From positions 55,655 through 119,654 of the IMG/VR virus record IMGVR_UViG_3300011116_000796: 64,000 bases of DNA. One strand, 5' to 3'. The translations under genes were made by a program, and so were the position numbers. Positions 1 to 64,000 of this stretch are shown in pieces; positions within the stretch are counted from its first letter, which is position 1; the number at the start of each line of letters is the position of its first letter. Origin of the DNA: a virus. The notes beneath the pieces are model-generated. The model saw nothing but the letters and a program-made list of their open reading frames with translations, was not told where the DNA came from and made no database searches.

Positions 1-1
1 T

Positions 2-925
2 TTGCCTTGGGCACCTGTAATGCAACCTATTACTAGTGCTGCGATGTCGGGTATAGGCAGTTCACCGACAGGATTATTGCAAGGATCTTGGGTAGTTGGC
101 TTTTTCTTGGATGGAAGAAATGCACAACAACCGTTTGTGATAGGATCATATAGTGGAATTCAAAAACCAGACAAGGTAAACGCTAATTCATCTTTACCAT
201 ATAATGATTTCGGTAAACCCGCAAAGAAAAATGAGTTCATGAACTATCAGTTTGGGTTCAGAGACCCTGATGGGATTTATCCTGTAGAAGGAAGAATGGG
301 AGAACCGGATACAAATAGACTAGTTAGGAACGAGAATACTGACTGGACTGTTGTTAAAAAGAAGAAGGACGAAGTGGTAAGTTGTGATACTGCATTGTAT
401 GGCTCTTGGGAGGAACCAAAGACCCCATATTCTGCAAAATATCCTTACAATCATGTTACGGAAACCAAGTCGGGACACATATTTGAGGTCGATGATACAC
501 CTGGAGCGGAAAGAATTCATAGGTATCATAAATCTGGAACATTTGAAGAGATTCATCCAAATGGGAGTGAAGTGCACAAAGTGGTTGGTAATGAGTGGAA
601 CATAACACTCAACGATAGGTTGATTTTGGTGAAGGGAAATACTACATGGAATACAGATAAACTGATGAAAATTCGTGTGGGCAAAGATTTGGAAATTGAA
701 ACTGAAGGAAACATGCGTGTACTCGTAAAAGGTAATACCGTCATGGAGACACAGGGTAATTTCTTGCATAAGGTCAATGGCAAATTCACTTGTGCGAGTG
801 ATGGAAATATGTTGTTTGTTGCTCCAAGAATCGATTTCAACCCAAATGGATCATCATCTAGAAAGATTCAGACTCTGTTGTCTAAATTGAGATCAACTGT
901 CAGGAAGATATTCAGTAGGAACTGA
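2..925 (+). CDS. 5: gp5-like baseplate central spike protein (5' end outside window)
   Basis: The gene is cut by the left window edge, so the true start is not visible. The first ~55 visible residues match the OB-fold of T4 gp5 (PWAPVMQPITS, QPFVIGSYSGI). The C-terminal ~130 residues carry the short beta-strand repeats of the gp5 trimeric needle (NGSEVHKVVG, EIETEGNMRVLVKGN). In the phage tail this protein forms the membrane-piercing hub spike below the tube. The visible part shows no lysozyme-type catalytic domain between OB-fold and needle, unlike T4 gp5. It heads a run of tightly spaced baseplate genes, followed three genes later by the PAAR tip protein that would cap it. Identity as spike is solid; the missing N-terminus limits further statements. 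Confidence 0.85.
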   Translation: MPWAPVMQPITSAAMSGIGSSPTGLLQGSWVVGFFLDGRNAQQPFVIGSYSGIQKPDKVNANSSLPYNDFGKPAKKNEFMNYQFGFRDPDGIYPVEGRMGEPDTNRLVRNENTDWTVVKKKKDEVVSCDTALYGSWEEPKTPYSAKYPYNHVTETKSGHIFEVDDTPGAERIHRYHKSGTFEEIHPNGSEVHKVVGNEWNITLNDRLILVKGNTTWNTDKLMKIRVGKDLEIETEGNMRVLVKGNTVMETQGNFLHKVNGKFTCASDGNMLFVAPRIDFNPNGSSSRKIQTLLSKLRSTVRKIFSRN

Positions 926-926
926 T

Positions 927-1529
927 ATGATTGGACCAAGCCCATACAAAGGTAACTTCCCAAATGTCAAGGACACAACAGTCGATCCGACATCTGTCGG
1001 AGGAGTTTTAGTTCCTGATAAAAGTATCAGGCAAGAGTTCATAGGTTTGTCGGAAGTTCCGACAATAGAGGTTCCATCAACATATGATGATGCATTACTC
1101 AATGACGAGTTATTAAATAATTTGGAGGTTGTTGAGGAGAATTTAGAGGAGGTGTTTCCTCAGTCACCCCCTAAAGAGGTGGTAGCATTTGGGATTCCTG
1201 TAGCCGATGATGTATCTCCTTTGGCATTTGGGGGTGGATTTGGAACTAAGAAAGAATCAGAACCGATTAAATTAGGAAGTTCATTATCTTTAGATGAAAC
1301 GAGAGTGCTACTTAAAAACTCTGTGATTTCAATCGGGATTAGTGGTGGAGTAGGAGGCGACTATGAATTGGGAACCAAACTGATTTACAGTTTGGAACAG
1401 CAGAAAAAACTCAACCAGATTCTTTCTACACAGTATGTTCCGGAGAATTTGGACACTCAGATTGTCCCCGATGCTCCTTTATTTGTGGTTGGAGATCCTC
1501 CCACCGTTGTTGATGGGGGAGATTTCTAA
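927..1529 (+). CDS. Unrecognised protein in baseplate cluster (200 aa)
   Basis: No family is recognised. The gene starts one base after the gp5 stop and its own stop overlaps the next start (TAATG), so it is translationally coupled within the baseplate operon. The protein is acidic, rich in Val, Pro, Glu and Asp, with no membrane segment or signal peptide. The middle has a repeated leucine/acidic stretch (LLNDELLNNLEVVEENLEEV) that could be helical; the end is Pro/Val-rich. Position between the spike and the PAAR tip suggests a structural or assembly role at the baseplate hub, but this is inference from neighbourhood only. Confidence 0.7.
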   Translation: MIGPSPYKGNFPNVKDTTVDPTSVGGVLVPDKSIRQEFIGLSEVPTIEVPSTYDDALLNDELLNNLEVVEENLEEVFPQSPPKEVVAFGIPVADDVSPLAFGGGFGTKKESEPIKLGSSLSLDETRVLLKNSVISIGISGGVGGDYELGTKLIYSLEQQKKLNQILSTQYVPENLDTQIVPDAPLFVVGDPPTVVDGGDF

Positions 1530-2206
1530 TGCCAATGACAAGTGACCAATATCCGATTGAGTACTACTACCCAGGAGGTTTTGGTGCAACATCGCAGAAT
1601 TGTATGTTCACTTGGAAAGCGACCGATGAGACTTTTGGAAGAACTCCCATATATGAGAATCAGAGAGTTTGCGGTAATGGTTGTAATAATTTGAGAATAA
1701 CGGCAAATTATACGAGGTGTTCAGCAGCAGCCAAAAATGGAACATATATTCCACCAAATGTGGGTGATAGGTTTACTCTTTCCGAGTGCTGTGGTCCGGG
1801 TGATGGTCCCATCAAATACGCACTTTTAGGCGGTGAATTTCCGCCCAGTTTATATTTGAATATTGACACAGGAAAATTGTGCGGATTTATAGATGGAATT
1901 GAAAAAATTGCGCCGAAACGTCTTAGTGTTCCCCCAAATTTCAGATTCAATGAGTCTAACTATTTGTCTTTTGCAGTTGGCGGTCTTGCTGCTAGGTTTT
2001 TAGTTAGAGCATTTGATTCGGGAAATACAGGACACTATGACGATAGGTATTTAACGATGAATATCAGAACAGATTGGAGTGCTAGGCGTGATAGGTTTGT
2101 CCTAAATATCGATAATCAGTTTTACATAGATGGAAGACCAGTATCAAACAAAGAATATCTTTTGGGAATGAAAAGAAAAGGTTACTATCCAGGACCAGGA
2201 TGTTGA
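1529..2206 (+). CDS. Putative baseplate protein with He_PIG-type Ig-like segment
   Basis: A 225-aa protein with no overall family match that I recognise. Residues ~97-122 (YALLGGEFPPSLYLNIDTG...) follow the pattern of putative Ig domains (LPPGLSLD..TGxIsG), an adhesion-type beta-sandwich common in virion and surface proteins. The N-terminal half contains several Cys pairs (CGNGCNN, SECCGP). It begins inside the stop of the preceding gene (TAATG overlap) and ends 6 bases before the PAAR gene, so it belongs to the spike/hub transcription unit. A structural role at the hub or tail tip is likely; binding specificity cannot be read. Confidence 0.7.
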   Translation: MPMTSDQYPIEYYYPGGFGATSQNCMFTWKATDETFGRTPIYENQRVCGNGCNNLRITANYTRCSAAAKNGTYIPPNVGDRFTLSECCGPGDGPIKYALLGGEFPPSLYLNIDTGKLCGFIDGIEKIAPKRLSVPPNFRFNESNYLSFAVGGLAARFLVRAFDSGNTGHYDDRYLTMNIRTDWSARRDRFVLNIDNQFYIDGRPVSNKEYLLGMKRKGYYPGPGC

Positions 2207-2212
2207 GGAAAA

Positions 2213-2500
2213 ATGCCAGCAGTACATAGACTAAGGGATATCTGCACGGGACACGGATGTTTTCCTCCGAGACCAAATATATCAGCATCATCAAATGTGA
2301 TCGTTAATAGTAGAGGGTGGCACAGAAGAAATGATGGGTGGAAAAAGCATTGTTGCGGTAAATCTTGTCACGCAAGCACCACTGCACAAGGATCAACAAG
2401 TGTGTTCGTTAATAGTAGACAGGCAGTAAGAATAGGTGATCCAGTTAAATGTGGGTCAGCAGCAGGAACAGGTTCTCCAAATGTGTTTTGTGGCGGATGA
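2213..2500 (+). CDS. 5.4: PAAR-repeat spike tip protein (gp5.4-like)
   Basis: 95 aa with the complete PAAR pattern: DICTGHGCFPPRPN near the N-terminus, two copies of a strand motif NVIVNSRG and SVFVNSRQAVRIGD, and a closing CGSAAGTGSPNVFCGG. PAAR proteins form the sharp metal-stapled cone on the tip of gp5/VgrG spikes; His and Cys residues here (CTGHGC, HCCGKSCH) are candidates for metal binding. Start is supported by a GAGG ribosome site 6 bases upstream. Its neighbours are gp5 and gp25, the expected setting. The family assignment is among the firmest in the window. Confidence 0.93.
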   Translation: MPAVHRLRDICTGHGCFPPRPNISASSNVIVNSRGWHRRNDGWKKHCCGKSCHASTTAQGSTSVFVNSRQAVRIGDPVKCGSAAGTGSPNVFCGG

Positions 2501-2516
2501 TTGAGGGAAATTACAA

Positions 2517-2909
2517 ATGGCATCATTTAACGGAAATTCAGCAGATCTAGACATCAACTTCGAAAGAAACTTGTTTACAAATGATGTTTCTGTGAAGTCA
2601 GGAGAAGAGGCCATCCGTAGGGCAGTCAAGAATCTAATTCTTCTAAAGACAAACGAGAAACCTTTTCACCCAGAGATAAATTCAGGGGTTTCCGATATTC
2701 TGTTTGAGAATGTTGATCCGATTATCATGGAAGAACTCAAGAGAAGAATCAAACAGATTATTGCACGTTATGAGCCGAGAGTATCTAAGAGCATCATCAA
2801 CCTAGAATACAACATAGACCGAAACACAGTTACCGTTAAGATTCTTTACACAATAAAGAATGTTCCAACTGTATTCACGGCTGATTTAACACTACAGAGG
2901 ACACGCTAA
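2517..2909 (+). CDS. 25: gp25-like baseplate wedge subunit
   Basis: 130 aa, the usual length for gp25. It shows the family core: SGEEAIRRAVKNLILLKTNE followed by KPFHPEINSGV and a C-terminal beta-hairpin ending VFTADLTLQRTR. gp25 is the conserved wedge component of contractile injection systems that triggers sheath contraction together with gp6 and gp53. Start is preceded by GAGGGAAA. The stop overlaps the start of gp6 (TAATG), a conserved arrangement for these two interacting subunits. Confidence 0.93.
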   Translation: MASFNGNSADLDINFERNLFTNDVSVKSGEEAIRRAVKNLILLKTNEKPFHPEINSGVSDILFENVDPIIMEELKRRIKQIIARYEPRVSKSIINLEYNIDRNTVTVKILYTIKNVPTVFTADLTLQRTR

Positions 2910-4840
2910 TGTCTAATACCCCTATCCGTGAACTTGACTTTGATCAGATAAAGCAAAGCCTTAAAGATTATTTGCGTGGTCAAGATAAGTTCAAAGACTA
3001 CGACTTCGAAGGGTCTACACTCAACATTCTATTGGATTTGCTTGCATATAATACGCATTACCAGGCGTTTTATGCAAACATGGTCGCAAATGAAGCCTTT
3101 CTTGATTCGGCTGTTGTGAGAAACTCTGTCGTTTCTTTGGCAAAACATCTTAACTATAGACCAAGATCGAAGAAGTCCGCACGAATTGCAGTAAATGTTG
3201 AGTTATCACCGATCACATCAGGAAGATCGCAGCCTGCTGGAGTGACTGTCGCATCTGGTAAAGAATATGTAAATGCAGGGACTACATTTTTTGCAAGAAA
3301 TTCACAGGGGCAAAATGTATCGTTTGTGACTCTAGACAATTTTAGAGTTCGGGTTTTTGGAGGGAGATTTGTTGCTTCTGATGTCATCCTACATGAGGGG
3401 GTTCTTAAGACATCTTCGTACATAGTTAATGCAAAGGATACACTACAGAGATTTGTGATTGAGGATCAAAACATTGATATAGATACGCTTTCTGTCAGAG
3501 TACAGAGGTCGGTGACAGACACAGAGGGGTTTGATGAAATCTGGGCGAGATCGACAGACATCAATACTCTTAATGGGAGTTCAAGGGTCTTCTTTGTACA
3601 AGAGGCAGAGAACGGTAAGTGGGAAATATATTTCGGTGATGGTATAGTAGGAAAGGCATTGGAAAACGGAAATTTAATTCAAATGGTGTATCTCTCCACA
3701 AATGGAGAAAGTGGAAATGGAATCGGATCTACAGACTCTACCTCTTCAAGAGTTTTCACATCAAACAATCCTGAGTTTTTGGTGGAAGTGATCAAGGACT
3801 CAAGGGGAATTCCACAGCCATCTTACGGTGGAGCAGAACCCGAGAGTACAGAATCTATTAAGTTTCATGCTCCTAAAAACTATCAGGCACAAGACCGAGC
3901 GGTAACATCAGAAGATTATCTCTCCATTCTCGCAAGAGAGTATTCCATCAGATCAGAATCTTTCTTGGTTTGGGGAGGAGAGGAAAACGACCCACCACAA
4001 TACGGAAAGGTCTTCATCTCAATCAAACCCAAAAATGCGGGTCGGCTTACTATTACAGAAAAGCAAGCAATTTCTAGGACTGTTTTAGGTCAAAGGAACT
4101 TGGTTACTGTCACCCCCGAAATAGTAGATCCAGATTTGACATATATCAATACTGATGTATCGGTATTTTATGATCCACAGTTGACAACAGCAACTCCAGA
4201 CGTTTTGATATCGGGGATCTCCTCTAAAATTGTTGAATATGGAGATACATTCTTAGATCAGTTTGGAAAGAATTTCAGGCAATCTAAGTTCAGTTCTTTC
4301 ATAGACGCTCTCGACCCGTCCATCAATAGTAGCAATGTCAAGTTGAAATTGGAAAAGCGTATAGAGCCACAATTTGAAAGGACTTTGCCCTACACAGTTA
4401 AGTTTGATAATGCAGTCTTTCATCCGGTTGATGGATACCCTCCCGTACTTAGTTCATCATCATTCTATTACAGAGATTTAACATCGACTGCTGTAAATAA
4501 ACCAACTGTTATTGCATATTTGGATGATGATGGATATGGTAATATTCGAATCTACAAAAAGGTGGGCGAGGAGAGAATTTATCTAGTTAGTAGAGCAGGA
4601 ACAATTAACTATACAAATGGCCTGATTCAACTCAAATCTTTCTCTCCTTTGGGTATTCCTGATCCAGATGGTTCAGTGGAGATCAAAATTATCATTGTTC
4701 CTGATCGGGGAGATGTTTTGGTTCGTAGAAATCAAGTTTTGTTAATCAACGACAGAGAAATAAATGTTGTTGTCGTGCCTGAAAAAACAGTTATTGATAG
4801 AAATGCAAGCGATAGTGGATTCCCATTTAGGACAAACTAA
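2909..4840 (+). CDS. 6: gp6-like baseplate wedge subunit
   Basis: 643 aa, close to T4 gp6 (660). The N-terminus TPIRELDFDQIKQSLKDYLR and the segment LLDLLAYNTHYQAFYANMVA are hallmarks of gp6/baseplate-J proteins, where a helical bundle dimerises into the iris ring of the baseplate. The central part has beta-rich repeats and the phrase IYFGDGIVGKALENG typical of the family, then an SEDYLSIL helix region. It is coupled to gp25 upstream and abuts gp7 with no spacing. Function: joins wedges around the hub and transmits conformational change to the sheath. Confidence 0.94.
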   Translation: MSNTPIRELDFDQIKQSLKDYLRGQDKFKDYDFEGSTLNILLDLLAYNTHYQAFYANMVANEAFLDSAVVRNSVVSLAKHLNYRPRSKKSARIAVNVELSPITSGRSQPAGVTVASGKEYVNAGTTFFARNSQGQNVSFVTLDNFRVRVFGGRFVASDVILHEGVLKTSSYIVNAKDTLQRFVIEDQNIDIDTLSVRVQRSVTDTEGFDEIWARSTDINTLNGSSRVFFVQEAENGKWEIYFGDGIVGKALENGNLIQMVYLSTNGESGNGIGSTDSTSSRVFTSNNPEFLVEVIKDSRGIPQPSYGGAEPESTESIKFHAPKNYQAQDRAVTSEDYLSILAREYSIRSESFLVWGGEENDPPQYGKVFISIKPKNAGRLTITEKQAISRTVLGQRNLVTVTPEIVDPDLTYINTDVSVFYDPQLTTATPDVLISGISSKIVEYGDTFLDQFGKNFRQSKFSSFIDALDPSINSSNVKLKLEKRIEPQFERTLPYTVKFDNAVFHPVDGYPPVLSSSSFYYRDLTSTAVNKPTVIAYLDDDGYGNIRIYKKVGEERIYLVSRAGTINYTNGLIQLKSFSPLGIPDPDGSVEIKIIIVPDRGDVLVRRNQVLLINDREINVVVVPEKTVIDRNASDSGFPFRTN

Positions 4841-6949
4841 ATGACAAGCAAACCACTCAATGATATTAGTGATTTGGTGTCAGGAAGACTTCCTGAATTT
4901 ATCAGAGTTGATCACCCAACACTTGTTGCATTTTTGGATGCCTATTATGAGTGGCTACAGAACAAAGACAGATCAGGCAAAATTCTAAGCCCTATGGTTC
5001 TACAAGATGTGATTGATGTTGATGATACTTTGAATGATTTTGTCAAGCAATTCAAAAATCAGTATCTCTACAATTTTCCCGAAAAATTAGCCACATCTAA
5101 AGATGGAACTCCTTTAGATATTCGAAAATTGATGAAGCACATCAAAGCCTTTTATCGTTCAAAGGGCACGGAAAAGTCATATGAGTTTTTGTTTAGAATA
5201 TTGTATGATGCTTCCGTTGAAATTTATTATCCAAAACAAGATATTCTCAGAGTCTCAGATGCAAAATGGTATCAGAAAACTTCAATAAAGTCATCAAACT
5301 CACTCGGTGACCGAATCTTTGATTCTATCGGCAGAATCATCTATCAGAAAAACATTGAGGGAAAAATAACGTCATCGGCAAAAGTCATAGATGTTAATTT
5401 GTATCAACAAGATCAATATGAAGTTGCCGAACTTGTTTTGACAGGGAAAAATGGATCGTTTTCTCCTGGAAGTAGAGGTTTTTCATTTGAAGTTGATAAT
5501 CAAGTTCTTCGTGAACTTAAGATATACGATGTAGTCACATCAGTAACCGTAAGTAATGGTGGATCAGGATATACTGTTGGAGACAGAGTCATATTTACTG
5601 CTGTTGCTGGTGATAGTGGAATTGCTGCAAGAGGTCAGGTTTCAGTTGTTAGTGCAACAGGATCGATAAAAAGAATCAAGATGGATGACTTTGGACTCAA
5701 TTATGGTGTGAGTCCTTCTATAACAGTTCAATCAATAAATGGATCTGGATTTTCTGGTGTTGCAAATTTGGGAGCATTGTGTGAGTCAGAAGGCTACTAT
5801 GTAAATACAGATGGCAGATTGAGTAGCAAGAAAGTCATCCAAGACAACCATTACTACCAAGACTTCTCATATGTTCTAAAAACAGAGTTAGTCATTGATG
5901 AGTATCGTGAAGCAGTTCGTAGATTGATACACCCTGCGGGAACTGCCATGTTTGGTCAAGTTTTAATCAAGAGATGCGCTAAGGAAGATTTGACAAACGC
6001 CTCTACGCTTATGCGGTTTGAGCGTCCCATAATTGGTCATTACTGCCCATACACATTTAACACATACAACAATTTACAAGAATGGTTCTCAATTCCAGGT
6101 ACCGGGGATTCGTTGGGTACGAATATCCCATCTGGATATAACCCAAATAAGCATGACTCGCTAATTCAATATGGCGGCAAAGCCGGTACACCCGATCAAC
6201 TCACCACTATCGGAAATCCAATAACAAATTTGATCCCATTTGTTGAAGCAACCGGACCTTCGTTTTCGCCTCTCGGTCTTAGCGGATATCAAAATGCAGA
6301 TCCTTTCTGGATCATTTACGAGCATCCAAATAGAAAAATTAGTGGACCGACCATAGCACAAATTTGGAGAAATCAACTGTCCGATTTTGTGAATACATGG
6401 CCTGAGTGGTGTTCAGTTACAGGTGGTGGCCCACCAAACGGATGGACAGCGGATTTCCAAGACCCATCTTTTGAGAAGAAATATGCCTTCTTGAAATACA
6501 ACGACACATCATCGTTCAGAAAGATAACAGCAAGAGCATTTTTTGAAATGCCAATCGGTGAGGAATTTGACTGTAAGGTTGAGTCTAGAGAAGCATTCGC
6601 TAGGCCAGTTATGAACATATTGCAGCCTTTGAATGGGCAGGAGGTAAACTCTAAAATAGAGTCTTGTCCAATCACAATCAGATTTGATATACAAAACAGT
6701 CAGAATTTACCTAGAGTTTCAGGTTTCGATCAGGATAGTAAGATCAGAATCTCTATGTCTCCAAATACTGTTCCTTCTCTTAAAAAACCAGTTTATCTCG
6801 ACATCAATGAAAGAGAATTTCATGCAAATTCTGTGCCCGAAGGCATTTATTCTGTTCGTGTGGATGTTGTTGATAGATTATTCAGGCCCATACAGAGATT
6901 GTCTGACAGCGTAGTCTTTGAATATACATGCTTACCACCAAATCCGTGA
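4841..6949 (+). CDS. 7: gp7-like baseplate wedge protein
   Basis: 702 aa. The N-terminus (LPEFIRVDHPTLVAFLDAYY, then FPEKLATSKDGTPLDIRKLM and FYRSKGTEKSYEFLFRILYD) is the conserved head of a baseplate protein placed after gp6 in marine T4-like phages and equated with gp7. The middle has a GGSGYTVGDRV beta repeat typical of virion proteins. Residues ~600-700 (MNILQPLNGQEVNS to the end) resemble an Ig-like beta-sandwich. Start codon directly follows the gp6 stop. Assigning it to T4 gp7 rests on gene order and length class more than on sequence I can align, so the exact wedge number is less certain than its baseplate role. Confidence 0.8.
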   Translation: MTSKPLNDISDLVSGRLPEFIRVDHPTLVAFLDAYYEWLQNKDRSGKILSPMVLQDVIDVDDTLNDFVKQFKNQYLYNFPEKLATSKDGTPLDIRKLMKHIKAFYRSKGTEKSYEFLFRILYDASVEIYYPKQDILRVSDAKWYQKTSIKSSNSLGDRIFDSIGRIIYQKNIEGKITSSAKVIDVNLYQQDQYEVAELVLTGKNGSFSPGSRGFSFEVDNQVLRELKIYDVVTSVTVSNGGSGYTVGDRVIFTAVAGDSGIAARGQVSVVSATGSIKRIKMDDFGLNYGVSPSITVQSINGSGFSGVANLGALCESEGYYVNTDGRLSSKKVIQDNHYYQDFSYVLKTELVIDEYREAVRRLIHPAGTAMFGQVLIKRCAKEDLTNASTLMRFERPIIGHYCPYTFNTYNNLQEWFSIPGTGDSLGTNIPSGYNPNKHDSLIQYGGKAGTPDQLTTIGNPITNLIPFVEATGPSFSPLGLSGYQNADPFWIIYEHPNRKISGPTIAQIWRNQLSDFVNTWPEWCSVTGGGPPNGWTADFQDPSFEKKYAFLKYNDTSSFRKITARAFFEMPIGEEFDCKVESREAFARPVMNILQPLNGQEVNSKIESCPITIRFDIQNSQNLPRVSGFDQDSKIRISMSPNTVPSLKKPVYLDINEREFHANSVPEGIYSVRVDVVDRLFRPIQRLSDSVVFEYTCLPPNP

Positions 6950-6952
6950 GGT

Positions 6953-6959
6953 CTAAATA
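6953..6959 (+). promoter_or_regulatory. T4-type late promoter candidate CTAAATA before gp8
   Basis: CTAAATA ends 7 bases before the gp8 ATG (6967). With the usual 6-7 base distance to transcription start, the transcript would begin at the start codon. No good ribosome site lies between. Confidence 0.45.
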
Positions 6960-6966
6960 AACAGCC

Positions 6967-9333
6967 ATGTCAAGTTGCGACCCATTTCGTCAAAATCACA
7001 AAAGATTCATAGTTGATACGCTTGTAAATCAATACAGCGATATCTCAGATGATAATCTGTACCTTAGTATAGGTAAAATTACTCCTTGGGGAGCAACTCA
7101 AGGTAGTGATATACCTGTAAGATCTTTGGATTCTGTGGAAGATGATACTAATTTTTGGCGGGGCATGATCGCAGCCAAAAGGATCAATAGATCAGATGTT
7201 TCGTTCGTCATTCGTAGGGTAGATTGGACATCGGGAACAGTTTATACGGCCTACAGAAATAATGTCGATCTATTTGACGATCTGAGTCCAGCAGACTTTT
7301 ATGCACTTGTTGATGAGGAAAGAGTTTATATCTGTATAGACAACAATTTAGGCTCACAGTCTTTAATTCCACCCACTCACACAGATTCGATTGTTAGAAA
7401 ATTGAGTGATGGGTATCGGTGGAAGTTTCTTTACCAAATTCCCGAAAGTAAACGAAAGTTCCTGACAAAGAGTAAAGTTGGTTCTATTGGGTACATGCCT
7501 GTTGAATTTGTTGAGTCTATTCGTGAAAACGATGATAGAGTGTTGCAATGGAATGTTCAGCAAGCAGCAGTAAATGGAAAAATAGAGTTTGCTTACATGG
7601 ATGAACCCGCAAAAGCATATTGGGTTTCAAGTCCATCGTGTGTTCTTCCATCAAATGCAAATATAGTCGTTGACAATGTTGCATCTGGAGGGACTACAGT
7701 ACAAATATCATCTCCTGAACTATCACCCAATTCAGACTTCTACACAAACATGATCATATCATTTGATGCTGGTCCTGGTCAGGGGCAGCGTAGAACCATC
7801 AAGGAGTATAATTGGCTTGGTGTTACGGCAAGAGTGGTCGTAGATCCACTTGTTCTTGGTATATCGGGATCATCAAATCCAAACACACAAACCTTCTTTA
7901 GTATTCAGCCTAAAGTCACAGTGAATGGTGATGGGTTTGCTAATAGTAACACATACAATCCAACAAATAGAACCGCAGATTTTCAGGTTAAGTTTGGTGA
8001 AACAGCAGGGGTATCAGCCGATTGTAGTAATATTTTGTCTCGGTACGTCAAAAGTATCGAAATTGTAGATGGTGGCAAAGATTATACATTTATCGAACTC
8101 GACATTCCAAAGGGACTGACAACAGTATTTTCAAACACACCAAGAGAATATCTTGATCTGAAAAAGGTTCTTCATGGTGTCATCCCCCCTCCCGGAGGCC
8201 ACGGTGCAAATCCATTCAAAGAACTTGGGTGTGCTGCATATATGATTGTAAAGGATTTTGATGGGGATGAATTGGTTCAGGGAAATTGTGCTGAGGGGTG
8301 TACCGAAACAAGTAAATTGGATACGGACAATGATTTTAGACAATTCGGAATAATCAGAAACCCCACCTTATCGAATCCACAAACTAGACTTAAGTTTTTT
8401 CAAATTGGTCTGACAGGAACATTTACCGTAGGTGGTACTGCGGGGCAACTCGGAACATCTATAGTCGGTAGAGTTCTTGAGTGGAATATTGGAACTACAG
8501 GAGTTACTGCTACAAGTGAACTAGTTTTGGACAGAATTGTTGGCGGCACATTTGCAGCAGGAGCAACAGTTGGGGGATTGACTGTTTATGATGTTTCTCA
8601 TAAGACAGTCGCAGGAACTGAAGGCAGACATCTTATGAGACTGATTCTGTCTCCGCAAAATATTGAATTTGCATCTTCAGGTAAAACATATGCTCGTAGA
8701 CACTACGCACATGGTGTAGGTAACAGATCAGAAAACATTCCTGAATCTAGATCTTCTGGTGAAATTTATAAATGGCAAACCGCAGCGGGAACATTACAAC
8801 GTGGGGTTTTACATCTTGAAGATCCGAAAGGCAAATTCAATATTGGGGAATTGGTACTTCAAACTCAACCGTATTTTGCTGGTTCAAATGGTTCGACTGG
8901 AGATGGAAAGATAGTAAGTATTGATACAGAACTGATAAATGTTCCATCAATCTATGATTTGACTACAACACTAAAATTATTTGGTGAGGATTTTGTAAAG
9001 GATACTTTCTATAAAGATGCATTTGTTTCATTTGCGACAGGAATTACGGCTGGAAATGGGTATGTGGTTGATTGGAATCCTGTTACAGGTGGAACAAATG
9101 GATATTTGAGACTTGCTGGAGCGCAAGGAATATTTGTCACCGGACAAGCAGTCGAATATATTGCGTTTGGTTCCTCTGGAAACACAACTTCGGTTGATGC
9201 TATAGTTCAGAGTATTGACCACAGAGGGGAACTTAAGTACAGGACCGGAGAAGTCCTATACATACAGAATATAAAACCAATACAAAGAGACCTAGAGCAG
9301 AGAGAAGAAATTAAACTCGTAATAGAGTTGTAA
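6967..9333 (+). CDS. 8: gp8-like baseplate wedge subunit
   Basis: 788 aa, longer than T4 gp8 (334) but in the range of expanded gp8 versions of marine phages. The N-terminal ~220 residues are diagnostic: NHKRFIVDTLVNQ, IGKITPWG, DGYRWKFLYQIPESKRKFLT and YMPVEFVES. The remainder is beta-rich with repeated glycine/threonine segments (TGTFTVGGTAGQLGTSIVG) likely forming extra domains on the wedge periphery. gp8 sits on top of gp7 and contacts gp6 and gp10. It is followed 11 bases later by the giant DUF4815-type protein, again preceded by AAGG. Confidence 0.86.
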   Translation: MSSCDPFRQNHKRFIVDTLVNQYSDISDDNLYLSIGKITPWGATQGSDIPVRSLDSVEDDTNFWRGMIAAKRINRSDVSFVIRRVDWTSGTVYTAYRNNVDLFDDLSPADFYALVDEERVYICIDNNLGSQSLIPPTHTDSIVRKLSDGYRWKFLYQIPESKRKFLTKSKVGSIGYMPVEFVESIRENDDRVLQWNVQQAAVNGKIEFAYMDEPAKAYWVSSPSCVLPSNANIVVDNVASGGTTVQISSPELSPNSDFYTNMIISFDAGPGQGQRRTIKEYNWLGVTARVVVDPLVLGISGSSNPNTQTFFSIQPKVTVNGDGFANSNTYNPTNRTADFQVKFGETAGVSADCSNILSRYVKSIEIVDGGKDYTFIELDIPKGLTTVFSNTPREYLDLKKVLHGVIPPPGGHGANPFKELGCAAYMIVKDFDGDELVQGNCAEGCTETSKLDTDNDFRQFGIIRNPTLSNPQTRLKFFQIGLTGTFTVGGTAGQLGTSIVGRVLEWNIGTTGVTATSELVLDRIVGGTFAAGATVGGLTVYDVSHKTVAGTEGRHLMRLILSPQNIEFASSGKTYARRHYAHGVGNRSENIPESRSSGEIYKWQTAAGTLQRGVLHLEDPKGKFNIGELVLQTQPYFAGSNGSTGDGKIVSIDTELINVPSIYDLTTTLKLFGEDFVKDTFYKDAFVSFATGITAGNGYVVDWNPVTGGTNGYLRLAGAQGIFVTGQAVEYIAFGSSGNTTSVDAIVQSIDHRGELKYRTGEVLYIQNIKPIQRDLEQREEIKLVIEL

Positions 9334-9344
9334 GGTAAAAAGAC

Positions 9345-12300
9345 ATGGCATCATACAATTCAGAGATATTTAACTCAGATCCCTACTACGACGATTTCAG
9401 TGAGAACAAGAAGTTTCTTCGGATCATGTTCCGTCCTGGATATGGTGTTCAGGCTAGAGAACTGACACAAATACAGACAATTCTTCAGAACCAAATAGAA
9501 AGATTTGGTAGTCATGTTTTTGAAGAAGGTAGTATGGTTCTTGATGGTAAAATTACGGTCAACAGTCTCAAGTTTGCCCGTGTATCTGGACTATCGGGAA
9601 CAAATGATGTAAATGATTTTGTTGGAACAACTATATTCTCCAATAATAGAGCAAAAGCAAAGATTGTCCACGCTGAGAGTGGGTATTCAGGATCTTCAAT
9701 CGACAATATTCCAGTCATTTTCTATGAATATCTTGAGGGAGGTACAGCGTTTGCGTTCGGAGATGAGATTGGTGGAACAGCACCGAACGGATCGTACATT
9801 AGTGCAAATGTCACAGGAAGTAATGTTGTTTATCCTGTTGGTAATTCATTAGTTGTATCGGTTGATAGGGGAGTTAGATTTGTAGAGGGATACTTTGTTC
9901 TTAATGACTTTCAGTCAATGGGTGCATACTCACTATCGGGTGCAGATGGTAGTCAGGTTCGTGTTTATGATCAGCCAACAACACGCCTTGGATTCGATGT
10001 TTCAAGAAAGTTTGTTCAGGCAGAAGACGACAGCACACTAAACGATCCTGCATATGGATCCTACAATTATAATGCGCCTGGAGCAGATCGATTTAAGATC
10101 GATTTGATGATATCACAGAAATCATTTACAGCGGCAGATACAAGTGCAACTGATAACTTCTCTAGAAAAGATTTTATAGAGTTCCTTCGGCTTGTTGATG
10201 GTAGTCCGATTAAGATCGAAAAGTATCCAGACTATGCATCTTTAGAAGATACTTTGGCTCGTAGAACATATGATGAATCAGGTAACTATACAGTAAGACC
10301 ATTTGAACTTACAGTTCAAAGTGGTCCAGGTATTACATCCGATGGTGCTACGGGAAATTTGTTTGCCGATCTTGAACCAGGAAAGGCTTATATCTTTGGG
10401 TATGAATTTGAAACTCAAGGAATCACTAGGCTTCCGATAGATGCAACAAGAGATTCAAGTCACGTTAGAACAGTTTCAGATTTGTATTTCAATCGTTCTC
10501 TTGGTCCATATTGCAGAGTTCAGTTTTCAGGCATGACAGGTAGTGTGACTGGAGGACAGCAGTTTAATGTGCAACCTCTTTATAGATTAAGTAGAGGCAT
10601 AAGTGGAGCATCACTTGATGTTATTGGCACAGCAAGAGTGAGATGGATAGAGCCGTATAATACCGCAAATGGTGTTTACAACCTACATCTATTCAATGTT
10701 GAAATGTCTGGCACCGCATCATTTGATGAAGTGACAAGAATAACTCCATTCTCCACAGGAATAACTCATGCATTTTCAGTCACTGGAAGTGATGGGCTTA
10801 TCAATTTGCAGAACAGCAATCTTCTATATGAATTTCCAACAGGTACCCGTGGTAAGACTGTCAATAGTGCCGATTATGCTATTGCAGGATTCTTCGAAGT
10901 TCAATTTGGCTCTGGAAATTTTCCAACCGTTGGGGCTGACGCAAAGTGCAGAGGAACATTAAACGTCACAGATTATACATCATCAGCATCAAATGTTTCA
11001 TTCTCAGTTCCAGCCGATTACACAAATCTTCCCGACGAAGATGTGTTTGCGTTTAATGTTCATGGTGTTGCAATAGGAGGAACGGCATATAGAACCTCAT
11101 CTCAAACACTTGATGTGACTCTAGAGGGTATTGGTGTAACACAAGGCGCAAGAGCGTATATTGTCACCAGTATAGACGTTTCAGCCATCAGCGGAAGTCA
11201 ACTAAGATCTAAAGTCAGAGATGTTATTGAGATGGGATCAACTGCGGGTGGATTCACTGGCCCCTTTAAGGGGCTAACTTCAGATCAATACGGAAATACA
11301 ATTTTATATCTTGGTGGAAAGGTTGATGTTGTCGAGGTACTTTCTATCACTGGAACAAAGGATGTTACATCACAACTAAAACAGTATTTCACATTTGATA
11401 GCGGACAGAGGGACAATCTTTATGATTGGTCTAGATTGATACTCTCATCAGGTGTTACAGGAGTAACTGGTCCATTCGAAGCAACCCTTGCAGTTTATAA
11501 TAGAACAGGAGTCAGGGGACCATTCACAGTAAACTCGTATCCTGCACCATATTCGGAAATTCCATCATACACAAGTAGAACAACAGGTAAAAGATATGAC
11601 CTTGCTGATGTTATTGACTTTAGACCAGATCGTGGAACGAGCGGAAACATAATCGGTTACCCTTGGTTTCCAATAAATACAGCGGCGAATGATCAAACAT
11701 TCTCCTATGAGCACTATCTTCCAAGAACAGACAAAATTGTTCTGACTAGAGACAGAAAGTTTTCTGTTGTCAAAGGAATTCCTAGTCTAGACGCTCAGAC
11801 TCCTCCCGACGATCCAAATTCTATGACATTGTACTCTGTTACAATAAACCCTTACACATTCGATCAAAAAGATGTGTCTGTGCGGTTTATTGAGAACAAG
11901 AGATACACCATGAGAGACATCGGTGATCTTGAGAAAAGAATTGAAGCGGTTGAGTATTACACCACGTTATCATTACTTGAGCAAGAAGCGAAATCTCTTT
12001 CCATAGTCGATGGAAACAATTTAGAGATTCCGAAGAAGGGAATTTTAGTAGATCAATTTAAGGGTCACAACATTGGTGATATTTCAAATCCAATGTATAA
12101 GGCATCAATTGACTTCGAAAGAAATGAATTGCGTCCTCCGTTTGTTGCTAGAGCATTTGGAATTACAGGACCGATAGAGTCATCGGGTATTACAACATCT
12201 TATGATGGAATAGTTACCCTTGATTATACAACTACTGTAGAAGTTTCTCAGCCACTTGCCACAAGCACGTTCACAATAAACCCGTCTAGTGTTTTTAATT

Positions 12301-14288
12301 ACCTCGGTGTATTGAAATTAAATCCATCAGCAGACTTCTGGTTTGATACCTCAACTACAGCATCAGTAAAAGTGAATGTTGATGGTGAAAATGATGCGTG
12401 GCAATTTGGTTCTGGATTTGGAACACAATGGAATGATTGGGAATCAATCTGGTACGGTAGAGAAATTGCAAGCGAAAGCAATACAAAACAGAATATTATT
12501 GATACTAGAAACTCAGTTGTTGCAGGAACAAAGGGAATAAGCCTCGGCAATACATTTAAGTCGGGAACACCTGAAGGAGTCAAGAGAAAGTCGGTCTCAA
12601 GGGTAATCCGTAAAGATGTAGTTCCTTTCATGCGAGATCGTCAAATTGAGATGAATGCAAAGGGTCTCAAACCAAACACTAAATTCTATGTTTTCTTAGA
12701 TGATGTGAATATCACACCATATTGCACAGGTGGCTCACAAATTACATCGAATCTTGGCGAAGTGAATTCTTTGAAATACCTAATGAGCCAAGATCAAGAG
12801 AACCATTTCCTATCTGGCCGAAGAGTTTTCAGAATCACAGACAGTGAAACTAATGATCCGAGGAATTCTTCGATGGCTGCGGACGCAATTTTCAATTCGT
12901 CTGGAGCGATTGATACACTAAACGAAGATGGGATATTGTCAACAAGATCTGCAATAACAAGAAGAAGATCTGTTAAGACAAACAAGATACAATCGAATCT
13001 GACAGAGTTGTTATCAACAGATTTCTTCGGATTCACAGAGCCGCTAAGTCAAACATTCTTTATCGATCCAGTTAAGTATGCAAACGGAATCTTTGTGAAG
13101 AAGATTGGAATTTCATTTGCAACGAAAGATCAGGATGCGACATCATCAGTCACTCTTTTATTGAAACCGACTCAATCGGGATACCCGCATCCGTCTAAGG
13201 TGATGCCGTTTGGAGAAACCACTGTATACTCTTCGAATATAACAACATCTTCAAACGGAGCAACTGAGACAAACTTTGAATTCACAAGTCCAATATATCT
13301 TTTGCCTGGTGCAGAGTATTCCATTTCTCTGGTGTCGAATAGTAACCAATACACAGTATTTGGAGCATCAGTCGGTCAAAATATAATCAAACTATCAGAG
13401 TCTGAAACTGATATCAAAGCATCAAAACAACCAGGAGTGAGAAGTTTGTTTTTACCTCAGAATAGCGGAACATTGAGTAAGAAAGAAAATGATTCGATCA
13501 AATTCTCTATTCATGCATGTAAGTTCTCACCGCAGGCAGGAAACATCAAATATGAAAATTTGAGTGAGAACTACGGATCAAACACGTTTTTCGATCTGAT
13601 GAGGTTCAATGCCAATCAAATAATTCCTTCAAACACTTCAATCTCATTCAGTGAAAGAGGTTTGTTGGAAGATATAAATGGATCGTTTAAATCTATACAG
13701 GCAAACAAAAATATCGACAGACCATCCGACAAGTCATCAAGAAATATGGGAACAGGAAAGTTCTCAGAAATTTTGGTGAATATGGTTGGAAATCTATATG
13801 TTTCGCCGGTTCTCGACACACAGACAACCAACTATGTTGTTGTTGCAAATCAGATAAACAACAATAATGTGATCGCAACCAACCTTGAGTTATTTCCAAC
13901 AAATTTGGGTGCTACTGCTCCAAGTGAGGCAAGGTACATCACTAAACAAGTGACACTTGAGCCTGGATTTGAAGGTACGAATGTTCACGTTCAAATGTCA
14001 TTGTGCAATCCTTACGACTCAAGCATACAAGTCTTTGTTCGCCCACTTCCTGTCGGTGAAGGCGACTTCAGTAGCATAGGATACAAACAACTCACAAGCA
14101 ACGATTCTGGATATTCACAAAACTTTAATGATTTCCGTGAAGTTATGTACACAAGCACAGGATTAAATCTATCAAAGTTTAGAGCATTCTCTATTAAGAT
14201 TGTAATGTATTCAAGTAGCACATCAACACTTCCTAGTGATCCACGTTCACTTCCTAGAATCAAAAATCTGAGAATAGTTGCAACATGA
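9345..14288 (+). CDS. DUF4815-type giant baseplate/fibre-attachment protein
   Basis: 1647 aa. The N-terminus (YDDFSENKKFLRIMFRPGYG, QARELTQIQTILQNQIERFG) is the DUF4815 signature found in large tail proteins of marine T4-like phages, which occupy the place of T4 gp9/gp10. Repeated beta-rich segments fill residues ~100-800; a helix-rich stretch near residue 865 (IENKRYTMRDIGDLEKRIEA) is followed by further beta domains and a C-terminal YVSPVLDTQTTN... NLRIVAT block. It likely builds the baseplate periphery that carries the long fibres. It ends with an ATGA overlap to a small coiled-coil gene. Family recognised; precise T4 equivalent not claimed. Confidence 0.82.
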   Translation: MASYNSEIFNSDPYYDDFSENKKFLRIMFRPGYGVQARELTQIQTILQNQIERFGSHVFEEGSMVLDGKITVNSLKFARVSGLSGTNDVNDFVGTTIFSNNRAKAKIVHAESGYSGSSIDNIPVIFYEYLEGGTAFAFGDEIGGTAPNGSYISANVTGSNVVYPVGNSLVVSVDRGVRFVEGYFVLNDFQSMGAYSLSGADGSQVRVYDQPTTRLGFDVSRKFVQAEDDSTLNDPAYGSYNYNAPGADRFKIDLMISQKSFTAADTSATDNFSRKDFIEFLRLVDGSPIKIEKYPDYASLEDTLARRTYDESGNYTVRPFELTVQSGPGITSDGATGNLFADLEPGKAYIFGYEFETQGITRLPIDATRDSSHVRTVSDLYFNRSLGPYCRVQFSGMTGSVTGGQQFNVQPLYRLSRGISGASLDVIGTARVRWIEPYNTANGVYNLHLFNVEMSGTASFDEVTRITPFSTGITHAFSVTGSDGLINLQNSNLLYEFPTGTRGKTVNSADYAIAGFFEVQFGSGNFPTVGADAKCRGTLNVTDYTSSASNVSFSVPADYTNLPDEDVFAFNVHGVAIGGTAYRTSSQTLDVTLEGIGVTQGARAYIVTSIDVSAISGSQLRSKVRDVIEMGSTAGGFTGPFKGLTSDQYGNTILYLGGKVDVVEVLSITGTKDVTSQLKQYFTFDSGQRDNLYDWSRLILSSGVTGVTGPFEATLAVYNRTGVRGPFTVNSYPAPYSEIPSYTSRTTGKRYDLADVIDFRPDRGTSGNIIGYPWFPINTAANDQTFSYEHYLPRTDKIVLTRDRKFSVVKGIPSLDAQTPPDDPNSMTLYSVTINPYTFDQKDVSVRFIENKRYTMRDIGDLEKRIEAVEYYTTLSLLEQEAKSLSIVDGNNLEIPKKGILVDQFKGHNIGDISNPMYKASIDFERNELRPPFVARAFGITGPIESSGITTSYDGIVTLDYTTTVEVSQPLATSTFTINPSSVFNYLGVLKLNPSADFWFDTSTTASVKVNVDGENDAWQFGSGFGTQWNDWESIWYGREIASESNTKQNIIDTRNSVVAGTKGISLGNTFKSGTPEGVKRKSVSRVIRKDVVPFMRDRQIEMNAKGLKPNTKFYVFLDDVNITPYCTGGSQITSNLGEVNSLKYLMSQDQENHFLSGRRVFRITDSETNDPRNSSMAADAIFNSSGAIDTLNEDGILSTRSAITRRRSVKTNKIQSNLTELLSTDFFGFTEPLSQTFFIDPVKYANGIFVKKIGISFATKDQDATSSVTLLLKPTQSGYPHPSKVMPFGETTVYSSNITTSSNGATETNFEFTSPIYLLPGAEYSISLVSNSNQYTVFGASVGQNIIKLSESETDIKASKQPGVRSLFLPQNSGTLSKKENDSIKFSIHACKFSPQAGNIKYENLSENYGSNTFFDLMRFNANQIIPSNTSISFSERGLLEDINGSFKSIQANKNIDRPSDKSSRNMGTGKFSEILVNMVGNLYVSPVLDTQTTNYVVVANQINNNNVIATNLELFPTNLGATAPSEARYITKQVTLEPGFEGTNVHVQMSLCNPYDSSIQVFVRPLPVGEGDFSSIGYKQLTSNDSGYSQNFNDFREVMYTSTGLNLSKFRAFSIKIVMYSSSTSTLPSDPRSLPRIKNLRIVAT

Positions 14289-14482
14289 AAGTCCCTGTAA
14301 AGAACAACAGAATGGTTCGTGACATGTCGAACAGTGCAATTCTGTCTATTGACATCGATTCGATCAAAGAATATGAAGACCGATGCAGAAAAATTCAAAC
14401 AGATAAAGATCGACTAAATAGGCTAGAACAAGAGGTTTTGCAACTTCGCATGATAATAGAAGAAATAAGGAATAAACCATAA
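14285..14482 (+). CDS. Small coiled-coil protein (65 aa)
   Basis: Starts inside the stop of the giant protein (ATGA) and its stop overlaps the following fibre start (TAATG), so it is coupled on both sides. The sequence is strongly helical and charged with a leucine/isoleucine heptad-like run (IKEYEDRCRKIQTDKDRLNR, EQEVLQLRMIIEEIR). It could be an assembly factor or a trimerisation adaptor for the adjacent fibre proteins. No family recognised. Confidence 0.75.
   Translation: MKVPVKNNRMVRDMSNSAILSIDIDSIKEYEDRCRKIQTDKDRLNRLEQEVLQLRMIIEEIRNKP
14414..14420 (+). promoter_or_regulatory. Possible internal late promoter CTAAATA
   Basis: CTAAATA lies inside the 65-aa coiled-coil gene, 62 bases before the tail-collar fibre start at 14482. 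The match could be chance in coding sequence. Confidence 0.25.
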
Positions 14483-17400
14483 TGGCTTGCACCTGTACTG
14501 GTAACTGCGATTTAATCAACATAGACAATCTTGTTCTATCGGATACATTTTACACATGGTACGACAGAACAAATGAAATAATCGACGCTATAAATCCTCT
14601 GCAAGTTTATGATATTAACGTAGGCATAACTGATGGTGGTTTGACGATGCATAGCACTTGTGTCGATGGTGACACAAGCGGTGTTTATACCATAAAGGTC
14701 TTGCCCGGTCCAGGCATAGGAGTTGGGACAACTGTAACACCGAATTATTATTTAAGCCACACTATGATCGATGTTTCGAAGATGTTGATTATAGGTGCAA
14801 CTGGATATTCAGATGCAGTAGTGTCAAACAGAAACACAGATTCATTCCCATCTGTAAATGATTGGTTTATCGTTAGTGATACTAGAGACAACAGACTTGG
14901 ATCAGGCGCAGGAACGCCCAAGAGAGTTCGTGCGGAGCAAATTTTACCCCCTACCGTATATCTTCCGCCAGGATTTCAATTTAACGGAAACGTATCGATT
15001 AATGGTAATCTGAGTGTTCAAGGTACGGCATCAAATGTTGATTCCAACGATCTCAGAATTGAAGATAAACTAATTGAAATTGCATACCATAGATTGGTAA
15101 GTATTGATGTCACGGGACCAACATACGCAGGGGCATTTCCAGCACAGGGTGCCACGTTCTACTATTATGATGCGGGAGTTACAAACCTTGCAGCATATAC
15201 GACGGTAGGACAAATTAGTGAAGTCAATTTCTTAGGTAAATACACTAATCTCAAACTCCACAACTTCGTCGCTGGTGGTGTGAATGATATCGTTGCCGGT
15301 GGCGCAATTAGTATCACTGGTGCTACATTTGATTTCTTCATGGTTGCGGGACCAACTACAACCGAAGCATTATTCACAGATGTTGATCTTGATGAAGCAG
15401 GACTTGTTGTTCGTGGTGCCGAAGGTAACAAAGAATTCATTTGGGTTAATTCTCAAGGTCCAGACAACGTCATTTACAATTCATTTGTCACCAACACTAA
15501 TCTTGGAGTTAGTGGGGATTCAAATTCGGTCATATCTTCTAGATTCCGCTCGTTCGGGTATGGATCAAGTAATACGAACAATAATAAGTTCCATTTTGTT
15601 GGAGATAACGGTGCACCGCCATCTATCAGACTCGGTGGCCTTGGAACGGGAGGCGACCAATACGGTTATTGGAGTGTCACAAGACAAAACTACGGTCTTA
15701 CCACCAGTCAGCAGCCACTTGTATTTGGATTCAAACAGCATCTTGGATCTGGAGAAACATCATCATTTACCATTTGGTCAGGAGCATCTGGTCCAACATA
15801 CCCCTCTATAACAGTTTTAGGACAGACCGGAAATAGAGTAAATAATTTTGCACAAAGTTTAAATGTCGATTTCTTGGACGGTGCTCACGGTACAACTATG
15901 CCAACTGCTTGGTCGATTCCAATCGCACTTGCAGATGGAACAATTGATCCGGGTTGGATTGATAATGAACTTGAAGCACTAGATAAATGCTATGCCTTGT
16001 CAGGACACAGTTTCAATATCGGTGATGTGATTAGACTGAATCCCGATACTGGAACAATGACTGCCGCAATTGCAACTAGTCGAGAAACTGCTGAAGTCTT
16101 GGGAATTGTGAGTGGTGTTCCCGACGCAGACAATTTCTGCATTATTGCAAATGGATTTATAAGCAATTTGACTGGTCCTCCAGGAAGTAATATATCAGAC
16201 ATTTTGCCTCTCGTAACAGGTCATGCATACTTTCTAAGCGCAGATGATGCTGGTGCATTGATCTTGAATCCCGATTCGGGAGCACACCAATTAGAACTTG
16301 GGGAAGTGAGAAAACCAATTCTTGTCGCTCTTGGACCAGATAGCGGATATATTCACAACTATCTCGGGGCAGTTGAAGGGGAAGAGACCGATATTGTTGA
16401 TGTTCAAGGAGTTGTTCCAGTTGGAACTATTTCTCCCTACATGGGACTCCTTTCTGCCATACCATCAGGATGGCTGCTCTGTGATGGAAGTAGACTTGAA
16501 AAATCACTTTGGCCAGAACTATTTGCAGTTATTGGTCAAGCAAATGAAACAAATGCTCTTGTCAGTGTTCCTCCAGATGCTGATAATGATCCAATAGTAT
16601 TTGATCTCAATGGGGGAAATAAAGGATTCCTTGTAGGAGATGCAATTACAGTAGAAACATTAGGAATAAATGGTGTTCCAATTACAGAAGATAGTGTTGT
16701 TACATCAGTAGACAATACAACACAAAAAATTACAGTTTCGGGATGGACATGGTTTGGCACTGACTGGGAATCTGCGGATTCCGGTAAATTCAAAATTCGT
16801 GGAAGAATAAGCAGTGATATTAGTGAGACTAGTGTATTCCTGCTACCCGATGCAAGACAAAAATTTCTTCTTGGTGCATCAAAAAATACTAATTATCCCG
16901 ACAGATTATCAATTTTCCCAAATGCACCGATTTCTGGTATAAGTCAACTTGGAACTCCAATTTTAGATGGAATTCCTGTTGGTTACCACGGTGGTGATCA
17001 AACGATCACTCTCAAGGAAAATGAAATACCAGAGCACACACATAGACTTTCTAGAATTTCGATTGGCGCAACCTCCGGACTAGATCCAATGACATCTATC
17101 GGTGGGCATTTCGTGAATTCAAATATAAGTGCTCGACAGTCAGCCCTAGCAAATCAGGCATCCGACAGGTTCTTCACTGCCCGTGGACCTCACAATACAC
17201 CTGTATTCGGAAATGCTGCACACAGCAATGTTCCTGAATTCGTTGCGGTGTACTGGATAATTAGGGCAAGAAGAGGCATTTCTGCCATGATCTTGAGCGG
17301 TCATAATCACGATGATCGTTATATTAGACATGACGGAAATCAGACAGGACTAACGGCTACAGGTAGAAATACATTCAGAAATAATGCCAAGGTGCTTTCT

Positions 17401-18450
17401 AATGGTCATGATGGACCAGACACATTCCACTCTACACTCACAGTCACAGGTGGAATTGTTGTTGGTGTAAACAACACATCTTACTTAAATGTTCTTTCTC
17501 ATGCATCATTTGCTGCATCTGCAACATTCTCAAGTCAATTCTCAATAGCAAGAGATTCAGGCACAATTGTGTCTCCTGTTGATGATTCTTCTTGTAAACT
17601 TCAAGTTCTTTCGAAGCCAAGTATTCTAAACAAGAATTCTGAGTTGTACGTTGCAAATGGGTACTCAGGACAATCGTATACAGACATTTCCAATTTGTTA
17701 TCGGGCGCACCACAAGCAGCATTCTCAAATGCTGCGATCAAGGTTCACGGAGGAAATGATAATCGTTCTTCTATAGTCATATTCAACGATAATGCAGATG
17801 GGAATGCACGGGATAAAATGTCTCTGCAATTCTGGGGAAATGCTCAAACTGGATCAACAATAAATGCTAAATTTGCAGGCGCAATACAAGGTGTGGTTGA
17901 TTCGGGACTTGAGGGAAATCCAAGTCAAATATTGAGAAAAGTTGTTCTTCAAATTGGTGGAATTAATTCTGCACCAAATACGCCAACTGATGTTATGTCA
18001 ATCGAAAGATCCTCTGATAATCCTAGTTCGATTGATGTTAGATTTAGCACTGGAGTTCCAGAAGTTTCTGATGGTACACATTTTCCTGTTCTGATTGATG
18101 GAACTGGTAAATTAAGTCAATCAACATCTAAACATGGTTTTATGCAAATTGTTGGTAGAGCAGAATGTTCTTTGAACGGTACTGCTCTAACCTCTGTCCT
18201 CAAAGGTGATATAGAAAGTGTAACGAGAACAACCATCGGTAAATTTACTGTAACTATGAAAGCGGCGGTGTTCTCCAATAACGATTTTGGAGTTATATGT
18301 TCTGGTGGTGGATCTAACAATGGATTGGCTGTTAGCAGTAAATCATACAACACAACAACTCAAAAAGCATCTTTTGAAGTTGTGTGCAAATCATCAACAA
18401 CCTTATATGCGGATCCGACCGAGGGATTCGAAATATTTGTAACAACATAA
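14482..18450 (+). CDS. Tail fibre protein with phage tail-collar domain
   Basis: 1322 aa. The N-terminus (SDTFYTWYDRTNEIIDAINP) resembles fibre attachment heads of marine T4-like phages. A phage tail-collar domain begins near residue 650 (VPVGTISPYMGLLSAIPSGW, LLCDGSRLEKSLWPELFAVI), is interrupted by a ~100-residue insertion, and resumes at KENEIPEHTHRL and PEFVAVYWIIRA; EHTH supplies His residues of the type that bind metal in T4 gp12. The remaining C-terminal ~400 residues are beta-rich with Ser/Thr-rich repeats. A host-adhesion fibre is the likely role. Beginning MACTCTGNC is Cys-rich, like several later structural genes here. Confidence 0.82.
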   Translation: MACTCTGNCDLINIDNLVLSDTFYTWYDRTNEIIDAINPLQVYDINVGITDGGLTMHSTCVDGDTSGVYTIKVLPGPGIGVGTTVTPNYYLSHTMIDVSKMLIIGATGYSDAVVSNRNTDSFPSVNDWFIVSDTRDNRLGSGAGTPKRVRAEQILPPTVYLPPGFQFNGNVSINGNLSVQGTASNVDSNDLRIEDKLIEIAYHRLVSIDVTGPTYAGAFPAQGATFYYYDAGVTNLAAYTTVGQISEVNFLGKYTNLKLHNFVAGGVNDIVAGGAISITGATFDFFMVAGPTTTEALFTDVDLDEAGLVVRGAEGNKEFIWVNSQGPDNVIYNSFVTNTNLGVSGDSNSVISSRFRSFGYGSSNTNNNKFHFVGDNGAPPSIRLGGLGTGGDQYGYWSVTRQNYGLTTSQQPLVFGFKQHLGSGETSSFTIWSGASGPTYPSITVLGQTGNRVNNFAQSLNVDFLDGAHGTTMPTAWSIPIALADGTIDPGWIDNELEALDKCYALSGHSFNIGDVIRLNPDTGTMTAAIATSRETAEVLGIVSGVPDADNFCIIANGFISNLTGPPGSNISDILPLVTGHAYFLSADDAGALILNPDSGAHQLELGEVRKPILVALGPDSGYIHNYLGAVEGEETDIVDVQGVVPVGTISPYMGLLSAIPSGWLLCDGSRLEKSLWPELFAVIGQANETNALVSVPPDADNDPIVFDLNGGNKGFLVGDAITVETLGINGVPITEDSVVTSVDNTTQKITVSGWTWFGTDWESADSGKFKIRGRISSDISETSVFLLPDARQKFLLGASKNTNYPDRLSIFPNAPISGISQLGTPILDGIPVGYHGGDQTITLKENEIPEHTHRLSRISIGATSGLDPMTSIGGHFVNSNISARQSALANQASDRFFTARGPHNTPVFGNAAHSNVPEFVAVYWIIRARRGISAMILSGHNHDDRYIRHDGNQTGLTATGRNTFRNNAKVLSNGHDGPDTFHSTLTVTGGIVVGVNNTSYLNVLSHASFAASATFSSQFSIARDSGTIVSPVDDSSCKLQVLSKPSILNKNSELYVANGYSGQSYTDISNLLSGAPQAAFSNAAIKVHGGNDNRSSIVIFNDNADGNARDKMSLQFWGNAQTGSTINAKFAGAIQGVVDSGLEGNPSQILRKVVLQIGGINSAPNTPTDVMSIERSSDNPSSIDVRFSTGVPEVSDGTHFPVLIDGTGKLSQSTSKHGFMQIVGRAECSLNGTALTSVLKGDIESVTRTTIGKFTVTMKAAVFSNNDFGVICSGGGSNNGLAVSSKSYNTTTQKASFEVVCKSSTTLYADPTEGFEIFVTT

Positions 18451-18451
18451 C

Positions 18452-19327
18452 ATGACAACAACATCAACACAACCTTGCTGCGATAACTATGCGAAGTGGA
18501 AAAATTGGGGTCTAAACTCCAATACCACAAATGCTGAACAACAAATTGACAATTTCTCATTTGTCATGGGTAAAGATTTTCTTTGGTTCTATCGAACTTA
18601 TGTTTTGAAGTACGAAGAGTCTGTTTTGATTTGGAACGTATCTGAGAGTCAAACCATCAGATCAGAATTTCTTTTGGAAGAAGATAACTTCGCAATTCAG
18701 GTTGCAAGTGGTATTTTTCAAGAAATTGTTAAGAGGGAACCAAAAATATTAATAATTTTTACCGAATACAGTAGATCGAATTGGTCTGAAAGAGAGTGTT
18801 GTGAAAACGGAGGACCAAAAGGAAAACTGACTATTTTAAGAAACCTGATCGATAATATGTACAGTCGTGTTGTTCGGGAATGCGATAGAAGGACAAGAAA
18901 TAACGGGTTTCATTGCACCACAATTAAAGACTACTTAGCAAACTTGTTGTTGAGAATATCATTAGATTTTACTGATTCCCGTGGAACACCATTTAGATCG
19001 GCTGTGTTGTCTAAAACACCAAAAGACAATACTCCATCATCAGAACCAAATATTATACTTTCTGAAAGTGTTTGTTCTGATTTAGTAAATCAACTCAAAT
19101 CCCAACTTAAATCTGCTTCGGTTGATGCATTTCCGGATGAGTGTGAACTATGCTGTCCTATGACACCAATTTGTTATGATCAGATGAAACAAGTTCAGAA
19201 AAACATAGGTGATACAAATAGGAAAATTTCAGACACAATAGATAAATATTTGTCTCTGTGTGGTCCTAATTTACCAAGAAATCAAGAAGTTAATTTTGAT
19301 GAGACAAACTGGGAAAGATGGCAATAA
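18452..19327 (+). CDS. Cys-pair structural protein, unknown family (291 aa)
   Basis: No known family recognised. The start is one base after the preceding stop with no ribosome site, implying translational coupling. The protein opens with a Cys pair (QPCCDNYAKWKNWG), has further pairs (ERECCENGG, CELCCPMTPICYDQM) and ends in a helical segment. The Cys-Cys plus Trp/aromatic helix pattern recurs in the genes at 19337, 28568 and 33025, so these four seem to be one diversified family. Placement after the collar fibre suggests a virion component of the baseplate or neck. An odd number of free cysteines in a phage cytoplasmic protein is unusual and hints at disulphides formed outside the cell. Confidence 0.7.
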   Translation: MTTTSTQPCCDNYAKWKNWGLNSNTTNAEQQIDNFSFVMGKDFLWFYRTYVLKYEESVLIWNVSESQTIRSEFLLEEDNFAIQVASGIFQEIVKREPKILIIFTEYSRSNWSERECCENGGPKGKLTILRNLIDNMYSRVVRECDRRTRNNGFHCTTIKDYLANLLLRISLDFTDSRGTPFRSAVLSKTPKDNTPSSEPNIILSESVCSDLVNQLKSQLKSASVDAFPDECELCCPMTPICYDQMKQVQKNIGDTNRKISDTIDKYLSLCGPNLPRNQEVNFDETNWERWQ

Positions 19328-19336
19328 GGTGCAAGA

Positions 19337-21673
19337 ATGAAAAAGCAGTCCATCAATAGAGAGATAGATCAGAATACAGATTTCGGTTTTACATACTATC
19401 CTTTAGATAAGGATGGTAACAAATTATCATCTAATGAAATTGCACTTCAAAATGTGACTGCTTATTGTTCTGTCAAGAAGTATCCAAGTTCTAGTACTTC
19501 TATCAATCTACAAACTTCGATTGGTTCTGACAATCAATCTCACATATTTGTGAAAGTCTATGCTGCTGCATCGCAAACTGTAACTTTCAAAGAAGGAACA
19601 TGGTTTTATGATGTCATCGTAGATATTGGTGATCCATATACTCGCAGTAAAGTTCTTGAAGGGCTGATTTTTGTGTATCCATCAGTTTCTAACACAAACA
19701 GTTTTATTTCTGCTGTGCAAAATGATTTTGCGGCAGTTTTAAACTCAGGAAACAGAATTGATATCAGCACTTATACAAGACTTATTCGATCACCATTTCA
19801 ATCCGGTTATTTTTCACCTGAAGCAAGATCGACTGATAGTGCTGAGTATGATGATGAATCGCAACGAAAAATGCAGAGATGTTGCGATATTCAAAACTAT
19901 TGGATGAATTTTATTAAAAGTTGGAGTCCAGAAAAATGGGTTAATGATGGCAATGATAATCTATCTATTACTGAAAAATTTTTAGAGGCTCTGCGAATCA
20001 AGTACACAATAGATCGATATCTAAAAAGGTTGTTGGAGTATCAGGTTAGAAGATATAATGAACGACCCATTTTAATTCCATTACCGGCTTGGTTGAAGGA
20101 TGATTGGCCGTTGAGATTACCGCAATTTCCTCCAGTTGGTCCATCATATTGGCCCGATGAATTAATACCATTTAAGCCTGTGCCATACATCCCTTCGCTT
20201 GAGGATGGGCCAGGAGCAGATGACCTTCGTCCCCTATCGTGGTATTGGCCTTGGCAAGATGCATTCAATCCCAACCAACCGAGCATACTAGATATTTTTC
20301 CTGGCGGTATTCCAAAATTGATCCTGGAGGATTTGCTCATACTAAAATTGACCTGTCAGAAGGATCTTAGCAAATTTTGGGATTTAATGCTGAGGGATGA
20401 TTGTACGTGTACAGAAAATGAATATATTGAAGGATCATATGTGTCACCGGCACCATGTAAATATGAATTCCAAAGACTAATTGATACCTTAACTGATCCC
20501 TCTTTTAATGCGAACTCATTTGATCCAGAAGAAACAGATTGCTGTACAAGTTTTGGATTCATGGCACCAATATTTTCTTTACTGAACTGCCTAATAACAA
20601 GAGCAAATGGGGTTCCATGTCTTTTTGGTTGCGACGAAGAGAGAGGTTTATCCCCTGGGCAGAGTATTGATCCTGGTGGATTTTGGTGGGATGACTCATA
20701 TGAATGTACTACTGATCTTGGTAAATTCTTAAATGCGCTTCGTAGAGATATTTTAGTTGGTTGGTTGTATTGCCAGTTTGAATGTGCCAAGCGTGGGTAT
20801 GGTGATGCGGGTGGTCCTTGTGGTTGCCTTCCGAAATGCGATATTTTACCACCTGATCCTAACGATCCCGATCCGCCAAATCTAAGAGATATTGAAGATA
20901 TAATAGATCCCCCGCAAGACCGTCCAGGAACTCAGCCAGAATCTTGGCATGAAATATACCGTAATTGCCCTGGCCTGTTAAGAAACCCATATGGTGGTGT
21001 CCCATATGGAGATGGAGAGAATCCATATCCTCCTGGAGAACTTCCAGTTTATCCTGAGGAGGGCTTTCCCAGTTGGAACCCTCTTAATCGAGAATTTCGA
21101 AAACCAATTGAAGAGTTTAACTCGTTGTGTGGTTCCTATTTTAGTTCACCATCAATAACATTTGAAACTAAGATGTGCTGTGACTGTGTGCGAGATTTGA
21201 TTCCAACATGCGCAGATCCTGTTCCTCCGGCGGGCGGTTGGCCTGAGGGTTATCAACCAGAACCATGCACACCAAGTTGGGATGATCCTATTGCTGCACT
21301 TTGCGTGTCCGTTTTGAATTTGCTTACCGCTGACATTAGCGGATTTACAATTGACCCCGATACAGCAATTCCCGGAGGCACACCAATAAATTTAGACCTA
21401 CTGAATAAGAGTTGTGGATCTGGACCTACCATTCCACCTAAACCCCCCCGTGATGTTGGTGAACCCGAAAGCGAAGGTATAACTCCATCCGCACTAAGAC
21501 AAAAATGTAAAGACTTGTCTGCAACATATTTGATGGAAGTATTGTCTTGGATTCAATGTATATTGGATTACCTAGAAAGGAATCATCCAAACCAACATGA
21601 CGATAAGAAGAAGAAACTAGAAGATTTAATTCGCAAAATCCAAATTTGCATGGTTTCTTGCACAAATTCATGA
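19337..21673 (+). CDS. Large Cys/Trp/Pro-rich structural protein (778 aa)
   Basis: Residues 1-~125 form a beta-rich domain (FGFTYYPLDKDGNKLSS, GTWFYDVIVDIGDPYTRSKV) similar in style to BppU-like domains that attach receptor-binding modules to baseplates. After residue ~175 the character changes: Cys pairs followed by Trp-rich helices (MQRCCDIQNYWMNFIKSW), long Pro-rich linkers (residues ~235-320), and Cys clusters (CTCTEN, TDCCTSFGF, CCDCVRDLIPTC). The C-terminus is a charged helix. The start has AAGGTG 5 bases upstream. It belongs with the Cys-pair proteins at 18452, 28568 and 33025. Role probably virion surface or adaptor; no homologous family is known to me. Confidence 0.75.
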   Translation: MKKQSINREIDQNTDFGFTYYPLDKDGNKLSSNEIALQNVTAYCSVKKYPSSSTSINLQTSIGSDNQSHIFVKVYAAASQTVTFKEGTWFYDVIVDIGDPYTRSKVLEGLIFVYPSVSNTNSFISAVQNDFAAVLNSGNRIDISTYTRLIRSPFQSGYFSPEARSTDSAEYDDESQRKMQRCCDIQNYWMNFIKSWSPEKWVNDGNDNLSITEKFLEALRIKYTIDRYLKRLLEYQVRRYNERPILIPLPAWLKDDWPLRLPQFPPVGPSYWPDELIPFKPVPYIPSLEDGPGADDLRPLSWYWPWQDAFNPNQPSILDIFPGGIPKLILEDLLILKLTCQKDLSKFWDLMLRDDCTCTENEYIEGSYVSPAPCKYEFQRLIDTLTDPSFNANSFDPEETDCCTSFGFMAPIFSLLNCLITRANGVPCLFGCDEERGLSPGQSIDPGGFWWDDSYECTTDLGKFLNALRRDILVGWLYCQFECAKRGYGDAGGPCGCLPKCDILPPDPNDPDPPNLRDIEDIIDPPQDRPGTQPESWHEIYRNCPGLLRNPYGGVPYGDGENPYPPGELPVYPEEGFPSWNPLNREFRKPIEEFNSLCGSYFSSPSITFETKMCCDCVRDLIPTCADPVPPAGGWPEGYQPEPCTPSWDDPIAALCVSVLNLLTADISGFTIDPDTAIPGGTPINLDLLNKSCGSGPTIPPKPPRDVGEPESEGITPSALRQKCKDLSATYLMEVLSWIQCILDYLERNHPNQHDDKKKKLEDLIRKIQICMVSCTNS

Positions 21674-21692
21674 ACAACAATATCATGATCCA

Positions 21693-21699
21693 CTAAATA
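21693..21699 (+). promoter_or_regulatory. Late promoter candidate CTAAATA before glycosyltransferase
   Basis: CTAAATA in the 62-base gap upstream of the glycosyltransferase start, leaving a leader of ~30 bases with a GGAG ribosome site. Confidence 0.6.
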
Positions 21700-21735
21700 T
21701 CAGAGGCTAACGCAACTAATTCAACATGGAGATTA

Positions 21736-22941
21736 ATGATGGAAAGTGCAACTATTGATGCTGTGAATGTGAACGATTCAACGAGTGAATTACCTCAGAG
21801 CACAAAGACCAATACAGTAACATTGTGCATGATTGTCAAAGATGAAGCACATGTCATCGAAAGATGCCTTTCTTCAGTTGTGCCTGTGATTGACTATTGG
21901 GTTATTGTGGACACGGGATCAACTGACGGCACACAGGAGAAGATCAAAGACTTCTTCGACAGAAATAATATTCCTGGTGAACTACACGAAGTTCCTTGGG
22001 TAGATTTCGGAACAAATCGAAGCAAAGCACTAGAACTCGCTCAGAAGACCGGATACGACTATTCATTAATGATCGATGCAGATGAGATTCTTGTTTTCGA
22101 TCCTGGATTTGATCCCGATCAGTTCAAGAATTCGCTAACCGCAGATCTCTATAATGTTTTTGCGATCTACGGTCAAACAAAGTACCACCGTCCTCAACTT
22201 ACAAGTAATCACAAACGATTCTATTATCGTGGAGTTCTCCATGAGTATGTCGATTGCCATGAGGAAATTGGAGCAAGAGATTTTGCCCGTGGATTTGTTA
22301 ACACGCCAATCCAAGATGGCAATCGATCTAAGTCTGCTGATAAGTATGCGAAAGATGCTCTTGTGTTTGAAGAGGCACTTGCATCGGGTAAAGTTGAAGA
22401 GAAAGACTTCAATAGATATCACTTCTATCTTGCACAGTCATATCGTGACTCGCAGCAATGGGAAAAGTCACTTTCGGCTTATCTGAAGAGAGCAGAACTT
22501 GGTGGGTGGAATGAAGAAGTTTTCTATTCTTACTATCAAGCAGGAAGAATTATGGAGGTTCTCAAGAAGGAATTTGATGAGATCATCCGCATGTACTTCC
22601 AAGCCTATCAAGCGGCTCCTTGGAGAGCAGAGAGTCTTTGGGCTGCTGCAAGACTTTGTCGAAACTACTGCCGATGGGATCAGGCTTATCGCTTTGCAAA
22701 GCAGGCACTAAAGATCAGATATCCTGAGGGTGCTCTGTTCGTAGGTCAGACGATTTATGATTGGGCAATTCTTGATGAGTTTGCAATTTCGTCATATTGG
22801 ACTGAGAATTATCGTGAATCTCGTCTTGCATCCATTCAGTTGCTGAATGACAACAAATTCCCCGCTGATCAGAAAGAGAGAATTGAGGCAAATCTCAAGT
22901 TTGCTACCGAATCTCTGCTGAATGAACAGCAGGCCAAGTAA
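21736..22941 (+). CDS. Family 2 glycosyltransferase with helical-repeat C-terminus
   Basis: 401 aa. A GT-A fold is shown by TVTLCMIVKDEAHVIERCL (residues 28-45), the nucleotide-binding DTGSTDGT (59-66) and the metal-binding DAD (114-116, MIDADEIL). Residues ~200-390 are helical with TPR-like spacing (YHFYLAQSYRDSQQWEKSL, WRAESLWAAARLCRN). Such enzymes transfer a sugar from a nucleotide-sugar donor to a protein or glycan. Two start codons lie back to back (21736, 21739); GGAG at 21728-21731 fits the second best. It sits among fibre genes behind a late promoter, so virion or host-surface glycosylation late in infection is a reasonable inference; acceptor unknown. Confidence 0.9.
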   Translation: MMESATIDAVNVNDSTSELPQSTKTNTVTLCMIVKDEAHVIERCLSSVVPVIDYWVIVDTGSTDGTQEKIKDFFDRNNIPGELHEVPWVDFGTNRSKALELAQKTGYDYSLMIDADEILVFDPGFDPDQFKNSLTADLYNVFAIYGQTKYHRPQLTSNHKRFYYRGVLHEYVDCHEEIGARDFARGFVNTPIQDGNRSKSADKYAKDALVFEEALASGKVEEKDFNRYHFYLAQSYRDSQQWEKSLSAYLKRAELGGWNEEVFYSYYQAGRIMEVLKKEFDEIIRMYFQAYQAAPWRAESLWAAARLCRNYCRWDQAYRFAKQALKIRYPEGALFVGQTIYDWAILDEFAISSYWTENYRESRLASIQLLNDNKFPADQKERIEANLKFATESLLNEQQAK

Positions 22942-22967
22942 GTAAAGTGGTTAGGTGTATTTGTTGT

Positions 22968-22974
22968 CTAAATA
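22968..22974 (+). promoter_or_regulatory. Late promoter candidate CTAAATA before collagen-like fibre
   Basis: CTAAATA in the 57-base intergenic gap; expected start of transcription near 22981 gives a short leader containing the AAAGGA ribosome site of the gene at 22999. Confidence 0.65.
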
Positions 22975-22998
22975 GTCGAGTAACAAAGGACTAATTAG

Positions 22999-25900
22999 AT
23001 GGCATATAGCGCACTAACTATTCGCAGCGGCGGCGGTGCTGGTGACGGTCGCTCAATTCGTAACACTATCTCTCAAACGGCACACGGGTTTCAGCCTGGA
23101 ATGGTCGTTCGTAGAGATAGTGCTACGGGTGTTTTTGTAAGAGCAACATCACAGTCTCTGTCAGGATCCAATACGGTTGGTATTGTCGAAAGTGTTACTC
23201 CAAACACATTCGTGGTTGTTTATCAAGGTGAGATGGACTTTGGATCTTCGGTTGTAGCCGTTGACGATGGCAATTCTGGATTAACAAATGGGTATGTTTA
23301 TTATCTTTCTGCATCAGATTCTTTAACTGGTTATATCAGTCCTGATGCACCATCCGATCAGACAGTAATTTACCACCCTCTCTTTGTGGCTACCGCTGAA
23401 AAGAAGGGAATAGTTATAAACAGCCTTCCGAGGCCAGCACAAGGATCGACGTTATTCAGCCCTGTCGGTACAGTAGTTCCTTATTGTGGTGCTGCTGATA
23501 GTGTTCCGCAAAATTGGTATCTTTGTGTTGGTGATTCGATCTCAAAGGAGAACCACCCTGCCCTATATGCGAGATTGGGTGACGCATTCAGAATTAATGG
23601 GTTAGAGAAAAATGTTCAAGATGTTGGATTATCTGCTGGAGCAAACTTAACACTAATATTTCCAGGATCATTGACTAACGCTCCCGCCTCTGGCGTAGGA
23701 AGTAGTAATATTCATAGTCTACTTGCCAACTCATATTACAAACTTCTTTGGAATGATGATACTGAAGTTGCTGTTGTTTATGTTGCGGGAGTTAATGCTG
23801 CAAGTAAAGAGGCAACTTTTAGATTTGTTTGCGATCACCCATATCAAAATACTGTTCCTCATGCAGATTTTTTCAGTGGTGTCTCGGGTGGTGTGGCATC
23901 TATCTTTACAGTTCAATCTCTTGCACACGGAGAAGTCAGTGGTGTAACTAGTGATTATTTCTTCTTGCCAGATTTACGAGCGAGAACTGTTTTTGGAGTT
24001 GGTTCAAGTACAGGTTTGACATCGACTGGATATGATAGAGGAGATTTTGCGGGATCTCAATCACACTTGCTGACCGTAAATGAACTCCCACAACACAGCC
24101 ACAATATTAAGGTCAGAGAGTCTGGAAGTCCAGGAAGTGGTTCTTATTATTTGAATCCTGGACAATCTCCAGCACAAGGTTCAAGTTTCTATACAAACCA
24201 AGCAGTCACAGAAAATGCAGGAAATAACGAATCATTCCAATTGATGAATCCATATGTTTCATGTAATTGGATTGTTCGATGGAAAAATGCAGAGGGTGTG
24301 TTAATAGATGAGTGTTTGCCGGGACCAATTGGTCCAACAGGACCAAGGGGTGAAACGGGAAATCAAGGAACTACGGGAACTCCTGGTTCGGCGGGTGGAG
24401 TGGGTCCGGCTGGTCCCGCTGGTCCGGAGGGTCCACAGGGTCCACAGGGTGAAGATGGTCCACGGGGTAAAAATTGCACATGTGTATCGGCGTTTCAATC
24501 TGAGGAGACAAATGTCTTCGTTGGCGAAGAAACAATCTACGATGGCAGTGTTGCGCCAACGACTTGGGTTACAAATGATTACCTGTCCACAAGATTGACT
24601 CAACCAACTGATTTTTCGTATTTCAAATCTGTGGTTAGAAATAACAATACTCTGTTTGCTAATTTCTTGAACGACGTTGCTCATATCAATGAGTTCAATC
24701 CAAAAGAACCAACCTATTTCGGAGAGTTGAGAACTGATTACAGATCTTCTTTCTTACAGCCATCGGAACTCAAAACAAGAGACATTAAAGAGACCTACAC
24801 TCTATTTGTATCCGAGAAGCAATACTCTCTTGATGAACAAACAAATTTCATCTTCTCTCCAGGAGAATATGTTCTAGATAGAGCATTTTCAATCAGAGGA
24901 AACAAAAAGATTGCTATAGGTGGTGCAAATGGATCGGTGCAGAATGTACCAATATCAACTATTCAAGTTTTGCCAGCATATGATTCAGGTGCAACTGCAT
25001 CGAATAGATTCTTGCTTAAGTGTCTTGGAAGTGAAACTGGATATACTGAACCAATAGTTAAAACTGGAAATTTTGCTGGAATAGGTTCAGAGCAACTGGC
25101 ATTTACAAATACTGTTCCTCTTGGTTATTCTGGAAACAATCCTTCTGTTGGTGGACACTCCGGAGCATCTGGAGGAACATTTGGATTCCTGACATCCATG
25201 ATTGGTGTGTATCCTTGCATTTCAAATGGCTGGTCCGGTCCTGCGAGTTTCATTCTTGAAATTCCGAATGTTGAAATTACGGCTACGGCAGGAGTTCCAA
25301 TCGGTATTCCCTACGGTGCAACATTCTCAGGATCATCAGTTGGATTGTCTGCCATGACAATCTACACAACCATATTCAGAGTTAGAAATCCAAACGGATT
25401 CATTGTTGCCGATCAGGGAACACAAGTGCATATCGGAGGCGGGGCCAGAGCATACGACTTGAATCCAATTGTGATTGTCATGGATATGAGTGGTTCAAGT
25501 GGCACAACTACATCAGCGGAGCCTAGAAGGTCAAGTAACTGTGTGGGTGTGCAATCCATGGGCGATGTTTATATGTACAATAGTGCAATATATGGATTCC
25601 CTTGCGGAATTCATAGTTATGGGGGAAGAGTAGTTGTTGATGGCGGAATTTTCGGCGCAAACTACAATGCTATTGCTGCTGATAATTCTAAAGTCAAAAT
25701 CAAAGGCGCAAAAATCAATCGAAATGAATTTGGTGTTAGTCTCGTTAATTCTGATGCGGAAGTAAAGGGGAAGACTGTTCTTGCTAGAAACGGCTACGCA
25801 TTTGTTTCAAATGGATCAAGAATCAGAATTGATGATCTATCAGATACAGCGGCTATCGTTCGTGGTAGTCCATCGTTAGTTGCTCTCAACTCTCCCTCTG

Positions 25901-26271
25901 TCGTTGTTGGGTCTTTGGTTAGCGATCACCCAATAAGATTTATGGGTGGATCATATATTCCAATTGGAGCATCGGCTTCTGTGGACACACTACCATCCAA
26001 TAATTATTCAATTTTCGCAATTAACAGTAATGTGACATTGACAGATTCGAATATGAACAGTAAGGGGGATATTCCAATCATTGGTCTTGCTGCAACGAAT
26101 GTTTCAGTTGTCAGCAGAGATATCAATACGAGCGGAATTGATATTGCTCTGAAGAGGTCTGCAATTTATAAAGATAGTGATGTTACATTCAAGAATCCAA
26201 AACAAACAAAGACCCCGCAATTGTCGATAGTAGAACTAGAAGATTACACTCCGACGCTACCACCAATTTGA
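22999..26271 (+). CDS. Tail fibre with tail-collar, collagen-like and beta-helix segments
   Basis: 1090 aa in clear modules. Residues ~1-150 are beta-rich. A tail-collar domain follows (GTVVPYCGAADSVPQNWYLC, then LPDLRARTVFGVG and NELPQHSHN with candidate metal-binding His). Residues ~441-491 are 17 uninterrupted Gly-X-Y triplets (GPIGPTGPRGETG ...), a collagen-like stalk that would trimerise, followed by a Cys pair (NCTC). The C-terminal ~400 residues have right-handed beta-helix spacing (AIYGFPCGIHSYGGRVVVDG, AIAADNSKVKIKGAKI), a typical receptor-binding or glycan-degrading fold. It is monocistronically placed behind a late promoter. Confidence 0.85.
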   Translation: MAYSALTIRSGGGAGDGRSIRNTISQTAHGFQPGMVVRRDSATGVFVRATSQSLSGSNTVGIVESVTPNTFVVVYQGEMDFGSSVVAVDDGNSGLTNGYVYYLSASDSLTGYISPDAPSDQTVIYHPLFVATAEKKGIVINSLPRPAQGSTLFSPVGTVVPYCGAADSVPQNWYLCVGDSISKENHPALYARLGDAFRINGLEKNVQDVGLSAGANLTLIFPGSLTNAPASGVGSSNIHSLLANSYYKLLWNDDTEVAVVYVAGVNAASKEATFRFVCDHPYQNTVPHADFFSGVSGGVASIFTVQSLAHGEVSGVTSDYFFLPDLRARTVFGVGSSTGLTSTGYDRGDFAGSQSHLLTVNELPQHSHNIKVRESGSPGSGSYYLNPGQSPAQGSSFYTNQAVTENAGNNESFQLMNPYVSCNWIVRWKNAEGVLIDECLPGPIGPTGPRGETGNQGTTGTPGSAGGVGPAGPAGPEGPQGPQGEDGPRGKNCTCVSAFQSEETNVFVGEETIYDGSVAPTTWVTNDYLSTRLTQPTDFSYFKSVVRNNNTLFANFLNDVAHINEFNPKEPTYFGELRTDYRSSFLQPSELKTRDIKETYTLFVSEKQYSLDEQTNFIFSPGEYVLDRAFSIRGNKKIAIGGANGSVQNVPISTIQVLPAYDSGATASNRFLLKCLGSETGYTEPIVKTGNFAGIGSEQLAFTNTVPLGYSGNNPSVGGHSGASGGTFGFLTSMIGVYPCISNGWSGPASFILEIPNVEITATAGVPIGIPYGATFSGSSVGLSAMTIYTTIFRVRNPNGFIVADQGTQVHIGGGARAYDLNPIVIVMDMSGSSGTTTSAEPRRSSNCVGVQSMGDVYMYNSAIYGFPCGIHSYGGRVVVDGGIFGANYNAIAADNSKVKIKGAKINRNEFGVSLVNSDAEVKGKTVLARNGYAFVSNGSRIRIDDLSDTAAIVRGSPSLVALNSPSVVVGSLVSDHPIRFMGGSYIPIGASASVDTLPSNNYSIFAINSNVTLTDSNMNSKGDIPIIGLAATNVSVVSRDINTSGIDIALKRSAIYKDSDVTFKNPKQTKTPQLSIVELEDYTPTLPPI
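24319..24471 (+). repeat. Collagen-coding GGN repeat tract
   Basis: Tandem Gly-X-Y codons (GGTCCN-rich) encode the collagen stalk of the fibre. The repetitive DNA is a likely site of copy-number variation and creates meaningless open frames on the other strand. Confidence 0.85.
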
Positions 26272-26278
26272 AATTAAT

Positions 26279-26830
26279 ATGTCAACATTTAAACAAATAA
26301 AAAACACAGTTTATATTGATGACCTTGAGATCCCCATAGATGTCTTCAGGGTTCTTGAGCCTAATTACAATCCACAAAGTGGACTTGAAGTTTTAATTTA
26401 CGATGGGAATCAATTGACGGTTCGTACCAACGGTAAGACAACTACCATTAGTGGAGAATGGTCAGACGGGGACAGATACATCTCCAGACAGAAAGATTTC
26501 ATAGTTTTGATGTCATTGATCTCCAAAGAAGACTCTGAGATAAATCTTGAAGTCGATTCTATCAAGGATCCTGGTCTTTGTAGAGAAAACGAGTACCCGA
26601 ATATTTCTGAACTAGTTGTCGCTCTCTGGGAGCACTTTGTTGAACAAAAGAGTTATGATCAATCTGGAATATACGAACTTCAGCAGAAGAGGATTATGGT
26701 AAAGGATAAATACCCTATGAAGGAGAAGTCCAATGCCAGCGATAACCTCTCGGGAAAAACTGAAGGAGTACTGCCTAAGACTACTCGGCGCACCCGTAAT
26801 CGAAATAAATCTAGCAGAAGAACAGATTGA
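26279..26830 (+). CDS. Conserved-type small protein preceding gp13 (183 aa)
   Basis: No named family. The N-terminus (FKQIKNTVYIDDLEIPIDVF) followed by YDGNQLTVRTNGKTT and a WSDGDRYISRQKDF segment reminds me of a small protein found next to the neck genes in marine T4-like phages, but I cannot name it. The C-terminus is basic and Arg/Ser-rich (KTTRRTRNRNKSSRRTD). Its last 98 bases overlap gp13 in another frame, an unusually long overlap, so the basic tail is encoded by the same DNA as the gp13 N-terminus. Confidence 0.65.
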   Translation: MSTFKQIKNTVYIDDLEIPIDVFRVLEPNYNPQSGLEVLIYDGNQLTVRTNGKTTTISGEWSDGDRYISRQKDFIVLMSLISKEDSEINLEVDSIKDPGLCRENEYPNISELVVALWEHFVEQKSYDQSGIYELQQKRIMVKDKYPMKEKSNASDNLSGKTEGVLPKTTRRTRNRNKSSRRTD

Positions 26831-27566
26831 AGATCGTTTAGACGATGCTTTGCGGTTCTTCTCTGAGTATCACTTTGATGGTGTTGAAAAAGTTTACTTA
26901 AAGTACCAAGTTCAGCCAATCGATATTCAGCGTGGCTACATTGAGATGAAAGCCACAAATCGTAAATCTCTTGGGGGTGGGTTTTCTGACCAAGATGCAA
27001 TCCACACGGGAAGCACTGATACAACTGACGATGATGTATTACTTGAGAATCTAGTCACAAGTGTGACCAGAATTTTTCCGTTTACTCAACAATCAGTTGG
27101 AATGTTTGATATCAGATATCAGTATGCACTAAATGATCTATACACATTTGGAACAATAGATCTAGTTCAATATGATCTAACGCAACAGTATCTGACAATG
27201 CTTAGACAGTATTTGTCTCCTGAGAAGAGTGTTAGATTCAGTAGAGTTCAGAATAGACTTTACATTGACATGAATTGGTCACAGAACGTGACTGCTGGAA
27301 TGTACCTGATTATAGAGTGTTACAGGATTTTGGATCCTAGAATCTACCCCGAAATATATGAAGACAGATTGCTAAAGAAATATGCAACTGCTCTTTTGAA
27401 AAAACAATGGGGAGTCAATCTCAGTAAGTATAGTGGAGTGAAATTACCTGGAGATATTACACTCAGAGGAACGGAGATTGTTCAAGAAGCAAATACGGAA
27501 ATAGAGAATCTTGAGAAAGATATCGTTTCTAAGTACGAACTACCAGCAGACTTTATGATGGGATAA
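26733..27566 (+). CDS. 13: gp13-like neck protein
   Basis: 277 aa (T4 gp13: 309). Family features: SREKLKEYCLRLLGAPVIEI, AEEQIEDRLDDALRFFSEYH, and the C-terminal RLLKKYATALLKKQWGVNLS. With gp14, it closes the DNA-filled head below the portal and provides the tail attachment site. The start is supported by AAGGAG 6 bases upstream and lies within the preceding gene. gp14 follows 5 bases after its stop, the conserved T4 order 13-14-15-16-17. Confidence 0.92.
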   Translation: MPAITSREKLKEYCLRLLGAPVIEINLAEEQIEDRLDDALRFFSEYHFDGVEKVYLKYQVQPIDIQRGYIEMKATNRKSLGGGFSDQDAIHTGSTDTTDDDVLLENLVTSVTRIFPFTQQSVGMFDIRYQYALNDLYTFGTIDLVQYDLTQQYLTMLRQYLSPEKSVRFSRVQNRLYIDMNWSQNVTAGMYLIIECYRILDPRIYPEIYEDRLLKKYATALLKKQWGVNLSKYSGVKLPGDITLRGTEIVQEANTEIENLEKDIVSKYELPADFMMG

Positions 27567-27570
27567 GACA

Positions 27571-28467
27571 ATGGCATTAAATCCATACATTAGACTTCAC
27601 AATCATACCTACAAGCCAGAGCAGAATCTGGTTGAGGATCTGACCGTGGAAGCCATCAAGATTCATGGGTTGGAGATGTACTATATTCCAAGGGATTTGG
27701 TGGTTAGGGATGATCTTTTTGGTGAGTCTAGGTATTCAAGATTTAATTCATTCTCAATGATAGAGATGTACATGGATACCACTCAGGCATTTGAGGGGGG
27801 AGACACATTTACTAAGTTTGGTTTTGAGGTGAGAGATAGTGTCAAGTTTACAGTTTCCAAGAAGAGATTCATGAGAGAAACTGGCAAGAAAAGGCCATTA
27901 GAAGGAGACTTGCTTTTTCTTCCATTGAATCGTGGATTGTTTGAGATAAAGTTTGTTGAACACGAAAATCCGTTTTATCAACTAGGCAAATTGTTTTCGT
28001 ATCAACTCACATGTGAATTGTTCCAATATAGCGAAGAGGAATTTAATACTGGAATAGAGGAAATAGATGTAATTAATGAAGAGACAGGATACAAACTAGA
28101 CATAGGATTGGAGGCCACCTATGGAACGGGATCTTTCAGAAAAGGCGACTTCGTATATCAGTTCCAAGACGGTTCAGTTACGGGAGGAACTTCGGGAGAA
28201 ACTGCACGGGCGAAAATTCAATCAATCGACAGCAGATTCTCTCCGAAAATACTTTCTATTGCCGATGTTTCTGGTAAGTGGCTGTTTGGCCCAAGTGAAA
28301 GTCCACTATACCTAACGAAATTCGACAACTCCATATATGCACAAATATCCTCTTCCACAAGTAAAGAGAGACTTGGAATATTGGATATAGCGAACAACTC
28401 ACAAATTCAATCTGAAGCAAATACCATTCTGAATTTTGATGAAACTAATCCTTTTGATGACATGTGA
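27571..28467 (+). CDS. 14: gp14-like neck protein
   Basis: 298 aa (T4 gp14: 256). Recognised by NPYIRLHNHTYKPEQNLVED, a EMYYIPRDLVVRDDLFGES segment and KRPLEGDLLFLPLNRGLFEI. gp14 forms the lower neck ring that binds the tail terminator gp15. It directly follows gp13. In T4 the next gene is gp15; here two Cys-rich genes (5.5 kb) are inserted between gp14 and gp15. Confidence 0.92.
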   Translation: MALNPYIRLHNHTYKPEQNLVEDLTVEAIKIHGLEMYYIPRDLVVRDDLFGESRYSRFNSFSMIEMYMDTTQAFEGGDTFTKFGFEVRDSVKFTVSKKRFMRETGKKRPLEGDLLFLPLNRGLFEIKFVEHENPFYQLGKLFSYQLTCELFQYSEEEFNTGIEEIDVINEETGYKLDIGLEATYGTGSFRKGDFVYQFQDGSVTGGTSGETARAKIQSIDSRFSPKILSIADVSGKWLFGPSESPLYLTKFDNSIYAQISSSTSKERLGILDIANNSQIQSEANTILNFDETNPFDDM

Positions 28468-28567
28468 TTTGAAAGATAAGTTACCTTACATTTCAATTTA
28501 TGATAGTGAATTCGGGATTTTAAGTATCATACATAACAGTATAACTCCAAGGTAAAAGGGGATTCGT

Positions 28568-31500
28568 ATGTCATTTCAGGTAAATCCAAACGACAGTTTT
28601 ACGCCAGACAATATATCAATTAATATTCCACCTTCATCTGGTCAGTCAGAGAGGGATCGTCAAAGATGTTGTGCGGACGCTGTTCAAAAATTACTTGAAA
28701 AACTCAGAAGACTTGAACTCACTAGTCCCATTCCACTTTTGAGTCGAAGAAATGGACTTCCTCCCATTCCGGAGGAATGTTCAAGCAATGCATGCAATGC
28801 GGCTTGCTTGAATTGGTTGGAGATGCTATGGAGATATATTTATAATCAACGTGATGGTAATGGCGATCTTAAAAACAAACAGGCTCTTGATGCTGTTTCA
28901 GAAACCCTATCAAATCGATGTTTCCCGAGGAATTACCCACCATCCCCACCAAAACCAGAGACTCGACCCCTGGTCCTTCCCGATTATAAAACAATAGATC
29001 CATCGCAACCCGATTATAAAATAATAGATCCGTCGCAAATAGGCAGACTTGATTGTTGTAGTCAATCTTTTAATAATCTTCTTGTTAAGTTGAAAGAGTT
29101 GACTGGTAAATCAAATATCCACGATATGGAGACCGAGTGGCTACATGCACCATGTACAGTTCAAGAAGTGGAAAGTGGTTCATGTATTCCGTATTCGAAA
29201 CGATTAGAACTAAAAAGACTTACAGATGGTCTTGATAAGAACTGTCAAAACACAAATCCAACCGGAGATCGAGAAGTCGCTGGCGCTTTAGCATGTCAGA
29301 GTAAGTGCAAAGAATACCTAGAGCAACTTTACAGTTGGTATCTGAATCTACCTGTTGAGCAACAATCCCCAAATCACTCAGAGATTCTGAGATTGATACC
29401 GGAAGCGTATAATAATCCATGTTATAACCGTAGTCCAGTTAATACTGGTGATTTTGTAGATACCGAAGGTTATTGGATTGATGCACCGGTACAGTATCGG
29501 TCTATTACCCCCGATACTTTGCCTGATGGTCTGAGTGTCATTGAGATTATACCAATAAACAATCCCGATTCTATCAGACCAACAAGTGATCGTGTAGTGC
29601 CGTTAGGATGGGAGTTCCGTCCTGAAATTTACGTTCGTGAGCAAGTTGCGAAGTGTTGCGCCGAACTACAAAGAATTAAAGACGCTTACAGAAATCAAAA
29701 CCCGCCTATTCAAGGGCTTCAGGAGTTAGATAGCAACGATTGTGATTTTCTTGATCAGGTTCGGGCTATCGTAAACCGTAATCCAAACGGTTTTGCTGAA
29801 CAACAGTTACAAAGAATGGCGAATAACTGTTTTACATTATGGAAATGGTGGACGGGACAATTACTGGAATCGGGAGATCCAGAATTGCCATCTGCGCCAG
29901 GATTACAGATCAGTCCAATAGTGGACCGATATAATCAATTCCTCAAACAATTGAAAGAATGGTGGAATACTCCCGAGGCGCAAAGAAACCCGAAGTGCCC
30001 AAATGGAGGGGTTGTTCATCCTAGCGACATTGAAAACGGCGTTGTTCCTTACTTGCCTCCTCCCGGTATAAGTATATGTGATTATACTTATTGCTACGCA
30101 TTGAATGGTGCAAGCGCAGAAGACGGTCCTCACGGACCACTTATGCCCATATTCTCACAAGGGTGGTGGCAATGGTGGAATACTAGACAGCGTGATGGTA
30201 AATCTTTGCCTGTACTGAATCCTAAATTCATGAAGAAATTGTTGAAGTCGTATCCACAATTTTTGGGAATTTCTTGCAGGCTGGCTGGAGTTTTGGAATT
30301 CAATCCAGAGCAACCTTGTTCAGTCCCTGCTGACTCAGGACTTAGCCCCACTCCAGGACCAAATAGACTAATTCGACCTGGTTATGGCGGCGATCATGGT
30401 TGTAGTTTCTATCCCCACCTATTCCCATCTGATGGGCAAGATTTGACCAAAAATTGTATGAAGGTGGTTGTGTATTATGGTGGGCAACAAAAGGTCATTT
30501 GTGTGTGTAAGGATGGTAGCCCAAATCCACTAATTCCAGGAGATCCACAACTTTGGAGAGAGTTTGAACCTCCGTTGCCCCCGACACCGGATGATGGACC
30601 AGGATTTACACCAACTTGGGCACCCGAAGGATGTAAGTGTATTGATTTACCATCTCCATTTCCAGGTATTCCAGGAAGTGGTTGCCCTCAACCTCCCGAA
30701 GGGTACAGATCGGCTAGTTTACCACTAGGCAGAGTGCCCCCATTCAGTTTTGTAAATGCAAATTCAACAATTGTTTTAAATTCATTGGCATACATTTCAA
30801 GCAATTTGTGGAAGTCTAGACAGAGCAGAGCAAAAGCATGCGCCGCACTAACCAAGGCAGGAGAATTGTATACTCAATACAACACCCTTTTGCCATCAGG
30901 AATTAAGTCGTGGCCCTTCAATTACTCTGACAAAAAAATTGCCGGAGAATGTGGATTCAATCCTCCTATTAATGGATACGATGGCGTTCCACTGTTCAAT
31001 TATGGTATAGATTGCGTTGGTGGAATTACGGATCCAAGATCACATATCAAAACCGTGATTGATTGGGTCAAGTGCCATAGAGATGCTGCTGCAAATAAAA
31101 AAGGCGTTGGCGGAAATGTGGGTCGATGGAACCATATTCTGAAACAATTTGAAGATCTTTATAATGAGGGTGAGGGCAGTTCATTTATCTATAGAAATGC
31201 AAGTGATGCATCTCTAGTGGAATATTCCTCGCCAGAAGAAGGAGATATTTTCACTGATTCAGTTGCGGGGGTATCCGATGCAGTCACACAAAACTGTCAA
31301 TCTATATTGGAAAGAAGACTGAAAACAATATCGTACAGATTAGCAATCATAAAATGCCTGATACAGAGATGCTTTAATAATTATTATTACAGTGATTGCG
31401 ACAATAATGGTGTCTGCACTACACCAAGAAACTTCAACAGTATGAGTGTAGTGGAAAGGGACAATCTTGAAAGAGAATTATTTGAATGTTTAAATTACTA

Positions 31501-32995
31501 TTCTCAAATGCTGAATTATCTATTGCCTGCTGAAGTGTTCGGTGGTGGAGGTGAGCATCTACGAAGACTTTTCCTGGAACTTCTAGGCAGTTATGTTTAC
31601 CTGCCCTATAACGACCGAACAATATTCAACATACGATTCTATCCTCCTAGTTGTTATCCCGAACGTTTGCCATGCGATGGATCATCAAATTCTATTGAGA
31701 GATTACGGTCGATTTCAGAGTGGCTTGACACAATATTTGGTCAAATTATACCTCAATTCATTAACGGTTTCGCCATGAAAACCCCGTGCTCACTTTATCA
31801 TATTCTAAAATCTGATTCATGGGGTACAAGCAGTTTCAATAATAGGTTTTTGGCAGTGGGTACACAGAGTATACAAGGATGTTTGGATTCGTCTGGGGCT
31901 GAAAATCCATATAATTTACAACCAAATCAAAAAATGCCTCCTGTTCCGGCAGGCTGCATAGAACGCATGAAAGAGTTGTGCGATAATTATCAAAACCATC
32001 CTTCGCATATCAGCAAAATTATACAGTGTGCGCTTGATAAATTAAAAACTCCACAAGGACTAGGATTGCTCTCCGATGAGTTATGCTTTCATAATTTCAT
32101 TGAATGTGATGAGAATGGTAATCCTCGCATGAAGTCTCTTCAAGAAATTCAGGATCACTTGAATAAATTATTCAAGAAATTGTTGGAATCTTGTTGTCGA
32201 AGTATTTCAATACAAGGGCGGCAAGCAGAGGAGGATAGAGGGGTGCAGAACCCTGATTATCAGTTTGGATGCTGTGATTATACATGTACGGAATACTGTT
32301 TAGCATCAGGTTGTGTAGATGACCCTAATACTCCTAGTGTTCAGGAGGATAGAGTTTCTTGCTCTACTATTGTAGAATATTTGATGGGGAATGTGAGTAC
32401 CACCCTACCTAATTGCTTCCCATGTGTAGGTGCCCGCCGCCCCGGACGCAGGATGGTTTCAAATTCCGATTCTCAGGATGGAGGGCTTCCGGATCCAGAC
32501 ACCAGTGGTCCAGGTGGGCCTGTCTTTAGTGATGACGCTATCTGTGGACAACTTATCATATCTACGACAGAAATTGTAGAAAATGGTTTAAGAAGACTAA
32601 GAGGCAATCAATCATCGGGTTTACCTAATGACGCACCTCAGATACCTCCCGTTCCCTCATTCTTTAATTGTAAAGAAGCATTTGAGGCGATTGAACGAAT
32701 TGGGGATAGTTTAGTTTGGTGCCATACCGGAATTCCGGCTTACGAGGCTCGGTGTCGGTTACACAAAGCCGCAATAGCGTGTTACCGAGAAATGCAAAGA
32801 ACAGGTAGTATGTCACTTGAATGCTATCAGAAACTTGAAGAGTATGAGAAATCGATTGAAGATTATAGAGATGGCTTGCTTGATCAAGGGGCACCCCCAG
32901 GGGTGGTGTTGCGGGGTGAAGCACAATATTTGTTGGAAGCAATCAGATATATTTTGGAAAACTGCATTGCGCTTCGAAAACCCATAGATCCGTAA
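28568..32995 (+). CDS. Giant Cys-rich repeat protein of the neck region (1475 aa)
   Basis: No known family recognised. The protein is built from recurring units that begin with a Cys pair and a helix and close with Cys plus Trp/aromatic helix: QRCCADAVQKLLEKLRRLE (res 32-50), LDCCSQSFNNLLVKLKEL (161-178), AKCCAELQRIKDAYRN (361-376), with partner segments such as ACLNWLEMLWRYIY and CFTLWKWWTGQLL. Pro-rich linkers separate them. Residues ~360-590 are matched in compact form by the whole of the next gene. There is no signal peptide or membrane segment. Start has AAAGGGG upstream. It is inserted between gp14 and gp15, so a collar, whisker or sheath-tip decoration is plausible. Codon usage looks like the neighbours. 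Confidence 0.78.
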   Translation: MSFQVNPNDSFTPDNISINIPPSSGQSERDRQRCCADAVQKLLEKLRRLELTSPIPLLSRRNGLPPIPEECSSNACNAACLNWLEMLWRYIYNQRDGNGDLKNKQALDAVSETLSNRCFPRNYPPSPPKPETRPLVLPDYKTIDPSQPDYKIIDPSQIGRLDCCSQSFNNLLVKLKELTGKSNIHDMETEWLHAPCTVQEVESGSCIPYSKRLELKRLTDGLDKNCQNTNPTGDREVAGALACQSKCKEYLEQLYSWYLNLPVEQQSPNHSEILRLIPEAYNNPCYNRSPVNTGDFVDTEGYWIDAPVQYRSITPDTLPDGLSVIEIIPINNPDSIRPTSDRVVPLGWEFRPEIYVREQVAKCCAELQRIKDAYRNQNPPIQGLQELDSNDCDFLDQVRAIVNRNPNGFAEQQLQRMANNCFTLWKWWTGQLLESGDPELPSAPGLQISPIVDRYNQFLKQLKEWWNTPEAQRNPKCPNGGVVHPSDIENGVVPYLPPPGISICDYTYCYALNGASAEDGPHGPLMPIFSQGWWQWWNTRQRDGKSLPVLNPKFMKKLLKSYPQFLGISCRLAGVLEFNPEQPCSVPADSGLSPTPGPNRLIRPGYGGDHGCSFYPHLFPSDGQDLTKNCMKVVVYYGGQQKVICVCKDGSPNPLIPGDPQLWREFEPPLPPTPDDGPGFTPTWAPEGCKCIDLPSPFPGIPGSGCPQPPEGYRSASLPLGRVPPFSFVNANSTIVLNSLAYISSNLWKSRQSRAKACAALTKAGELYTQYNTLLPSGIKSWPFNYSDKKIAGECGFNPPINGYDGVPLFNYGIDCVGGITDPRSHIKTVIDWVKCHRDAAANKKGVGGNVGRWNHILKQFEDLYNEGEGSSFIYRNASDASLVEYSSPEEGDIFTDSVAGVSDAVTQNCQSILERRLKTISYRLAIIKCLIQRCFNNYYYSDCDNNGVCTTPRNFNSMSVVERDNLERELFECLNYYSQMLNYLLPAEVFGGGGEHLRRLFLELLGSYVYLPYNDRTIFNIRFYPPSCYPERLPCDGSSNSIERLRSISEWLDTIFGQIIPQFINGFAMKTPCSLYHILKSDSWGTSSFNNRFLAVGTQSIQGCLDSSGAENPYNLQPNQKMPPVPAGCIERMKELCDNYQNHPSHISKIIQCALDKLKTPQGLGLLSDELCFHNFIECDENGNPRMKSLQEIQDHLNKLFKKLLESCCRSISIQGRQAEEDRGVQNPDYQFGCCDYTCTEYCLASGCVDDPNTPSVQEDRVSCSTIVEYLMGNVSTTLPNCFPCVGARRPGRRMVSNSDSQDGGLPDPDTSGPGGPVFSDDAICGQLIISTTEIVENGLRRLRGNQSSGLPNDAPQIPPVPSFFNCKEAFEAIERIGDSLVWCHTGIPAYEARCRLHKAAIACYREMQRTGSMSLECYQKLEEYEKSIEDYRDGLLDQGAPPGVVLRGEAQYLLEAIRYILENCIALRKPIDP
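28981..29038 (+). repeat. Two-copy 30-bp tandem repeat (DYKTIDPSQP linker)
   Basis: Two near-identical 30-bp units starting CGATTATAAAA encode DYKTIDPSQP and DYKIIDPSQI in a Pro-rich linker of the giant Cys-rich protein. It looks like a recent slippage duplication. Confidence 0.8.
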
Positions 32996-33024
32996 CCATA
33001 ATGAATGATATGTGAATTGATGAT

Positions 33025-34071
33025 ATGGAAACCCCCAACATTAAAAATGTCTACTTACAAAATGTTAACATCTTTGGTGTTGGGGGATTTCCTATCAAAC
33101 CGAAAGATTACGTTGATGACTATTTCATTCCTTGGTTGAGGGAGGATTCTTTATGGGAGTCCAATCTCAAAAATTTAATCGATTGCTGCAATGCCAGGCA
33201 AGTAAAATTTTTACTTGGGGATGAGTGCTCTGAAGAGATTGATATACAATTGTCAATCCCAACAGACCACCCTGATTCCGAGGAGTTTCGAATTCTTGGT
33301 GTATCAGGATGTAAGAAACTACAGGAGTATTGGATAAATTGGTTTTCTCCTGTCAATGGCAAGAGTGAACAAGGAACTATTAGATTATGGAATAATTGGA
33401 GACAGTCGATAAATTCTCTTTCAGAATATTGGAAAACCACCCCTTCCGCAAAAATCTGTAAGGACATTGTTCATCCATCATTCATAGAAAGCGGCATGGT
33501 TCCTTACCTTCCTATGAACGGACTTCCGATCTGTGACTATACATGGAAGATAGCAATATGCGGTGGAGATGGTAATACAGATTTACACCCCCCCCACACA
33601 ATTCCCTTTAGCGAAAATTGGTGGATGGCTTACATAAATGCGAGAGTTGTCGGGAAAAAAGTGCCCGCAATAAATCCAGTTTGGTTTAATCGAATGTATC
33701 AAGAGTATGATAGAGGATTCCGAATATCATGTGTGTCTAAAGTATTAAGTGATCTGTCCGTAGATTGGCCTGGTGTGAGTTTCGGAGCGATCCCTGCTGG
33801 AGTAATTACATTCAACTCAAGTTCTCCTTGTACTGGATTGGGCAATTTGAATTCACTACCAACAGATGTCAAAAGGTGGAAAATTGACTCTTCGGACTAT
33901 AAAACTCCTTACATATTCACCGAAAAGCAAAATGTATTTTCGGGAGAGTGTTTAAATTCTGTTATTCCGATTGGATCTTCGATGCAGTCCCGATGTTTCT
34001 GTAAAAGCAAATTACATACTGTGAATGGCATAACAATTCGTGAATATACTCTGACGGAGAATTGTCAATGA
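33025..34071 (+). CDS. Cys-rich protein, compact paralogue of the preceding giant protein
   Basis: 348 aa. It aligns by eye with residues ~360-590 of the protein at 28568: CC pair (54-55), VHPSFIESGMVPYLP (149-163, versus VHPSDIENGVVPYLP), PICDYTW (168-174, versus SICDYTY), ISC (234-236) and a SSSPC segment near 265-269. The N-terminus is Trp-rich helix. No ribosome site of note precedes the start. Its stop overlaps gp15 (ATGA), tying it to the neck/tail-terminator transcript. Likely a virion protein of the neck; function unknown. Confidence 0.75.
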   Translation: METPNIKNVYLQNVNIFGVGGFPIKPKDYVDDYFIPWLREDSLWESNLKNLIDCCNARQVKFLLGDECSEEIDIQLSIPTDHPDSEEFRILGVSGCKKLQEYWINWFSPVNGKSEQGTIRLWNNWRQSINSLSEYWKTTPSAKICKDIVHPSFIESGMVPYLPMNGLPICDYTWKIAICGGDGNTDLHPPHTIPFSENWWMAYINARVVGKKVPAINPVWFNRMYQEYDRGFRISCVSKVLSDLSVDWPGVSFGAIPAGVITFNSSSPCTGLGNLNSLPTDVKRWKIDSSDYKTPYIFTEKQNVFSGECLNSVIPIGSSMQSRCFCKSKLHTVNGITIREYTLTENCQ

Positions 34072-34874
34072 CAGATTATTATTATCACAGCACCATCAGA
34101 AAAGTTGTAGTGGCTTTTGCATCTTTGTTTAATGACATATATGTGTCGAGAAAAGGTGCTGATGGTAGTGAGATTGAAAGAATCAAAGTTCCAATCGCAT
34201 ATGGACCCAAGCAAAAGTTTTTGGCTAGACTTGATAGAATAGGTAAGGATTTCGATCAACCAATAAAGATAGAGTCTTATTTACCGAGACTTTGTTTTGA
34301 AATTGGTAACCTTCAATACGATTCCTCTAGAAAGTTAAACAGCATACAGAAAACTGTTGCATATTCTTCAGACAACGATTTATATCGTAGATTGGAGAAG
34401 GTTCCATACAACATGTCTTTGACATTGAGTATCATGACTAAAACGATGGATGACAATCTTCAAATAATGGAGCAAATTCTTCCGATGTTCGGTCCTGAAT
34501 TCACTTTTACAATCAAGGCTGTTGAACCAACAGATGTAGATGTTGACGTTCCTCTCGTATTCTCTTCGTCATCTATGAGTGATGGTGATGATGGGAGTTA
34601 CGGAGATTACTCCACAAGAAAGATTACACTTTCAAATATTCAATTTACTGCAAAGATGTATCTGTATGGTCCTGTCAAGAGACAGAAACTCATTACACAA
34701 ACTGAGGCAACACTTATTGATACTGATTTTGTTGATTCTGGTCTTACTAACCCACCAAAATACGCTGATATTGTTGCCATGCCACAGCCTGATGCTAATC
34801 CTCTAACTTATGATCCGAACGACTTAGGAAAAACGGGTGGAGCATCAGTTGTCATTACGGAAAATACAGGATGA
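34068..34874 (+). CDS. 15: gp15-like tail terminator / sheath stabiliser
   Basis: 268 aa, like T4 gp15 (272). Signature: DYYYHSTIRKVVVAFASLFN, then RIKVPIAYGPKQKFLARLDR and YLPRLCFEIGNLQYDSSRKL. gp15 caps the finished tail, binds the last sheath and tube rings, and joins the neck. I chose the ATG at 34068, which overlaps the previous stop as ATGA, rather than a TTG two codons upstream. gp16 follows with another ATGA overlap. Confidence 0.93.
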   Translation: MTDYYYHSTIRKVVVAFASLFNDIYVSRKGADGSEIERIKVPIAYGPKQKFLARLDRIGKDFDQPIKIESYLPRLCFEIGNLQYDSSRKLNSIQKTVAYSSDNDLYRRLEKVPYNMSLTLSIMTKTMDDNLQIMEQILPMFGPEFTFTIKAVEPTDVDVDVPLVFSSSSMSDGDDGSYGDYSTRKITLSNIQFTAKMYLYGPVKRQKLITQTEATLIDTDFVDSGLTNPPKYADIVAMPQPDANPLTYDPNDLGKTGGASVVITENTG

Positions 34875-35332
34875 TTATGGACTCTAATTCCAATATAGCA
34901 AAAGAACTTGATATCAATATTGATGTGACTGAACCGAAGAAAATTCAACCGGTTAAATCGGAGATTGAATCTAAACCATACAAGACATCTGAAGCAGATG
35001 ATGATTACAACGAGGTCCGCAAGAATTTGAAAGTTGTAATTGAGCAGTCTAATAGTGCAATACAAGGCATTCTAGAACTTGCTGAAGATAGTCAGCAGCC
35101 CCGTGCATATGAAGTGGTTGCACAGTTGATCGGCCAAACTCTTGAGGCAAACACCAAACTGATAGACTTGCACCGCCGTATGAAAGACATCAAAAAGGAA
35201 GATGCACCGTCAAAAGCAGCAAGTGTAACCAACAATAGTATCTTCGTTGGCAGCACGGCAGAGTTGCAAAAAATGATCAAGGCACAGCAGAAGCAGATGA
35301 TCGATGTGAAGCCGATTGAAGAGTCCAAATAA
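34871..35332 (+). CDS. 16: gp16-like small terminase subunit
   Basis: 153 aa (T4 gp16: 164). The central helical part (YNEVRKNLKVVIEQSNSAIQ, EVVAQLIGQTLEANTKLIDL) is the oligomerising coiled-coil of the small terminase, with acidic/basic tails. It forms a ring that recognises concatemeric DNA and stimulates gp17. It overlaps gp15 upstream (ATGA) and gp17 downstream (TAATG). Confidence 0.88.
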   Translation: MIMDSNSNIAKELDINIDVTEPKKIQPVKSEIESKPYKTSEADDDYNEVRKNLKVVIEQSNSAIQGILELAEDSQQPRAYEVVAQLIGQTLEANTKLIDLHRRMKDIKKEDAPSKAASVTNNSIFVGSTAELQKMIKAQQKQMIDVKPIEESK

Positions 35333-37002
35333 TGCGTAAAACTGATGACACATATCTTGGCAATCCGCTACTCAAAGGCGGAAACATCAAGATTGAATTC
35401 ACCAAGGATCAGTTGGAGGAGTACATCAAATGCTCCCAAGATCCTGTTTACTTCATGGAAAACCACATGAAGATTGTGACTTTGGATCAGGGTTTAGTGA
35501 CTATTACTCTGTATGACTTTCAGAAAGAAATTGTCAGATCGGTTCATGACAATCGATTTACCATCTGCAAGATTCCCCGTCAGTCGGGAAAGACAACATG
35601 TCTTATTGGTGAGATAGTGCATCAAGTTCTGTTCAATCAGAATTACAAGGTGGCAATTCTTGCAAACAAATTGAAGACGGCCACCGAAATTATGGACAGA
35701 GTCAAGATAGTGTATGAAAACTTGCCTAAGTGGATGCAGCAGGGAGTCATCGAATGGAATAAGACTAGTATCACACTTGAGAACGGATCGAAAGTCATGT
35801 GTTCATCCACATCGTCAAGTGCGGTTCGTGGATCGTCATATAACTTCCTTCTCTTGGATGAATTTGCATTCGTCCCTGATGAAATAGCAGAAGACTTCTT
35901 TGCATCAGTCTATCCCACCATCACAGCAGGACAGACAACAAAGACTGTGATTGTTAGTACTCCGAATGGACTGAACCTGTACTACAAGTTGTGGCAGAAT
36001 GCCAAACAAGGAAGATCAAACTTCAAAGCAGTAGAAGCACATTGGTGGCAGATTCCTGGTCGTGATGAGAAGTTCAAAGCAGAGACAATCAAGAACACAT
36101 CTGAACGGCATTGGGCTTCAGAATACGAGTGCGAGTTCCTCGGTTCACAAGACACACTAATCAAAGCATCGAAACTTGCTTCATTGTCTTTCTCGGAACC
36201 AATACTTAGAACAAGTGATGGTCTTTGCGTGTATGAGTCCCCGAAGGAAGCGCATTTATACTCTATTACAGTAGATACGAGTAGGTCTATAGGCCAAGAC
36301 TATAATGCGTTTGTTGTTACTGATGTCACGCAAGTTCCGTACAAAGTTGTTGCAAAGTACAGAAACAATCAGATACCAAATGCGGTTTATCCGAATGTGA
36401 TCTTTTCTGTCGCAAGCAAATACAACGAAGCCTATGTTCTAGTTGAAATCAATGATGTTGGTCAGCAAATTGCTGATCTTCTTCGGGAAGAGTTAGAGTA
36501 TGAGAATATTCTTGAGGTGGTTGTTAAAGGAAAGAAAGCACAAAAACTAGGAGTTGCCTACGGAGGAATGCGATCTTATTCTGGTCTCAAGATGAGTGTG
36601 CAGACCAAAAAACTAGGTTGTATGGCTCTAAAAGAAATGGTAGAAGGCAACAAATTAATACTCAATGATTTTGATGTTATATCTGAATTGAGTACATTTG
36701 TTTCTAAAGGACAATCCTATGAGGCAAGTTCAGGATATCACGACGATTTAGTGGCATCTCTTGTACTTTTTGGGTGGATGACAACTCAGCCATATTTCCA
36801 AGAACTGACAAATATTGATACAAGAAGACGAATTTATGAGGAAAAGATCAAAAAACTTGAGGAGGATCTTACTCCATTTGGGTTTGTCGGAAACCATGAA
36901 ATAGATGATGCGACTGAATCGATTAGAGAGTTGTCTAGAGAAAGCACGGGACAGCCAATTATAAGATCTGATTGGGGTCTACAATCAGACGAGATTCTAT
37001 GA
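35332..37002 (+). CDS. 17: gp17-like large terminase (packaging ATPase/nuclease)
   Basis: 556 aa (T4 gp17: 610). ATPase: Walker A PRQSGKTT at residues 82-89, Walker B FLLLDEF at 172-178 with catalytic Glu, coupling motif VIVSTPNG near 206-213. Nuclease: acidic residues in TVDTSRSIGQDYNAF (Asp315 region), LVEIND and GYHDDLVASLVLFG. It cuts concatemers and drives DNA into the prohead through gp20. Fully conserved active-site motifs show an intact gene. It ends 54 bases before the sheath gene with a late promoter between. Confidence 0.97.
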   Translation: MRKTDDTYLGNPLLKGGNIKIEFTKDQLEEYIKCSQDPVYFMENHMKIVTLDQGLVTITLYDFQKEIVRSVHDNRFTICKIPRQSGKTTCLIGEIVHQVLFNQNYKVAILANKLKTATEIMDRVKIVYENLPKWMQQGVIEWNKTSITLENGSKVMCSSTSSSAVRGSSYNFLLLDEFAFVPDEIAEDFFASVYPTITAGQTTKTVIVSTPNGLNLYYKLWQNAKQGRSNFKAVEAHWWQIPGRDEKFKAETIKNTSERHWASEYECEFLGSQDTLIKASKLASLSFSEPILRTSDGLCVYESPKEAHLYSITVDTSRSIGQDYNAFVVTDVTQVPYKVVAKYRNNQIPNAVYPNVIFSVASKYNEAYVLVEINDVGQQIADLLREELEYENILEVVVKGKKAQKLGVAYGGMRSYSGLKMSVQTKKLGCMALKEMVEGNKLILNDFDVISELSTFVSKGQSYEASSGYHDDLVASLVLFGWMTTQPYFQELTNIDTRRRIYEEKIKKLEEDLTPFGFVGNHEIDDATESIRELSRESTGQPIIRSDWGLQSDEIL

Positions 37003-37006
37003 AACA

Positions 37007-37013
37007 CTAAATA
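37007..37013 (+). promoter_or_regulatory. Late promoter candidate CTAAATA before sheath gene
   Basis: CTAAATA five bases after the gp17 stop and 43 bases upstream of the gp18 start, with a TAGGAG ribosome site in the resulting leader. Confidence 0.7.
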
Positions 37014-37055
37014 CCCTCGACTAACCAAAGTCTATTAAATTAGGAGACTATTCAG

Positions 37056-38900
37056 ATGGCATTCCAACTTTCTCCAGGTGTAAATGTAACAGAGCGGGAT
37101 CTTACAACGATTGTACCGTCTGTCGCCACTACAAATGCAGCATTTGCTGGCATATTCTCATGGGGTCCAATGAACAAGCGGGTTCTGATTGATAGTGAGA
37201 ATGCCCTTGCAAGAACATTTGGCCTTCCAAATAATCACAATTTTCAATATTGGTTTACTGCGGCAAACTTTTTGCAATATGGAAATAATCTTCAGGTGGT
37301 AAGAACATCAGGAATGACTGCGTTCAATGCCACATCTATTACCGGTGCGGCAGAAGAACTTAGAGTCAATAATGACGATGATGTGAATAATGCATCGTTG
37401 ACTGCACATGGAGTGTTTTTTGCCAAATATCCTGGTGCGTTGGGAAATTCAATTGGAATTCAAATTTGCGGATCTGAAGCATCTGTTTTTGATGAAGATG
37501 GTGGTGATTTGATAGATCCAGGATTTGCTGATTGGGCATATTCCGATGAATTTGATGGTCCTCCGGAAACCAGTGAATATGTTTCCAGTTTAGGGGGGAA
37601 ATCGGATCAATTTCATTTAGTTGTTATTGATACAACTGGAAAGTGGACCGGTGCATCTGGAAGTGTTCTTGAGAGATTTGCAAATCTCTCTCAAGATAAA
37701 GATGGACAGGATTTCAATGGAATATCCTCTTACTATAGAGAAAGAATTAATTCAAGTTCAAGGTACATTGGATGTCCATTGGATAATATCGATAGTGCAA
37801 TTGGAAATACTGCTTTAGTAAACGGAGTCGCAGAAGGCTCAACGACAAATTACAAATATGTTCATGTAAATACTGATCAAGAAGATAAAATGCCATCAGA
37901 TTCTAAATCATTTGGCGTTTTAAAATATGTTCTTCAGGGCGGGAAAGATCCAGTGGTGGATAATACTCCCGAATCATATGTTCAAGTCGCCTTTAGTCTA
38001 ACGGGTGGAGGATATAACGCATTCAAGGATTCTGAGATTGCCGATGTCAATTTAATACTAGGTGGTCCAGAATATTGTCCTCAGAGCGCATCAGATGAAA
38101 AATTGGAAGAGTCATATCAAACAGTCGGTAAGATGCTTAAAGACCTTGTTGATGCTAGGAAGGACTGTGTCGCATTTCTTTCTTGTCCGATCAATAATGC
38201 AAGCATGAGCGAAACGGACAAGTTGAGTATTGCTAAGAAGTATCGTAACGATATCGGTTCTTCGTCTTATGTGGTCATCGATAGTGGTTACAAATATATG
38301 TACGATATCTACAATGATAAGTATCGTTGGGTTCCTTTGAATGGAGACATCGCCGGATTGTGCGCTCGGACAGATTCCACCAATGATCCTTGGTATAGTC
38401 CCGCAGGATTCAATCGGGGTAATATTAAAGGGGTTGTTAAGTTAGCATTTAATCCAACGCAGAGTTTCCGTGATGAATTGTACAAGAACGGAATCAATCC
38501 AGTTGTAACATTCCCCGGTGAAGGAACAGTCCTTTATGGCGATAAAACTGCACAAGCAAAGCCATCTGCATTCGACCGCATCAATGTGCGCCGTTTGTTC
38601 ATCGTCCTTGAAAAGGCAATTGCAACGGCCTCAAAGTATAGCCTTTTCGAATTCAACGATTCATTCACACGGGCACAGTTTGTGTCTCTAGTTGAACCCT
38701 TCCTTCGTGATGTTCAGGCTAGAAGAGGAATCATCGACTTTAAAGTTGTTTGTAACGAAAGAAACAATACACCTGAAGTCATCGACGGCAACCGATTTGT
38801 GGCTGATATTTACATCAAGCCCAACCGCAGCATCAATTTCATCCAACTGAACTTTGTTGCTACAAGAACAGGTGTTTCGTTCAACGAGGTTGGGGCGTAA
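37056..38900 (+). CDS. 18: gp18-like tail sheath protein
   Basis: 614 aa (T4 gp18: 659). N-terminus SPGVNVTERDLTTIVPSVAT with AAFAGIFSWGPMNKRVLI is the conserved sheath start; the C-terminal core (RRLFIVLEKAIATASKYSLF, PFLRDVQARRGIIDFKVVCN, FVADIYIKPNRSINFIQLNF) is the contractile domain shared by all sheaths. Start has TAGGAG upstream. It precedes the tube gene as in T4. Confidence 0.96.
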   Translation: MAFQLSPGVNVTERDLTTIVPSVATTNAAFAGIFSWGPMNKRVLIDSENALARTFGLPNNHNFQYWFTAANFLQYGNNLQVVRTSGMTAFNATSITGAAEELRVNNDDDVNNASLTAHGVFFAKYPGALGNSIGIQICGSEASVFDEDGGDLIDPGFADWAYSDEFDGPPETSEYVSSLGGKSDQFHLVVIDTTGKWTGASGSVLERFANLSQDKDGQDFNGISSYYRERINSSSRYIGCPLDNIDSAIGNTALVNGVAEGSTTNYKYVHVNTDQEDKMPSDSKSFGVLKYVLQGGKDPVVDNTPESYVQVAFSLTGGGYNAFKDSEIADVNLILGGPEYCPQSASDEKLEESYQTVGKMLKDLVDARKDCVAFLSCPINNASMSETDKLSIAKKYRNDIGSSSYVVIDSGYKYMYDIYNDKYRWVPLNGDIAGLCARTDSTNDPWYSPAGFNRGNIKGVVKLAFNPTQSFRDELYKNGINPVVTFPGEGTVLYGDKTAQAKPSAFDRINVRRLFIVLEKAIATASKYSLFEFNDSFTRAQFVSLVEPFLRDVQARRGIIDFKVVCNERNNTPEVIDGNRFVADIYIKPNRSINFIQLNFVATRTGVSFNEVGA

Positions 38901-38936
38901 TTCATCATCTCTACAAATATAAATTAGGAGAAAAAA

Positions 38937-39563
38937 ATGTCACAATTTAGTATCGATGGATTCAGAGCAAATCTTGTAAATGGCGTAGCCAGAAACAACC
39001 TATTCCTAGTTCAGGGCAACTTTCCAAATGCAGGACTTGGTGCAGTCAATTTTGCAGCAGCGGCAGCGGGGGCTTTGCTTGGTGCCGCCGCAGCAGGAGC
39101 GGTAAATGCCGTTGCTGGTGCATTAGGAGCAGGAAGCCCAAACAATCAAGTTTCGTTTCTGGCAAAATCAGCATCTATTCCTAATAGTGTGTTGAATATA
39201 GGCACAGCAAATTATATGGGTCGGCAGTTTAAGTATCCTGCTGATCGCACGTTCAATGACTGGAATATCACAGTCTACAATGATGGAGCATATACTCTTC
39301 GTAAAGCGTTTGAATCGTGGCAAAATACAATTAACACGAATAAGACCAATGTTGGTCCAAATGCAATGAACACATTTATGACAGATTGGTATGTGTCTCC
39401 ACTTACCCGTGAAGGTAATGTGATTACTACTTATAAGTTCGTTGGATGCTGGCCTTCAACACTAGGCGAAATCGCCCTAGACATGGGTCAACAATCTGAG
39501 CCTTCAAATTTCCAAGTTACTATGACATATCAGTACTATGAAATTGCGAATGTCACCACTTGA
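38937..39563 (+). CDS. 19: gp19-like tail tube protein with Ala/Gly-rich insertion
   Basis: 208 aa, 45 longer than T4 gp19. Tube features: MSQFSIDGFRANLVNGVARN at the start, ASIPNSVLNIGTANYMGRQF, then FNDWNITVYNDG and FVGCWPSTLGEIALDM. Residues ~37-66 are an Ala/Gly-rich hydrophobic insertion (AAAAAGALLGAAAAGAV) with no equivalent in T4 gp19; it lies where the tube fold has an exposed or lumen-facing loop and could insert into a membrane or line the tube. Ribosome site TTAGGAG precedes the ATG. Confidence 0.93.
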   Translation: MSQFSIDGFRANLVNGVARNNLFLVQGNFPNAGLGAVNFAAAAAGALLGAAAAGAVNAVAGALGAGSPNNQVSFLAKSASIPNSVLNIGTANYMGRQFKYPADRTFNDWNITVYNDGAYTLRKAFESWQNTINTNKTNVGPNAMNTFMTDWYVSPLTREGNVITTYKFVGCWPSTLGEIALDMGQQSEPSNFQVTMTYQYYEIANVTT

Positions 39564-39565
39564 TC

Positions 39566-39573
39566 CATAAATA
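39566..39573 (+). promoter_or_regulatory. Late promoter candidate CATAAATA before portal gene
   Basis: CATAAATA just after the gp19 stop, 44 bases upstream of the gp20 ATG; this is the closest match in the set to the T4 consensus TATAAATA. Confidence 0.7.
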
Positions 39574-39617
39574 AGAAGACGCTCTCCCAGGATCAAGAAT
39601 AGGAGCGATAATATATC

Positions 39618-41123
39618 ATGGCAGAACTATTTGGATTCAAACTAGAGCGGTCCAAGAAGCAGAAGGAAAACTTCAAAGCACTAAAGTCGTTCGTGGTTCC
39701 AACCTCGGACGATGGTGCCATTCCAGTAGAAGCCGGTGGTTTCTATGGTCAATATGTTGACCTAGACGGAACGATAAGAAATGACTTTGAATTGGTCATG
39801 AAATATCGTGAAATGGCAATGGACCCCATTACAGAGATTGCTGTTGATGATATTGTCAACGAATCAATTGTTCTTGGTGAAAAGAAAGCACCTGTGAAGA
39901 TCATACTTGATCGTCTGAAACAGCCAGACAGCATCAAAGAGAAGATTCATGAAGAGTTTCGTAACATTCTGAGAGTGTTGCAGTTTGAAACTAAAGGAGC
40001 AGACATCTTTCGCAGATGGTATGTGGACAGCCGAATCTATTTCCACATCATAGTTGATGAAGAGAATCCACAGAAGGGCATTCTTGAGTGCCGATATGTT
40101 GACCCGATGAATATCACGAAGATTCGTGAGTTCAAGAAAGAGACACTCAAGGACGGCACGAAAGTCATCGCTGGATATCATGACTTCTACATCTACAACA
40201 AGGATAATCCCCGTCAGGGTGGAAATGTCAGCGGAACGAAAATCAGCGACGATGCAATTGCATTCTGTTCGTCAGGATTGATGGACTCTCGTTACAAGAG
40301 AATCGTTGGATTCCTCCACAAAGCAATCAAACCACTTAATCAATTGAGAATGCTTGAGGACGCTGTTGTGATCTATCGCATCAGCCGTGCCCCTGAACGA
40401 AGAATCTTCTATATCGATGTCGGTAATCTTCCGAAGACCAAGGCTGAAGCATATGTGAAGGGGCTTATGAATCAGTATCGTAATCGATTAGTTTACGATG
40501 CCAACACAGGTGATATTCGTGATGACCGTAAGTTCATGAGTATGCTTGAAGACTATTGGCTCCCTCGTCGTGAAGGTAGCAAGGGAACAGAAATTACTAC
40601 TCTACAGGGTGGTGCGAATCTGGGTGAACTCACCGATGTGGTGTACTTCCAAAAGAAACTATATCGTGCCTTGTCAGTACCAGTAAGTCGCCTTGAGCAG
40701 GACAAGCAATTCATGCTTGGGCGTTCTACGGAAATCACCCGTGATGAGGTTCGATTTACGAAGTTTATTCACAGACTTCGAACTAGATTTAGTGAGTTAT
40801 TCTTCGATTTGCTCAAAAAGCAGTTGATTTTGAAGAAAATCATCACTCAAGATGATTGGCCGGACTTGCGGGAATCTGTCTACTTCGACTTCGTGAAAGA
40901 TAATCTATTCACCGAATTGAAGAATAGCGAAGTCCGCAAAAACCAAATAGATGAATTGGGGAACATTAAACCATACATAGGTAAGTACTATTCTCATGAA
41001 TGGGTGCGGAGAAATGTTCTTGGTCAATCCGAAGCAGACATTCGGGATATGGATCGGCAAATTGAGAGAGAACGCAATGCAGGCAAGATCGAACCCGATA
41101 CTTCACAGTTCGGCCTTGCATAA
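39618..41123 (+). CDS. 20: gp20-like portal vertex protein
   Basis: 501 aa (T4 gp20: 524). Strong family features: DPITEIAVDDIVNESIV, IYRISRAPERRIFYIDVGNL, KAEAYVKGLMNQYRNRLVYD and the tunnel-region EDYWLPRREGSKGTEITTLQ. The dodecamer initiates head assembly and is the DNA channel docking gp17. Nearest upstream element is the CATAAATA promoter; GGAG lies 13 bases before the ATG, slightly far. Confidence 0.96.
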   Translation: MAELFGFKLERSKKQKENFKALKSFVVPTSDDGAIPVEAGGFYGQYVDLDGTIRNDFELVMKYREMAMDPITEIAVDDIVNESIVLGEKKAPVKIILDRLKQPDSIKEKIHEEFRNILRVLQFETKGADIFRRWYVDSRIYFHIIVDEENPQKGILECRYVDPMNITKIREFKKETLKDGTKVIAGYHDFYIYNKDNPRQGGNVSGTKISDDAIAFCSSGLMDSRYKRIVGFLHKAIKPLNQLRMLEDAVVIYRISRAPERRIFYIDVGNLPKTKAEAYVKGLMNQYRNRLVYDANTGDIRDDRKFMSMLEDYWLPRREGSKGTEITTLQGGANLGELTDVVYFQKKLYRALSVPVSRLEQDKQFMLGRSTEITRDEVRFTKFIHRLRTRFSELFFDLLKKQLILKKIITQDDWPDLRESVYFDFVKDNLFTELKNSEVRKNQIDELGNIKPYIGKYYSHEWVRRNVLGQSEADIRDMDRQIERERNAGKIEPDTSQFGLA

Positions 41124-41131
41124 AGGAAGAT

Positions 41132-41827
41132 ATGGACGAACAGACAGGAGACATTCTCAAGTCAGTCATCGAAACTCTTATGAAGAAAGAGGCGGGAAAA
41201 TTCCGTGCCATCATTCAGAAAGAGTTGGCATCTAAAGTACACACTAAGATCGAAGAACTGAAGAAGGCTCTATCTGTAAACATTGCTAGCGAACCAAAGA
41301 CGGTAAATGAAATTCCGATGGCACCCTCTGCTCCTGTTACAACGACACCGACGAACAGCATGGATACGATGGGTACAGGTTCACCCGCACCAGTTAAACC
41401 CCTGAAGCCTAAAGATATCAAGATAGTCCCGACAGCGGCAGGAGCAAATAAAGACGATGTGACACTTGACCCGAACTTCGAAAAGGAGTTCTATGTCAAT
41501 TCATACGACTACAAAGGACAGAAAGTTATTGTTAAGCAAGTGGGAACGGGATTTGGCAAACCCGTTCGTATTTACATCAACGATAGAAGATGGGAGTTCT
41601 TTCCTGGTCCTAAAACTGCTGAGAAAGCAACCAAGACATACATTGATCAGTTGATGAAAGATGCTAAGAAAGATCCAGATCTTGCAATTAGCATGACGAA
41701 GAAAGTTGAAAACGACAAAAAGGCTGGATTCGCTGAACCGCCGCCCGAAATTCAAACTTCAGTTACGAAGTCAGATACATCGACAAAAACAGTTGATTCA
41801 TCTAAACCAAAGAAGATGAAGAAGTAA
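41132..41827 (+). CDS. Putative prohead core protein, unknown family (231 aa)
   Basis: Sits at the place of T4 gp67/gp68, between portal and prohead protease. It has a helical N-terminus (GDILKSVIETLMKKEAGKFR), a Pro/Thr-rich linker (residues ~65-105), a beta-rich middle (FYVNSYDYKGQKVIVKQVGT, RIYINDRRWEFFPGPKTAEK) and a Lys/Ser/Thr-rich end. No sequence match to T4 gp67 that I can see. Start has AAGGAAG. A core or head-vertex role is inferred from position. Confidence 0.72.
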   Translation: MDEQTGDILKSVIETLMKKEAGKFRAIIQKELASKVHTKIEELKKALSVNIASEPKTVNEIPMAPSAPVTTTPTNSMDTMGTGSPAPVKPLKPKDIKIVPTAAGANKDDVTLDPNFEKEFYVNSYDYKGQKVIVKQVGTGFGKPVRIYINDRRWEFFPGPKTAEKATKTYIDQLMKDAKKDPDLAISMTKKVENDKKAGFAEPPPEIQTSVTKSDTSTKTVDSSKPKKMKK

Positions 41828-41837
41828 GGAAGATTAT

Positions 41838-42395
41838 ATGGAAAATCCAAACAAACTTCAAGAGACTGTGCAAATTGATGGAAGAACTAAGATGTACAAA
41901 GAGACCGTTGCTCGTCTTGAGCAGGCTAGAAAACTGCGGGAAGAACGCAAGAAAGCCATGCAAGAAAATAAGTACAACGGTCTTTATGATGATGGATCAG
42001 GAAAGGGCGCATTTGTTCCCGAGCCAATAATCAAACGAGGAGCCGCAATGGAAAGCAAAGACATAGTTGCAAACGCAATGAAGATGGTTGAGATGTATAA
42101 GAAACTCCGTGAAGAGAAAAAGAAAACTCTCATGGGAGCAAAAAAGGAGTCTGTTCAGTCTGAACCCATCAACGACGATAAGAAGTTGACTAGAGGACAG
42201 ATGATGGACGCTATCGGCATGAATAACACAGGTAAATTTGAAGTCAGCGAAGAGGAACTCTCACCCAAGCAAAAGGCATATCGGGCGTTCTTTGAGAAAG
42301 CACTCAAGAAGTTCGGTAAGAAATCTCCTGCTGCTATGGACGATGGTGAAAAGAAGAAGTTCTTCGATTATGTGAAAGCGAATTGGAAAGGATAA
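41838..42395 (+). CDS. Putative prohead core protein sharing a motif with gp22
   Basis: 185 aa, highly charged and helical (YKETVARLEQARKLREERKK, KMVEMYKKLREEKKKTLMGA), like a scaffold/core protein. Residues 45-63 read KYNGLYDDGSGKGAFVPEP; 15 of 19 positions are identical to residues 82-100 of the gp22 scaffold. The C-terminal ~50 residues (LSPKQKAYRAFFEKALKKFG) look like a small helical domain. Preceded by AAGGAAG; the stop overlaps the next start (TAATG). Likely co-assembles in the prohead core with gp22. Confidence 0.75.
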   Translation: MENPNKLQETVQIDGRTKMYKETVARLEQARKLREERKKAMQENKYNGLYDDGSGKGAFVPEPIIKRGAAMESKDIVANAMKMVEMYKKLREEKKKTLMGAKKESVQSEPINDDKKLTRGQMMDAIGMNNTGKFEVSEEELSPKQKAYRAFFEKALKKFGKKSPAAMDDGEKKKFFDYVKANWKG

Positions 42396-42679
42396 TGCTG
42401 AAACTTCAAATCACATTTAAACTTCCAAAAACCACAAATGACTTTGCGGCGAAGTTTAAATCTGCAAATATCAGAGGGGCTTCGGTAGAAAAAGTCTCAG
42501 ATAAATTATTGATTATAGATTGCGAGGACAAAAAAACTTATTCTCTAGTCAAGCAATTCATTTCCAATAAAGACAATTGGAAATCTCCTGATCCAAAAAT
42601 CAAATTATCGCAACAGTCAGCATCAACAAACAGCAACGAAACACTCAAATTAAATGCCAAGTCTCAAAGTCAATTTTAA
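42395..42679 (+). CDS. Small head-cluster protein A (94 aa)
   Basis: No known family. The ATG at 42395 overlaps the preceding stop (TAATG) and is preferred to a TTG four codons upstream. The first ~58 residues (LKLQITFKLPKTTNDFAAKF, IDCEDKKTYSLVKQFIS) resemble the start of the next protein, indicating a tandem duplication. The tail is Ser/Asn/Gln-rich. Its final 26 bases overlap the next gene in a different frame. Confidence 0.68.
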   Translation: MLKLQITFKLPKTTNDFAAKFKSANIRGASVEKVSDKLLIIDCEDKKTYSLVKQFISNKDNWKSPDPKIKLSQQSASTNSNETLKLNAKSQSQF

Positions 42680-43103
42680 AACCCCAAAACAATCCAAGGA
42701 GTTCATGAAGAACTTCAGTGTACTGGGACTGAAAGGTACCACTGCGAATGAGCAGGGTGGGGCAATTATAATTAAGACTCCCGACAAAAAGTCTCACGAA
42801 TTTGTGAAACAGATGATAAATGACTTAAAAGCAGACATGAAATTGGAGCAAGTATCTGCAAATATGGTAAACGCTATCATCGAATCCAATGATAGTGGCG
42901 AAAATTTGGTTGTAAAAACACTAGACGGCTCTGAGGTCATAGTGACACCAAAATTATCAAGTGAATTTATTCATTTACACGACAACATAATTAATGAGGA
43001 CAATTTATCCTCTGTTTTGATTAGTCTACTCATAGAAAGTAAAGATTCGTTTGAGAAGACAAGCAATTTCGTGAATAAACTACCAAAGAATGAGAGCAAA
43101 TAA
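42654..43103 (+). CDS. Small head-cluster protein B, paralogue of protein A (149 aa)
   Basis: N-terminal ~60 residues (LKVNFKTPKQSKEFMKNFSV, DKKSHEFVKQMINDL) parallel the preceding 94-aa protein; the shared pattern is F-K-x-P-K, a later G-T/S, and D-K-K ... V-K-Q. A further ~85 residues (NLVVKTLDGSEVIVTPKLSS) have no counterpart there. Stop overlaps the next start (TAATG). It lies in the chain leading to the prohead protease, so a head assembly role is plausible. Confidence 0.68.
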   Translation: MPSLKVNFKTPKQSKEFMKNFSVLGLKGTTANEQGGAIIIKTPDKKSHEFVKQMINDLKADMKLEQVSANMVNAIIESNDSGENLVVKTLDGSEVIVTPKLSSEFIHLHDNIINEDNLSSVLISLLIESKDSFEKTSNFVNKLPKNESK

Positions 43104-43561
43104 TGTCAGCAAGTATTAAAACCGATTTAGTAATTACTAAAAATAGATATGTTGTATTATTAAATTTTCCAACCACAGCCCAATCATTTGTAATTGGTCT
43201 TACGAATACCGCTTTTGATGCTATTCGTGGTGAAACGGGAGAGAGAATATTTGCACAATCGGGTATTACAAACAATTCTGCTGAGATCACACGAATAATG
43301 TATACCACGGCGTCATCATCAAATAGTGTTTTACTACGTTGGGGCCAAGAAGGGCACATTAATGGTCCAACTGCATTCATTTGTCAAGGTCAAGTTGGCG
43401 ATTTTAATTTTGAGAGAATGGCAATTAAAAATACTGCAACTGGTCCGAGTGGAACACTAGTTGTAACAACTGTGGGAGGAGGAAACACCCCTACAAGTGT
43501 GTTGCTTGAATTTGCTGTTGGATCTGGATCCATTACTCCTCCTGGCTATCTCAGTCTATAA
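43103..43561 (+). CDS. Beta-rich protein before prohead protease, possible head decoration (152 aa)
   Basis: No family recognised. Predominantly beta by composition (TDLVITKNRYVVLLNFPTTA, TLVVTTVGGGNTPTSVLLEF), no signal or membrane segment. Translationally coupled to the previous gene. Size and composition would suit a small capsid accessory or decoration protein, but nothing in the sequence proves this. Confidence 0.65.
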   Translation: MSASIKTDLVITKNRYVVLLNFPTTAQSFVIGLTNTAFDAIRGETGERIFAQSGITNNSAEITRIMYTTASSSNSVLLRWGQEGHINGPTAFICQGQVGDFNFERMAIKNTATGPSGTLVVTTVGGGNTPTSVLLEFAVGSGSITPPGYLSL

Positions 43562-43572
43562 GGAACTCAAAC

Positions 43573-44220
43573 ATGAAACTTATCACAGAAGTAAACGAAG
43601 GTATCGAAATCATCACCGAAGCCACAGCAAGTGGCGAGAAGAAGTACACCATTGAAGGAACATTTCTTCAGGGAGATATTACGAACCGAAACAAGCGTAA
43701 GTATCCGTTTGAGATGTTGAAGACGAAAGTCAATGACTACATCAAAGAGTTTGTCAATCAGAAGAGAGCATTCGGTGAATTGGGTCACCCAGATGGTCCA
43801 ACCATCAATCTTGAGCGTGTGTCGCACATGATTACTGAACTACAGGCTGATGGTAAGAACTTTTACGGTAAAGCAAAAATTATGGATACCCCATACGGAA
43901 AGATCGTAAAGAATCTTATCGATGAGGGTGCAAAGTTAGGTGTTTCAAGTCGTGGCATCGGTTCAATCGAAGAGAAGAATGGCGTAAATGTTGTTAAAGA
44001 TGATTTTCGCCTTGCAACCGCTGCTGACATAGTTGCAGATCCGTCTGCTCCAGACGCATTTGTTCGTGGAGTGATGGAAGGAAAAGAATGGATTTATGAG
44101 AACGGAATCCTCAAAGAAAAAGATATTGATGAGATCCGTCGTGAGATCAGCCGAACATCATCCCGCAAATTAGAGGAAGCCTGCATGAAGGCATTCCAAC
44201 GCTTTATATCGAAACTTTAA
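43573..44220 (+). CDS. 21: gp21-like prohead core protease
   Basis: 215 aa (T4 gp21: 212). Serine protease of the herpesvirus-assemblin-like class: candidate catalytic His in FGELGHPDGP (His72) and Ser in GVSSRGIGS (Ser125/126), with EGTFLQGDITNRNKRKYPFE at the start of the fold. It degrades the scaffold and trims gp23 during head maturation. The gene lies directly before gp22 and gp23 as in T4. Ribosome site AAGGAAC. Confidence 0.94.
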   Translation: MKLITEVNEGIEIITEATASGEKKYTIEGTFLQGDITNRNKRKYPFEMLKTKVNDYIKEFVNQKRAFGELGHPDGPTINLERVSHMITELQADGKNFYGKAKIMDTPYGKIVKNLIDEGAKLGVSSRGIGSIEEKNGVNVVKDDFRLATAADIVADPSAPDAFVRGVMEGKEWIYENGILKEKDIDEIRREISRTSSRKLEEACMKAFQRFISKL

Positions 44221-44226
44221 CCCTTA

Positions 44227-44233
44227 CTAAATA
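44227..44233 (+). promoter_or_regulatory. Late promoter candidate CTAAATA before scaffold gene
   Basis: CTAAATA seven bases after the gp21 stop; 21 bases before the gp22 ATG, leaving an AAGGAG ribosome site in the short leader. Confidence 0.7.
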
Positions 44234-44254
44234 ACCCTTACGAAGGAGACATCC

Positions 44255-45367
44255 ATGTCCGACGCTAACGAAGAAATTGAACAGATCATCGATGAACTGC
44301 TTGAAGATTCAAGCGACACTACCATCGAAGAAGAAGAATCGAAGACCGCTCAAAAAGCCAATCTGACGAAGGTTGGAAAGAAGCCCGTTCCTCCTACTAA
44401 AACTAAGAAAGAAATGACTGAAGAGGAAGAAGAGGAAGAAGAGTTGGCATCGGAACAAGCCGTAACCAATGCTTCGAAGAGAGGCTCTGGCAAGGGTAAG
44501 TATGTTGGTCTTTACAAGGACGGGACTGGTAAAGGAGCAGAAGTTCCTGAGCCAGTCGCTACCGATACATCAGACTCGGGGAGCAAGTTGTCCGCTAATG
44601 TGAAGGCTAAGAAGTCGATGCGTGAAGACATCGAAACCCACATGGATGCCATGTTTGACGGTGAAGAACTCACAGAAGACTTTAAGACCAAGGCTTCGAC
44701 AATCTTCGAAGCCGCTCTTCAGGAGCGTGTTGATGCTATTCAAGCAGAATTGCAAGAAGAGTATCAGAGCCGTCTTGTCGATGAAGTCGATGAGATCAAG
44801 AAGGGACTCACCGAACAACTCGACTCATACCTTTCGTATGTTGTTGAAGAGTGGATGGAAGAGAACCGTCTGGCTGTCGAAAAGGGAATCCGCACTGAGA
44901 TTGCAGAAGAATTCATGCAAGGACTTCGTAATCTGTTCCTTGAGCATGACATCTCGGTTCCCGAAAGCAAGGTCGATCTCACTGATCAACTTGCAGAAAC
45001 CGTCGAGAGCATCAAGGGTCAACTTGATGAGGAGATGAACAAGAACATCGAACTCAAGAGTGAGATCGCAAAGTATCGTCGGGCACAGATCCTTGAAGAG
45101 GCTTCTGCTGACCTTGCCGATACTCAAAAGGAAAGATTTGCTGTGCTTGCTGAAGGAATCACCTTCGAAACAGAAGATGACCTCCGTAAGAAGGCACAGA
45201 TAATCAAGGAGTCGTACTTCAATCATAAGAAGCCCGTACTCCGTGAGGAAGCAATAGCAACCTCACATGAAGGAAGCATTGATGAAGTGGCAACTCCATC
45301 GACGGAGACTCTATCAGAATCAATGGCTAGTTATGCACAGACCTTGTCACGGCTGAACCGCCGCTGA
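44255..45367 (+). CDS. 22: gp22-like prohead scaffold protein
   Basis: 370 aa, longer than T4 gp22 (269), strongly acidic and helical: EIEQIIDELLEDSSD and an EEEEEEE run in the first 65 residues, then long coiled-coil segments (ERVDAIQAELQEEYQSRLVD, AEEFMQGLRNLFLEHDISVP). The latter part resembles gp22 of marine T4-like phages. Residues 82-100 hold the KYVGLYKDGTGKGAEVPEP motif shared with the 185-aa core protein. It forms the transient core around which gp23 assembles. Confidence 0.9.
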   Translation: MSDANEEIEQIIDELLEDSSDTTIEEEESKTAQKANLTKVGKKPVPPTKTKKEMTEEEEEEEELASEQAVTNASKRGSGKGKYVGLYKDGTGKGAEVPEPVATDTSDSGSKLSANVKAKKSMREDIETHMDAMFDGEELTEDFKTKASTIFEAALQERVDAIQAELQEEYQSRLVDEVDEIKKGLTEQLDSYLSYVVEEWMEENRLAVEKGIRTEIAEEFMQGLRNLFLEHDISVPESKVDLTDQLAETVESIKGQLDEEMNKNIELKSEIAKYRRAQILEEASADLADTQKERFAVLAEGITFETEDDLRKKAQIIKESYFNHKKPVLREEAIATSHEGSIDEVATPSTETLSESMASYAQTLSRLNRR

Positions 45368-45384
45368 CCAAATAGTTTCATTCG

Positions 45385-45391
45385 CTAAATA
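45385..45391 (+). promoter_or_regulatory. Late promoter candidate CTAAATA before major capsid gene
   Basis: CTAAATA 39 bases upstream of the gp23 start, with TAGGAG in the leader. A dedicated promoter fits the high demand for capsid protein. Confidence 0.75.
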
Positions 45392-45429
45392 AAACCGTAC
45401 TAAAAGTACTCAACTTAGGAGAACCCAAA

Positions 45430-46785
45430 ATGGATCTAACCATTTCAGAAGCACTTCAGAAGAAGTGGAAGCCAATTCTTGAGCATGCGGACCTTCCAGA
45501 AATCAAGGACGCATACAAGAGGGCTGTTACGACAATGCTGCTGGAAAACCAGGAGCAGTACCTCAAGGAAGCCGCACCCACTAACTTTGCAGGAACCATG
45601 CCCGATACCGGCGGTGTTGCAAAGTGGGATCCGATTCTTATTTCGCTCGTCCGTCGTGCAATGCCGAACCTGATCGCCTATGATATCTGTGGTGTTCAGC
45701 CGATGAGTGGCCCGACTGGCCTTATCTTCGCCATGCGTAGCCGCTACATTAATCAAAATGGCCCTGAGGCTCTGTATCAGGAAGCAGATACGGCATTCGG
45801 TGGTTCAGGCTCAACTGGTGTTACGGCTGATGGTGTCTATAACACATCAACATTTGCAGCAAACTCGACGGGTGTTGATCCTTTCGAAACTGCGAACGGT
45901 CCTACCAAGCCGTCATCAGCAGGCGGAATCGCACGGTCAACACTTGATGGCGAAGCCCTCGGTGACACGACTACTAACGCATTCCCGCAGATGGCATTCA
46001 GCATTGAAAAGACCACGGTCGAAGCAAAGACCCGTGCTTTGAAGGCTGAGTATACGATGGAACTCGCACAGGACTTGAAGGCAATCCACGGTCTCGACGC
46101 TGAAACCGAACTCGCCAACATCCTGTCGAGTGAAATCCTCGCTGAAATTAACCGTGAAGTGGTTCGCACTCTGTATCAAACCGCTAAGTTGGGTGCCCGT
46201 GCAGGGACCACTCAGACCGCTGGCGTGTTTGATCTAAACATCGACTCAAACGGTCGTTGGAGCGTTGAAAAGTTCAAGGGTCTGCTCTACCAGATTGAGC
46301 GTGAATGCAATATGATTGCCAAGGAAACTCGTCGTGGCAAGGGCAACTTCGTCCTTTGCTCGGCAGATGTCGCCTCGGCACTCAGCATGGCAGGCATCCT
46401 TGACTATGCACCGGCTCTTTCAACCAACCTGAATGTGGACGATACGGGTAACACCTTCGCTGGTGTGCTGAACGGTCGTCTGCGTGTGTACATCGATCCT
46501 TACGCTTCGATGACAACATCACACGACTTCTTCATGGTTGGTTATAAGGGATCGTCGGCATATGACGCTGGTATGTTCTACTGCCCGTATGTTCCGCTGC
46601 AAATGGTTCGTGCAGTTGGTGAGCAGTCCTTCCAGCCGAAGATCGGCTTCAAGACCCGTTATGGTCTGGTGAACAATCCGTTCGCCACGATTAAGGACAA
46701 TCTGACTATCTCAGATCCTTATTCAGCAGCAGCCAAGCGGTCAAACTGCTACTACCGCATCGTGAAGGTCACGAACCTGTTCTGA
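45430..46785 (+). CDS. 23: gp23-like major capsid protein
   Basis: 451 aa (T4 gp23: 521). N-terminus KKWKPILEHADLPEIKDAYK and RAVTTMLLENQEQYLKE is typical of marine T4-like gp23; a likely maturation cleavage site is after Glu47 (LKE then AAPTNF), where gp21-type proteases cut after acidic residues. HK97-fold core: PNLIAYDICGVQPMSGPTGL, KALKAEYTMELAQDLKAI, KGNFVLCSADVASALSMAG and YCPYVPLQMVRAVG. No separate gp24 vertex gene follows, so pentamers may be gp23 as in some relatives. Strong ribosome site TAGGAG. Confidence 0.97.
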   Translation: MDLTISEALQKKWKPILEHADLPEIKDAYKRAVTTMLLENQEQYLKEAAPTNFAGTMPDTGGVAKWDPILISLVRRAMPNLIAYDICGVQPMSGPTGLIFAMRSRYINQNGPEALYQEADTAFGGSGSTGVTADGVYNTSTFAANSTGVDPFETANGPTKPSSAGGIARSTLDGEALGDTTTNAFPQMAFSIEKTTVEAKTRALKAEYTMELAQDLKAIHGLDAETELANILSSEILAEINREVVRTLYQTAKLGARAGTTQTAGVFDLNIDSNGRWSVEKFKGLLYQIERECNMIAKETRRGKGNFVLCSADVASALSMAGILDYAPALSTNLNVDDTGNTFAGVLNGRLRVYIDPYASMTTSHDFFMVGYKGSSAYDAGMFYCPYVPLQMVRAVGEQSFQPKIGFKTRYGLVNNPFATIKDNLTISDPYSAAAKRSNCYYRIVKVTNLF

Positions 46786-46824
46786 TCGGTAAAGGTCACC
46801 CTGTTCTACAGGGAATTTCGCTAC

Positions 46825-46862
46825 GGGGCTGTGAGGAGAAATCTTCACAGCCCTTTTCCTTT
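46825..46862 (+). terminator. Rho-independent terminator after gp23
   Basis: Nine-base-pair stem GGGCTGTGA (46826-46834) with TCACAGCCC (46845-46853), followed by TTTTCCTTT. It ends the capsid transcript just before the next late promoter. Confidence 0.85.
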
Positions 46863-46866
46863 GGTT

Positions 46867-46873
46867 CTAAATA
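46867..46873 (+). promoter_or_regulatory. Late promoter candidate CTAAATA abutting the next start codon
   Basis: CTAAATA ends 6 bases before the ATG at 46880, immediately after the gp23 terminator. The predicted transcript starts at or next to the start codon. Confidence 0.6.
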
Positions 46874-46879
46874 AATGAG

Positions 46880-47422
46880 ATGGGAAATACTCCAAACATT
46901 CCTGATGACAGAATTGCTGGTATTCTAAATCAGCAACCTCCTAATACTAATGTTGCCTATGCATCAAATTTTCGACTATTCATACCAAAGGTGAAACTGG
47001 GGGTGTATTTCTGCACCGAGGTTACATTTCCTGGTTGGGAATGTCCACCGGTTAGATTACCAATTCGGTTTGCACCATCACTGAAATTTTGGGGGAACAA
47101 AGTCACCCATGGAGAAATATCAGTAAAGTTCATAGTGAACGAAGATTATTCAAACTACTATGAGATGAGCGATTGGTTCAAAAAGAGTCTTGTGTGGGAA
47201 GATTTCTTCAAGAACGGAACTGATGTACAATTATTGACAAACACCGCACATCTTCTCATATTGTCTAACAAGAAGAATCCCGTTGCCACATTTAAGATAA
47301 ATGGACTTATGATAACAGGACTATCATCTATTGATTATAATAGTGGAACAACCGATGCACCAATCACAACGGCGACCGCTACCATGCAATTTTCAACTTA
47401 CGATCTTGAGGAGTTCAAGTGA
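46880..47422 (+). CDS. Tail-tube-fold protein, copy 1 (180 aa)
   Basis: A family common in marine T4-like phages, related in pattern to gp19-type tube proteins: PPNTNVAYASNFRLFIPKVK, GVYFCTEVTFPG, GEISVKFIVNEDYSNYYEMS and LLILSNKKNPVATFKINGLM. Such proteins can be tube initiators or cap rings at the baseplate or neck; which one is not decidable here. No Shine-Dalgarno lies between the promoter and start. It is paired with a paralogue that begins within its stop. Confidence 0.72.
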   Translation: MGNTPNIPDDRIAGILNQQPPNTNVAYASNFRLFIPKVKLGVYFCTEVTFPGWECPPVRLPIRFAPSLKFWGNKVTHGEISVKFIVNEDYSNYYEMSDWFKKSLVWEDFFKNGTDVQLLTNTAHLLILSNKKNPVATFKINGLMITGLSSIDYNSGTTDAPITTATATMQFSTYDLEEFK

Positions 47423-47961
47423 TGAATCCACAACCTCAAATCGAAAATTTTGAACGGTTTGGTATACTTGGTAATCAAGCCATCAATACGAATCTGGCTC
47501 TAAACACAAACTTCAGGTTTATTCTGAAGAAAATTCCATATACAACATATTTCTGTACGTCGATTACTACACCATCATCAACATCCGAGCCAATGAGTTA
47601 TGATTACATAACTGCTGCACAACTTAAATTGCCCGGAGGAAGAACTAATACTGATATTTCTATACGGTTCATTATATCCGAAGACTTCAAGAACTATATG
47701 GAAATAGTCAATTGGTTTAGATACAGTGTTGCTTATCGTGATTTTTCGAAGATAGAACCAGAGAGTATAGTTGGTCCTTCGGATGGTCAAATGCTTCTAT
47801 TGAACAATAAGAAGAATCCCATCTACATGATCAACTACAGAAATTTGATACCAACAAATCTATCTGGATTTACATTAACCAATTCCGAGAGCGAGCCGTC
47901 TGTTTTGACTGCAACAATTCAGTTTGTTTATGATACTTACAGCGTAAACAAACTCAATTAA
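47422..47961 (+). CDS. Tail-tube-fold protein, copy 2 (179 aa)
   Basis: Paralogue of the preceding gene: NTNLALNTNFRFILKKIPYT, TYFCTSITTP, DISIRFIISEDFKNYMEIVN and MLLLNNKKNPIYMINYRNLI correspond one to one. The ATG at 47422 shares its A with the upstream stop (TGATG) and has GAGGAG 8 bases before it; a GTG one codon earlier is less likely. Tandem copies suggest two distinct rings of the tube ends. Confidence 0.72.
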   Translation: MNPQPQIENFERFGILGNQAINTNLALNTNFRFILKKIPYTTYFCTSITTPSSTSEPMSYDYITAAQLKLPGGRTNTDISIRFIISEDFKNYMEIVNWFRYSVAYRDFSKIEPESIVGPSDGQMLLLNNKKNPIYMINYRNLIPTNLSGFTLTNSESEPSVLTATIQFVYDTYSVNKLN

Positions 47962-48015
47962 GGTTTAGGTCTAATCGGTTTACTAGCAGATTTGGAAGAT
48001 CCTTTGGATCTGCGA

Positions 48016-48324
48016 TCAGTTGAACGAAGAGGTTTTGCCGCTCTCATCGGTTTCATTGTTGATTTTCTTCTGGGCATTCTCTATCTCCATTTGAATTTTT
48101 TCAATACGAGAGACTATCTCTACATTGTTTGAAACTAATTTCTTCGCATTGATTATGAGTTCTTTAGGACAATTCTTTACTGATTCAAGGTTCTTGATTG
48201 TTTTGATTAGTTGCTTTGTATTGCTATCGTAAAAACTCCTCATGGAGTAAAGTTTCTCTTTCTTAATATTATCCGGTAAAGATCGGAACCACTCAACTAT
48301 TTCAAGAGCCGATTTGTCATCCAT
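48016..48324 (-). CDS. Small helical protein, unknown (102 aa)
   Basis: No family recognised. Helical and charged with coiled-coil character (KQLIKTIKNLESVKNCPKEL, EIVSRIEKIQMEIENAQKKI). Its start overlaps the end of the upstream 69-aa gene by 8 bases, forming a two-gene minus-strand unit convergent with the tail cluster. Possibly an early regulator or accessory protein; no evidence for a specific role. Confidence 0.65.
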   Translation of the reverse strand: MDDKSALEIVEWFRSLPDNIKKEKLYSMRSFYDSNTKQLIKTIKNLESVKNCPKELIINAKKLVSNNVEIVSRIEKIQMEIENAQKKINNETDESGKTSSFN

Positions 48325-48526
48325 TCTTTCTCACTCCGCTAAGTTGGAGCGTTAGGATTCCATCCCTATGCTCCATACTGATTAGTACATGGTCCCATCC
48401 TTGAGACTTTGCAAGATCAACTTCGATCTTGCATATTCGGTAGAACATCTCAGGCATAAACTCTTTATTGAGTTTGTATGTTGCCTTTCGAATGACTTGT
48501 CTGTTGGGGAGATTTGATTCAGACAT
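48317..48526 (-). CDS. Small protein, unknown (69 aa)
   Basis: No family recognised. The sequence (FYRICKIEVDLAKSQGWDHV, ILTLQLSGVRKNG) suggests a compact alpha/beta protein. First gene of a two-gene minus-strand unit. The start codon is preceded by CATAAACACTAT; the same 12-base string precedes another minus-strand gene at 55135, so it may be part of a promoter. Confidence 0.62.
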   Translation of the reverse strand: MSESNLPNRQVIRKATYKLNKEFMPEMFYRICKIEVDLAKSQGWDHVLISMEHRDGILTLQLSGVRKNG

Positions 48527-48607
48527 GATAGTGTTTATGGTGTGTGTTGTCTAGAGAGTCTTGAAAAGTTTGAACACATTCTTTTATGTCCTCAAGCAAT
48601 TGGAATT

Positions 48608-48615
48608 CATAAATA
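48608..48615 (+). promoter_or_regulatory. Late promoter candidate CATAAATA before holin-like gene
   Basis: CATAAATA 36 bases upstream of the ATG at 48652, with an AAAGG ribosome site between. Confidence 0.65.
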
Positions 48616-48651
48616 GTTTAGTAGTGTTGGAACCCCTAAGAAAGGTTGAAT

Positions 48652-49089
48652 ATGTTCGCACCTGAACTCATATCATTGATTGGCGGATCCGCCGTTGGAT
48701 TTCTCTTCAAGTTCATGGCGCAGAAAGCGCAAGATCAGAAAGAGATGTTCAATCGCCTCATAGAGGCAAACAAGAGAACAACTGAGAATCAAGATAAGGC
48801 AGCAGAGCGTGTGCCTCTTGATGTGGGCAAGGGGGTCCGTCAGTTGATTGTGCTTTCAGTCCTGTTCGGAACTCTTCTTGCTCCGTTTATTCTCCCATTC
48901 TTTGGTGTACCCACATTCGTTGAAGTGGACACCAATACATCAGAGGCACTGTTTGGATTAGTTCCTGCTACAGCAAAGAAGTATTTTGTTGAAGTGAACG
49001 GATTTGTTTATGCCTCTGAAACACGACAGATTCTTGTAAGTATCGTCGGTTTCTACTTCGGAACCGCAGCAGCAACAAACAGAAGTTAA
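48652..49089 (+). CDS. Holin-like membrane protein (145 aa)
   Basis: Hydrophobic segments at residues ~5-20 (LISLIGGSAVGFLFKFM), ~63-85 (RQLIVLSVLFGTLLAPFILP) and ~125-140 (ILVSIVGFYFGTAAA), separated by a charged amphipathic stretch (QKAQDQKEMFNRLIEANKRT). This pattern matches a membrane protein widespread in marine phages and often called holin. The ATG at 48652 with AAAGG is preferred to a TTG two codons upstream. A late promoter and the lipoprotein gene downstream would fit a lysis cassette, although no endolysin is seen nearby. Confidence 0.7.
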   Translation: MFAPELISLIGGSAVGFLFKFMAQKAQDQKEMFNRLIEANKRTTENQDKAAERVPLDVGKGVRQLIVLSVLFGTLLAPFILPFFGVPTFVEVDTNTSEALFGLVPATAKKYFVEVNGFVYASETRQILVSIVGFYFGTAAATNRS

Positions 49090-49098
49090 GGAGTTACC

Positions 49099-49497
49099 AT
49101 GAACATCAAACTATTATCGTTTACTGCGCTCCTTTTCCTTGGTGCATGCTGCACGGCTCCCGAAATTGTTCCTGACTCAACAGGCGACTCGGTCATCATG
49201 TTGAGCCTGAAAGAGCAGATCGCAAAGAACAGCAAGATCGATGCGGGTTGGGGATGGATTGCTTGGTATCTGCCTGTAGTAGGTCTTGCGGGGGCTTGGG
49301 CATGGAGAGAACTGATCAAGAAGCCTTTCACATGCGATACATGCGAGTTCGAAAAGAGCAAAGCCGTCAATGCCTACAAGAAGATCAAGGCCAATGAAGA
49401 AAAGGCCAAGGCTGATGCAGCCAAGGCCGATAAGCAAGAAGACGAAAAGAAAGAACAGGATCAACCAACTGATCCTGATCCGAAGCCTAATCCTTGA
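49099..49497 (+). CDS. Lipoprotein with internal membrane segment (132 aa)
   Basis: An N-terminal lipoprotein signal is evident: MNIKLLSFTALLFLGACC with the lipobox at Cys17. A second hydrophobic segment at ~50-67 (GWGWIAWYLPVVGLAGAWAW) is followed by a long charged, Lys/Glu/Ala-rich tail ending in Pro/Asp repeats. It follows the holin-like gene by 9 bases with an AAGGAG site. Lipid anchor plus membrane span recalls unimolecular spanins, but the order of parts and the charged tail after the span do not clearly match that class. Confidence 0.72.
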   Translation: MNIKLLSFTALLFLGACCTAPEIVPDSTGDSVIMLSLKEQIAKNSKIDAGWGWIAWYLPVVGLAGAWAWRELIKKPFTCDTCEFEKSKAVNAYKKIKANEEKAKADAAKADKQEDEKKEQDQPTDPDPKPNP

Positions 49498-49761
49498 TCA
49501 ATTGTAGACAACGGACTGCCATCCGTCTTCGGTGTAATTCTTCCACACCGACCGTGCACTTGACTTGCTCACAGTTGTGGAGTATGTCCACTTGATGACT
49601 CCTGACTTTCCAGATCCAAGAAACAGACTGATGACGGAATCATCGTTCGGAACCTTCACGAACCGAATCCACCCCGCTTTGTCTTTCGACTGAAGCATCG
49701 GATCGCTCTTGGTGAAATCTGCCATCGTGGCAACAGGAAGTTTAGGGGAGTCGTTGTTCAC
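49498..49761 (-). CDS. Small protein, unknown (87 aa)
   Basis: No family recognised. Beta-rich C-terminal half (IRFVKVPNDDSVISLFLGSG, VIKWTYSTTVSKSSARSVWK). The likely start is GTG at 49761, where a consensus sigma-70 promoter would begin transcription; an ATG 12 codons in (49725) has no ribosome site. Its stop lies next to that of the lipoprotein gene on the other strand, with no space for a terminator. Confidence 0.6.
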   Translation of the reverse strand: MNNDSPKLPVATMADFTKSDPMLQSKDKAGWIRFVKVPNDDSVISLFLGSGKSGVIKWTYSTTVSKSSARSVWKNYTEDGWQSVVYN

Positions 49762-49767
49762 GATTCA

Positions 49768-49796
49768 ATTATAAGGTTTGAATCGGTTTCTGTCAA
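49768..49796 (-). promoter_or_regulatory. Consensus sigma-70 promoter, start codon at +1
   Basis: TTGACA (49791-49796), 17-base spacer, TATAAT (49768-49773) on the minus strand, both boxes perfect. The -10 ends 6 bases before the GTG at 49761. Confidence 0.85.
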
Positions 49797-49803
49797 GGGG
49801 CAT

Positions 49804-50517
49804 TTACGAATTGTCCAATAACTCTTCTGCCTCCTGAATACTGTCCACCTTCCGAATGAACAGAGGAGTACCCTCCCCCACCCATGCTCCAATGGTATTG
49901 GTGTGTAGGTACTCATAAGCCTCGTCAATAGTCATACCGTCACGCTCGACCAGAACGCTTGCACACTTATCAAGATCATATACGATAATTGGCACATTGT
50001 TATCGATCCTAGACCCCACTCCAATGACGCAGTCTTCGAACCCATCCGCCTTCATAGTTCGGGGTTCAGGGCGACTCTGTCTAGCCTCTGGCTTGCCCTC
50101 TGTACCTTCCCCCTCTTGCCACCCGCTCCGATCAGGGATCGTGGAGATCGCCTCCTGGGGGCTTTTCTGATGCATAGTCCAATAACACCTTTCCGCATCC
50201 CTCTTGGTGGTGTATGGGCGGCTGACATTCCCGTTGATATCGGTCCACACCCACCCCATATGGCGGGGACTGTATCGGACCACAGGATCCTTCTCATCAG
50301 GATTCATGCATTGGCGGTCCATAACTTCCATGTGGTTTGCAATAATCTGATCCGCCTCCATCTCACTCGGAAAGTGCTTCGTAATGCGTCTTGCAGCCTC
50401 ACGAACCGCTTTGGGAATTCCCTTACGGATGTAATTTGGGTTGAATGGGCTGAACAGGGAATACATGAAATTTCGGGCGTTATTCATGGCAACAAATTGC
50501 TCGTATGGAAGTGTCAT
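49804..50517 (-). CDS. BPSL0761-like N-terminal domain protein (237 aa)
   Basis: The first ~60 residues (MTLPYEQFVAMNNARNFMYS, IPKAVREAARRITKHFPS) resemble the BPSL0761-type small domain widespread in proteobacteria and phages, of unknown function. A middle segment (RHMGWVWTDINGNVSRPYTT) and a C-terminal part with DGMTIDEAYEYLHTNTIGAW are unassigned. I chose the ATG at 50517: translation further upstream would pass through the sigma-70 promoter. GC and codon use are higher than in the structural genes, which may mark a recently acquired gene. Confidence 0.72.
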   Translation of the reverse strand: MTLPYEQFVAMNNARNFMYSLFSPFNPNYIRKGIPKAVREAARRITKHFPSEMEADQIIANHMEVMDRQCMNPDEKDPVVRYSPRHMGWVWTDINGNVSRPYTTKRDAERCYWTMHQKSPQEAISTIPDRSGWQEGEGTEGKPEARQSRPEPRTMKADGFEDCVIGVGSRIDNNVPIIVYDLDKCASVLVERDGMTIDEAYEYLHTNTIGAWVGEGTPLFIRKVDSIQEAEELLDNS

Positions 50518-50524
50518 AAAAAGT

Positions 50525-50552
50525 ATTATAAGCGTTTTATGTGAGAAGTCAA
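50525..50552 (-). promoter_or_regulatory. Sigma-70 promoter, leaderless arrangement
   Basis: TTGACT (50547-50552), 16-base spacer, TATAAT (50525-50530) on the minus strand; 7 bases separate the -10 from the ATG at 50517, with no ribosome site possible. Confidence 0.82.
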
Positions 50553-50588
50553 TAAATTTCGAAAAGAAAATTCGGAAAAATAGAAACA

Positions 50589-50595
50589 CTAAATA
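50589..50595 (+). promoter_or_regulatory. Late promoter candidate CTAAATA before 50700 gene
   Basis: CTAAATA begins a ~100-base leader that ends in AAAGGAAC before the ATG at 50700. It lies between divergent genes. Confidence 0.65.
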
Positions 50596-50699
50596 CAGTC
50601 GCTGAAGGTATATCCATACCTTGTCCCTACTTGAATTGTTTCTTTTGGTTGTGGGGCTTCATTATCTGATAGTCAAATCAACTAAAAGGAACTACCCCT

Positions 50700-52208
50700 A
50701 TGGCAAACTTTTACTGGCAAGGACAAAGTATAACCGGAATTGCCAAATTCGATTGGAACACTAAAGAAAATTGGAAGCAAGTTGAATTCAACTCAAGCGG
50801 AACCGGATCAAGTTTTGGTTGGCGGTATGTAACCGCAAACTATGCACCTGGCCCAAATGATGCCGCAATCTTCGGAGCAATTAACGAAGGTGGTGGTGCA
50901 CTTCAGCCACTTAATGCACTTTCGCCGTGCCTATTTGGAGGATATTCAGGAAATGTTGCTTCAGGAAGTTGGTTAGGTGCAGTAATAGAAACTGGAACCA
51001 CTGCACAAAGCAGTCTTATCACTATAGTTACAAACCTATCAAGAGAAACTGGAGGCAACAGATATCCGTTCACATTATTCGGAACCGGTCTGACGGCAGA
51101 AACTCTGAATTATCTGTACACGGCTGAAGGCATTAGTGGTGTATCTGATGCAGACCTTGTCCCGTGGGCAGCAGGATCACTTCCGAACTCCGGACTTACT
51201 AGTGGTGGAGTTTCTGGCGGTCAAGCAATGGTCGCAAGATCAAGATTCCCATTGAAACTAAAAGTTAGTGATTCAATCATGCTGCACCACGATGGAGACA
51301 AGTTGATTAAATTTGTTGGTGTCAAATCACTTGTAGATGTTTATGGGACTACAGGCAACACAAAATATGTAAGGACTAATGTTATCCAAAATGGTAAGGG
51401 AACAGTTTCAATCTCTTCAGGTGTCTATCAGAACATTTACAACAATGGTGTTGGTTCTTCTATGTACTTGACGGGACTTACATGTGGAACTTTCCGTACA
51501 GTTCCAACTTCTGTTTTTGTAGAACCTAATTGCAGATTCAATCGTGTTGAGGTTGGAGGACAATACACCAATCCAATTTGGTTCGGTGGATCATTAGACA
51601 CCGCATCAGTTGTTAATGAACTCGGTATACCAGGATTGGGTACAACAGGTGTTAACCAAGCAGAATTGGAATCTGGAATTGATATTCAACCGATCTATCA
51701 GTGGTGGACTGGTGGTGGTCTGCAAAATCAACCCTACTTTGTATTCGGTATTCCCGGCCCAACTTCACAGCAAGCAGTTGCGAAGAGAATTAGAGTAGCG
51801 TCAGTTGATGGTGGTGCATCAGGATCTTCAACGGGAACCGCTGCTTGGAATTCAACTTGGAATCTGACATTCGGGGGTGGTGCAAGTGCAGCAACCATTG
51901 AAACCACTAGTGCAATTGTCAGAGTCCAAAATTCCATCAACACCGCAACAACTGTGAATATTGGTACCTTGTTCATGGACAAATCATCTGTACTGGATCT
52001 AGCATCAGCAGGAGAATTTGATAATTGGTTCTTTGGATCATTGAGTGGAAACTCGATTCAGGGTGGTATCATTTTCAGAGATGAAAAATCCACGGTCAAA
52101 GGAAGCCAAGGTATCAGACTATTCAATACTCAAGTTGTGCTTGGTAATAGATTTGATGTCCGTGGCGGTAAACCAACAGCAACTCTCTCTGAGGGTGGTA
52201 TGATTTGA
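50700..52208 (+). CDS. Beta-rich late protein, probable virion surface protein (502 aa)
   Basis: No named family. The opening (ANFYWQGQSITGIAKFDWNT, ENWKQVEF) has the W...G...W.....NW style of beta-solenoid or autotransporter-like repeats, and the whole chain is rich in Gly, Ser, Thr and Asn with short strands (TVNIGTLFMDKSSVLDLASA). No signal peptide, membrane segment or sorting tail. It stands alone between a late promoter and a strong terminator, as expected for an abundant product such as a head or tail decoration/fibre. Function not determined. Confidence 0.72.
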   Translation: MANFYWQGQSITGIAKFDWNTKENWKQVEFNSSGTGSSFGWRYVTANYAPGPNDAAIFGAINEGGGALQPLNALSPCLFGGYSGNVASGSWLGAVIETGTTAQSSLITIVTNLSRETGGNRYPFTLFGTGLTAETLNYLYTAEGISGVSDADLVPWAAGSLPNSGLTSGGVSGGQAMVARSRFPLKLKVSDSIMLHHDGDKLIKFVGVKSLVDVYGTTGNTKYVRTNVIQNGKGTVSISSGVYQNIYNNGVGSSMYLTGLTCGTFRTVPTSVFVEPNCRFNRVEVGGQYTNPIWFGGSLDTASVVNELGIPGLGTTGVNQAELESGIDIQPIYQWWTGGGLQNQPYFVFGIPGPTSQQAVAKRIRVASVDGGASGSSTGTAAWNSTWNLTFGGGASAATIETTSAIVRVQNSINTATTVNIGTLFMDKSSVLDLASAGEFDNWFFGSLSGNSIQGGIIFRDEKSTVKGSQGIRLFNTQVVLGNRFDVRGGKPTATLSEGGMI

Positions 52209-52244
52209 TAGGATACTAGTTGACAGACAATCAGAATTACAGCA

Positions 52245-52275
52245 CCCCCCCCCGAAAGGGGGGGTTGTTGTTTAT
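52245..52275 (+). terminator. Rho-independent terminator with C9/G7 stem
   Basis: Nine C, GAAA loop, seven G, then TTGTTGTTT. Ends the transcript of the 50700 gene 37 bases after its stop. Confidence 0.85.
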
Positions 52276-52280
52276 AAAGC

Positions 52281-52314
52281 AAAACCCCCTGCACATTTCC
52301 GGTTGTGCAGGGGG
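52281..52314 (-). terminator. Terminator of the candidate ncRNA
   Basis: Ten-base-pair stem CCCCCTGCAC / GTGCAGGGGG (52305-52314 with 52285-52294) followed on the minus strand by TTTTGCTTT. Confidence 0.85.
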
Positions 52315-52456
52315 TCGCTGAGTTCGCACTCTCTATTATTAAGGCTCTTGACCCTACATGTGCGAAATGCGGGGCTGACTGATGCGGCTGTACATCCGCA
52401 TTTTCGTCGGCACTAAAAGATCGTCCGGACAATCCTTTAATACCGTCAGGTGCCTC

Positions 52457-52476
52457 TTGACGGACTAGTCCGTCAA
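52457..52476. repeat. Perfect 20-bp palindrome inside ncRNA
   Basis: TTGACGGACTAGTCCGTCAA reads identically on both strands. In RNA it would form an 8-bp hairpin with a CUAG loop, or allow RNA dimerisation by kissing. Confidence 0.9.
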
Positions 52477-52575
52477 CGCTTCGTGCCTATTGGCCTATTT
52501 TACTTCGCACGAACGAAGGGGTGTGACTAGCCTTGGCGAACCTCGGCAGGGGCGAACCCTTTTCGTCACACCCCA

Positions 52576-52604
52576 AGTATATCCCTTTTCCTACCCTCCG
52601 TCAA
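52576..52604 (-). promoter_or_regulatory. Sigma-70 promoter of the candidate ncRNA
   Basis: TTGACG (52599-52604), 17-base spacer, TATACT (52576-52581) on the minus strand, directly before the GGGG of helix P1. Confidence 0.8.
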
Positions 52605-52641
52605 TACCTAACATCAAAGTTTTTCGACTTTGAGTTATCGG

Positions 52642-53673
52642 TCACTCTACCAAAGCAGGCTCGGATCCCTGCATCTGCTTGGTGAGCAAAGCCATGTCGT
52701 ACTTGTACATGATCTTGGCAAGGAGTTTCATATCCACCTTTGGTTCCCATCCAAGCACACGCTTGGCCTTTGATGGATCGCCAAGAAGGAACGGAACTTC
52801 GTTCGGACGGAAGTACTTGGGGTCAATGACAACATGCTTGTTCCAATCAAGCCCTGCCTCTTCAAAGACTTCGGTCAAGAACTCACGAACGCTGTGAGTC
52901 TTCTGCGTTGCAACCACATAATCATCTCCCTGTGGTTGTTGCAGCATAAGCCACATAGCCTCCACATAGTCCTCTGCATAACCCCAATCACGAAGTGCGT
53001 CAAGGTTTCCAAGGCGCAGTTCAGACTGCAATCCCATCTTGATTCTTGCAGCAGCCATCGTAATCTTACGAGTCACGAATGTCTCACCACGACGAGGACT
53101 TTCATGATTGAAAAGAATGCCTGACGATGCGTGAAGACCATATGCATTTCGATACACACGGGTCATGTGATGAGCATGAAGTTTTGCAACAGCATATGGA
53201 GACACAGGCATCATGATGCTATTCTCGTTATATCCGACCGAAGGATCATAGTCCTTGCTGTCGCCAAACATCTCAGATGAGGATGCCTGATAGAAACGAG
53301 TCTTGGGGCTGAAAGTGCGAATTGCTTCAAGAATCTTTAATGTTCCCGATGCAATACCATCACATGTGTACTCGGGAATCTCAAACGATACCGCAACATG
53401 TGACTGTGCAGCAAGGTTGTAGAATTCATCAGGCTTATGTGTCATGATGACATGAGCGACAGCAGACCCATCAGTCAGATCAAAGTGATGCATCTTAAAT
53501 CTAGGATGATTGAAAAGGTGATCGATTCTTGTCGTACTGATAGATGATGTACGACGCTTGAGACCGATGACCTTATATCCCTTTGCCAAGAGCATGTCGG
53601 CAAGATATGAACCATCTTGACCATTTACGCCCGTGATAACAGCAGTCTTTCCATTCCAAATTTCATCTTGCAT
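52642..53673 (-). CDS. gmd: GDP-mannose 4,6-dehydratase
   Basis: 343 aa, full length for Gmd. Converts GDP-mannose to GDP-4-keto-6-deoxymannose, the first step to GDP-fucose, rhamnose-type and perosamine sugars. Extended SDR features: Rossmann GVNGQDG (residues 15-21), substrate-binding SSSEMFG (131-137) with catalytic Ser/Glu, and Tyr160-x3-Lys164 (YAVAK). The RDWGYAEDYVEAMWLM block is diagnostic. Start has GGAG upstream and a late-type promoter at 53714. Gmd genes are known in several T4-like cyanophages; together with the glycosyltransferase at 21736 it could feed glycosylation of virions or host glycans. Confidence 0.96.
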   Translation of the reverse strand: MQDEIWNGKTAVITGVNGQDGSYLADMLLAKGYKVIGLKRRTSSISTTRIDHLFNHPRFKMHHFDLTDGSAVAHVIMTHKPDEFYNLAAQSHVAVSFEIPEYTCDGIASGTLKILEAIRTFSPKTRFYQASSSEMFGDSKDYDPSVGYNENSIMMPVSPYAVAKLHAHHMTRVYRNAYGLHASSGILFNHESPRRGETFVTRKITMAAARIKMGLQSELRLGNLDALRDWGYAEDYVEAMWLMLQQPQGDDYVVATQKTHSVREFLTEVFEEAGLDWNKHVVIDPKYFRPNEVPFLLGDPSKAKRVLGWEPKVDMKLLAKIMYKYDMALLTKQMQGSEPALVE

Positions 53674-53685
53674 TATTTACTCCAT

Positions 53686-54216
53686 TCACGCATTCATTGC
53701 GTAGTTGTCGTAGTATTTATCGCCTTGCTTTGGGTAATTGTAATCAGGCGATGAATTCATGATAATTTTTGCCTGATTGTTGTTCTTCTCTTCTAGTCTG
53801 ACCATTTCCTCCTCCAACGAATAGACCATCTTTTCAAGATGATCAATTTGATTAGAGTAGTCTTCCCTCATAGCAGAGACTTGATCAAACGCCACTCCAA
53901 TGATTCCACTATGGTCCTTTGGAGTCGGAAGAAATCCTGCTTCGGTGAGTTCATCCCAAAGCAAACGAGAATCCTCCTTGTCGAGATGCAAAAATGGTGT
54001 GTCGGGAATGTGTACAGAAACTTTCAATCGATCCTTTTTGAGGATGTTCTTGATGCTGACAGGAACGGGAAAAACAACATTCGATCCCTTTCGAAGTATC
54101 GCAGAGAAGATCGAAACTGTACCTTCAATATCAATAGAGAAAACGACCATGTAGTCAACACGGTCGGTTCTGCTGTTAATGTTATCAGTCCGATAGAGAG
54201 AGTGAATCTTGCTCAT
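53686..54216 (-). CDS. Unrecognised protein with coiled-coil end (176 aa)
   Basis: No family recognised. N-terminal ~110 residues are beta-rich (VVFSIDIEGTVSIFSAILRK, LKVSVHIPDTPFLHLDKEDS); residues ~110-150 form a coiled coil (QIDHLEKMVYSLEEEMVRLE); the end is Tyr/Asp/Asn-rich. Last of a group of four minus-strand genes running from 54844. GAGG lies 10 bases before the start. Its 3' end contains the promoter-like CGATAAATA used for gmd. Confidence 0.65.
   Translation of the reverse strand: MSKIHSLYRTDNINSRTDRVDYMVVFSIDIEGTVSIFSAILRKGSNVVFPVPVSIKNILKKDRLKVSVHIPDTPFLHLDKEDSRLLWDELTEAGFLPTPKDHSGIIGVAFDQVSAMREDYSNQIDHLEKMVYSLEEEMVRLEEKNNNQAKIIMNSSPDYNYPKQGDKYYDNYAMNA
53714..53721 (-). promoter_or_regulatory. 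Late promoter candidate GATAAATA before gmd
   Basis: GATAAATA on the minus strand, ~40 bases upstream of the gmd start and within the 3' end of the preceding gene. Confidence 0.5.
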
Positions 54217-54245
54217 GTTCTAAACCTCACAGTATCGTAGTGCGC

Positions 54246-54560
54246 TTAACTGCGCTCATTCATGAACTTTCCATATGCACCCTCTGGACCGTCGTTGGGA
54301 AAGCGGTCGTGCCTGTCCCAATCTGCTTGACGCAGGGATTCATTCTCAAGCACGACACTTTCGATATGTTCAATCACCTTACGAAACGCTGCTCGTTCCT
54401 TTTCGCTGTATGCTTCCTTGTCATTCACACAGTCATTGAGGAACTTGATCGCATCGAACTTCGCCTTGGGCTTGGGCTTTCGCTTGGGAGTGTCCCAATC
54501 GATGTGCAGTCCACGCTTGAGACCATTTGCGGTGCGAGTGTTACGATAGTTGGATTTCAT
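54246..54560 (-). CDS. Small protein, unknown (104 aa)
   Basis: No family recognised. Basic N-terminus (NTRTANGLKRG, TPKRKPKPKAKFDA) followed by a helical charged body (EAYSEKERAAFRKVIEHIES). The start shares a base with the stop of the very acidic upstream protein (TAATG), so the two are co-translated; a basic and an acidic partner might interact. Confidence 0.65.
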   Translation of the reverse strand: MKSNYRNTRTANGLKRGLHIDWDTPKRKPKPKAKFDAIKFLNDCVNDKEAYSEKERAAFRKVIEHIESVVLENESLRQADWDRHDRFPNDGPEGAYGKFMNERS

Positions 54561-54844
54561 TAGTTGTGTCCTTCATCTTCGTAGTCACTATCGTCATCAT
54601 CTTCACCATCTTCGATGAAGTCATCTTCGTCATCCCAACGATCATCGTAATCATCGGGGTAAAAGACATCGTCATCATTCAACGATTCATCATCACAGAC
54701 TGGCGAGTCACGATCAGCATGCCAATCCCAATTGGCCTGCATGTCATCGTCATCTTCGGAATCGTAGTTGTCAGGATCTCCGCTCATGTCATTGTGGAGA
54801 ACGGAGGCGTAGTGGTCATCAAGATCGTCATAGGGGTTGGTCAT
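54560..54844 (-). CDS. Extremely acidic small protein, possible DNA mimic (94 aa)
   Basis: 42 of 94 residues are Asp (35) or Glu (7), in runs such as SEDDDD and DDEDDFIEDGEDDDDSD, giving a very low isoelectric point. No signal or membrane segment, one Cys. Sequence of this composition is typical of DNA-mimic proteins that block DNA-binding enzymes (restriction enzymes, nucleoid proteins, Cas complexes), but low-complexity acidic proteins also occur without that role. First gene after a sigma-70 promoter, so early expression is likely; GGAG precedes the start. Confidence 0.7.
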   Translation of the reverse strand: MTNPYDDLDDHYASVLHNDMSGDPDNYDSEDDDDMQANWDWHADRDSPVCDDESLNDDDVFYPDDYDDRWDDEDDFIEDGEDDDDSDYEDEGHN

Positions 54845-54866
54845 GTGGATTACTCCTGTTTCAGAT

Positions 54867-54894
54867 AGTATAACCCCTTCCTCAAATATTTCAA
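54867..54894 (-). promoter_or_regulatory. Sigma-70 promoter of the acidic-protein operon
   Basis: TTGAAA (54889-54894), 16-base spacer, TATACT (54867-54872) on the minus strand; leader of ~17-20 bases with GGAG. Confidence 0.75.
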
Positions 54895-54934
54895 GAGGTA
54901 AACATCACCAAACCAAAGATTTCTTTGGAGGTTA

Positions 54935-55135
54935 TCAGTCTATGTTGGAAACTACCATCCAAGCCCCAAAGGGGTCGGATTTGCGTAGCAATCGTTTAGC
55001 CTTGGTTAAGGCTTCCTCCTGCTTTCGTACTTGGTTGAGTGTGCGCTTCAGAGCCTTCTGAAGCCGTCGAATCTCGTCATTCGCCATTTCGGCGTAGTAA
55101 CCGGACTCTCTAGGGGTCATAGATTCTGCATCCAT
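54935..55135 (-). CDS. Small coiled-coil protein, unknown (66 aa)
   Basis: Helical, basic-leucine type sequence (RRLQKALKRTLNQVRKQEEA, KAKRLLRKSD). GGGAGGG lies 9 bases before the start. CATAAACACTAT stands upstream as it does before the 48526 gene. No family recognised. Confidence 0.6.
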   Translation of the reverse strand: MDAESMTPRESGYYAEMANDEIRRLQKALKRTLNQVRKQEEALTKAKRLLRKSDPFGAWMVVSNID

Positions 55136-55209
55136 TTGAGTACCCTCCCATAGTGTTTATGTAAGAGAGGATTCCCAACACCTAGTATTTTTCATGCATA
55201 CATATTTTC

Positions 55210-55584
55210 ATGGCTATATCCCAAACCGAAACGGCTAGAAGTGCCGTGGAGCAGTTTCTTCTTAGTTATGGGATAGATATCGGATTCTTAATCTCCGGTT
55301 TCTTTGGTGCCCTGCTCCTCGTCCCCAAAAACTCCGCACAGCGTGTTGGATCGACTCTTGCTTCCCTTCTGGCGGGCACAGCCTGTGCCAACTACTTGAC
55401 TCCTGTGGTCATGAGCATGCTTCCAGATGCCGTACAGAGCAACGGAAAGTATGCTGTGGCATTTGTCATGGGGTTTATGGGTTTGAAGGGTCTTGAGATG
55501 GTAATTAATCGATACTTTACGGCGCACGAAAAAAAGCCTACTAAAAGAAAAGTAAAGAGATCAACTAAGACAAAGAGGAAATGA
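55210..55584 (+). CDS. Membrane protein, holin candidate (124 aa)
   Basis: Three hydrophobic segments: residues ~21-40 (GIDIGFLISGFFGALLLVPK), ~47-68 (GSTLASLLAGTACANYLTPV) and ~80-98 (YAVAFVMGFMGLKGLEMVI), then a strongly basic tail (KKPTKRKVKRSTKTKRK). The order and basic end resemble holins of many tailed phages. It overlaps the next small membrane protein (ATGA). It is the second holin-like gene in the window besides 48652; which acts in lysis is unknown. Confidence 0.68.
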   Translation: MAISQTETARSAVEQFLLSYGIDIGFLISGFFGALLLVPKNSAQRVGSTLASLLAGTACANYLTPVVMSMLPDAVQSNGKYAVAFVMGFMGLKGLEMVINRYFTAHEKKPTKRKVKRSTKTKRK

Positions 55585-55928
55585 ACATGGACTGGTTGAT
55601 GGAAAACAAAGTTTGGTTGAATTTAGCCAGTAATGCAGTTTTGACTATGTCTTTTGCGTCCTTCATCATTTTCGTATTCGGAAGAAGCAATTCAATAATT
55701 CATAAGTTCAGTCTGCCAAAATCATTCGCATTGAAGACAGGACTTTCGATTTGCACAATAGGTGCTTTATACAATGCACTTACATTCAGCGACCCTCCTC
55801 TTTCAGAGGTTATTCTGAACACGGGTCTAGCCACACTATTCACATGGGCCGCACTATTTCACCATGAGCGGTTTGTGAAAAACTCAAGCGTCAAGGTGGC
55901 AAAGAAAAGAAACTTCAAGCGGAAATAA
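55581..55928 (+). CDS. Small membrane protein paired with holin candidate (115 aa)
   Basis: Hydrophobic spans at ~14-33 (ASNAVLTMSFASFIIFVFG), ~52-68 (TGLSICTIGALYNALTF) and ~78-92 (ILNTGLATLFTWAALF), basic C-terminus (KVAKKRNFKRK). Starts within the stop of the holin candidate with an AGAGGAA site. Likely an accessory of the same membrane system; no family name. Confidence 0.65.
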   Translation: MNMDWLMENKVWLNLASNAVLTMSFASFIIFVFGRSNSIIHKFSLPKSFALKTGLSICTIGALYNALTFSDPPLSEVILNTGLATLFTWAALFHHERFVKNSSVKVAKKRNFKRK

Positions 55929-55945
55929 GAGAGTAATCAGATACC

Positions 55946-55952
55946 CTAAATA
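55946..55952 (+). promoter_or_regulatory. Late promoter candidate CTAAATA before PEP-CTERM genes
   Basis: CTAAATA 69 bases upstream of the ATG at 56021; would drive both PEP-CTERM-like genes as far as the terminator at 57351. Confidence 0.65.
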
Positions 55953-56020
55953 CAGGCATCTGATGTGATCTCATTTCATATTGGTTCGTCATGTGGTTTC
56001 CGTTTTTAAGGAACTGCAAG

Positions 56021-56683
56021 ATGATCAAACCATCACTACCATTACCAACTAATTCAAGTGGCGGAGACTCATGTGAGTCCTGCAAAATGCTTTGCGAGAA
56101 ATCGAAAGATAAAGTAGAGAAACTTGAGAGCAAGGTCGGAAAGATGACAATCGCTCTGACTGTGTCTGTAACTCTGCTTGGTCAAGAACTTGCCAAAACT
56201 GTCATGTCGTATGTTGATAGCATCAACAAGATATCAGATGTCTCAACTGATGGTGAAACAAGTCAAACTGAAGAGAAGGGTGAGCAATCGAATAACTTTG
56301 AACTCAAACCGAAGTCACCATTTGTCTTGCCTCCATCCGACAATTCGGATAAGAGCGATAAAACGCCAATGGCTGCAAATGAGCCTAAAGGCGACTCGCC
56401 ATTCAAACCATCACCATCTACAAATTCACAGTCGAGAGGACAGTCGAATTCTGACATTCAATCATTGCCATCTACTGAAGATATGAGGAATCTCATGCAG
56501 AGTGCTTTGAATGAGCCACAGGAATTGCCTAACCTATCTCAGTTGATGTCATATGACCTTGCACCATTCGGTGGGTATGACATGTATACAGTTCCCGCAC
56601 TCGACTATACAAATATCCCATCGCCAAGTGGAATCTATTTGTTCGCCATGGGTGGAATGTTCGGATCTCGCAATCGTTCATAA
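56021..56683 (+). CDS. PEP-CTERM-like tail protein, Ser/Pro-rich (220 aa)
   Basis: The end reads IPSPSGIYLFAMGGMFGSRNRS: a Pro-Ser-Pro signature, a hydrophobic stretch and Arg-rich tip, as in PEP-CTERM sorting signals. The N-terminus has Cys-rich CESCKMLCEKSKDK, then a coiled segment and a mildly hydrophobic stretch (MTIALTVSVTLLGQELAKTV) that is a weak export candidate; residues ~90-165 are Ser/Pro/Asn-rich. I chose ATG 56021 with AAGGA 8 bases upstream over ATG 55991, which has no ribosome site. The lack of a clean signal peptide makes export uncertain. Confidence 0.68.
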   Translation: MIKPSLPLPTNSSGGDSCESCKMLCEKSKDKVEKLESKVGKMTIALTVSVTLLGQELAKTVMSYVDSINKISDVSTDGETSQTEEKGEQSNNFELKPKSPFVLPPSDNSDKSDKTPMAANEPKGDSPFKPSPSTNSQSRGQSNSDIQSLPSTEDMRNLMQSALNEPQELPNLSQLMSYDLAPFGGYDMYTVPALDYTNIPSPSGIYLFAMGGMFGSRNRS

Positions 56684-56695
56684 TAAAGGACAAGA

Positions 56696-57328
56696 ATGAA
56701 TAAGAATCTCCCCGCTATCGCTCTCGCAACATCATTGGCTGTTCCCGCTTCTGCTGGTCTTGTTAATGGAGGATTTGAATCCTTCCCCGTATGGGGTTAT
56801 GACTTCTACAGCGGAACCATTCCCGAAGACGGATGGGCAACAACTGCTCCCGACAATCTTATTGAAGTTTGGGGGAATGGATTCTTTGGAGTCCCTGCTT
56901 ATGAGGGAAACACATTTGCTGAACTGAACGCAAATTATGCATCAACACTCTATCAGCATGTTTCAAATGTGCCAGCAAACGGATCGGTGAACTGGCACTT
57001 CGCTCACCGTGGCCGTGATGGTGTAGATACAATGAATCTCACGATCACAGATCTTGGTGCAGATCAATCGTGGGGAGGTGGCGACGATACAGTTCTGTTC
57101 ACGCAGAACTTCTCAGCAGGCAATACTGACTGGGTCTTCAATTTTGGATCAGTGACCACCCTTGGTAACACAACAAGGTTTGCGTTTGAGGCTGTTAATG
57201 CCGTAGGTGGTAACACCCAAGGAAATCTTATTGACTTCTGCGATTTTGACATCAACGCAGTTCCTGCTCCAGGTGCAATTGCCTTGGTGGGTCTCGCTGC
57301 GTTCTTTATGTCACGCCGCCGACTTTGA
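56696..57328 (+). CDS. Exported PEP-CTERM protein with carbohydrate-binding-like domain (210 aa)
   Basis: A full signal peptide (MNKNLPAIALATSLAVPASA) is followed by GLVNGGFESFPVWGYDFYSG and FAELNANYASTLYQHVSNVP, the pattern of DUF642-type galactose-binding-like beta-sandwiches. The C-terminus VPAPGAIALVGLAAFFMSRRRL is a textbook PEP-CTERM-like anchor of the form found in Phycisphaerae proteins. Exported proteins with this tail are usually processed by exosortase-like enzymes and placed at the cell surface or in the matrix. The gene follows the previous one by 12 bases with AAAGGA, and ends before a terminator, so it is expressed late. Confidence 0.88.
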   Translation: MNKNLPAIALATSLAVPASAGLVNGGFESFPVWGYDFYSGTIPEDGWATTAPDNLIEVWGNGFFGVPAYEGNTFAELNANYASTLYQHVSNVPANGSVNWHFAHRGRDGVDTMNLTITDLGADQSWGGGDDTVLFTQNFSAGNTDWVFNFGSVTTLGNTTRFAFEAVNAVGGNTQGNLIDFCDFDINAVPAPGAIALVGLAAFFMSRRRL

Positions 57329-57343
57329 TATGAAATTCAAAAA

Positions 57344-57380
57344 CAAAAAGCCCCCGCATTACTGCGGGGGTTTTCTTTTG
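57344..57380. terminator. Bidirectional terminator between convergent genes
   Basis: Stem CCCCCGCA / TGCGGGGG (57351-57358, 57363-57370), TTTTCTTTT on the + side and AAAAAG (TTTTT on the minus strand) on the other. Confidence 0.9.
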
Positions 57381-57394
57381 GACTCGTAGTTCTC

Positions 57395-57703
57395 TTACTG
57401 AGGAACGGTCTGATCGTAGTAGTGCTGACCCTGATCGGTCAGGTTGTACTCGGGATTGCCCTCTTCGTCGTAGACGGTCACTTCGACCAACTTGCCGTTC
57501 GTGCCCGTGGGCGCAGAAGCGTTCTCTTCAAGGGCACCCATCAGGATGGAGACTGCCATTGAGGGGTTGGTGGTGAGCATCCACACGGCCACCTCCTGAA
57601 GGGACATGGTAGCGGGACGATCCTTGTAGGTCAGCCAGTTCTCAGCGACTTGATCGTCGGCTTGGGCGGGAGGGGGCAGGACGGCAGTAGTGGTCTTCTT
57701 CAT
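57395..57703 (-). CDS. Small protein, unknown (102 aa)
   Basis: No family recognised. Soluble, Ala/Pro-rich start (TTTAVLPPPAQADDQVAENW), helical body (LQEVAVWMLTTNPSMAVSIL), acidic tail region (EVTVYDEEGNPEYNLTDQGQ). The ATG at 57703 is preferred because the sigma-70 promoter boxes occupy the bases just upstream. GC is higher than in the structural genes. Confidence 0.68.
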   Translation of the reverse strand: MKKTTTAVLPPPAQADDQVAENWLTYKDRPATMSLQEVAVWMLTTNPSMAVSILMGALEENASAPTGTNGKLVEVTVYDEEGNPEYNLTDQGQHYYDQTVPQ

Positions 57704-57711
57704 ACGCCATA

Positions 57712-57739
57712 AGTATACAGACTTTTGGCATTCTGTCAA
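57712..57739 (-). promoter_or_regulatory. Sigma-70 promoter, leaderless arrangement
   Basis: TTGACA (57734-57739), 16-base spacer, TATACT (57712-57717) on the minus strand; 8 bases from the -10 to the ATG at 57703. Confidence 0.82.
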
Positions 57740-57751
57740 GCCCCTAAACCA

Positions 57752-58063
57752 CTACCAATCGTGCATGGGATTGGTTTCACTTATCGGACTATCGTGGGTG
57801 ACCTCACGAACAATTCCCTTGGCGGCATCGGCAAATTCAAGAATCGGAAGTTTCCTAGCCGAATCGATGAGTTTCATGCAATCTTGAATTTCATCAAGGT
57901 TATCGAACAGATCCAGATTGACGCATTCCACGCTGATTCCTGATAGAGTGTTATCGTCATTCCAGTACGCATGGTGAATTGCGTATCTGTTAATAATGTT
58001 GCCGTCACTATCCCAAAGAGAGTGACGGCAGACTCTGTAGTTATGAATCCTGTCATCGGACAT
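57752..58063 (-). CDS. Conserved phage/bacterial small protein, unknown function (103 aa)
   Basis: Resembles a short protein often seen in phages and bacteria (YRVCRHSLWDSDGNIINRYA, IHHAYWNDDNTLSGISVECV, then LDEIQDCMKLIDSARKLPIL), whose function is not known to me. Last of five overlapping minus-strand genes starting at 59071; its start shares a base with the preceding stop (TAATG). Confidence 0.7.
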   Translation of the reverse strand: MSDDRIHNYRVCRHSLWDSDGNIINRYAIHHAYWNDDNTLSGISVECVNLDLFDNLDEIQDCMKLIDSARKLPILEFADAAKGIVREVTHDSPISETNPMHDW

Positions 58064-58278
58064 TACTTCTTCTCCGTAAGCCTTACGATTTCACGAACCA
58101 ATGATTCGATCATGAGAGCGGCATTTCCATATAGTTGAGAGTCTCCACAGATAGAGACCAAACTGTTCTTGGATTCCGCACGAAGTTTTGCAGCAAGCCG
58201 TAAAGCATTACTCTGCTTCATGAGCCTACGCAGAGTTGCTCTTGCTTCCTTTTCTGTAGGTTGTTCACTCACTTGCAT
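58063..58278 (-). CDS. Small helical protein, unknown (71 aa)
   Basis: Helical and basic (EKEARATLRRLMKQSNALRL, ALMIESLVREIVRLTEKK). Start lies inside the end of the upstream gene, with AAGGGG just before it. No family recognised. Confidence 0.62.
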   Translation of the reverse strand: MQVSEQPTEKEARATLRRLMKQSNALRLAAKLRAESKNSLVSICGDSQLYGNAALMIESLVREIVRLTEKK

Positions 58279-58507
58279 TCCCCTTGAGAGAAAGAATGTG
58301 CTTGGTCACATCCATGGTGATGTTGGTAAGTTCGATCTCTTCCTCTTCGGTGATCCACGAAAGACCAGTCTTAATGACATAGTTCAATTCACGAATCATG
58401 CAAACAAGATCGTCAAGTTGGGCATTGTCTTCTTTCCAACTCTCAATACCGTGGAGAGCGACAATCATACCAATAAAGTTGCTCATGTGGCAGTCACTTG
58501 GTCTCAT
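58265..58507 (-). CDS. Small helical acidic protein, unknown (80 aa)
   Basis: Starts with MRPSDCHMSNFIGMIVALHG, then acidic helices (EEEEIELTNITMDVTKHIL). I chose ATG 58507, which has GAGG 9 bases upstream, rather than ATG 58522. It overlaps both neighbours. No family recognised. Confidence 0.6.
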   Translation of the reverse strand: MRPSDCHMSNFIGMIVALHGIESWKEDNAQLDDLVCMIRELNYVIKTGLSWITEEEEIELTNITMDVTKHILSLKGNASE

Positions 58508-58667
58508 CTTTTGTTTCCTCATCTGCGAAGTAGTTGTTGAGAGCGTTCAGAACACTGAGATAGAGATTGGTTCCCCATGTGTCGCCTCTGTCACCAAACT
58601 TCTCGGTGACAGACTTGGCGAACGCATAAGAGATCTGCTGAAGATCATCTTGAGAGGGCTTCGTCAT
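58494..58667 (-). CDS. Small protein of 57 aa
   Basis: Begins MTKPSQDDLQQISYAFAKSV and ends EETKDETK. The start overlaps the stop of the SPFH-like gene as ATGA and the stop falls within the next gene, so the whole operon is gap-free. Its middle (DTWGTNLYLSVLNALNNYFA) is a likely helix. No family recognised; coding status rests on tight fit in the operon. Confidence 0.6.
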   Translation of the reverse strand: MTKPSQDDLQQISYAFAKSVTEKFGDRGDTWGTNLYLSVLNALNNYFADEETKDETK

Positions 58668-59071
58668 CGCTTCCCTGCTTCAAGAATCGGAAGCCCCGCT
58701 TCCGTAGGGATGTAGATGACAGAGTTCGAACCCGACTCAAGGTTCTGAATCCAAAGCCAACGGAGGTACGATTCATTTCCTGCGAGAGATTCTCCGATGA
58801 TAAGATTCGCTTGTGCAACACCATGCGCCCTTTCGATTTCTGCCATCGCTAGTGCCTTGGCGGCTTCACGCTTGGATTCTGCCTCAAGAATCTGAATCTT
58901 TCGATTTTGTTCTGCCTGTGCGTATTGCGCCGCACCCTCCATCTCAGCCGCCCACACATTGTACTTCGGCTTCAAATAGGCGCACGATCCCACGACTGCG
59001 GTGAGGCCGATAACACCAATGGCAGCGAGAGTGAGGATAGAGTAACCATTTTCGTTTTCGATGTAAGACAT
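58664..59071 (-). CDS. SPFH/prohibitin-tail-like membrane protein (135 aa)
   Basis: One membrane segment at ~12-31 (ILTLAAIGVIGLTAVVGSCA), followed by an Ala/Glu-rich coiled coil (QAEQNRKIQILEAESKREAA) and the end ESYLRWLWIQNLESG, VIYIPTEAGLPILEAGKR. This matches short phage relatives of the C-terminal half of prohibitin/stomatin proteins, without the SPFH globular domain. Such phage proteins are common; a membrane-associated protective role has been suggested but is unproved. First gene of a five-gene operon with sigma-70 promoter and a hairpin leader; AAAGGA ribosome site. Confidence 0.8.
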   Translation of the reverse strand: MSYIENENGYSILTLAAIGVIGLTAVVGSCAYLKPKYNVWAAEMEGAAQYAQAEQNRKIQILEAESKREAAKALAMAEIERAHGVAQANLIIGESLAGNESYLRWLWIQNLESGSNSVIYIPTEAGLPILEAGKR

Positions 59072-59100
59072 TCTGTTCGTTTCCTTTGCTTGAATTAGTT

Positions 59101-59156
59101 AGAACCAGACATTTGGTTCTTTGGGTTAATTGTATAGTGTTGGGAGGATATGTCAA
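59101..59156 (-). promoter_or_regulatory. Sigma-70 promoter and leader hairpin of the SPFH-like operon
   Basis: TTGACA (59151-59156), 16-base spacer, TACAAT (59129-59134). The leader contains a 7-bp hairpin AGAACCA / TGGTTCT (59101-59107 with 59114-59120) near its 5' end, possibly stabilising the mRNA. Confidence 0.75.
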
Positions 59157-59175
59157 TAGGTAAAGGTGTGAGAAC

Positions 59176-59421
59176 TTACTTTTTCTTTTGAAGCCGAATT
59201 GGAGTTATCGGTCTAGATTCCCACTCTTCGGGAAACTGACCTTCGAAGATTTCCTCGACCCAAAGTAGGGGCAATTCTTGTTCGACATCTCTACCGTCAA
59301 TATCACCGTAGAGCCAACAGTTTCCCTTTGCAAGATCGATTCTTTTGATTTCGTATTTGCCGCTGTCATCATCGTCGGAGATGTAGATCTTGTCTCCAAC
59401 CTTGAGTTTCGTTGTTTTCAT
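59176..59421 (-). CDS. Small protein, unknown (81 aa)
   Basis: Reads KLKVGDKIYISDDDDSGKYE and NCWLYGDIDGRDVEQELPLL: a compact beta barrel-like composition (KVGDKI is typical of small SH3-like folds), no signal or membrane segment. It overlaps the upstream PEP-CTERM gene (ATGA) and so is the third gene of the 60559-59176 unit. No family recognised. Confidence 0.65.
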   Translation of the reverse strand: MKTTKLKVGDKIYISDDDDSGKYEIKRIDLAKGNCWLYGDIDGRDVEQELPLLWVEEIFEGQFPEEWESRPITPIRLQKKK

Positions 59422-59879
59422 TTCGTATTACCCTTTCTCTTTCTTGAGAACGCTGCTAGACCAAGTGCGAGAATTGGAATTGCACTTGGAGATGGAATTG
59501 GAGGTGGGTATGTTACTGATATATCACCAATTTGGTTTGGAATCATCGGAAACGATACACTCTCCACTCTATCAAACTGAACAGGAATGTAGAGATCCTG
59601 ATTCATGGTCTGAATCGCCAACACAAGAAACTCATCATTATAGATCTTGTGTACCCAAAGCCCCGTAAATGAACCCATGAACATGGGCATATCATTCTGT
59701 GGGTAGTTGCTTACTGTTGGTAGGTAAAGAGCAGATGTAACAGGATTCGTGATCTGTGATGTAAAAGTGAAGACACTCGGATAGTTGTAAGAGTCTCCTA
59801 AGTAAACTGCTCCCTGATCTATAGTTCTTGAATATCTACCGGCAGAGTCATAAATCGTAGATGTTGAATATGAGATCAT
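59418..59879 (-). CDS. PEP-CTERM-like protein without signal peptide (153 aa)
   Basis: C-terminus IPSPSAIPILALGLAAFSRKRK is a clear PEP-CTERM-like tail. The rest is beta-rich (YPSVFTFTSQITNPVTSALY, EFLVLAIQTMNQDLYIPVQF). The start used here is the ATG that shares its A with the preceding stop (TGATG); a start 13 codons upstream within the previous gene is possible but no start yields a signal peptide. Either export depends on the preceding gene or an N-terminal part has been lost. The coupling suggests co-expression with the full PEP-CTERM protein upstream. Confidence 0.72.
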   Translation of the reverse strand: MISYSTSTIYDSAGRYSRTIDQGAVYLGDSYNYPSVFTFTSQITNPVTSALYLPTVSNYPQNDMPMFMGSFTGLWVHKIYNDEFLVLAIQTMNQDLYIPVQFDRVESVSFPMIPNQIGDISVTYPPPIPSPSAIPILALGLAAFSRKRKGNTK

Positions 59880-60559
59880 CACTTTCTCCGTCGATTTGAT
59901 CCAAGCGCACAACTGCACAGCGCAAGAGCAAATGTTCCAGGAGAAGGGACAACTTCCATGTAGTAGAAATTGTCCATGGCAAAATGCTTGCGGTATTTGC
60001 CCAACGAATCATCGATCTCATTCCAGATGTGCAATGTGTCGATTTCATACCCCGCACCATAACTCACCCATGATCGATATTCATTAGAAATACTTTGCCC
60101 ATAATCAAACACAGTATTTCCATCTCGGATTCCTTGAATCCTGATGTTTCCGTTTTCCCATATAGATGTAAACCAAGCACCAAAGAAGTGCCAGTTGTTT
60201 CCGCTTGCCAATCGAATTGACCAACGCACAGGTTCTGAGTGATAGTATTCGGTGTAATATGGAGTGAACGCTGCTCTTTGACCAATTACACCAATTGAAT
60301 AACTTCCTTCTTGAGCGATACTTGAGTTTGAATTGTAGTATCCCCAACCAGTGCTGTTCCAACCATTGCTATTCGCATATCGTGGTGGAGTGGGAACACC
60401 ATTCTCTAGGCATTCGAAACGAAGTCCCTGATATTTTTCAAGGAATCCTGCACCATTGAATGGTACACTCGGATCTTCCTCAAAATCAACTAGAGTGACG
60501 CTTGCGTTAGCAAAGCACGATGAAAGACACAGAGCAAAAAATCCATTGTAAATATTCAT
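59879..60559 (-). CDS. Exported PEP-CTERM protein (226 aa)
   Basis: Signal peptide MNIYNGFFALCLSSCFANA, mature part beginning SVTLVDFEEDPSVPFNG with a lectin-like beta composition (WSIRLASGNNWHFFGAWFTS, RSWVSYGAGYEIDTLHIWNE), and C-terminal VVPSPGTFALALCSCALGS plus NRRRK, a PEP-CTERM-like anchor. The pattern DFE...P.F.G.GF resembles extracellular glycan-binding domains of planctomycete PEP-CTERM proteins. AGGAAATC precedes the start. Heads a three-gene unit. Confidence 0.82.
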   Translation of the reverse strand: MNIYNGFFALCLSSCFANASVTLVDFEEDPSVPFNGAGFLEKYQGLRFECLENGVPTPPRYANSNGWNSTGWGYYNSNSSIAQEGSYSIGVIGQRAAFTPYYTEYYHSEPVRWSIRLASGNNWHFFGAWFTSIWENGNIRIQGIRDGNTVFDYGQSISNEYRSWVSYGAGYEIDTLHIWNEIDDSLGKYRKHFAMDNFYYMEVVPSPGTFALALCSCALGSNRRRK

Positions 60560-60612
60560 GATGATTTCCTATAATAAAGATTTCAGAGGGTCAAATTAAA
60601 TCAGAAGTTAAA

Positions 60613-61671
60613 TTATAAAGGTGGAACAGAATTTGGCTGTATGGTGTAACTACCAAATTCCGCTAATAAGATTGCAAGGTCTGCTCCATCCACAACTCCA
60701 TTAAAATTAAGATCACAAATCGAATTAGTTTTACCGAAATTAGCCTGCATTACTGCAAGGTCTGCTCCATCCACATTCCCATCTTGATTGAAATCGGCTG
60801 CTTTTGCGGAGATTTTGGTTCTTGAAATTTGATAATCTTTGCTTACCTGACTTATGAGGGCATTTAGATTGTCCATCTCCGGTGGCCTAATATACCCGCC
60901 GCTCCACGAAAGACCTATAAGAATAGTATCATTATATTTGTCCAAGACAAAATATGGAGTTCCACTATCACCAGAGAATACCGAATAAAAACAATTCTGA
61001 GAGCACGTTAATGTCTCTGCACCTTCGTTAATCCCGTTCTCTCCAAGAATTACAGTCTGAGTAAATGAAAATGGGTAACTCAGTGGTGGATTGGTTTGCC
61101 ATGTCGCAACACCCATTTTACTTTTAAGACATTTTCCATTACAGTCATGGTACCAAATTGTGTGGCCTGTGGGGATGTACTGAACATCGGCAATCTTGTT
61201 GTAAACTTTTACATCATCCACGGGAACTGATTCACTAAATTCAAGAAGTGTACGATCAGTTGAGGTGTTGACTGTCACTTTTGAAACCATCATTGTGTAT
61301 TTTGTGCCGGACTTTCCAAGAAAGGTATAACTCTCATTTGGATTGGGATTGGGATTGGTTCCTCTATAGTGCGTACTAATTAATGCATGTTGTGGAGTGA
61401 TAAGAACCGCACATGGAACGCCTGTATTGTAATAGTTAATATTTGATTGATCATACGCTGATGCAGTAGTCGGTCCTCTTCGATAAAAAGACCGCTGTCG
61501 TAAACTCACACCAGACCAATCTACGGCAGCACCTTGGCATTGTGGATTATATGCAACAGGAACACCATTGCAGCAGCAGGGGCAAGTTGCTTGATTGGGT
61601 GGGGTGTAGACCGCTTCTGGATTGTATAGGTGAATGTCGTGAATTTGGGGTATGTAAGTTTTTACGATCAT
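60613..61671 (-). CDS. Trypsin-like serine protease fused to a type I dockerin (352 aa)
   Basis: Residues ~50-290 have the trypsin-fold triad: His101 (ALISTHY), Asp139 (STDRTLLEF) and Ser236 in FSGDSGTPY. The C-terminus has two Ca-binding dockerin repeats, DFNQDGNVDGADLAVMQANF (293-312) and CDLNFNGVVDGADLAILLAE (319-338), the GC-type form common in Planctomycetes. The N-terminus (residues 1-50) lacks a recognisable signal peptide and contains a CPCCC cluster. Dockerins attach proteins to cohesin-bearing surfaces. GAGGAAAG lies just before the ATG; a TATAAAAA box at 61716-61723 may be a late promoter. A phage-encoded protease with a host-type anchoring module is unusual. Confidence 0.85.
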   Translation of the reverse strand: MIVKTYIPQIHDIHLYNPEAVYTPPNQATCPCCCNGVPVAYNPQCQGAAVDWSGVSLRQRSFYRRGPTTASAYDQSNINYYNTGVPCAVLITPQHALISTHYRGTNPNPNPNESYTFLGKSGTKYTMMVSKVTVNTSTDRTLLEFSESVPVDDVKVYNKIADVQYIPTGHTIWYHDCNGKCLKSKMGVATWQTNPPLSYPFSFTQTVILGENGINEGAETLTCSQNCFYSVFSGDSGTPYFVLDKYNDTILIGLSWSGGYIRPPEMDNLNALISQVSKDYQISRTKISAKAADFNQDGNVDGADLAVMQANFGKTNSICDLNFNGVVDGADLAILLAEFGSYTIQPNSVPPL

Positions 61672-61715
61672 GACTCTTTCCTCATCACTAGTAGATAGGT
61701 CATAGCAAACTCATC

Positions 61716-61723
61716 TTTTTATA
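61716..61723 (-). promoter_or_regulatory. Late-promoter-like TATAAAAA before protease-dockerin gene
   Basis: One mismatch to T4 TATAAATA on the minus strand, 44 bases upstream of the start at 61671. Confidence 0.35.
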
Positions 61724-61748
61724 CAGTCTGGTCATCTTGTTCATGTAA

Positions 61749-62837
61749 TTACTTTGCTCCCAAAACATCTCTTCCAAGAATGCCATTAGTGGTCAACATA
61801 TGGAAGGATGTATCTGCTAAAAGGTCGAAAGAAAGTTGCTCGTAAAATCCATTTGCTCCCCAAGGTGTTCCTTCGTGCCATAAACCTCTCTGTTGAGGGG
61901 GTGGGGTTGACGATCCATTCCACCCTGCCCGGGCACGACGGTCAGCGTCCATGACTTCAGATACTGCAACAGCACTAACATGACCATCAAAGAACAGTGT
62001 ATTTGGTGTGCTACTATTCCCTTGATTAAAGAACCAAGGAGTATATCCGCCAGCAAATCCGGGATTGAGTGGCCCACCGTCTTGATTCTGTAGCCAATAG
62101 AACTCAATCATGCGAGTCTTTAGTTCAGAATACTTTGCTTGACCCTGTGTAGGACACTTGTACCCTGCGGGAAGAGTATTAGGATTTCTAAATCCCTTGT
62201 CTGAAAGCACATCTGGGTTCCACAATGCGGCAGGACTCCAAACATATGTTGAAAACACTACTGCACCAGGTTGATTGGGAAGCAGAGTAAATTCGCCAGG
62301 ACTGCCTAGACCTTCATCTGCTCGTTCCATTGTCAGTTTGTCTTTTGGAGCAATAAAGGTTCGGTCATAGAAACGACCATTAATGTAACTATTGAACGCC
62401 TTTACATTAGGCAATCGGTAATAGCCAAAGCCTCCATTAGTGAAAGTCCACTCGTTTGGGTGGTACACAATCCAATTGTTGCACCCGCCTGGTTGTGTAA
62501 GCGGACACAAGCCGCCGCCCAACCAGTATCCGTACAGGTTTCCTTGACTGTCCCACCCCAAAATCTGTTGACCAGGACAGCCAATAGTATTCAGATACAC
62601 TTGGCAACTACCGTTAGCAAGACCAAAATCGTCTGCTGCTTGTGTAAACTGACGGTCAGCGTAATCAGCCCCGTAAGTAGCATTAGCAGCGGCAAGATTC
62701 CTTAGATTGCCAAGGCTTTGAGTCACTAGAGCAGCATCTCTTGCTCGTCCCAGTGCAGGAAGCAAAATTGCAATCAGTAGTGCGATAATGGCAACGACAA
62801 CCAACAACTCAACAATAGTAAATGCCTTCTTTTTCAT
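61749..62837 (-). CDS. Type II secretion/pilus-like pseudopilin (planctomycete type, 362 aa)
   Basis: N-terminal prepilin signal KKKA followed by FTIVELLVVVAIIALLIAIL, with Glu at mature position 5 as required for pilin assembly. A helix RARDAALVTQSLGNLRNLAA follows. The C-terminal TPNTLFFDGHVSAVAVSEVM fits the DG-type motif near the end of large planctomycete pseudopilins. Cleavage by a host PilD-like peptidase and assembly into a host pilus or secretion pseudopilus would be expected. Ribosome site AAGGAG. Such a gene is typical of planctomycete genomes; in a phage it suggests capture from the host. Confidence 0.88.
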   Translation of the reverse strand: MKKKAFTIVELLVVVAIIALLIAILLPALGRARDAALVTQSLGNLRNLAAANATYGADYADRQFTQAADDFGLANGSCQVYLNTIGCPGQQILGWDSQGNLYGYWLGGGLCPLTQPGGCNNWIVYHPNEWTFTNGGFGYYRLPNVKAFNSYINGRFYDRTFIAPKDKLTMERADEGLGSPGEFTLLPNQPGAVVFSTYVWSPAALWNPDVLSDKGFRNPNTLPAGYKCPTQGQAKYSELKTRMIEFYWLQNQDGGPLNPGFAGGYTPWFFNQGNSSTPNTLFFDGHVSAVAVSEVMDADRRARAGWNGSSTPPPQQRGLWHEGTPWGANGFYEQLSFDLLADTSFHMLTTNGILGRDVLGAK

Positions 62838-62850
62838 ATTTTCTCCTTAA

Positions 62851-63219
62851 TTAAAGTAGTCCCATCTCTTCATCAAGTCTAGTCATCTCTTTAAGTGCCT
62901 CATCTACACTAATTTTAAGTTTACTCGGATGATCCTTGAGGTATTCCCACCCACGCTTCTCGTATTCCTCATTCATCTCTTTGGTGGATGCACGATCAGA
63001 CAGCAGGAGCATCGCTTCCCGCCTCGCCTCGTCACGCTCCTTACGCAGACGCTGAATCTCGTTACCCCGTAGGTCTTGGATTTTAATGGCTGCTTCGTAT
63101 AGCAGCGTAGGAATACCGTCCAGTTCGGATCGTTCCCCAAATGGGGTGGATGCTTGCCTGCGGCTCAACTCATAATACATCGACCTGAGCCTGTCAACGA
63201 TGTCTGTGTTGTCATCCAT
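62851..63219 (-). CDS. Conserved phage-type coiled-coil protein (122 aa)
   Basis: Starts MDDNTDIVDRLRSMYYELSR, a form frequent in phage small proteins (D-I-V-D-R-L-R), followed by EAAIKIQDLRGNEIQRLRKE and a long coiled coil. Function unknown. The ATG at 63219 has AAGGAG 7 bases upstream. It begins 18 bases after the previous gene. Confidence 0.72.
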   Translation of the reverse strand: MDDNTDIVDRLRSMYYELSRRQASTPFGERSELDGIPTLLYEAAIKIQDLRGNEIQRLRKERDEARREAMLLLSDRASTKEMNEEYEKRGWEYLKDHPSKLKISVDEALKEMTRLDEEMGLL

Positions 63220-63236
63220 TGTTGTTCTCCTTGTTA

Positions 63237-63518
63237 TCAAATCTTCTTGGGCAGAGTGAGGGGGTAGGAAGGTCCGCTGACAACTTCATTCTGAATGAGG
63301 ATGGTCTTCAGGGTGTCGAATGCCTCACCCATCTCCTCTGAGATGTCATCACATGCCTTCTCAATATCACGACCGCTGATGGAGCGTGACGAGACATTAT
63401 TGTTGAGTTTAGTAATCTTTGCGAACAGACCCTCCATCGTCTTTGCGATGTCGTAGAGGTCAGATGCACTTGTGGTAACGGTCTTGTTGGTCTTGTTCTT
63501 TGTTGCAGTCTTAGGCAT
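63237..63518 (-). CDS. Small helical protein, unknown (93 aa)
   Basis: Thr/Lys-rich start (PKTATKNKTNKTVTTS), then helices (DLYDIAKTMEGLFAKITKLN, KACDDISEEMGEAFDTLKTI). The ATG at 63518 has AAGGAG upstream and follows a near-consensus promoter. No family recognised. Confidence 0.68.
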   Translation of the reverse strand: MPKTATKNKTNKTVTTSASDLYDIAKTMEGLFAKITKLNNNVSSRSISGRDIEKACDDISEEMGEAFDTLKTILIQNEVVSGPSYPLTLPKKI

Positions 63519-63539
63519 TGTCAATCTCCTTGTTGTTAG

Positions 63540-63568
63540 AGTATAGCAGGTAAATGGTGTGCTGTCAA
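63540..63568 (-). promoter_or_regulatory. Sigma-70 promoter before 63518 gene
   Basis: TTGACA (63563-63568), 17-base spacer, TATACT (63540-63545) on the minus strand; the leader carries AAGGAG. Confidence 0.85.
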
Positions 63569-63666
63569 GCAAACATCTTGCGGATCTTTTTGTAGCCGTA
63601 GTATGCCACCATTGACACTCCAGCAACGATGGCTGCGGCTTTGATGTACTTCCAAAAGTTATTCAT
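63565..63666 (-). CDS. Tiny single-span membrane protein (33 aa)
   Basis: MNNFWKYIKAAAIVAGVSMV then AYYGYKKIRKMFA: one hydrophobic span with basic flanks. An AAGGAG site precedes the ATG at 63666. The stop overlaps the -35 box of the next promoter. It has the same span-plus-YKK pattern as the neighbouring 63687 gene. Confidence 0.65.
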   Translation of the reverse strand: MNNFWKYIKAAAIVAGVSMVAYYGYKKIRKMFA

Positions 63667-63686
63667 GGCTTTCTCCTTTCTGTGTT

Positions 63687-63989
63687 TCAGTTGATTACTT
63701 CTGTTGTGACGGGAACGGGTTTTGAGCGTTGCTTGTACTTCTTGTACAGGAAATAGGCAAGGTAGGCAATCGCCGCCAAGATACCCATTTTCAATAGGGA
63801 CGAGAACCATCCGCTGCTGGGCTTCTCATTGGTCTTACTGCCATCCGCTTCCTCGCTGTGTGCGTGGTTCTTCTTGCAAGCACATCCCGAAAAGTAGAGA
63901 CTGCTGTAGTGGCGCAACTCGGATTCAAGATGACGAATCTTGTTGTCCTTGCTTAAAAGTTTCCACTTGGTGTCATGCAAGTGAACCAT
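63687..63989 (-). CDS. Single-span membrane protein, may extend beyond window (100 aa)
   Basis: N-terminal helical soluble part (LLSKDNKIRHLESELRHYSS), Cys pair (GCACKKNH), then a span near the end (GILAAIAYLAYFLYKKYKQR) and a Thr/Val tail. The ATG at 63989 is the first visible one; the frame stays open to the right edge of the window, so the true start may lie outside. Confidence 0.6.
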   Translation of the reverse strand: MVHLHDTKWKLLSKDNKIRHLESELRHYSSLYFSGCACKKNHAHSEEADGSKTNEKPSSGWFSSLLKMGILAAIAYLAYFLYKKYKQRSKPVPVTTEVIN

Positions 63990-64000
63990 GTAGAGCAAGG

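Follow-up and report, generated by a model that had tools for sequence, protein, structure and literature searches.

The minus strand of a phage that is T4-like by its gene content carries, beside gmd, a small RNA gene with its own promoter and terminator, whose predicted transcript of about 290 nt combines a three-way junction, a Pistol self-cleaving ribozyme and a 3′ folded domain. The promoter, the junction, the Pistol fold and the terminator are conserved, and compensatory changes preserve the 3′ helices. We consider it fairly probable that this is a modular small-RNA gene in which the ribozyme cuts at 52456/52455 and frees the junction, the functional core, from the 3′ module. To our knowledge, the natural role of Pistol ribozymes is not yet settled. 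Here the ribozyme occupies a stand-alone RNA gene whose limits are clear, an arrangement from which its role in viruses could be learned, and natural relatives with and without it offer a ready comparison.

Results and Discussion

The RNA gene has a conserved promoter and terminator

The window analysed here is the last 64 kb of the 119,654-base virus record IMGVR_UViG_3300011116_000796. It encodes a T4-type head protein and terminase, and the closest named capsids are those of Pelagibacter phages (64%), followed by those of Methylophilales and Synechococcus phages. Read by eye, the proteins encoded at 56696-57328, 59879-60559 and 61749-62837 have PEP-CTERM-like and prepilin-like ends, a hint of a planctomycete-like host or of host-derived genes.

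An earlier note on this DNA placed a structured RNA in a gene-free gap of about 430 bases, and all the features that it named were found in the sequence (Table 1). In the ORF list the gap measures 433 bases (52209-52641), and is flanked by gmd (which ends at 52642) and by a 502-amino acid ORF (which ends at 52208) convergent to the RNA gene. The sigma-70 promoter that had been assigned to 52576-52604 is present, and matches 10 of the 12 consensus positions. A scan of the window gave 18 promoter-like sites, about equal to the 15.4 found in shuffles; support for the promoter comes not from the scan score but from its being kept, with the same -35 and -10 elements and the same spacing, at the same place upstream of the RNA in all ten relatives. 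In all of them the predicted transcript start is the first G of the junction helix (G52569 in the window). The resemblance of this sigma-70-type promoter to other strong minus-strand promoters nearby suggests that the RNA is synthesized early. At the opposite end, the terminator ranks top in a terminator scan, and its stem, 13 bp and not 10 bp as first described, is invariant in all four sequences of a hand alignment (see below).

The folding energy of the whole RNA was 5.2 s.d. below that of dinucleotide shuffles, and none of 200 shuffles was as good. The minimum-energy fold differs from our model, and some modelled helices are absent from it. The proposal that a structured RNA stands alone here, between a promoter and a terminator of its own, is supported by conserved synteny, by the conservation of both signals and by the compensatory changes.

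Table 1. Features of the RNA gene (window coordinates, in the direction of transcription)
Feature	Position	Strand	Remarks
Sigma-70-like promoter	52604..52576	-	TTGACG (52604-52599), 17-nt spacer, TATACT (52581-52576)
Three-way junction, 47 nt	52569..52523	-	two UUCG-capped hairpins; conservation, covariance model
Pistol self-cleaving ribozyme (predicted)	52518..52451	-	Rfam RF02679, 43.8 bits (gathering score 34.5)
Pistol P1	52518-52514/52507-52503	-	helix forms
Pistol pseudoknot	52513-52508/52485-52480	-	UUCGUG/CACGAA, six pairs, perfect
Pistol P2	52494-52492/52454-52452	-	only 3 bp
Pistol P3	52476-52469/52464-52457	-	pairing kept by double change
Predicted cleavage site G52456/A52455	52456..52455	-	alignment to RF02679; survey of 53 Pistols
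3′ domain, first half (P4-P6)	52449..52375	-	
P4, short closing helix around P5 and P6	52449-52446/52378-52375	-	one more pair possible
P5 hairpin	52445-52429/52424-52408	-	17 bp; compensatory changes
P6 hairpin	52401-52396/52387-52382	-	compensatory changes
3′ domain, second half (P7, P8, kissing pairing)	52373..52320	-	
P7 hairpin	52373-52367/52359-52353	-	compensatory changes
Kissing pairing, loops of P7 and P8	52366-52360 with 52329-52323	-	compensatory changes
Conserved single strand AAGAGCC.UAA	from 52349	-	between P7 and P8
P8 hairpin	52333-52331/52322-52320	-	compensatory changes
Intrinsic terminator	52316..52283	-	13-bp stem and T-rich tail

The middle third of the RNA is a Pistol ribozyme

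An Rfam search, as the earlier note had advised, identified the middle third of the RNA as a Pistol ribozyme, which that note had missed. The RNA had been called novel, and this still holds for the 5′ junction and the 3′ domain, neither of which matches an Rfam family. The Pistol is the sole Rfam match in the whole window (gathering score; E up to 1 in 50000-55000). No match to GOLLD, ROOL, OLE, tmRNA, RNase P or SRP was obtained in the window, and ARAGORN detected no tRNA or tmRNA there, in agreement with the lack of tmRNA, RNase P and SRP motifs reported before. Homologous Pistol copies in four related contigs scored 43.2-48 bits, over the Rfam cut-off. The pseudoknot, which links the P1 loop with the P2-P3 junction, lies outside the RF02679 model, yet it is present. 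Four core guanines (52487, 52486, 52479 and 52477) occupy what we take to be positions purine 32, G33, G40 and G42, in the numbering of the env25 ribozyme and of PMC6154101.

The cut-site dinucleotide, G-U in 45 of the 53 Pistols parsed, is G-A in the window and in L003, and A-U in L002 and L093; in the window the cut-site junction retains its length of two with an atypical dinucleotide. These departures in both lineages, and the short P2, are what a decaying inactive remnant or a mere structural spacer might show. We consider such a loss of activity unlikely, since P1, the pseudoknot and the core are nearly invariant while four-fold degenerate sites are 52% identical, and the pairing of P3 is preserved by a double change. 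Moreover, according to a review (PMC6154101), the G-U junction is only modestly conserved in base, though strictly in length, and either purine at position 32 works. Self-cleavage of the window Pistol is likely, though not certain.

The 5′ three-way junction is strongly conserved

The three-way junction with two UUCG-capped hairpins, recognized in the earlier note, is present and conserved. The junction is always 47 bases long, with 81-100% identity across 10 contigs (85-98% between the window and the others), whereas in the adjacent gmd the identity at four-fold degenerate sites is 24-55% when diverged lineages are compared, so that these sites are largely randomised. In the window lineage its outer helix could extend to 52574/52518. 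A covariance model of the junction (R1) recovered one strong copy in each of the 8 junction-bearing records searched. Covariation within the junction is uninformative, because the junction hardly varies. The junction is a strongly selected, previously undescribed phage RNA, found to date only in a single group of T4-like phages.

Several other candidates were discarded. A hammerhead was rejected for the junction, because CUGAUGA is missing. Matches in bacterial genomes (L264-L269) and in L280 comprised the searched pattern only, the surrounding junction being absent. The sole covariance-model match among 294 genomes of the phylum of L264 (Planctomycetales MAG), in L281, was weak, with broken pairs.

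Relatives occur with and without the ribozyme

Related contigs were found via a neighbouring protein, gmd and DNA patterns; a nucleotide search of GenBank phages returned gmd only and left the RNA gene unmatched. The homologous region that the earlier note had suggested looking for was found beside gmd: the complete RNA is present in four IMG/VR contigs (L003, L002, L093 and L095), and five more relatives (L179, L180, L181, L182 and L262) have the promoter and junction immediately after gmd, while their records contain no Pistol at all. The junction is followed by a terminator in L182 and L262, by a hairpin with a weaker T-tract and then the next gene in L179 and L180, and by a different folded module, with nothing meaningful in Rfam, before the next gene in L181. 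From these comparisons, the junction is the conserved core, and the ribozyme and 3′ domain are an optional module.

Two other explanations bear on this arrangement. L179 and L181 are close relatives that differ by a different module of ~110 nt at the same place, as could be the case if the ribozyme and 3′ domain had entered behind the junction as a mobile or selfish RNA module. We judge this very unlikely: no second copy was found in any genome searched, and neither a target-site duplication nor a mobile gene was seen. The junction could also regulate the downstream gene in cis, as a leader or riboswitch, given that in L179 and L180 a ribosome-binding site and a start codon come closely after the junction and hairpin. 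However, the window, L182 and L262 all have a convergent gene in the next position, and a terminator follows the RNA in the window. In L093 and L095 the RNA ends in its own terminator and the next gene is preceded by a promoter-like site of its own, so that the RNA is not simply a leader, and such a site also precedes the next gene in L181. We therefore give a leader function hardly any credence.

The 3′ domain is maintained by compensatory changes

The fold energy of the 3′ domain lay below that of shuffles by 3.5 s.d. in the window and by 2.3 s.d. in L002. Two of its elements had been described before in a somewhat different form: the 20-bp palindromic hairpin exists, with 17 bp (P5), and the 7-bp long-range helix (52323-52329/52360-52366) is better seen as a kissing pairing between two hairpin loops. 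When four sequences were aligned by hand according to structure, 15 of the 72 pairs were found to change on both sides yet stay paired, against 4 one-sided changes and 4 broken cells; helix-breaking substitutions, a check proposed in the earlier note, are thus few and the pairs are mostly kept. The compensatory changes come from P6, P7, P8, the kissing pairing, P5 and P3. Since the 3′ alignment was fitted by hand and the four sequences represent two effective lineages, these counts support the helices and are not a formal covariation test.

A GGCAC/GUGCC helix competing with P2 as a switch was considered and dropped, because P5 covers the same bases in both close sequences. It was noted after the fact that the P5 and P6 loops are self-complementary in both lineages (CCGG and UCUAGA at 52428-52425 and 52395-52388 in the window; UGUACA and UGCA at the equivalent places in L002), as if for pairing between two RNA copies.

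The many compensatory changes that hold the 3′ domain in Pistol-bearing phages would suit a reading that makes this domain the working RNA, with the ribozyme trimming off the 5′ junction as a leader to leave a defined 5′ hydroxyl end. The position of other phage Pistols, on the 5′ side of tRNAs, of a GOLLD RNA or of the tRNA-like domain of a tmRNA, points the same way. Nevertheless, the junction is the more conserved part and is present without the 3′ domain in four relatives, whereas the 3′ domain occurs without the junction in none of the contigs found, and we regard this alternative as rather unlikely.

A model for the modular RNA gene

In the modular gene that we favour, RNA polymerase would start at the early-type sigma-70 promoter and make about 290 nt, comprising in order the 47-nt junction, the Pistol, the 3′ domain held by its kissing-loop pairing, and the intrinsic terminator. 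The ribozyme would probably cut its own strand between 52456 and 52455, giving a 5′ product of ~114 nt (the junction and ribozyme body) that ends in a 2′,3′-cyclic phosphate, and a 3′ product of ~180 nt with a 5′ hydroxyl. The junction would be the working part, because the relatives that lack the ribozyme and 3′ domain retain it with a hairpin or terminator close behind. It may act in trans or bind a protein, and the ribozyme may serve as a processing device that separates it from the 3′ module.

Comparison with other phage Pistols and known systems

Sixty other phage Pistols are followed by enough sequence to look for an ORF start, which lies within 420 nt in 29 of them and not in the other 31. 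A Pistol lies 5′ of tRNAs in L051 and L080. In L027 (6154-5905, minus strand), L050 (706-1053, plus strand) and L087 (13481-13839, plus strand) it lies ~100-200 nt 5′ of a tRNA-like domain of the tmRNA type, which scores 62.8-81.1 bits. The halves of the L027 domain are only ~14 nt apart, so that no mRNA-like part is seen between them. In L064 (2616-1867, minus strand) a Pistol is followed, after ~300 nt of the same strand, by a GOLLD RNA. The association with non-coding RNA is hence not unique to the window phage. Pistols also occur near other ribozymes: one phage, L070 (3742-9597, plus strand), has two Pistol and seven type II hammerhead ribozymes within ~6 kb of one strand, and in the 4.3-kb contig L007 (2863-3413, plus strand) a Pistol lies ~430 nt from a twister-P1-like match on the same strand, which at 51 bits falls below the cut-off of 67.2.

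In the literature, in which subscription papers were covered only in part, neither the junction nor an RNA gene containing a Pistol was found described. We propose tentatively, as a possibility that we rate below an even chance, that the junction is the first member of a new family of regulatory or decoy RNAs in phages and that phage Pistols generally are cis-acting maturation devices of non-coding RNAs, such as the junction and the tRNA-, tmRNA- and GOLLD-linked transcripts.

The window Pistol shares with RF02679 P1, P2, P3, the P1-loop pseudoknot, the conserved core and a score over the gathering cut-off. It differs in its setting, a stand-alone RNA gene in which folded domains flank it on both sides, and in having G-A (A-U in the sister lineage) and not G-U at the cut site. 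GOLLD and ROOL (PMC12286853) are far larger, and the window RNA has no Rfam match to them, but they resemble it in being structured non-coding RNAs of phages, of unknown function, and in having kissing loops. The HDV-like theta ribozymes of gut phages, which have been proposed to trim the end of the attached phage non-coding RNA, are likewise self-cleaving ribozymes in cis to such an RNA (PMC10879173); they belong to another class and lie 3′ of tRNAs, whereas the window Pistol lies 3′ of a non-tRNA junction.

Follow-up and report, generated by a model that had tools for sequence, protein, structure and literature searches.

Why would a T4-like phage carry genes whose products end like substrates of a bacterial protein-sorting enzyme? 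The question is raised by a window of 64 kb, the final part of a 119.7-kb virus record, in which an initial annotation, made from the sequence alone, had described four PEP-CTERM-like proteins. PEP-CTERM/exosortase (EpsH) sorting is known from bacteria (Haft et al. 2006, PMC1569441). The structural genes of the window are T4-like and include a gp23-type major capsid protein; gp23 shows 64% identity to that of Pelagibacter phage Mosig, which bears out the T4-like label given to this DNA earlier. A chimera of host and phage DNA was ruled out, since the gene pairs seen here are found again in other, independent contigs (L006, G005, L121 and others). The features of the locus are as follows.

55210-55584, plus strand: E, a holin (PHROG 2359 holin, E 4e-12), opening the gene cluster that precedes C-D
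55581-55928, plus strand: F, a small membrane protein and partner of the holin, its frame overlapping E; E-F lies beside C-D in five other contigs
55946-55952, plus strand: late promoter CTAAATA, 5' of C-D, from motif enrichment before gene starts
56021-56683, plus strand: C, with a Cys/coiled-coil N-terminus, a weak central hydrophobic stretch, a long Pro-rich region and a PEP-like C-terminal tail
56696-57328, plus strand: D, with a signal peptide, a CBM-like jelly roll and a PEP-CTERM tail
57257-57325, plus strand: PEP-CTERM sorting signal of D, residues 188-210, AVPAPGAIALVGLAAFFMSRRRL (TIGR02595 17.5 bits; PAPGA tail model)
57351-57370, no strand assigned: hairpin terminator behind D with T-rich flanks; listed on the minus strand, plus side reads TTTTCTTTT
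59418-59879, minus strand: orphan protein of 153 aa whose tail is PEP-like (13.8 bits with TIGR02595, short of the cut-off)
59879-60559, minus strand: second secreted PEP-CTERM protein, relatives with conserved tail
60613-61671, minus strand: trypsin-like protease carrying dockerin type I repeats; PF00404 exceeds its cut-off with 29.3 bits
61749-62837, minus strand: pilin-like protein with an N_methyl domain, companion gene and host marker

The four open reading frames were confirmed (56021-56683 and 56696-57328 on the plus strand, 59418-59879 and 59879-60559 on the minus strand), and the C-termini of all four consist of P-x-P-[G/S], then a hydrophobic run, then a basic tip. When a fixed pattern was compared with shuffled sequences, 4 of the 182 ORF C-termini in the window matched against 0.07 expected. 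All four tails claimed initially are thus present by pattern, although their strength is unequal. Among 3324 distinct viral C-termini the pattern was found in 25 (0.75 expected), and 24 of these belong to the four window genes or their families. In a six-frame genome search with TIGR02595, D (56696) reached 17.5 bits and was the only one of the four to pass the cut-off of 16, and 59418 reached 13.8 bits, under the cut-off. Whole-protein hmmscan of D gave 13.4 against 16 bits (NCBIfam) and 16.2 against 20.7 (Pfam). The proposed check with this profile therefore came out in part as expected: D exceeds the cut-off when the genome is searched, but none of the proteins does so in whole-protein hmmscan. 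C, 59418 and 59879 stay below the curated PEP-CTERM cut-offs (TIGR02595/PF07589) and, on the tail alone, score weakly with Phycisphaerae tail models. The tails of a Phycisphaerae genome, G283, give 17-21 bits with TIGR02595, a range that includes phage D in the genome search; therefore, the modest curated score of D is what this clade gives. The initial interpretation is thus supported in part. Its claim that the tails are exosortase-type signals in Phycisphaerae wording is supported, but the four proteins differ in standing: D is firm, homology makes 59879 firm as well, the PEP-like C is atypical, and 59418 is weak, with neither signal peptide nor relatives found. Two clear signal peptides had also been claimed, and by eye and hydropathy these are found in 56696 and 59879.

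D ends in VPAPGAIALVGLAAFFMSRRRL and begins with a signal peptide, recognised by sequence and hydropathy. Its tail scored 32.2 bits (E 1.2e-8) with a PAPGA tail model of Phycisphaerae. When a Phycisphaerae-tail HMM was run against 3324 viral C-termini, the D family came out on top, with D of the window at E 6.8e-9, and among 226 anchor-like C-termini clear scores with the PAPGA model were limited to PEP or PEP-like proteins. About 18 viral contigs, of which some are near-duplicates, encode a tailed relative of D (58-95% identity). Across the family, P-x-P-G, hydrophobicity and the Arg tip are constant and the remaining tail residues vary; most of the family's tails lie under the curated TIGR02595 and Pfam cut-offs. 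For D, dN/dS is 0.05-0.19, indicating purifying selection.

Structure prediction, which had been suggested as a check, gave a CBM-type beta-sandwich for D. The AlphaFold model is a jelly roll (pLDDT 76), and its best matches among solved structures are mostly polysaccharide-binding modules with Z up to 14.7, the value obtained with the CBM4-2-derived 3jxs (rmsd 2.7, 148 residues). The fold predicted for D is that of CBM4/16/22/61 and HpiC1-type jelly rolls (Z 13-14.7 over about 140-160 residues); D differs from them in having no catalytic partner domain, and its sequence identity to them is 11-19%. Jelly-roll domains of unrelated proteins (e.g. meprin) are also among the matches, and no function was deduced from them. 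The CBM fold is common to proteins of many functions, and the modelled domain of D could bind something other than a glycan. In bacteria, relatives of the D domain are joined to other surface anchors: those of Listeria have LPXTG-type tails, and one Phycisphaerae genome has the domain with an IPTVSEWG-type tail. The INPHARED matches of D (H1-H4, 'Listeria phage') were set aside, as they look like bacterial contamination, with chromosomal genes and an LPXTG-type protein that shares the domain. These records (OR848176, OR846815, OR846807 and OR848137) are unverified, and OR848176 resembles a fragment of a bacterial chromosome.

C and D form a conserved two-gene cassette tied to holin genes in many phages, which the initial annotation had missed. 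C lies directly before D or overlaps it in every contig showing both. Among 13 aligned members of the C family, 9 have the PEP-like tail (in L120, for example, VPEPSTISVFLAQSFFNQRRRS; one reads literally VPEPST) and 4, from four contigs, have a short form. Because C exists tail-less in these four contigs, its tail is dispensable there. C has no clear signal peptide by sequence and hydropathy, and hmmscan, Pfam and PHROG profiles found no enzymatic domain in C or D. The base composition of C-D is phage-like, with a GC3 of 0.41; the sampled part of G283 has 68% GC. In the window, E-F adjoins C-D. E, whose product is 34% identical to the holin of a Shewanella phage, also adjoins C-D in L006, L125, L128, L132 and L134. 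Among 17 relatives' contigs, some of them near-duplicates, E-F or another pair, A-B, adjoins C-D in 12, in two orders; the link is absent in L120, L123, L124 and G005, and L126 is cut off. A-B spans 48646-49497 in the window. A (48646) is a 145-aa membrane protein with a relative in Verrucomicrobia phage P8625, and B (49099) is a small, u-spanin-like lipoprotein, which has a lipobox and, near its C-terminus, a hydrophobic segment.

It had been stated that a late promoter precedes two of the four genes, and C and D do lie behind CTAAATA at 55946. Nine of the 11 CTAAATA sites in the window are located 10-90 nt upstream of same-strand gene starts (P 1.5e-11), and none of the other permutations of this 7-mer has more than 5 upstream sites. 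Genes behind CTAAATA include those for capsid, sheath and tube as well as C. The 11 sites extend from 2102 to 55946. The T4 consensus TATAAATA was also tried as the late promoter core and showed no enrichment; CTAAATA serves instead.

The second secreted protein, 59879, has a clear signal peptide by eye and hydropathy. It has a full-length relative with a conserved tail in L007/G001 (61% identity); L008 has one that looks identical, L009 has part of one, and INPHARED gave no match. The search for planctomycete homologues, also suggested earlier, was informative here: two distant Phycisphaerae relatives have a signal peptide and VPAPS/IPEPS tails, and these relatives support the PEP-CTERM class for 59879 despite its weak own tail score. 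AlphaFold, given three sequences, modelled it poorly (pLDDT 45). The ATG of 59418 overlaps the stop of the next gene; no signal peptide was found in it by sequence and no relative among viruses, and as a weak candidate it is not counted as a PEP-CTERM protein. The dockerin protease (60613-61671) has H, D and the GDSG motif in place, two dockerin-type repeats and no signal peptide. A 42% relative is present in phage record G001 (104030-105109); a single-protein viral scan found none. The dockerin and pilin-like neighbours share a surface-protein theme with C-D, which had also escaped the earlier reading, and these companion genes vary between phages. In the slot near the gp32-like gene (59418-63240 in the window, 7469-9842 in L091, 7711-8693 in L007 and 68-1077 in L009), one phage has a pilin-like gene and others have a 59879-type PEP protein. 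This slot is a variable surface-protein cargo site.

Which host would provide the exosortase? The pilin-like gene at 61749 has 97% identity to a gene of phage G005 (L091 8001-9089) and 81, 70 and 64% identity to three tandem genes of the Phycisphaerae genome G283 (C6:284-3795). Its relatives at E below 1e-30 were found in 17 of 298 Phycisphaerae genomes. G283 has one exosortase and VPAPGA tails, e.g. VPAPGAIALLGLAGLVGARRRG, which closely resemble that of D. This one pilin-like gene and the tail wording suggest that the host is probably an exosortase-bearing member of Phycisphaerae; at the species level the host is a presumed one. Co-occurrence of exosortase had been named as a check, and exosortase was found in every tested genome of the pilin/PAPGA clade, the presumed host clade. 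PEP-CTERM proteins are present in 60 of 61 Phycisphaerae genomes, and the exception, G041, is also without exosortase. Neither tails scoring no better than random membrane anchors nor homologues in exosortase-less hosts were encountered. A phage-encoded exosortase was considered as well, and no exosortase gene was found in the nine phage records searched, which may be incomplete. With 97% identity between phages and 81% to the host copy, the pilin-like gene is a marker for host assignment, and the tail wording would point to likely hosts of uncultured phages.

We consider it reasonably probable that the phage encodes exosortase substrates and exports glycan-binding proteins late, and that the host exosortase places them on the surface or matrix. 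Here we infer exosortase cleavage, surface display, glycan binding and the benefit alike. The phage would infect an exosortase-bearing member of Phycisphaerae, bringing the substrates while the host brings the enzyme. The late CTAAATA promoter would drive C and D next to the holin genes. D would leave the cytoplasm by Sec, and its CBM-like domain would fold outside. The host exosortase would then cut the VPAPG-hydrophobic-RRR tail, by which D would be handed to the envelope or matrix; 59879, whose gene lies at another locus, a variable one, would be sorted likewise. As the likeliest benefit, glycan-binding proteins made by the phage would cover the surface polysaccharide shortly before and after lysis, and with such a coat progeny would not be lost on debris or to superinfection. 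Phage exclusion and altered aggregation, the benefits proposed initially, are likewise hypothetical. The chances are about even that this extends to widespread T4-like planctomycete phages, in which a late C-D cassette with holins would decorate the envelope or matrix via the host exosortase; as far as we found, no virus that depends on exosortase sorting has been described before.

The main rival to the coating of glycan at lysis, which we favour, is assistance in lysis itself. C-D would then belong to the lysis programme, and D would bind glycan and, with C and lipoprotein B, loosen the outer layers for release and not for masking; placement of C-D by exosortase may still occur. The location of E-F or A-B beside C-D in 12 of the 17 relatives' contigs, in two orders, and of E-F in the window, the u-spanin-like lipobox and hydrophobic segment of B, the PHROG holin match of E and the late promoter before C-D are consistent with this, but no enzymatic domain was found in either C or D, and C-D lies apart from E-F and A-B in G005 and L120. 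We regard this explanation as rather unlikely, and we know of no lysis protein that is sorted by exosortase.

It is more doubtful still that the tails are plain membrane anchors, which merely retain the proteins in the inner membrane with no action of exosortase. The tails are short and of mixed hydrophobicity, and those of C, 59418 and 59879 score weakly by themselves. However, P-x-P-[G/S] stays the same and in place while hydrophobic residues change, D tails are distinct from other anchor-like C-termini, and their wording is that of the presumed host clade's own substrates. Least probable is that planctomycete genes were captured recently and are useless passengers. The 81% identity of the pilin-like gene to host genes and the variability of companion genes between phages would fit this, but C and D are phage families with phage-like base composition, and C-D is conserved across divergent T4-like phages under purifying selection and behind a late promoter, which disfavours it for C-D.

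Exosortase systems are widespread in environmental outer-membrane bacteria, and the roles of the sorted proteins are mostly obscure. As in these bacterial systems, D combines a predicted signal peptide, an unrelated, presumably extracellular domain, a P-x-P motif, a hydrophobic stretch and an Arg tip, and an exosortase is present in the presumed host clade too. In contrast to bacterial PEP-CTERM systems, the substrates are here on a T4-like phage with no exosortase in the records searched, and C-D is a late unit beside holin genes, whereas in bacteria a PEP-CTERM gene mostly forms an operon by itself. The nearest analogue is staphylococcal SasX, a prophage-encoded LPXTG surface protein using the host sortase; in both cases the gene is phage-borne and the product uses, or here would use, a C-terminal sorting enzyme of the host. 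SasX-type proteins depend on sortase in Gram-positive lysogens, whereas here it would be exosortase in an outer-membrane host, with a T4-like phage and a late promoter. We found no report of phage PEP-CTERM proteins or exosortase substrates in the open-access literature covered. Phage use of host sorting enzymes would be extended from sortase to exosortase. A virus with its own, strongly conserved substrates would show that the exosortase route matters in infection, and C-D, with its two genes, would offer a compact means of approaching the surface biology of planctomycetes.

Elsewhere in the window, a GDP-mannose 4,6-dehydratase is encoded at 52642-53673; it exceeds the TIGR01472 cut-off and has a relative in G005 (51%). 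This enzyme may change surface sugars.

Follow-up and report, generated by a model that had tools for sequence, protein, structure and literature searches.

What use does a phage have for a protease that ends in a dockerin, and to what would such an enzyme be docked? The binding of dockerin to cohesin ranks with the tightest interactions of natural proteins and is familiar from cellulosomes; to our knowledge, the role of such pairs elsewhere is largely open. The question is raised by a minus-strand reading frame at positions 60613-61671 of the window, i.e., the whole stretch of 64,000 nucleotides analysed here, which comes from an IMG/VR virus record of 119,654 bp that is probably incomplete. 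A first-pass annotation had read this frame as a phage-encoded, trypsin-like protease fused to a dockerin module.

The gene and its surroundings

The frame starts with ATG, immediately preceded on its 5' side by GAGGAAAG, and encodes 352 residues; the plus strand at this position is riddled with stops. That the gene is carried by a phage is borne out both by the source, a virus record, and by the rest of the window, which encodes a T4-like terminase (about 54% identical to those of cyanomyoviruses), a gp6-like baseplate protein and a baseplate wedge. Genes for capsid, portal, sheath and tube were recognised via relatives, and their order is the same as in those relatives. The features that bear on the protease are as follows.

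60613..61671, minus strand: whole gene of the predicted trypsin-like protease with dockerin (352 aa; signal peptide not apparent)
61465..61671, minus strand: N-terminal segment, aa 1-69 (from a 25-sequence alignment)
60814..61530, minus strand: predicted protease domain, about aa 48-286 (His101, Asp139, Gly234-Asp-Ser236-Gly-x-Pro)
60649..60801, minus strand: type I dockerin with its two Ca-binding repeats, aa 291-341 (Pfam, alignment)
61749..62837, minus strand: host-derived prepilin-type protein with N-terminal methylation motif, the upstream neighbour on the same strand
59879..60559, minus strand: downstream neighbour, of which phages L190 and G554 have homologues (apparent signal peptide, PEP-CTERM-like tail)
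59418..59879, minus strand: frame with a PEP-CTERM-like tail, seen by inspection, and no apparent signal peptide (no family match)
52642..53673, minus strand: GDP-mannose 4,6-dehydratase-like gene (found close to the protease in phage L188 as well, and in the close relative G556 at 86%)
43573..44220, plus strand: gp21-type T4-like prohead protease of the capsid block, as judged from its sequence and position (relatives 60-78% identical)

The dockerin protease gene thus lies outside the structural block, on the opposite strand, 12.6 kb past the tail-tube gene and amid host-derived genes. A relative of the prepilin-type gene is also found near the protease in L188, and the frame at 59418..59879 overlaps the stop of its neighbour. 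The T4 late promoter TATAAATA gave a single match, fewer than expected by chance, and therefore provides no late-gene evidence. A role in prohead maturation was rejected for the dockerin protease, given the separate gp21-type gene at 43573-44220.

Three PEP-CTERM-like frames are found in this phage (56696-57328, 59418-59879 and 59879-60559), the first of them 72% identical to a gene in virus G007. A search for an exosortase found none in the phage record; the five candidate host genomes have one apiece. The structural block also contains two Cys-rich proteins with stretches that are alike (28568-32995, 1475 aa; 33025-34071, 348 aa), neither of which matched PHROGs or Pfam. Finally, G554 (146,719 bp) has a PEP-CTERM homologue as well as the protease, and no match to the T4-like structural genes of the window phage; it is either another type of phage or has a part missing.

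Protease and dockerin domains

The first-pass annotation had named a complete His-Asp-Ser triad, and the three residues are found exactly where it placed them: His101 (in LISTHY), Asp139 (STDRTLLEF) and Ser236 (SGDSGTP). His101, Asp139, Gly234-Asp-Ser236-Gly and Pro239 are invariant in all 25 aligned sequences of the family, and in a wider set, 12 of 13 sequences keep the Asp. The His-Asp-Ser order, the GDSGxP motif and the spacing of 38 and 97 residues are shared with the PA-clan proteases of trypsin/chymotrypsin fold (PF00089, PF13365). Unlike those enzymes, however, the phage protein has no signal peptide, carries a distinct conserved N-terminal segment, and falls below Pfam Trypsin detection, with a sole family match at E = 0.14. 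The N-terminal segment is marked by the motif hxxYxPxxHD, in which Asp12 is invariant across the 25 aligned sequences; the window member alone among them has a Cys-rich insert there (Cys30, 32, 33 and 34).

Profile comparisons using hhalign, in which a profile of the phage proteases and one cellular homologue (L223) was aligned with bacterial trypsin-like domains from planctomycete genomes, gave P of about 9e-6, versus 0.12-0.82 for shuffled or reversed controls. The His, Asp and Ser are all in register with those of the bacterial trypsins. When the wider family profile was compared with the PDB, 46 of 47 matches with E up to 10 were trypsin-fold serine proteases, several of them spanning the whole triad; the nearest are S6 autotransporter proteases such as Hbp. 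The best of these matches has an E value of only 0.01 and each is weak alone; therefore, support for the trypsin fold lies in the consistency of the matches and not in any single one. Judging from these alignments, the gene product is most likely a chymotrypsin-fold (PA clan) serine protease. A search for a close host source of the protease domain returned none, and a single distant secreted homologue, L223.

The dockerin consists of two repeats, DFNQDGNVDGADL at 293-305 and DLNFNGVVDGADL at 320-332, which together account for the only Pfam match in the protein (Dockerin_1, E = 9.9e-7, 29.3 bits versus a cut-off of 22.9). The description of the gene as a trypsin-like protease joined to two dockerin repeats is thus upheld, except for the label 'GC-type' given to the repeats: the NCBIfam model dockerin_GC (NF041540) scores 20.4 bits, under its cut-off of 29. 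Cellulosomal enzymes with type I dockerins likewise have duplicated Ca-binding loops at the C-terminus that belong to Dockerin_1. The phage protein differs from them in that it has no signal peptide for secretion, is not a carbohydrate enzyme and is borne by a phage. It also has Gly-Ala at residues 10-11 of the loop, where the C. thermocellum dockerin has Ser-Thr. Gly-Ala at these positions, within GADL-type loop residues, is common to the phage dockerins and the host dockerins sampled.

A protease family and its likely hosts

Single-sequence searches of GenBank phages, IMG/VR, one-per-species genomes and plasmids returned no useful relative, and three weak matches in host-family genomes (L114-L116) were judged from their alignments to be due to chance. 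Relatives were instead recovered with a dockerin profile, built from the window protein and the dockerins of candidate hosts, followed by iterated family profiles. These reached 53 viral contigs. The close clade comprises about 31 distinct proteins, 29 of which have the dockerin; about 30 distinct phage relatives, at 30-46% identity, retain the triad. Within the alignment, the dockerin is found in 23 of 25 sequences; it is cleanly absent in L205 and replaced in L207, and is therefore not always needed. The first-pass annotation had made the dockerin assignment depend on the Ca-ligating residues of relatives, and these are kept in both repeats in almost all members. Pairwise dN/dS is about 0.08-0.31, i.e., the family is under purifying selection, and this, along with the retention of triad and Ca ligands in about 30 distinct relatives, is more than chance would produce. 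In the family tree, the deep position of the dockerin-less sequences is unreliable because their branches are long.

An apparent signal peptide was sought, by N-terminal hydropathy and inspection, and found neither in the window protein, as first noted, nor in 24 relatives: the hydropathy maximum ranges from -0.05 to 1.44 in these 25 members, versus 1.85-3.74 in neighbours with export signals. Among 50,697 GenBank phages there was no match to the window protein or to four diverse relatives. By these sequence criteria, the gene belongs to a new, conserved family of putative phage proteases with a dockerin anchor, found in freshwater phages that are uncultured, for the most part T4-like, and probably specific to planctomycetes as hosts. 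A search of a library of open-access papers on dockerins and phages turned up no account of cohesin-dockerin pairs in phages; one phage gene, in VvAW1, is mentioned as resembling dockerins by BLAST.

To which hosts does the system belong? The upstream prepilin-type gene (61749-62837), a pseudopilin with an H-X9-DG motif, is 97% identical to a copy in an otherwise different T4-like virus (L089/G007) and 80-81% identical to chromosomal genes in contigs of metagenome-assembled genomes (MAGs), mostly labelled planctomycetes and several of them from freshwater. In one of these, L082, three tandem copies lie by the genes for ArgRS and GroEL. These identities imply recent transfer from host to phage and sharing among phages. 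One source contig, L086, is titled as a Bacteroidia MAG; it has the planctomycete prepilin gene in a genome with 61 dockerin matches, and thus its title or binning is likely wrong.

The candidate host genomes, of 2.1-2.7 Mb, have 61-92 dockerin matches each, many near C-termini. Pfam Cohesin is over its cut-off in two of five such genomes, weaker in two and absent from one. In G008, the cohesin adjoins a gene with a lamin-tail domain (LTD), and a protein with HYR and dockerin domains is also present; dockerin repeats are found at the C-terminus of reprolysin and subtilase proteins in G008, G009 and G012. These features resemble the 'planctosome', a hypothetical cohesin/dockerin peptidase complex of the freshwater Nemodlikiaceae (CL500-3), whose mean genome size is 2.6 Mb (Andrei et al. 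2019, PMC6461901). The dockerin peptidases, the cohesin-HYR-dockerin proteins and the LTD proteins of the planctosome (PMC6461901) have matching parts in G008. LTDs were rejected as a sole host marker, as they are found in 9 of 20 comparison planctomycete genomes. Because LTDs are this common, and because no more than two of the five genomes have a Pfam cohesin match over the cut-off, our host assignment draws mainly on the one transferred gene. Freshwater planctomycetes with dockerin-rich genomes are the likely hosts.

The modelled planctosome consists of host metallopeptidases (M12B, M14) and of anchor and adaptor proteins with signal peptides (PMC6461901), whereas the phage enzyme is a putative serine protease with no such peptide. 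The phage family has in common with it a dockerin-bearing peptidase, and not signal-peptide export to the host surface. Since no N-terminal hydrophobic stretch is found in 25 members, we do not class the phage protein as a planctosome member; it might dock on one.

Where the protease may act

We propose that the product is a virion-associated serine protease, anchored by dockerin-cohesin binding to either a scaffold on the surface of the host or a cohesin of the phage, that aids adsorption or entry; we put the chances of this reading at about even. Specifically, a chymotrypsin-fold protease would ride on the phage particle, in the tail or baseplate region, and its C-terminal, Ca-dependent dockerin would act as a snap-fit anchor that plugs into a cohesin. 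The socket would be provided by the surface of the planctomycete host, i.e., by the proposed peptide-degrading planctosome, or in some relatives by a phage cohesin-like protein. So anchored, the protease would cleave protein on the surface of the host, thereby helping adsorption or entry. In this reading, the host, the location on the virion, the binding to a cohesin, the activity as a protease and its substrate are all inferred. Host anchoring, host surface proteins as substrate and a virion-borne enzyme had all been suggested at first pass, and are consistent with our findings, because the likely hosts are rich in dockerins and have some cohesins, some related phages encode a cohesin-like protein, and virion operons house distant relatives of the protease.

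These distant relatives are dockerin-less. Their lack of a dockerin and their unsure place in the family tree weigh against the proposal, as do the position of the window gene outside the structural block, the loss or replacement of the dockerin in L205 and L207, the few cohesin matches in the candidate hosts, and searches that found no cohesin in the window record and no relative among 50,697 GenBank phages. In L335, the gene order according to PHROGs is major capsid, tail tube, protease and UvsY, the last identified in the near-identical locus L336. In L339-L341, the relatives are found in apparent baseplate/fibre operons, in which a PHROG match, to a family of unknown function, was obtained for just one of the neighbours. 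Position in a structural operon is therefore a feature of L335 and probably of L339-L341, and not of the window phage. That distant relatives are inside such operons makes a virion role likely, and we take it as the more likely reading for the dockerin protease.

Alternatively, the protease might be made in the infected cell and act inside it, or be freed at lysis, whereupon its dockerin would fix it to the cohesins of nearby cells or of debris, and it would thereby alter surfaces or feed the community. The location of the window gene among host-derived genes for exported proteins (prepilin type, PEP-CTERM), at a distance from the structural block, would fit this scenario, as would the lack of a signal peptide, which implies that release would require lysis. 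A diffusible public good, however, would bring only a weak selective gain to the phage, and the capsid/tail operons that house the distant relatives also argue against an off-virion site, which we consider unlikely, though deserving of real weight.

To the virion-associated reading belongs the question of the socket. Cohesin-like genes were found in five phage lineages, by means of Pfam Cohesin, with values of 2.4e-8 and 9.4e-6 for two of the five proteins, and of a profile made from cohesin-like proteins of phages. In four of these lineages the contig also has the dockerin protease; the two genes are no more than 1 kb apart in L206 and L311-L313, and 3-4 kb apart in L203. By hydropathy, three of the five proteins have a signal peptide and two do not (L222, L231). 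The closest long-contig relative of the window phage that we found, G556 (capsid 82%, portal 82-84%, terminase 68%), has the protease, the cohesin-like gene, PEP-CTERM genes and a GDP-mannose dehydratase. Cohesins were sought in phage and host, as proposed at first pass: cohesin matches are found in some candidate hosts and cohesin-like genes in five phage lineages, and none in the window phage's own, probably incomplete, record.

Dockerins were also detected on baseplate wedge proteins (PF23786; L216 3466-9912 and L211 3826-6315), in numbers from 1 to about 29; the L216 wedge, a frame of 2149 aa, has 18 dockerin stretches according to Pfam and about 29 by frame search. These T4-like wedge proteins are, like the protease, phage proteins with no signal peptide; they have no protease domain, however, and the wedge of the window phage itself (4841-6949) has no dockerin. 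Large dockerin proteins adjoin the protease in L192, L194, L199 and L200. Two kinds of neighbouring protein were recorded.

L192 5362-7815, L194 7041-9113 and L200 3934-6327: protein of 690-817 aa directly downstream of the protease, with no signal peptide and dockerin-like repeats at its end (same family in L198, cut off)
L183 7320-8075, L189 2193-2930, L192 7841-8674 and L200 6366-7172: outer-membrane-barrel-like proteins with a signal peptide, near the protease (no Pfam match for the two that were tested)

It is conceivable that the dockerin binds the phage's own cohesin-like protein only, so that the protease stays attached to, or inside, the particle and host cohesins play no part. The co-occurrence of protease and cohesin-like gene in four of five lineages, the lack of signal peptides in the cohesin-like proteins of L222 and L231, and the dockerins on other signal-peptide-less phage proteins (L192, L194, L200 and the baseplate wedges) would all agree with this. 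Yet most contigs with the dockerin protease, which are mostly fragments, show no cohesin-like gene, nor does the window record, and the signal peptides of the other three cohesin-like proteins also speak against a purely internal role, making it improbable. Least plausible, and in our view very doubtful, is that the dockerin is a Ca-binding module acquired from the host that merely stabilises the protein and has no specific cohesin partner: host genomes with dozens of dockerins and few recognised cohesins, as well as the loss and replacement of the module in L205 and L207, could be so explained, but not readily the Ca ligands in both repeats of almost all members, the host-like GADL-type loop, or the phage cohesin-like genes that accompany the protease.

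A broader version of the virion-associated reading, which we put forward tentatively, is that phages adopted the bacterial cohesin-dockerin system as a modular means of attaching enzymes to the particle and of fastening the particle to the host. Dockerins on both proteases and baseplate wedges, with phage-encoded cohesins as the sockets, could possibly be seen in this light. In freshwater planctomycetes, cohesins and dockerins are abundant and unexplained; that a phage family keeps a dockerin protease under selection, and sometimes has a cohesin of its own, suggests that this surface system is of importance when phages attack. The phage genes also offer small protein pairs with which the binding partners of planctomycete dockerins could be measured. 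A phrase search of a library of open-access papers found no phage papers for the planctomycete phylum, and the dockerin protease and its associates may serve as marker genes for planctomycete phages. A fibre-like phage protein (L285 12285-13175) was also found to have a single dockerin half-repeat inserted (G543:C1:52783-52860).
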